Shown here: piece by piece, positions 1 to 14,698 of the stretch
How positions within the stretch are numbered: position 1 is the first letter of the stretch
How the letters are laid out: each line of letters begins with the position of its first letter
Source: a bacterium
GTDB taxonomy: Bacteria; UBP15; UBA6099; DSWB01
DNA: 14,698 bases
Direction of reading: 5' to 3'
Assembly (NCBI GenBank): GCA_020061125.1
Contig: JAGUYV010000126.1
Location: 1 to 14,698 of the forward strand
Position numbers and translations under genes: made by a program
The notes under the pieces: generated by a model
Seen by the model: the letters and a program-made list of their open reading frames with translations, nothing else
What the model was told of the DNA's origin: nothing
Databases searched by the model: none

Positions 1-2
1 CC

Positions 3-1277
3 AGTTTCCTGCCCATCCTGTTCTGGACCGCCATGGCCGCGGCTGCGGCCGCGTTGGTGAGCCTGCTTATCACGCGCCGCATCACGCGCACCCTGAATAT
101 GCTGCGCCAGGGCGCCACACGCTATGCGCGAGGCAACCTGGGCCGCCGCCTTCCCTTGCCGCAGAGCGAGGAGCTTGCCAGCCTGGCCCGCGCCATGAAC
201 GACATGGCCGAGCAACTCGACACCCGCATCCGCACCATCGTGCATCAGCGCAATGAACTCGAGGCCCTGCTGGCGGGCATGATGGAGGGCGTGCTGGCCG
301 TGGACACGGGGAACCGCATGATAAAAATCAACAGCGCGGCCGCGCGCCTGCTGGGCGTGACCGCGGCGGACGCACAGGGCCGCGCCCTCGAGGAGGTGGT
401 GCGCAACACAGACCTCCAGTGCTTCGTGGCGCGCACCCTCAAGAGCCGCCGCCCGGTCGAGGGAGAAATCATTCTGCGCCAGGACAGTGACCGCTTCCTG
501 CAGGCGCACGGCACGGTGCTGCGCGACGACGAGTGGCGCGCCATGGGCGCGGTCGTGGTGCTCAATGACATCACGCATCTCAAGCGCCTCGAAACCGTGC
601 GCCGCGATTTCGTGGCCAATGTATCCCACGAACTCAAAACCCCCATCACCTCCATCAAGGGATTCGTGGAAACCCTGCAGGACGGCGCCATCGCCAATCC
701 CGAGGATGCGCGCCGTTTCCTTGACATCATCGAGCGGCACGCGGACCGCCTCAACGCCATCATTGACGACCTGTTGAGCCTCTCGCGCATCGAGCAGGAG
801 TCGGACCGGGACGCCATCGCCACTGCGCCCGGCCCGGTGCGCCCGGTGCTCGAAGCCGCAATACACGACTGCTCCGCGCGCGCAGACGCCAAAAGCATCG
901 GCGTGACCCTGGAATGCCCAGGCGATCTCTGCGCGCTCATCAACAGCCGCCTGCTCGAACAGGCTTTCATCAATCTTATAGACAACGCCATCAAGTACAG
1001 CGAACCCGAGACGCAGATTACGGTCATCGCCGAGGAAGACGGGGACGATGTGCTGGTGCGCGTCAAGGACCAGGGCCGGGGCATTCCCGCGGAGCACCTG
1101 CCCCGGGTGTTCGAACGCTTCTACCGCGTGGACAAGGCGCGCAGCCGCAAGATGGGCGGCACGGGCCTGGGCCTGGCCATCGTCAAACACATCGCGCAGG
1201 CGCACGGCGGCGCGGCCTCCGCCGCCTCGGAGCCGGGCAGAGGCTCCACCTTCACGCTCCGTCTCCAGAAAGCGTAA
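3..1277 (+). CDS. PhoR-like membrane sensor histidine kinase (5' partial)
   Basis: Membrane histidine kinase that would autophosphorylate and pass the phosphate to a response regulator. The frame is open to the window edge and begins inside a hydrophobic segment (SFLPILFWTA, then an Ala-rich stretch), so the true start and sensor region lie upstream. Numbering from the Met at 33: end of a membrane helix to about 13, HAMP about 14-66, PAS about 75-185, HisKA with phospho-acceptor His199 in VSHELKTP, then HATPase_c with the N box NLIDNAIKYS, the G1 box GRGIP and the G2 box GGTGLGLAIV. The HAMP-PAS-HisKA-HATPase order is that of PhoR-type phosphate sensors, but no pho gene is visible to confirm the signal. 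It is 118 bp from the next gene, which has its own promoter, so its partner is probably upstream. Kinase identity is firm; the PhoR assignment is inference. Confidence 0.93.
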   Translation, partial: SFLPILFWTAMAAAAAALVSLLITRRITRTLNMLRQGATRYARGNLGRRLPLPQSEELASLARAMNDMAEQLDTRIRTIVHQRNELEALLAGMMEGVLAVDTGNRMIKINSAAARLLGVTAADAQGRALEEVVRNTDLQCFVARTLKSRRPVEGEIILRQDSDRFLQAHGTVLRDDEWRAMGAVVVLNDITHLKRLETVRRDFVANVSHELKTPITSIKGFVETLQDGAIANPEDARRFLDIIERHADRLNAIIDDLLSLSRIEQESDRDAIATAPGPVRPVLEAAIHDCSARADAKSIGVTLECPGDLCALINSRLLEQAFINLIDNAIKYSEPETQITVIAEEDGDDVLVRVKDQGRGIPAEHLPRVFERFYRVDKARSRKMGGTGLGLAIVKHIAQAHGGAASAASEPGRGSTFTLRLQKA

Positions 1278-1324
1278 TTTGCCATTCCGCATCAGCTGCG
1301 AACGATCGCCCGCAGCCGCGGGGT

Positions 1325-1354
1325 TTGCCGCACGCGCCGCTTCCGGTTTATAAT
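1325..1354 (+). promoter_or_regulatory. sigma-70-type promoter for the FecR gene
   Basis: TTGCCG (1325-1330), an 18-nt spacer and a perfect TATAAT (1349-1354). The predicted start of transcription is near 1361, giving a leader of about 35 nt before the GGGAGGG ribosome site (1383-1389) and the ATG at 1396. Confidence 0.65.
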
Positions 1355-1395
1355 GTGCTTGGATCGTATAAGCGTGAAAGCCGGGAGGGTTTGCC

Positions 1396-2199
1396 ATGCC
1401 GCAACATCTGAAATCCGCGATTATGCTCATGCTGTTGATTTTCACGGCAAGTATTCGCGCGTCCGCTGAACAACTGGTGAATGTGAAAGAAACGGCCGAC
1501 GGGGTTCAGACGCGGGCGGGCGAGACCGCGGGGTGGAAGGATGTGGACAAAGAGGCGTCTGTGAAACCCGGCCACACTGTGAAAACCGGCGCGGGCGCTA
1601 AAGCGGTTCTCACCTGGTTCGACGGATATGTGCTGCGCATGGATCCGCTCACCGTGCTGGAAATCGAGACCGCGGAGGCCATGGGCGAGACGCGCAAAAC
1701 CACTCTCAAGATGACCAGCGGCCGGATTGTGGCCCGCGCGCCCAAGCTCAAAACCAAAGATTCCTCATTCACGATTCAGACGCCCACCGCGGTCACGGGC
1801 GTGCGCGGAACCGCGTTCGAGGTACTCATCACCGAGGACAACCAGACCATTGTCACATGCATCGAGGACGCTGTGTTCGTGGCCGCGGAAGCCGCGGAAG
1901 TGATTCTCGAACCCGGATTCACAACAACGGTTATTCCGGACACGCCTCCCGCCGAACCCGCTCCTGCGCCGCAGGAACAAATTGATCTGCTGAAAAAGGA
2001 AGTGGAGGCCATTGCGCCCGCGGAAGAGGAGACCGGGGCGGACAGCGGCGCCGGCGCTCCGGCGGATAGCCAAGACACTGCGGACAAGGCCGCGGAACAG
2101 GCCCAGGAAAATGTGCAGGACATCATTCAACAGGTCATTGACGATGCGGTGGACCAGTCCACACAAGACTCCATGGAGGATTACAACTATCCATACTGA
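1396..2199 (+). CDS. secreted FecR-domain protein
   Basis: Exported protein with a FecR domain, a beta-rich fold found in anti-sigma/TonB signalling proteins and in many free-standing periplasmic proteins. The 267-residue product has a signal peptide (about 1-24, probably cut after ASA). The FecR region at about 35-165 contains GHTVKTGAGAKAVLTWFDG, the strand pattern of LKMTSGRIVARAP and the hallmark TPTAVTGVRGTAFEV. The tail, from about 180, is Pro/Glu/Ala-rich and acidic, then helical (QENVQDIIQQVIDDAVDQ). The start is set by GGGAGGG six bases before the ATG. There is no transmembrane anchor after the signal peptide and no ECF sigma factor next door, so a FecIR-type switch is unlikely. The next gene begins about 50 bp downstream, probably in the same transcript. 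The ligand is unknown. Confidence 0.85.
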   Translation: MPQHLKSAIMLMLLIFTASIRASAEQLVNVKETADGVQTRAGETAGWKDVDKEASVKPGHTVKTGAGAKAVLTWFDGYVLRMDPLTVLEIETAEAMGETRKTTLKMTSGRIVARAPKLKTKDSSFTIQTPTAVTGVRGTAFEVLITEDNQTIVTCIEDAVFVAAEAAEVILEPGFTTTVIPDTPPAEPAPAPQEQIDLLKKEVEAIAPAEEETGADSGAGAPADSQDTADKAAEQAQENVQDIIQQVIDDAVDQSTQDSMEDYNYPY

Positions 2200-2251
2200 T
2201 CGCCCGCACACCCGCAAGGCAGAGCGCCGGGACAATGCCGTGGCAGCGCTC

Positions 2252-4033
2252 ATGGCTTGCATTTGCCGCGCTACGCTTCCCGCTTTTTTCTTTTTGACAA
2301 TGCTGTCCTATCCCGTTTCCGCCGCGGAAAACAAGCTGCCCGCGCCTCCGCACTACAGCGCCGCCTTGAGCATGAATCCCGAAACCGGCGCGCCCCAGGG
2401 CGTGCACATCGTTTCCGGCGGCGAATCTGATTATTACTTTGATACGCCTTACATCCAGTTTGTTTCCGAAAACCCGCCGGAAGGATACGCCCAATCTCCG
2501 CATTTCATGGAATGCGTCACGGACGAAGCGCCGCTCGTATTCGACTGGGCCGCGCCGCTGCCGGATGACGAAATTGTGTGCGCTCTGCGTTTCGAGGGCG
2601 GTCAATCAGGCTCGTGGCAAATGTCGCTGCTGGCCGCCAGAACCGGCATCATGGCGCATATAGACAACGGACCTCACCGATTCAAAATGTTCTTTTCCGG
2701 CGACCGCTGGCTGCCCGCGGGATCCGAGTTCGTTCAAAACATGGCGGTATACGCCGGGGATCCGTTCGGCATCCTCGCGGCCACGGAACTTGGCGCGTCC
2801 TTCATCGCGTGGCGCCCGGCCACACTCGAGCAAAAAGCGCTGGCGTTCGAGCACATCACCCAGGCGCGGCATAGCCGCGACGGCATGATATCCGACTGCG
2901 TGCTTCAAATTCCCGGAGACACGGACTCATTCAAACTGCGGGACGACGACAACGACGGGCAATGGAGCGAGATGTACCTGGCGGCCGAGAGCTTCCGCTG
3001 GGCCGCGACCGGCGATCCCGCGGCGCGAGAGAACGCGCAACGCACCTTCCGCGCCATGATCAAGCTGCTCACCATCGCGCCGGTCAAAGGTCTGCCAGCG
3101 CGCTCGGTTCTGCCCGCGGCCCAGTGCCCGGGCGCGGACCCGCACAACTGGCGCATGCTCGCGGACGGAACCGAGTGCTGGAAATCCGACACCAGCGTGG
3201 ACGAGCTTGTGGGACACTACTTCGGACTGCCCGTGTATTACGATCTCGCGGCGGACGACGAGGAGAAGCAGATCATCCGATCCGCAATCGCCGATCTCAC
3301 GGACTATATCGTGGACAACAGCATGCGGTTGCTGGACGAAAACGGAAATGTCACCACGCACGGGAACTGGGATCCCGAGTGGGTCAACACAGTGGGTCGA
3401 ACGGGCGACCAGGGCCTGAACTCGGTGCAGGCCCTCAACGCCCTGCGCAGCGCGCACCATATCACCGGCAATTCCAAATACCTCGATAAATACCACGAAC
3501 TCGTCTCCCGGCACGGATACCACAAGAACGCTCTCAAGTGGAAGGAAACCGGGGACCGGTTCCAGGTCAACCACGACAGCGACGAAATGGGATTTCTTTC
3601 GTTTTACAACCTGTTGCGGTATGAAGACGACGAATCCCTGCGGCGCTATTATCTCGAAGGGCTGCGGCGCGCGTGGGAAAACGACCTGCCGGAGCGCAAC
3701 CCTGAACAGATCGTCATCTACGGGGCCTTCGCAAAAAAGGATTACAGCCTGGACCTGGCCGTGCGCACCCTCCGGGAGATCCCCTTGGATCTCGTTAAAT
3801 GGAGCGTGCGAAACAGCGGTCGCGCGGATCTGCCGCACGACTCCGCGCCGGACCGGTTCGGCCGCGCGCAGAGCGTTTTCGTTCCTCCCTACTCCGAAAC
3901 CCGGACCATCCGATGGTCCGAAAACATGTATCAGCTCGACACGGACGACGGCGGCCGCAGCGAGGCCATGCCCGTGTTCTGGCTGCTCCCATACTGGATG
4001 GCGCGTTACCACGGCATGATTCGCAATCCGTGA
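2252..4033 (+). CDS. secreted protein, possible (alpha/alpha) six-hairpin barrel
   Basis: 593-residue exported protein of unknown function. The chosen ATG gives a clean signal peptide (MACICRATLPAFFFLTMLSY, cut near VSAA/EN). The open frame runs upstream through the FecR gene but that part is Arg-rich shadow sequence. A GTG at 2240 is an alternative start, and neither has a strong ribosome site. The N-terminal third (to about 215) looks beta-rich. From about 225 on, amphipathic helix pairs alternate with short loops holding DDDNDGQWSEMYLAAESFRW, WKSDTSVDELVGHYFGL, THGNWDPEW and NHDSDEMGF. This pattern of acidic/aromatic loops between paired helices resembles (alpha/alpha)6 carbohydrate-active barrels. 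The C-terminus has GGRSEAMPVFWLLPYWMARY. Fold and carbohydrate activity are inference; no catalytic pair can be assigned by eye. It lies 52 bp after the FecR gene with no terminator between. Confidence 0.7.
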   Translation: MACICRATLPAFFFLTMLSYPVSAAENKLPAPPHYSAALSMNPETGAPQGVHIVSGGESDYYFDTPYIQFVSENPPEGYAQSPHFMECVTDEAPLVFDWAAPLPDDEIVCALRFEGGQSGSWQMSLLAARTGIMAHIDNGPHRFKMFFSGDRWLPAGSEFVQNMAVYAGDPFGILAATELGASFIAWRPATLEQKALAFEHITQARHSRDGMISDCVLQIPGDTDSFKLRDDDNDGQWSEMYLAAESFRWAATGDPAARENAQRTFRAMIKLLTIAPVKGLPARSVLPAAQCPGADPHNWRMLADGTECWKSDTSVDELVGHYFGLPVYYDLAADDEEKQIIRSAIADLTDYIVDNSMRLLDENGNVTTHGNWDPEWVNTVGRTGDQGLNSVQALNALRSAHHITGNSKYLDKYHELVSRHGYHKNALKWKETGDRFQVNHDSDEMGFLSFYNLLRYEDDESLRRYYLEGLRRAWENDLPERNPEQIVIYGAFAKKDYSLDLAVRTLREIPLDLVKWSVRNSGRADLPHDSAPDRFGRAQSVFVPPYSETRTIRWSENMYQLDTDDGGRSEAMPVFWLLPYWMARYHGMIRNP

Positions 4034-4472
4034 TTCACGCCTTATGCAAAGTAAGGATTTGTCTGACAAGAGCGTTTTTAGCGTCAAACTCCCAGAAACG
4101 CATAACAAATATATGGAATATTTTCTGTAGGGCTATTGACTACACGATCCCTTAAACAGGGCATAAGCATTCCATATTATAAATTCTTGCGGTTTTTCAT
4201 GTTTTCAAAACGGGTCCTCTCACTCGCGGAATTTCCCCACAAAATCCTTTTATTATTGTGATATTTTGATTTATTCGCGTCAGCGAAGCGCTCCTCGGAG
4301 CAATGCGCGCGGCATGCTCCCGCTAATCTGGAATTTGGATTCCTGAATTTTGTAATGGCATTCCCGACATGTGCATTTCCGCGCTCCGGTCGCTCGGTTT
4401 TGTGATCTGGATCAATTCCCGCCTCCATTTGCCGATTCCTGTTTATAATGGCAGTACAGAATGGGATTCTGA
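4034..4472. other. AT-rich intergenic region
   Basis: About 440 bp with lower GC than its surroundings and no convincing gene. It holds a 9-bp inverted repeat (ATATGGAAT 4111-4119 and ATTCCATAT 4169-4177), a small hairpin GGAAT-TTGG-ATTCC (4330-4343) without a proper T-tract, and, at its right end, the regulatory site and -10 box listed separately. A TTGACT at 4136-4141 has no good -10 partner. No clear terminator is seen for the upstream gene. Confidence 0.5.
4402..4449 (+). promoter_or_regulatory. promoter with CRP/FNR-like dyad, no good -35
   Basis: A perfect TATAAT (4444-4449) sits 24-36 bp before the candidate start codons. At the expected -35 position (about 4421-4426) the sequence is GCCTCC, which is poor. 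Upstream lies GTGAT-CTGG-ATCAA (4402-4415), 9 of 10 positions of the FNR consensus TTGAT-N4-ATCAA and also containing the CRP half-site TGTGA. Its centre is about 47 bp before the predicted start of transcription, slightly further out than the classic -41.5. An activator-dependent promoter is plausible; the protein is unknown. Confidence 0.4.
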
Positions 4473-5186
4473 ATGAAAGGAATTATGCCCGTGATTATCA
4501 GCATTACCAAACAGCCGCTTTGCATTGTGGCCACGGACAGTTCGCAGGTCAAAGCTTACGATTTCGAAGATCTCGCAAACAGCCAGTACACATACGATGC
4601 TCAAAAGCTGCATGTGGACAGAAAGACGATCATCGCCGAGGGCGGCAATCCCATGATCTTCTCATCGTTCAAGCGGCGCGTGACTCTGCCCGAGGTTGTG
4701 ACAGTGGGACTGGAATACATGCTCAAGCGCGCTCCCACGCTGCTGAACCGCTCGGCCCGCGCATGGGAGACCGAGTCACGGATCAAGCACCCCAAGGTGG
4801 ATCTCGAAACCCTGCGCCAGGCGCGGCACACATGGTCCATTGTGGCGGGCTGGAACGACAAGCGCCGCAAGATCATGGCCGGCGCCGTGGCGGATAACCC
4901 GGCGCTCAACAACCAGTCCCCGGACAACGGGTTCCTGGTTCAGTGTTTCAATATGACCCTGCGCCGCGCCGTACAGGACATGATGAAAGAGATGCTGTTC
5001 GGTCCGCGCAAAATGCTCCACACCCGCGAGGGCATGGAGGAAACCGCCATCAAGGCGCTCCATCACGCGGCTTCCATCGAGGAAAAAATCACGGGCGTCA
5101 AAACCATGGGCGGCCCGCTGCGCCTGGCCGTGATCGAGGCCGACGCCAGGCCGCAACTGTTTGTGGCCGAGGGAATTTCCGTCTGA
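4473..5186 (+). CDS. unrecognised protein, proteasome-like (Ntn-hydrolase) pattern
   Basis: 237-residue protein without signal peptide or membrane segment. I do not recognise its family. The order of elements resembles 20S-proteasome/HslV-type subunits: an opening strand pair CIVATDSSQV (17-26), a helical middle (about 73-117), a strand with a Gly (TWSIVAGWNDKRRKIMAGA, 120-138), a long helix (156-176), a second helix EETAIKALHHAASIEEKITG (189-208) where proteasome subunits carry their last helix before the TGG turn, and closing strands LRLAVIEAD and LFVAEG. A nucleophilic Thr, Ser or Cys at a processed N-terminus is not obvious; Thr12 is the nearest candidate. An ATG at 4485 behind AAAGGA is an alternative start, giving 233 residues. 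The gene is single, with its own promoter and terminator. The fold is inference. Confidence 0.7.
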   Translation: MKGIMPVIISITKQPLCIVATDSSQVKAYDFEDLANSQYTYDAQKLHVDRKTIIAEGGNPMIFSSFKRRVTLPEVVTVGLEYMLKRAPTLLNRSARAWETESRIKHPKVDLETLRQARHTWSIVAGWNDKRRKIMAGAVADNPALNNQSPDNGFLVQCFNMTLRRAVQDMMKEMLFGPRKMLHTREGMEETAIKALHHAASIEEKITGVKTMGGPLRLAVIEADARPQLFVAEGISV

Positions 5187-5221
5187 TTTCAGTTGGCAAT
5201 CAAATAAGACTGCGCTTGACG

Positions 5222-5247
5222 GGCGGCGGGGAGACTCGCCGCCTTTT
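5222..5247 (+). terminator. intrinsic terminator after 4473-5186
   Basis: Stem GGCGGCG (5222-5228) / CGCCGCC (5237-5243), an 8-nt loop, then TTTT (5244-5247), located 35 bp past the stop codon. On the opposite strand the same stem has no T-tract, so it is mainly a plus-strand terminator between convergent genes. Confidence 0.75.
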
Positions 5248-5280
5248 GCGTATGCGGAAAGCGGGCTGGCCCGGAATTCG

Positions 5281-5808
5281 TCACACGCCGAGGTCGGCTT
5301 TTACGAACAGGGGTTCGTAATCAAACCCGGCCTGGCGGATGTTTTCGGCGCCGCCTTCCTGGCGGTCTATGATGCCGATGATCCTGATCACATCGGCGCC
5401 CGCGGCCTTGAGCGCGTTGGCGGCCTTGATGCACTGGCCCGCGGTGGTGATGATGTCTTCAACCAGGGTCACTTTGTCGCCGGGTTCGAGCACGCCTTCG
5501 ATGGGCTTGGAGGTGCCATAGTCTTTGGTCTGTTTTTTCACGATCACGAACGGGAGGCGGGTTTGCAGGGACACGGCCGCGGCCAGGGGCACGGCGCCCA
5601 GTTCCGCGCCCGCGATGCGCGCGGTTTCTCCAGGCAGCATTTCCGCCACAAGGCGCGCCACAGCGCCGAGCAGCTCCGGCTTTGTTGTGAACAGATATTT
5701 GTCGAAATAGTATTTGCTGCGGCGGCCCGACGACAACACAAAGTCGCCTTCGAGATATGCCGCCTGTTTAATTCTCGCGGCCAGTTCCGGTTTATTCATT
5801 GGTGTCAT
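5281..5808 (-). CDS. pyrE: orotate phosphoribosyltransferase
   Basis: Cytosolic enzyme that joins orotate to PRPP to give orotidine 5'-phosphate, the fifth step of UMP synthesis. The 175-residue product has the family N-terminus EGDFVLSSGRRSKYYFDKY, the Lys loop FVIVKKQTKDYG (FVxRKExKxHG in most relatives) and the PRPP-binding motif VTLVEDIITTAGQ, where the usual TTGG is TTAG. The length fits the short PyrE group. The start at 5808 lies behind GAGGA. An in-frame ATG at 5799 gives 172 residues, and the longer open frame upstream overlaps the neighbouring gene and is not credible. Only 26 bp separate it from the stop of the transglutaminase-like gene, so it is probably the last gene of that transcript. 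No other pyrimidine gene is visible. Confidence 0.93.
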   Translation of the reverse strand: MTPMNKPELAARIKQAAYLEGDFVLSSGRRSKYYFDKYLFTTKPELLGAVARLVAEMLPGETARIAGAELGAVPLAAAVSLQTRLPFVIVKKQTKDYGTSKPIEGVLEPGDKVTLVEDIITTAGQCIKAANALKAAGADVIRIIGIIDRQEGGAENIRQAGFDYEPLFVKADLGV

Positions 5809-5834
5809 TCTTCCTCTCATGGGAATGCGCGGCG

Positions 5835-7337
5835 TCATCGCTGCCCGGAGCCTGTGATATCTATGCGCAGGGATTTGATCGCGGGCGCGGCGCGGTCTCC
5901 GGCGATTTCCGTGTTCGGCCCGTGAGCGAGCTTGATGCGCACGGGCGCTGGGCGCATGGGGTCCGGCGCCGTGGCGTCCACGGTCACCCACGCGCCGTCA
6001 ATATACGCTTCGTTCCAGAAATGCGCAATAAGCAGCCCGCCGGTGTAAATGACCCCTGTGGCGACGCGCACGGGAATGCCGCGGCTGCGCGCCATGGCCG
6101 CAAACAGAATCGCGACATGCTTGTTCATGCCCGCGCCCCGGGCCAGGGTTGTGGCCGCGGCGTGGTCGTTGTTCCATGTGGCCGGATCCGGGCGGATGTT
6201 TTCATGGATCCAGCGGGCCATGAGCCGCGCCTGTTTGAGTGCACCTGTTTCCTTGGCCACGGCTTCGGCCGCGGCGTCCCGCACAGCATCGTGCGTGGAT
6301 TGAATTTTTGAATCCGCGGCCAGGCAGGCGCGCCGCTCGGCATCCGAAATTTTGGCTTTGTCCGGCGCATACGGCTCGCGTGTCACGCGCACGCTGGCCC
6401 GGTACGGGCCTCTGCGGCTGGACGAGTTGCTCCGCACTTTCTGGTGCGCGCTGGTCAGAGTCAATTCTGCTTTAACGCTCCATGTGATGTCCGCGTCAAT
6501 CCAGGCCAGGGTTTCGCTGTTGGGCAGCTTGCGGCCCGCGTCCAGCACGCTGCTGTCCGTAACATCCCATGATTCAAACTCCTTGACCGCTTGAAAATCC
6601 CTTGCGGAAACCCGGACCTGCTTGATGCCCACAGCGGGTTGCACGCATTCGTACACGGCGCCCCTGGCGTCCATTTTTACGAAGGTTTCGAGTCCGTCAA
6701 TTTCCGTGCGCAAGAGGATCGCATCGAACACCTTGCCGTCCTGGGTCACGGGCGCCCTGCCCTCGACAAACACGGCCATCTCGGAAACGGACAGTCGGTC
6801 CATTCCCGGATTCACCACCTTGATGACGCGGGATTCGGGACCGTTTTCGAGATCGAGACGGGAAAGCAGAATGGGCGCCGCGCTCACCGGCACCGCGCCC
6901 ATGGGATACGGAGTTTCCATGCGGTGCGTACGAGCGCTGTTCTTGGAGGTCACGAACAGGCTGTTGTTGTCGGACTTTGCGGTCAGCTCATATTTCTCCT
7001 TGCCCATTGTGAGCGCGCTTTCCATTTCCAGAAGCCGCAGATTGCCGCCGATGATCTCGGTACTGCGCTGCAGCGTGTCCCTGAACGCGTTCTTAATCGA
7101 GATACGCATGTAAATTTCCGACTCGATGGCCCAGCGCGCAAATTTCGGGTCTCCGCCCTTGAGTTTTTTCAGGGTCGTGTGCGAGTACCCGATGGGCGCG
7201 CCGCCTTTGTAAATGAGGAAAATTTCCGTGCGTTCCTTAAGCCCGTCGTCCGCGGGAACGGCCGGGGCCGCGTATGCAACAAGCGCAAGCAACAGCGCGA
7301 ACAACAGGGGTGCGTGACGCCGCGTGTGTGAAAACAT
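5835..7337 (-). CDS. secreted transglutaminase-like protein lacking catalytic Cys
   Basis: 500-residue exported protein. Signal peptide: MFSHTRRHAPLLFALLLALV, ending near AVPA. A beta-rich N-terminal half is followed by a C-terminal transglutaminase-like core (about 375-460): an entry helix ARLMARWIHENIRPD, the nucleophile helix GMNKHVAILFAAMARSRGIP, then HFWNEAY with His439 and DGAWVTVDA with Asp454. In active members the nucleophile helix reads GDCNEH. Here Met404 (codon at 6126-6128) stands at the Cys position while His and Asp are kept, so cysteine-protease or transglutaminase chemistry is not expected. It may be a binding or scaffold domain. The start at 7337 gives the best signal peptide but lacks a ribosome site. 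An ATG at 7385, 4 bp after the upstream stop, would suit translational coupling and give 516 residues. Family assignment is good; loss of activity is inference from one residue. Confidence 0.85.
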   Translation of the reverse strand: MFSHTRRHAPLLFALLLALVAYAAPAVPADDGLKERTEIFLIYKGGAPIGYSHTTLKKLKGGDPKFARWAIESEIYMRISIKNAFRDTLQRSTEIIGGNLRLLEMESALTMGKEKYELTAKSDNNSLFVTSKNSARTHRMETPYPMGAVPVSAAPILLSRLDLENGPESRVIKVVNPGMDRLSVSEMAVFVEGRAPVTQDGKVFDAILLRTEIDGLETFVKMDARGAVYECVQPAVGIKQVRVSARDFQAVKEFESWDVTDSSVLDAGRKLPNSETLAWIDADITWSVKAELTLTSAHQKVRSNSSSRRGPYRASVRVTREPYAPDKAKISDAERRACLAADSKIQSTHDAVRDAAAEAVAKETGALKQARLMARWIHENIRPDPATWNNDHAAATTLARGAGMNKHVAILFAAMARSRGIPVRVATGVIYTGGLLIAHFWNEAYIDGAWVTVDATAPDPMRPAPVRIKLAHGPNTEIAGDRAAPAIKSLRIDITGSGQR

Positions 7338-7389
7338 GAAGGATAGTATAACGGGGAAAGCGTGAGCGCGCCACAGGGCCGCCATGCGC

Positions 7390-8619
7390 CTACTGGCCCG
7401 CGCTCACAACCGGGGTCCACACCACGAAGGGGCGCATGGTGAGGTTGCCGGCCGCATCCACATCCACGATGCGGAAACTCCACGCCTCGCCCGGCAGGTA
7501 GCTGCTTGAAGCCGTGCCCGTGCTAATGAAGAGCGTGTCCCCGTCCTCGCGCATGTAGTTTTTGTGCGTGTGCCCGAAGAAATAGTATTCCACACCCTGC
7601 GCCCTGACGAATTTCGCAAATTCGTCGCGCTGGATCACCGGGAACTTGTCGTCGCCAGCGAATGCGCTCATGTTCATGGGGTCGTGATGCGCGAACAGAA
7701 CCGGGCGCAATTTCATGGCCCTCGCTTCCGCGATCCGGTCTTTAACCCAATCGAACTCGCCGTGGCCCATGATTCCCAGGGAGCGGGATCCGACGGCGTC
7801 AATAAGCGCGGCGTCGAGCCGGTCGGAATACGCCGGGGGCCAGTTGTAGGTGTTGAATCCAATGAAACGGAACGGGCCGTAAGTGAATGCGGACCGGTGC
7901 GGGCCGAACGCCTCTGCCCAGAATGTCCTCCCGTCTATGCCCAGGCCCATCATGGTGTACAGGTCGTGGTTGCCCGGCACAATAAACGCCGGAACCTTGA
8001 GGCCGTCCAGAACCTCTCGGAGCGCCTGCGCGTAGTCAGCTTCGTATGTCGTGGGATAGTAAACCAGATCCCCGGTGAGAAGCACAAAGTCGGGCCTGGC
8101 GGCGCTCACCGCAGCCATGGCCTTTGCGCGCAGTTCCTGAAGAGGAATGCCGGGGTTGTTCTTGCCGCCGCGCTCGTCGCCCACATGGAAATCGGTGAGA
8201 ACCACGAACCGGAACGCTGGTTTGAACTCCTGAACCACGCTCACCGCGTGCCCTCGGCACTCGGTCTCCACGCCCTCACCCTTCTTGCGTTCCACGCAAA
8301 AATCATACAGGCCCTCGGGCGCATCCACGGGCGCGGCCAAGGTCAGCCTCTTCTGTTCCCGGCAATCAAAGGCCTTGCTCACAAGCACGGGTTGCGCGCC
8401 CGTCCCCGCGCTCGGGCGCAGGCTCACCAGTGTGATGCGCACGGCTCGGCCGCACTCCAGTCCCGCCTCGAAATAATCGCCGGGACGGAGCATAACCGGC
8501 GCGCTCGTGGACGGATAGGCGATGATGTTTCCGTCCGCCGCCAGAGAAGGTCGCGGCCACAGCGCCGCAAACAGCAACATTGCAATAACCGCAAAACCCG
8601 CCAACCGTTTCACTCTCAT
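7390..8619 (-). CDS. secreted calcineurin-like metallophosphoesterase
   Basis: 409-residue exported phosphoesterase with the full two-metal motif set: D-x-H in LTDFHVGD (Asp143, His145), GD in LLTGDLVYYP (Asp184), GNHD (Asn217, His218), His311 in LFAHHDP and GHTH (His350, His352). A signal peptide covers about 1-28 (ends PSLA/AD), so it acts outside the cytoplasm. A domain of about 100 residues with several Cys (56, 86, 108, 121) precedes the catalytic part and may be an Ig-like or disulfide-stabilised cap. The start at 8619 gives a clean signal peptide and has GGGGAG 8 bases upstream; the open frame extends 15 codons further without support. It is the first gene of a minus-strand group with the transglutaminase-like gene and pyrE. 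The substrate cannot be predicted. Confidence 0.92.
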   Translation of the reverse strand: MRVKRLAGFAVIAMLLFAALWPRPSLAADGNIIAYPSTSAPVMLRPGDYFEAGLECGRAVRITLVSLRPSAGTGAQPVLVSKAFDCREQKRLTLAAPVDAPEGLYDFCVERKKGEGVETECRGHAVSVVQEFKPAFRFVVLTDFHVGDERGGKNNPGIPLQELRAKAMAAVSAARPDFVLLTGDLVYYPTTYEADYAQALREVLDGLKVPAFIVPGNHDLYTMMGLGIDGRTFWAEAFGPHRSAFTYGPFRFIGFNTYNWPPAYSDRLDAALIDAVGSRSLGIMGHGEFDWVKDRIAEARAMKLRPVLFAHHDPMNMSAFAGDDKFPVIQRDEFAKFVRAQGVEYYFFGHTHKNYMREDGDTLFISTGTASSSYLPGEAWSFRIVDVDAAGNLTMRPFVVWTPVVSAGQ

Positions 8620-8651
8620 TCCTCGCTCTCCCCGCGCCGCTTCGTGCTTCC

Positions 8652-8680
8652 ATGTTACACGCATTCGCGCATCCTGTCAG
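8652..8680 (-). promoter_or_regulatory. sigma-70-type promoter for the phosphoesterase operon
   Basis: On the minus strand: CTGACA (8680-8675), a 17-nt spacer, TAACAT (8657-8652). It lies just downstream of the terminator of the channel gene and about 33 bp before the ATG at 8619, which suits a short leader. Confidence 0.6.
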
Positions 8681-8697
8681 CAGAAGCGCGCACCAGG

Positions 8698-8725
8698 AAA
8701 AAAGCACGGCGCGCATGCGCCGTGC
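8698..8725 (-). terminator. intrinsic terminator after the REC-FNT gene
   Basis: On the minus strand a perfect 9-bp stem GCACGGCGC / GCGCCGTGC (8725-8717 with 8712-8704) with a 4-nt loop is followed directly by TTTTTT (8703-8698). It starts 38 bp past the stop codon at 8763. Confidence 0.9.
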
Positions 8726-8762
8726 CGGTTCATTGAAGCGGAGCGCGATGAGCGCGCGCGGC

Positions 8763-10037
8763 TTACAAATTCTTTTTCCGCAGATAAACCACCCAGTAGA
8801 GCAGGCCCACGAACCCGGCGCCGCCCACGATGTTGCCGATCGTCACGGGAACCAGATTTGCGGTGATGAATGCGCCCCATGTCAGGTGCGACAAATCCAG
8901 TCCCAGCGCCGCGGCGAACGGCGCGCTTTTCAGGAGAATGCCCATGGGAATGAAGTACATGTTCGCGATGCAGTGTTCAAAGCCCAGGGCCACAAAGGCG
9001 GTGATCGGGAACACGATGGCCAGAATCTTGCCGCTGATCTGGCGCGCGGACAGGGCCATCCACACGGCCAGGCACACCAGCCAGTTGCACCCGATGCCCC
9101 GGAAAAAGGCTTCGGAAAATGTGAGGTTCACCTTGGCGTTGGCGATGGAGAGCGCCTGCGCGCCCACCGCGGAATTCGCGGTTTTCCACAGGTTCGAGTG
9201 ATACATGATCCACACGAGAAGCAGAGAGCCTGCGAAGTTTGCGAAATACACGATGGCCCACTTGCCCAGCATTTCGCCGGGCGTGATCTTCCTGTCCGCG
9301 ATGGCGGCGATCATGAGGTTGTTGCCGGTGAACAGCTCGGCGCCCGCAACCACCACCAGAATCAGGCCCACGGAAAAGACCAGGCCCGAGAGCAGCTTGG
9401 CCACGCCTACGCCCATGAACGCCGCGGCGTCGTGCCCCACCAGCGTGGCCAGGGCCGCGCCGAACCCGATGTAGATGCCCGCGAACAGGCCCAGAATCAA
9501 GAGCGGAACCAGCGGCAGCCGCGCCTTGCCCGGAGACACGGTGCGCGTGACCGCGTGGCACACCGCCGCGGGCGCGCTGAACCCCACTCCCCCGGTCACG
9601 AGATCAATTTTCTCCATGAGGCGCCCGTACACCTCCTGCCGGTCTTCGGCGCGGGCCTGCTCGCGCCACTGGATGGCCCGCTGCGCCACACGGTTGATCT
9701 CCTCGGGCGAAAACGGCTTCTCCAGATACTCGAACACCCCGTTCTTGGCGGCCCGCACCTCGAGATCATTCGTGGGATACCCCGTGATCATGATGACCGG
9801 TGCGTGCGGATTGGTGCGCCTCACGCACTCCACCAGCTCGATGCCGTTGATGTCCGCCATCATATAGTCGGTGATGATCAGATCGAAATCGCCCCGCGAG
9901 GCCTTGCGCACCCCTTCGAGGCCGGACAGCGCCGTGTCCACCTCGAAACCCTGCTCGCGGAAGGTGCGCGAGCAACTGTCCACAACAATGTTTTCGTCGT
10001 CCACAATTAGGATTTTCTTTGTTCCGTTCGCGCCCAT
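8763..10037 (-). CDS. receiver domain fused to formate/nitrite channel (REC-FNT)
   Basis: 424-residue single frame joining two complete modules. Residues 7-122 form a CheY-like receiver with acidic pair Asp13/Asp14, phospho-acceptor Asp57 (LIITDYMM), switch Thr85 (MITGYP) and Lys107 (EKPF). After a linker (about 123-150), residues 151-424 form a FocA/NirC-type anion channel with about six membrane helices and all hallmarks: GAELFTGN (232-239), Lys302, GCNWLVCLAVWMA (316-328), GFEHCIANMYFIP with the pore His355, and NLVPVTIGNIVGG (394-406). In FocA the short cytosolic N-terminus controls gating, and here a phosphorylatable domain occupies that place. The start at 10037 follows AAGGAGG by 5 bases; a Met six codons upstream lies before this site. 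No frameshift or stop lies between the modules. The closest match by motif is formate-type FNT; the substrate (formate, nitrite, hydrosulfide) is not proven. Confidence 0.95.
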   Translation of the reverse strand: MGANGTKKILIVDDENIVVDSCSRTFREQGFEVDTALSGLEGVRKASRGDFDLIITDYMMADINGIELVECVRRTNPHAPVIMITGYPTNDLEVRAAKNGVFEYLEKPFSPEEINRVAQRAIQWREQARAEDRQEVYGRLMEKIDLVTGGVGFSAPAAVCHAVTRTVSPGKARLPLVPLLILGLFAGIYIGFGAALATLVGHDAAAFMGVGVAKLLSGLVFSVGLILVVVAGAELFTGNNLMIAAIADRKITPGEMLGKWAIVYFANFAGSLLLVWIMYHSNLWKTANSAVGAQALSIANAKVNLTFSEAFFRGIGCNWLVCLAVWMALSARQISGKILAIVFPITAFVALGFEHCIANMYFIPMGILLKSAPFAAALGLDLSHLTWGAFITANLVPVTIGNIVGGAGFVGLLYWVVYLRKKNL

Positions 10038-10061
10038 GATCGCCTCCTTGTGCATGAATGC

Positions 10062-10093
10062 GGCCGAAGCCGGTTATGTAAAGGCCGAAGCCG
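10062..10093 (-). repeat. twin UUCG-hairpin leader of REC-FNT
   Basis: An 11-bp direct repeat, GGCCGAAGCCG on the plus strand (10062-10072 and 10083-10093), with a 21-bp period, exactly two helical turns. In the transcript each copy reads GGC-UUCG-GCC, a C(UUCG)G-closed tetraloop hairpin. Both lie between the upstream terminator and the AAGGAGG site of the channel gene, so they may be RNA structures or a protein-binding pair. Confidence 0.55.
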
Positions 10094-10117
10094 CGCGGCC
10101 CCGCCAACTGATTGCGG

Positions 10118-10154
10118 AAAAGAGATCCCGCGGCGCGGCGGCGGCCGCGGGATC
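10118..10154 (-). terminator. intrinsic terminator between response regulator and REC-FNT
   Basis: On the minus strand an 11-bp perfect stem GATCCCGCGGC / GCCGCGGGATC (10154-10144 with 10134-10124), a 9-nt loop and the tail TCTTTT (10123-10118). It begins 14 bp after the response-regulator stop and lies 80 bp before the channel start, so most transcripts of the first gene should end here. Confidence 0.8.
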
Positions 10155-10167
10155 CCGTGCTCCCGTG

Positions 10168-10869
10168 TCACCACGCTTCGATGCACAGGCGGCGCATCAG
10201 AAACTGCTTCTGTTCCGGCGTGAGCCGCCCGGCGTGTTCCTCGAACCAGCGGATGTCGCCGCTGGTGATGGCCGCCGCGGCTTCATGTCCCAGCCCGGCC
10301 GCGCTCGGAATTTGCGCGCGCAGCCCGTGGTCCAGAAATGCCGCGAAATACCCGCCGTCCGCCACGGCCCGGTTCAGCACGGACATGACCTGATCCGCAT
10401 CAATGAACACCTCCGGCGCTTCCTCGGGCGAGGCCGGCTCCGGCTCCGGCGCGAATACGGCCGCCGGTTGCGGCGCTTCTTCTTCCCCGGGCTGCTGCGG
10501 CAGCCGTTCCAGCACCTTGTTCACCACGGTCAGAATTTCATCCGGAGTGAACGGCTTGGGAATGAAGTCTTCCGCGCCCACCTTGATAGCCTCCACGGCC
10601 GTGGGCACCGAGGCGTATCCCGTGATCATGATCATGGCCAGGGACGGCTGCTTCTCCTTGATGCTGCGCATGACTTCCAGTCCGTCAATGTCCGGCATCT
10701 TGAGATCAATGATGGCCACATCGAACACTTCCGTATCCACCTGTTCGAGGCCTTCTCTGCCGGACAGCGCGAACTTGATGCTATGCCCCTCTTCCTCGAA
10801 AATCCGCTGGCATCCCTTGCAGATGCTCAACTCGTCGTCTATGACCAGAATTTTGTGCGGCGCTTTCAT
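10168..10869 (-). CDS. response regulator with non-DNA-binding C-terminal domain
   Basis: 233-residue cytosolic protein. The receiver domain (1-122) has Asp11/Asp12, phospho-acceptor Asp55 (VAIIDLKMPD), Thr83 and Lys105. A Pro/Glu-rich linker (about 123-155) leads to a helical domain of about 78 residues with VLNRAVADGGYFAAFLDHG, SGDIRWFEEHAG and a C-terminal RRLCIEAW. No helix-turn-helix, GGDEF or AAA+ motif is present. The C-terminal pattern recalls small LigA-like (protocatechuate dioxygenase alpha-type) helical domains attached to regulators in anaerobes; this is a recollection, not a match. The start at 10869 follows AAAGGGG by 9 bases and lies about 35 bp after a predicted sigma-54 start of transcription; the open frame extends upstream without support. 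Its receiver resembles the one in REC-FNT next door (shared ALSGxEG, MITGY, KPFxPxEI). Confidence 0.9.
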   Translation of the reverse strand: MKAPHKILVIDDELSICKGCQRIFEEEGHSIKFALSGREGLEQVDTEVFDVAIIDLKMPDIDGLEVMRSIKEKQPSLAMIMITGYASVPTAVEAIKVGAEDFIPKPFTPDEILTVVNKVLERLPQQPGEEEAPQPAAVFAPEPEPASPEEAPEVFIDADQVMSVLNRAVADGGYFAAFLDHGLRAQIPSAAGLGHEAAAAITSGDIRWFEEHAGRLTPEQKQFLMRRLCIEAW

Positions 10870-10914
10870 TGGAATCAGCCCCTTTCGCGTTTTGCGCTTC
10901 CTGGCCATGCATTG

Positions 10915-10930
10915 AGCAACCTGCGTGCCA
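10915..10930 (-). promoter_or_regulatory. sigma-54 (-24/-12) promoter of the response regulator
   Basis: On the minus strand TGGCACG (10930-10924), four bases, TTGCT (10919-10915). This is a full match to the sigma-54 consensus TGGCACG-N4-TTGCW with correct spacing. The predicted transcript starts near 10904, about 35 nt before the ATG. Such promoters need an AAA+ enhancer-binding protein, which is not encoded in this window. Confidence 0.85.
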
Positions 10931-11043
10931 GCCCCCGCAACGAACGCTCCCCGGCAGTCGCGATGCGGATGCGTCGCGTGGAAAACCCCTGCACCAAAGG
11001 CAATATTTATTTCGAGGAATTTTTTTGCGGCGCGCGCCCCGCC

Positions 11044-11062
11044 CCGGCCCGAACCGGGCCGG
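11044..11062. promoter_or_regulatory. dyad, candidate enhancer for the sigma-54 promoter
   Basis: Perfect inverted repeat CCGGCCCG-AAC-CGGGCCGG. Its centre is about 149 bp upstream of the predicted sigma-54 transcript start, within the usual range for enhancer-binding proteins, with an AT-rich tract between. The function is inferred from position and symmetry only. Confidence 0.4.
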
Positions 11063-11195
11063 AACCGAAAACAGTATATTTTTCCCATACACCCGCAGCC
11101 ACCGCGGGACCGCCGTCCCCGTACCTACGCCGGACAAACGCAACGGCGCGAGTGCGGGTCCGGCGCTTTGCGCGTATTTAATTATCAAAACACAG

Positions 11196-11225
11196 TTGCG
11201 GCAAATCTCGCTGGTGTGCTAAAAT
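11196..11225 (+). promoter_or_regulatory. sigma-70-type promoter for the outer-membrane gene
   Basis: TTGCGG (11196-11201), an 18-nt spacer, TAAAAT (11220-11225). The predicted start of transcription is near 11232, with a leader of about 40 nt to the ATG at 11274. Confidence 0.55.
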
Positions 11226-11273
11226 GCCCCCATTCGCCAGCAACGGCGGCATCTCGTTTCGGGGATAAACGCT

Positions 11274-12062
11274 ATGATTAGACGCTTCATCCTGGCCCTT
11301 TCCGCGGTTGTGGTTTTGGCAATGGGCGCGACGGCGCATGCAGCCTCCGGTCCCATGAGTCTCCCCAGCGCGGACATTCCCGTATCCAGCCGTCTGAACA
11401 AGGTGGAATACCATTACATAGACCTGGGCAAATCCTTCACCTACGAGACCGGCTTCGGGCGCGTGGATGTGACTTCCAGGGGGAGCGCGGCCGGCCTGCG
11501 CGCTCGCGTGTCTCCTTCCCTGGATGCCGGATTCTCCTATTTCGACTTTGCCGTGGATTCCTACTTCATGGGCACGCAGGTCGGCGACTCAACGGCCCGC
11601 GCCAGTCTCTTCACATTTAATAAACGCTTCACCGTGAACGGCGTGGCGGCGGACCTGGCCTACGGATATCTGGACAACGCCTCGATTTCGGGCGTGCACC
11701 TTCTGTCGCTCACGCACACGCGCAATGCTTATGGAATAGACTGGACGGGCGGGCTGACAGCCTGGGGCGGGGGCGCGGCGGACGAGCGCGCGGGCGCTTT
11801 CGCGGAAATCACCTGGCGGCCCGCGCCCGAGCTGGCCCTGTTCGCGCATTACAACAGCGCGGATCTGCTCAAGGCGTTCCAGTGCTACATCATCGCGCCC
11901 GCCGCTCAAAACATCGGAACAGTGAACACCTCCGGCGCGCCCAAGGACGCATTCACCATGGGCGTCACGGGCCGCGTGCTCGACACGGTCAATGTCACCT
12001 TCGCGGTGTACGATGTGGATGTGCAGATGCAGCCGGTTCTCGGCATTTCCTACACACGCTAA
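11274..12062 (+). CDS. predicted outer-membrane beta-barrel protein
   Basis: 262-residue exported protein of no family I can name. Signal peptide 1-23 (ends AHA). The mature part is made of short alternating polar/hydrophobic stretches with Gly/Asp turns: KVEYHYIDLGKSFTYETGFG, GLRARVSPSLDAGFSYFDFAV, GVAADLAYGYLDN, GIDWTGGLTAWGGG, GAFAEITWRPAPELALFAHY and VNVTFAVYDVDVQMQPVLGI. Such transmembrane-strand spacing fits a barrel of about 8-10 strands, although the C-terminus (ISYTR) lacks the usual final Phe/Trp. The GGGGAT site lies 7 bases before the ATG. The lipoprotein gene follows 13 bp after the stop, so the two are co-transcribed and may form one surface assembly. Confidence 0.75.
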   Translation: MIRRFILALSAVVVLAMGATAHAASGPMSLPSADIPVSSRLNKVEYHYIDLGKSFTYETGFGRVDVTSRGSAAGLRARVSPSLDAGFSYFDFAVDSYFMGTQVGDSTARASLFTFNKRFTVNGVAADLAYGYLDNASISGVHLLSLTHTRNAYGIDWTGGLTAWGGGAADERAGAFAEITWRPAPELALFAHYNSADLLKAFQCYIIAPAAQNIGTVNTSGAPKDAFTMGVTGRVLDTVNVTFAVYDVDVQMQPVLGISYTR

Positions 12063-12075
12063 AAGGGGATCGCCC

Positions 12076-13347
12076 ATGCGACAACGCGGGATATTTCTGC
12101 TGCTCACACTCTGCCTTGCGGCCCTGGCCGCGGGCTGCGGAGGCTCCGGCCAGAACATCGGCAGCTCCGGATCCCTGCCCCCGGCTTCGGTTGTGGGACG
12201 AGCCAATGTCACCGGCGCGCTCTTCGCGCCTCCAGGCGTGGATGTCTCGGGCGCGGCGCGCGCCGCGGCGCAGGGCAATTCCTGGAAAACTTCGGCCGTG
12301 GCATACGCAGAGATCGCGCTCTACACCATGAATGCGGACGGCAACCTGGTTCCCCTTGGCGACCAGTACAACACCCTCACCGACGCGGACGGCAATTTCA
12401 CCCTGTATTATGTGCCCCCGGTGAACAATCTCATCGTTATCGGCACCAAGAACGCCAAGGTCAACAACCAGCCCAAGAAACTCAAGGTAAGCAAGTTTTT
12501 GTCCATTACGCAAACCGATGTCGTGACCGGCAGTCTGGTTGACAGCGGCGATGTGGACGCCGCGTCCACTCTGGCCGTGGCCGCCATGCAGGACCTCCTC
12601 GCCACGCTCAATGCAAGTTTGCCCGCGGATCAACAGCTTTCCGGTTCAGACTTGCCTCCGGAAACCCTGGCCTCAATCCTTTCCGAAATCGAATCCGCGC
12701 TGGCTGCGGATCTGGCGTCCGGCAATCCAACCGTGGATCTGTCGGCGCTCACAACGGTAGACATAACCGCACCGGACTCGGCGGCGGCACAGGCTGCGGC
12801 CGCACAGTTGAACAACCTTGCGAACTCCCCATCGGGCGCAACATTGAACACGCTCATCACAACCGCCGCCACAACGGGCAGCGTGCGCGTCACAGTCAAG
12901 AACCAGGACGGAGCGGCCATTCCGGGCGCTTCGGTGTCTCTCTCGGTTTCGGGCGCAACCACAACCAAAACCGCGGACGCCTCGGGACAGGCCTTTTTCA
13001 GCGGCCTCACGCCAGGCGCGGCCGCATCCGTAATCGCCGCCGCCTCGGGTTATGCTTCGGCCACCGCCGCCGCCACAGTCCCGGCTGCGGGAACGGTCAC
13101 GGATGTTTCAATAACACTCGCAGCCGCAACATCAAGCGGCGATCCTTCTGTTTCCGGCATTGTCACTTCTGCGGGCCAGCCTGTTGCCGGCGCCGTGGTG
13201 GCCATTTACAACTCGGCCTACAGCGACGCCGTGGTGACCGACGCCGCGGGCGCGTACGCCTTTTACAATGTGCCCGCGGGCAGCTACTTCGTTGTCGCGA
13301 CAAAAGACAACTACACACTGGAATCAACCACGGCCGTGGTGCCGTGA
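12076..13347 (+). CDS. lipoprotein with carboxypeptidase-regulatory-like repeats
   Basis: 423-residue lipoprotein. Signal peptide with lipobox LAAG-Cys21, then a Gly/Ser linker. A first beta-sandwich-like part (about 45-140) includes the family core YNTLTDADGNFTLYYVPP. An Ala-rich helical middle (about 155-260) is followed by two carboxypeptidase-regulatory-like domains: about 272-350 (VTVKNQDGAAIPGASVSLSV, DASGQAFFSGLTPG) and about 358-423 (SGIVTSAGQPVAGAVVAIYN, DAAGAYAFYNVPAGSYFVVA). These are Ig-like folds used for adhesion or assembly at the surface. The last domain stops at TLESTTAVVP, before the final strand expected of this fold, and the REP/RAYT locus begins about 55 bp further on. 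The start is supported by AAAAGGGG just before the ATG and by the lipobox. Confidence 0.85.
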   Translation: MRQRGIFLLLTLCLAALAAGCGGSGQNIGSSGSLPPASVVGRANVTGALFAPPGVDVSGAARAAAQGNSWKTSAVAYAEIALYTMNADGNLVPLGDQYNTLTDADGNFTLYYVPPVNNLIVIGTKNAKVNNQPKKLKVSKFLSITQTDVVTGSLVDSGDVDAASTLAVAAMQDLLATLNASLPADQQLSGSDLPPETLASILSEIESALAADLASGNPTVDLSALTTVDITAPDSAAAQAAAAQLNNLANSPSGATLNTLITTAATTGSVRVTVKNQDGAAIPGASVSLSVSGATTTKTADASGQAFFSGLTPGAAASVIAAASGYASATAAATVPAAGTVTDVSITLAAATSSGDPSVSGIVTSAGQPVAGAVVAIYNSAYSDAVVTDAAGAYAFYNVPAGSYFVVATKDNYTLESTTAVVP

Positions 13348-13434
13348 AACAACGCTTTAGCGCCATGTTTGATTCGCATGGCCGCGCAATGAATACGAAG
13401 AAACTGAAAGCGAGACAAACCGCAACAACTTGCA

Positions 13435-13460
13435 GGGCGGGGTCACCGCACCCCGCCGCT
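13435..13460 (+). repeat. REP1 palindrome
   Basis: Hairpin with 8-bp stem GGCGGGGT / ACCCCGCC and a CACCGC loop, preceded by the foot GCAG. Confidence 0.85.
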
Positions 13461-13529
13461 CCCAATGACCGCAAGGCAACTATCGTCTGTCCGGGCGAGT
13501 CACATCTTGCAGGTCTTGAGCATTTTGCA

Positions 13530-13555
13530 GGGCGGGGTCACCGCACCCCGCCGCT
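13530..13555 (+). repeat. REP2 palindrome
   Basis: Same 26-bp core as REP1, 95 bp downstream, foot GCAG. It ends 30 bp before the transposase start codon. Confidence 0.85.
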
Positions 13556-13585
13556 CCCATGTTTCGCGAGTCGCGCAACCAGGCT

Positions 13586-14080
13586 ATGAAAAAGCAACCT
13601 GAAGACAAAAAACAACCCAGGCAGCGCCGTCACCTCCGGAGAATTGATCCGGATCGGATATACACGAACATCGCTGTATACGACATCACCATGGTTTCGC
13701 TTGGCCGGCGCAAAGTTTTGACAACGCCTGCGCTCGCCAGCGCCATTGTGCATTGCTTGAACACAGCCCCCGGGTACCACCGGTGGGCCGTCGGGCAATA
13801 TGTGATTATGCCGGATCATCTGCATTTTTTTTGCCGTGACATCGGAAGCGAAAAGGACTTGTCCTCGTTTGTCAGAGATGTCAAAAAATTCAAGGCAAGC
13901 CAGGCCAGGCGTCTGGGAATGCCGGGGCGGCTGTGGCAGCCCGAATTTTTTGACCATGTGTTGAGAGACATGGAATCATACGGAGAGAAATGCGAGTATT
14001 TGAGGATGAATCCGGTGAGGGCGAAACTCGTTGCGGAACCGGAGTCATGGCCCTGGCAGGGGGTATGCGAGGAAATATGA
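13586..14080 (+). CDS. REP-associated tyrosine transposase (RAYT, Y1/HUH family)
   Basis: 164-residue single-strand DNA transposase-like protein of the IS200/IS605-related Y1 family. It has the HUH motif MPDHLHFF (His78, His80), the following helix DLSSFVRDVKKFKASQARR, the family signature RLWQPEFFDHVLRDMESY and the C-terminal helix CEYLRMNPVRAKLV, in which Tyr138 is the likely catalytic Tyr. The end PESWPWQG is also typical. All key residues are present, so it may be active. RAYTs cut and rejoin single-stranded DNA at REP palindromes with a GTAG-like foot, and five such elements surround this gene. The Met at 13586 is preferred. A Met at 13559 lies at the edge of REP2 and would add nine residues; neither has a strong ribosome site. 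Confidence 0.92.
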   Translation: MKKQPEDKKQPRQRRHLRRIDPDRIYTNIAVYDITMVSLGRRKVLTTPALASAIVHCLNTAPGYHRWAVGQYVIMPDHLHFFCRDIGSEKDLSSFVRDVKKFKASQARRLGMPGRLWQPEFFDHVLRDMESYGEKCEYLRMNPVRAKLVAEPESWPWQGVCEEI

Positions 14081-14126
14081 GAAACGAAGAATCCGGGCAG
14101 CGGCTTGGCGCTCCAAGAAACTTGAG

Positions 14127-14152
14127 AGCGGCGGGGTGCGGTGACCCCGCCC
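14127..14152 (-). repeat. REP3 palindrome (inverted)
   Basis: Same 26-bp core on the minus strand, foot GTAG (14156-14153), 47 bp after the transposase stop. In opposite orientation to the other four, it can form a BIME-type pair with REP4 or REP2. Confidence 0.85.
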
Positions 14153-14311
14153 TACAACATCCCGCGTTTCTTTTGAGAAACCTGCCGGATGGGCTTGATT
14201 CGCGAATTGCATCGGAGCGCAACAACGGCATTGGGTTCAAGGCGCTTTTTTCTCACATGCCCGGGCAAAATGCAAAGGAACTGAAAACAAAACGAACCGC
14301 AACAACTTGTA

Positions 14312-14337
14312 GGGCGGGGTCACCGCACCCCGCCGCT
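14312..14337 (+). repeat. REP4 palindrome
   Basis: Identical 26-bp core to REP1, foot GTAG (14308-14311). Confidence 0.85.
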
Positions 14338-14406
14338 CTCAATGACCGCATGGCAACTATCGTCTGTCCGGGCGAGACACATCTTGCAGGCCTTGAGCAT
14401 TTTGTA

Positions 14407-14432
14407 GGGCGGGGTCACCGCACCCCGCCGCT
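14407..14432 (+). repeat. REP5 palindrome
   Basis: Identical 26-bp core, foot GTAG, 95 bp after REP4. Confidence 0.85.
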
Positions 14433-14558
14433 CACAATGACCGCAGGGCGGCACACCCCTGTCCGGGCGCGACGCATGTTTGCATGGCTCACAATGGCTT
14501 TATTTGATCTTCAATAACAATATTTATCAAACAACCGAACAAGCGGAGGGGAAAACAC
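14433..14558. other. degenerate third spacer and leader of last lipoprotein gene
   Basis: After REP5 the spacer begins again (AATGACCGCA, then GTCCGGGCG) but decays by about 14490, as if a further 95-bp unit had eroded. Next comes an AT-rich stretch with a spaced inverted pair TTTGAT (14503-14508) and ATCAAA (14526-14531), which may hold the promoter of the following gene; no good -35/-10 pair is evident. GGAGGGG (14545-14551) is the ribosome site. Confidence 0.45.
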
Positions 14559-14698
14559 ATGAAACGCACAACCACTTCATACTTGATGCTCATGGTATGC
14601 GCCGGACTTCTGCTCCTGGCCGGATGCGCCGGGGGCGGCGGGGGCGCGCCCGCGGTTGACCAGGCCCAGGCCGCGGCCCAAGCCACCATCAGCGGCAA
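14559..14698 (+). CDS. lipoprotein N-terminus (3' partial)
   Basis: First 46 codons of a gene cut by the window end. MKRTTTSYLMLMVCAGLLLLAGC is a clear lipoprotein signal with lipobox LLAG-Cys23, followed by a Gly-run linker and an Ala/Gln-rich stretch. GGAGGGG lies 7 bases before the ATG. The start of the mature part (Cys, Gly-rich linker, then ATISG) resembles the lipoprotein at 12076-13347, so another carboxypeptidase-regulatory-like protein is possible. The function cannot be told from this fragment. Confidence 0.8.
   Translation, partial: MKRTTTSYLMLMVCAGLLLLAGCAGGGGGAPAVDQAQAAAQATISG

Follow-up and report, generated by a model that had tools for sequence, protein, structure and literature searches.

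Can the receiver domain of a two-component system act directly on a membrane channel? Two-component signals usually end in a change of transcription, enzyme activity, or motility, and the gating of formate/nitrite (FNT) channels is still a matter of debate. The question is raised by a stretch of 14,698 nucleotides (contig JAGUYV010000126.1; here, the window), in which a receiver and an FNT channel are encoded as one protein. Formate, the presumptive cargo of such a channel, is one of the main currencies in anaerobic syntrophy and in sulfate reduction.

A receiver and a formate channel in one frame

The original prediction, made from the letters of the window, was that an uninterrupted frame at positions 8763 to 10037 joins an intact CheY-like receiver to an intact FNT channel. 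The frame is real, and its strand, which had not been given, is the minus strand. The gene, here called REC-FNT, runs from 10037 to 8763, stop codon included, as a single open frame without internal stop, and encodes a CheY-like receiver and a complete FocA-type formate channel in 424 amino acids. A plus-strand reading of the same span was rejected as an unrelated shadow frame. The ATG at 10037 is preceded at 5-nt spacing by the Shine-Dalgarno sequence AAGGAGG (10043 to 10049, minus strand), and an in-frame ATG at 10055 is a less likely alternative start. An intrinsic terminator-like site, a 10-bp stem with a T run, lies on the same strand just 3' of the gene (8703 to 8726). No Rfam match was found. 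PADLOC matches to SduA and PDC-M60B (E ~1e-5) were rejected as signs of a defense function, being matches to the receiver fold.

The receiver domain occupies residues 9 to 116 (9690 to 10013, minus strand; Pfam PF00072, Response_reg, E 1.1e-25), and its phosphorylation site is complete (D13, D14, D57, T85, and K107). It is followed on the same strand by a linker of about 34 residues (residues 122 to 155; 9573 to 9674), by a FocA-type N-terminal gating segment (residues 156 to 171; 9525 to 9572) in which P156 corresponds to FocA P12 and K171 to FocA K26, and by the FNT channel domain (residues 170 to 416; 8790 to 9530; Form_Nir_trans, E 3.2e-81), the channel part as a whole spanning residues ~156 to 420. 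The channel half scores 272.7 bits against PF01226 (curated cutoff, 34.6) and passes the NCBIfam fnt subfamily model TIGR00790 (257.8 versus a cutoff of 232.3), but it misses the FocA equivalog model TIGR04060 (235.6 bits versus 290.1); judged by these profiles, it is FocA-like but not a curated FocA equivalog. Present are the motifs GAELFTGN, K302, GFEHCIANMYF, and NLVPVTIGNIVGG, and the equivalents of FocA T91, K156, E208, H209, and N262 are T237, K302, E354, H355, and N402, respectively. The residues that the original prediction had named, namely the five of the receiver site together with GAELFTGN, K302, and the pore histidine, were all correct. In an AlphaFold2 (AF2) monomer model (pLDDT 80.8), receiver and channel are confident, and the linker is unreliable at residues 132 to 154. 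A Foldseek search with this model ranked full-length FocA cryo-electron microscopy chains first, with TM scores of 0.90 to 0.92 on the FocA chain. Besides REC-FNT, no FNT was found in the genome of the window (4.1 Mb in 513 contigs, 79% complete).

Elsewhere in the window, positions 13392 to 14480 hold a Y1-transposase-like gene of the RAYT type (13559 to 14080, plus strand; PF01797, E 2e-5) with GC-rich repeats on either side, comprising a 168-nt direct repeat of 92% identity and inverted copies. The repeat has 36 matches in the genome, and with the RAYT-type gene this indicates a REP/RAYT-like system in the window.

Distribution and conservation of the fusion

About 30 full-length relatives of the fusion were found, spread over at least five phyla (Planctomycetota, Desulfobacterota, Acidobacteriota, Spirochaetota, and Armatimonadota). 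A scan of genomes from 84,980 species contributed 17 further full-length fusions, from Planctomycetota (L032, L033, L034, L036, and L052), Armatimonadota (Zipacnadia; L064), Acidobacteria (L035 and L041), Desulfobacterota and other "Deltaproteobacteria" (L037 to L039 and L042 to L046), and Spirochaetales (L040). In a profile search of 395 Desulfobacterota genomes, full-length fusions were present in 11, at E values of 1e-203 or better, and ordinary FNTs were covered over the channel half alone, at ~1e-116 or worse, a clean, two-peaked split. The corresponding searches yielded a full-length fusion in 2 of 392 Planctomycetota genomes and in at least 4 of 347 Acidobacteriota genomes. At roughly 0.5 to 3% of the species sampled in these three phyla, the fusion is therefore rare but widespread. 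It is also the sole true FNT gene in 16 of 17 fused genomes examined, the exception being a Sedimentisphaerales genome with a second, unfused FNT; in genome G048, a second FNT match was sub-threshold only. In one Desulfobacterales contig (L063:5941-7108), a masked run of N falls in the REC-FNT region, with receiver and channel as separate frames, and this case is not interpretable.

Could the joined frame nevertheless be an assembly join, a frameshift, or a chance fusion without function? The window's genome is fragmented, at 513 contigs, and the original prediction had itself named a join or frameshift at about residues 123 to 150, or absence of the fusion from all relatives, as what would overturn it. 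However, some 30 independent genomes from five or more phyla share the domain order, similar spacing, and the domain limits at full length, the frame has no internal stop, and the active sites are conserved. An artefact is thereby excluded in practice, and we give this explanation almost no weight.

The history of the fusion is seen less sharply. On a 65-row FNT tree, the 19 fused rows form one side of a single, weakly supported branch (45/77), against a mean of 16.7 changes after shuffling. The nearest FNTs to that of the window, by path, are the Planctomycetota fusions. That the lineage of the window acquired its fusion separately and recently is disfavored by this single-branch grouping, which at a support of 45/77 falls short of proof. 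A tree of the receivers, at 127 columns, was too short to resolve the origin. A single fusion, or a small number of them, with later horizontal spread would fit.

In an alignment of 28 REC-FNT fusions, D13, D14, D57, K107, and P108 of the receiver were invariant, and position 85 was serine or threonine throughout. Twelve FocA pore positions were checked in the same set, and all were invariant except F90, which was tyrosine once; the invariant FocA-equivalent positions are F75, L79, L89, T91, K156, N172, F202, E208, H209, N213, and N262. The pore residues T91, H209, K156, N172, F75, F202, E208, and N262 are identical in the window and the 28 aligned fusions. Because active-site and pore positions are conserved in this way, both receiver and channel are probably under selection to work, and the intactness claimed for the two halves in the window extends to the relatives.

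The segment between the halves is conserved in its placement. The linker is mostly 31 to 34 residues long in the 28 fusions (extremes, 23 and 36), and the equivalent of FocA P12 is found in all of them and that of K26 in 27. Work on FocA describes P12 as highly conserved and K26 as crucial (PMC12559229); removal of the N-terminal helix severely disrupts translocation, and PflB is proposed to gate the pore by docking on that helix (PMC11841067). The statement in the original prediction that FocA gating depends on its cytosolic N terminus is in line with both papers. Since a FocA-type gating segment directly follows the linker in the fusions, the receiver sits on the known control handle of the channel.

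Gene neighborhood and the link to formate

In the relatives, the fusion is accompanied by other two-component genes. A kinase of the sCache_3-HAMP-HisKA type lies within about 5 kb at 23 of 27 fused loci versus 0 of 61 solo-FNT loci (Fisher p 2e-17), and a companion receiver with a C-terminal domain (CTD), REC-CTD, occurs at 15 of 27 fused loci versus 0 of 61 ordinary-FNT loci (p 5e-10), both p values being optimistic because the loci are related. The kinase is a membrane protein of ~650 amino acids with, by Pfam, an sCache_3_3 sensor, HAMP, HisKA, and HATPase. The usual gene order is kinase, a receiver of ~120 amino acids, a receiver of ~208 amino acids with an extra domain, and REC-FNT, with two to four receivers per kinase. 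The ~208-amino-acid companion consists of a receiver and a helical CTD of ~80 amino acids, for which Pfam gave no convincing match (below curated cutoffs, ubiquitin at E 0.0055 and CSLinker at E 0.014). One Planctomycetota REC-FNT operon (L032:1602-3977) encodes a further receiver, fused to Fer4 and pyridine-nucleotide-disulfide oxidoreductase domains that resemble HdrA/Nfn, so that here a redox enzyme bears a receiver.

The window has a companion of its own, a REC-CTD protein of 233 amino acids encoded just upstream of REC-FNT (10168 to 10869, minus strand). It was found with a CTD hidden Markov model built without the window sequence (E 3.1e-15), its receiver residues are intact in the alignment, and its AF2 model has a pLDDT of 83.6. 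Within the gap between the two genes lies a hairpin followed by TCTTTT (10122 to 10156, minus strand; dG -35.7 kcal/mol, z -4.3), a possible attenuator or terminator; with so strong a hairpin and a short U run between them, the two genes may not be simply cotranscribed. Genome context, to which the original prediction had looked, supports it in the relatives, with their membrane histidine kinase and additional receivers; in the window, no kinase was found adjoining the REC-FNT and companion genes. Likewise, no kinase with an sCache sensor was found in the window's genome, as assembled to 79% completeness; the closest kinases there match the sCache kinase at the catalytic core and HAMP region only.

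Control of transport without transcription, another part of the original prediction, fits most of the Desulfobacterota operons, from which a recognized DNA-binding regulator is absent. It is not universal, since an NtrC-type regulator stands beside the kinase near the fusion in L034 (confirmed by Pfam) and probably in L036. The L064 locus contains a REC-PAS-kinase hybrid.

Several observations connect these genes to formate. The original prediction had left the cargo as formate or nitrite; the pore residues make formate, as in FocA, more likely than nitrite. Two formate dehydrogenase alpha subunits encoded in the window's genome score above the TIGR01591 cutoff (L165 and L166). The former locus (L165:1137-5228) encodes a protein of 1,364 amino acids in which a complete formate dehydrogenase alpha subunit is joined to a part resembling the small subunit of NADPH-dependent glutamate synthase. 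A formate dehydrogenase gene adjoins REC-FNT at L040. Homologs of REC-CTD occur in genomes of the same order (L154:8770-9384, L155:7770-8414, and L156:522-1169), and in L154 and L155 they stand inside a formate dehydrogenase operon, beside a kinase and a receiver and without any FNT, which suggests that the companion CTD acts on formate oxidation.

The sensor of the relatives' kinase points the same way. Agrobacterium and Pectobacterium have formate-binding sensors of the Cache_3 family, and in Pseudomonas such sensors function in chemotaxis to formate (PMC8698456, PMC12501870); by analogy, the sCache_3 kinases plausibly sense formate. The kinase sensors share a near-invariant motif, R-x-x-T-N ... 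G-x-R-A-x-G-T; an exact residue match of this motif to R115 of Atu0526 was not established. An unfused FNT of Desulfosporosinus (L109) has an sCache_3_3-HAMP-HTH protein encoded on either side (L109:4540-5649 and 7355-8563); both are one-component membrane proteins in which the helix-turn-helix domain is C terminal, and NuoF-like and [FeFe] hydrogenase genes lie downstream.

Proposed control of the channel and comparison with known systems

Architecture, conservation, neighborhood, formate-type pore residues, and the formate dehydrogenases of the genome make it likely, in our judgment, that formate flux is controlled posttranslationally, gated or tuned by the phosphorylation state of the receiver; counted against this are the long, poorly predicted linker and a window without an adjacent kinase. 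Phosphotransfer, gating, its direction, the ligand, and pentamer assembly we infer. The protein would be a FocA-type channel, presumably a pentamer, with a phosphorylatable receiver on its cytosolic N terminus. A sensor histidine kinase would phosphorylate Asp57, in the relatives a membrane kinase whose extracytoplasmic sCache_3 sensor is plausibly one for formate, and in the window's genome a kinase whose gene either lies elsewhere or is absent from the assembled contigs. Phosphorylation would change the packing or dimerization of the receiver at its alpha4-beta5-alpha5 face, and the change, passed through the ~34-residue linker, would reposition the FocA-type N-terminal gating helix and so tune formate exchange. 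The companion REC-CTD may be a second output or a phosphate-sharing partner, probably tying the signal to formate oxidation. We lean, somewhat less firmly, toward the fuller reading in which a kinase sensing formate outside the cell sets formate crossing through an aspartyl phosphate on each channel subunit, with direct phospho-gating as the main output in operons that mostly lack a recognized DNA-binding regulator.

The receiver might instead serve, tethered to the membrane, as a phosphate sink or a place for docking, with the channel as just an anchor and REC-FNT phosphorylation controlling the kinase or REC-CTD as the real output. The two to four receivers per kinase recall phosphate-sink systems, and the linker is flexible in the AF2 model. 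However, the fused FNT probably works as a channel, because its checked pore residues are kept and it is nearly always the sole FNT in these genomes, and all 28 relatives carry their receiver at the known gating helix; we regard the sink as unlikely. Less probable still is that formate occupancy of, or flux through, the FNT alters receiver phosphorylation, making REC-FNT a transceptor and an input to the kinase and companion. Histidine kinases with a fused transporter domain as their input are known (the CbrA type), and the companion receiver could carry the output, but the partner here is a receiver, normally the receiving and not the sensing end, and the kinase already carries an sCache sensor on the outside. 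With an intact channel, seldom accompanied by another FNT, and a receiver placed on the gating element, both alternatives are less economical than phosphorylation-dependent gating.

If phosphorylation-dependent gating is correct, REC-FNT would represent a class of response regulators whose output is a channel. A receiver on a pentameric anion channel would give direct, reversible control of membrane flux, and these natural fusions make FNT gating testable through point mutations of one aspartate. As the fusion is kept intact in about 30 relatives, usually beside a kinase with a formate-type sensor, bacteria may switch a channel without changing gene expression. We found no description of a receiver-FNT fusion in a search of 5.4 million open-access papers, and a 2017 census of FNTs mentions neither receivers nor response regulators (PMC5525234).

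Like other response regulators (PF00072), REC-FNT has a complete CheY-like receiver with a full phosphorylation site, but its output is a transmembrane anion channel and not a DNA-binding, enzymatic, or protein-binding domain. SSS-HK fusions of the CbrA type likewise unite transport and two-component signaling within a single protein, but they link the transporter to a sensor kinase, for which it may serve as an input, whereas the REC-FNT channel is joined to a receiver, at the output end. The sensor family of the relatives' kinase (sCache_3 or Cache_3-Cache_2) is common to the formate chemoreceptors Atu0526, PacF, and McpF (PMC8698456, PMC12501870), but here the sensor drives a histidine kinase and not chemotaxis, its ligand being proposed from family resemblance. 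The closest comparison is with Escherichia coli FocA (PDB 3kcu, 9g49, and 9i3k), which shares with REC-FNT the FNT fold, all 12 checked pore residues, an N-terminal gating segment with the equivalents of P12 and K26, and control from the cytosolic N terminus. In FocA, a separate enzyme, PflB, docks on the N-terminal helix, whereas in REC-FNT that end is covalently joined to a phosphorylatable receiver, and the genes of its relatives sit in two-component operons.
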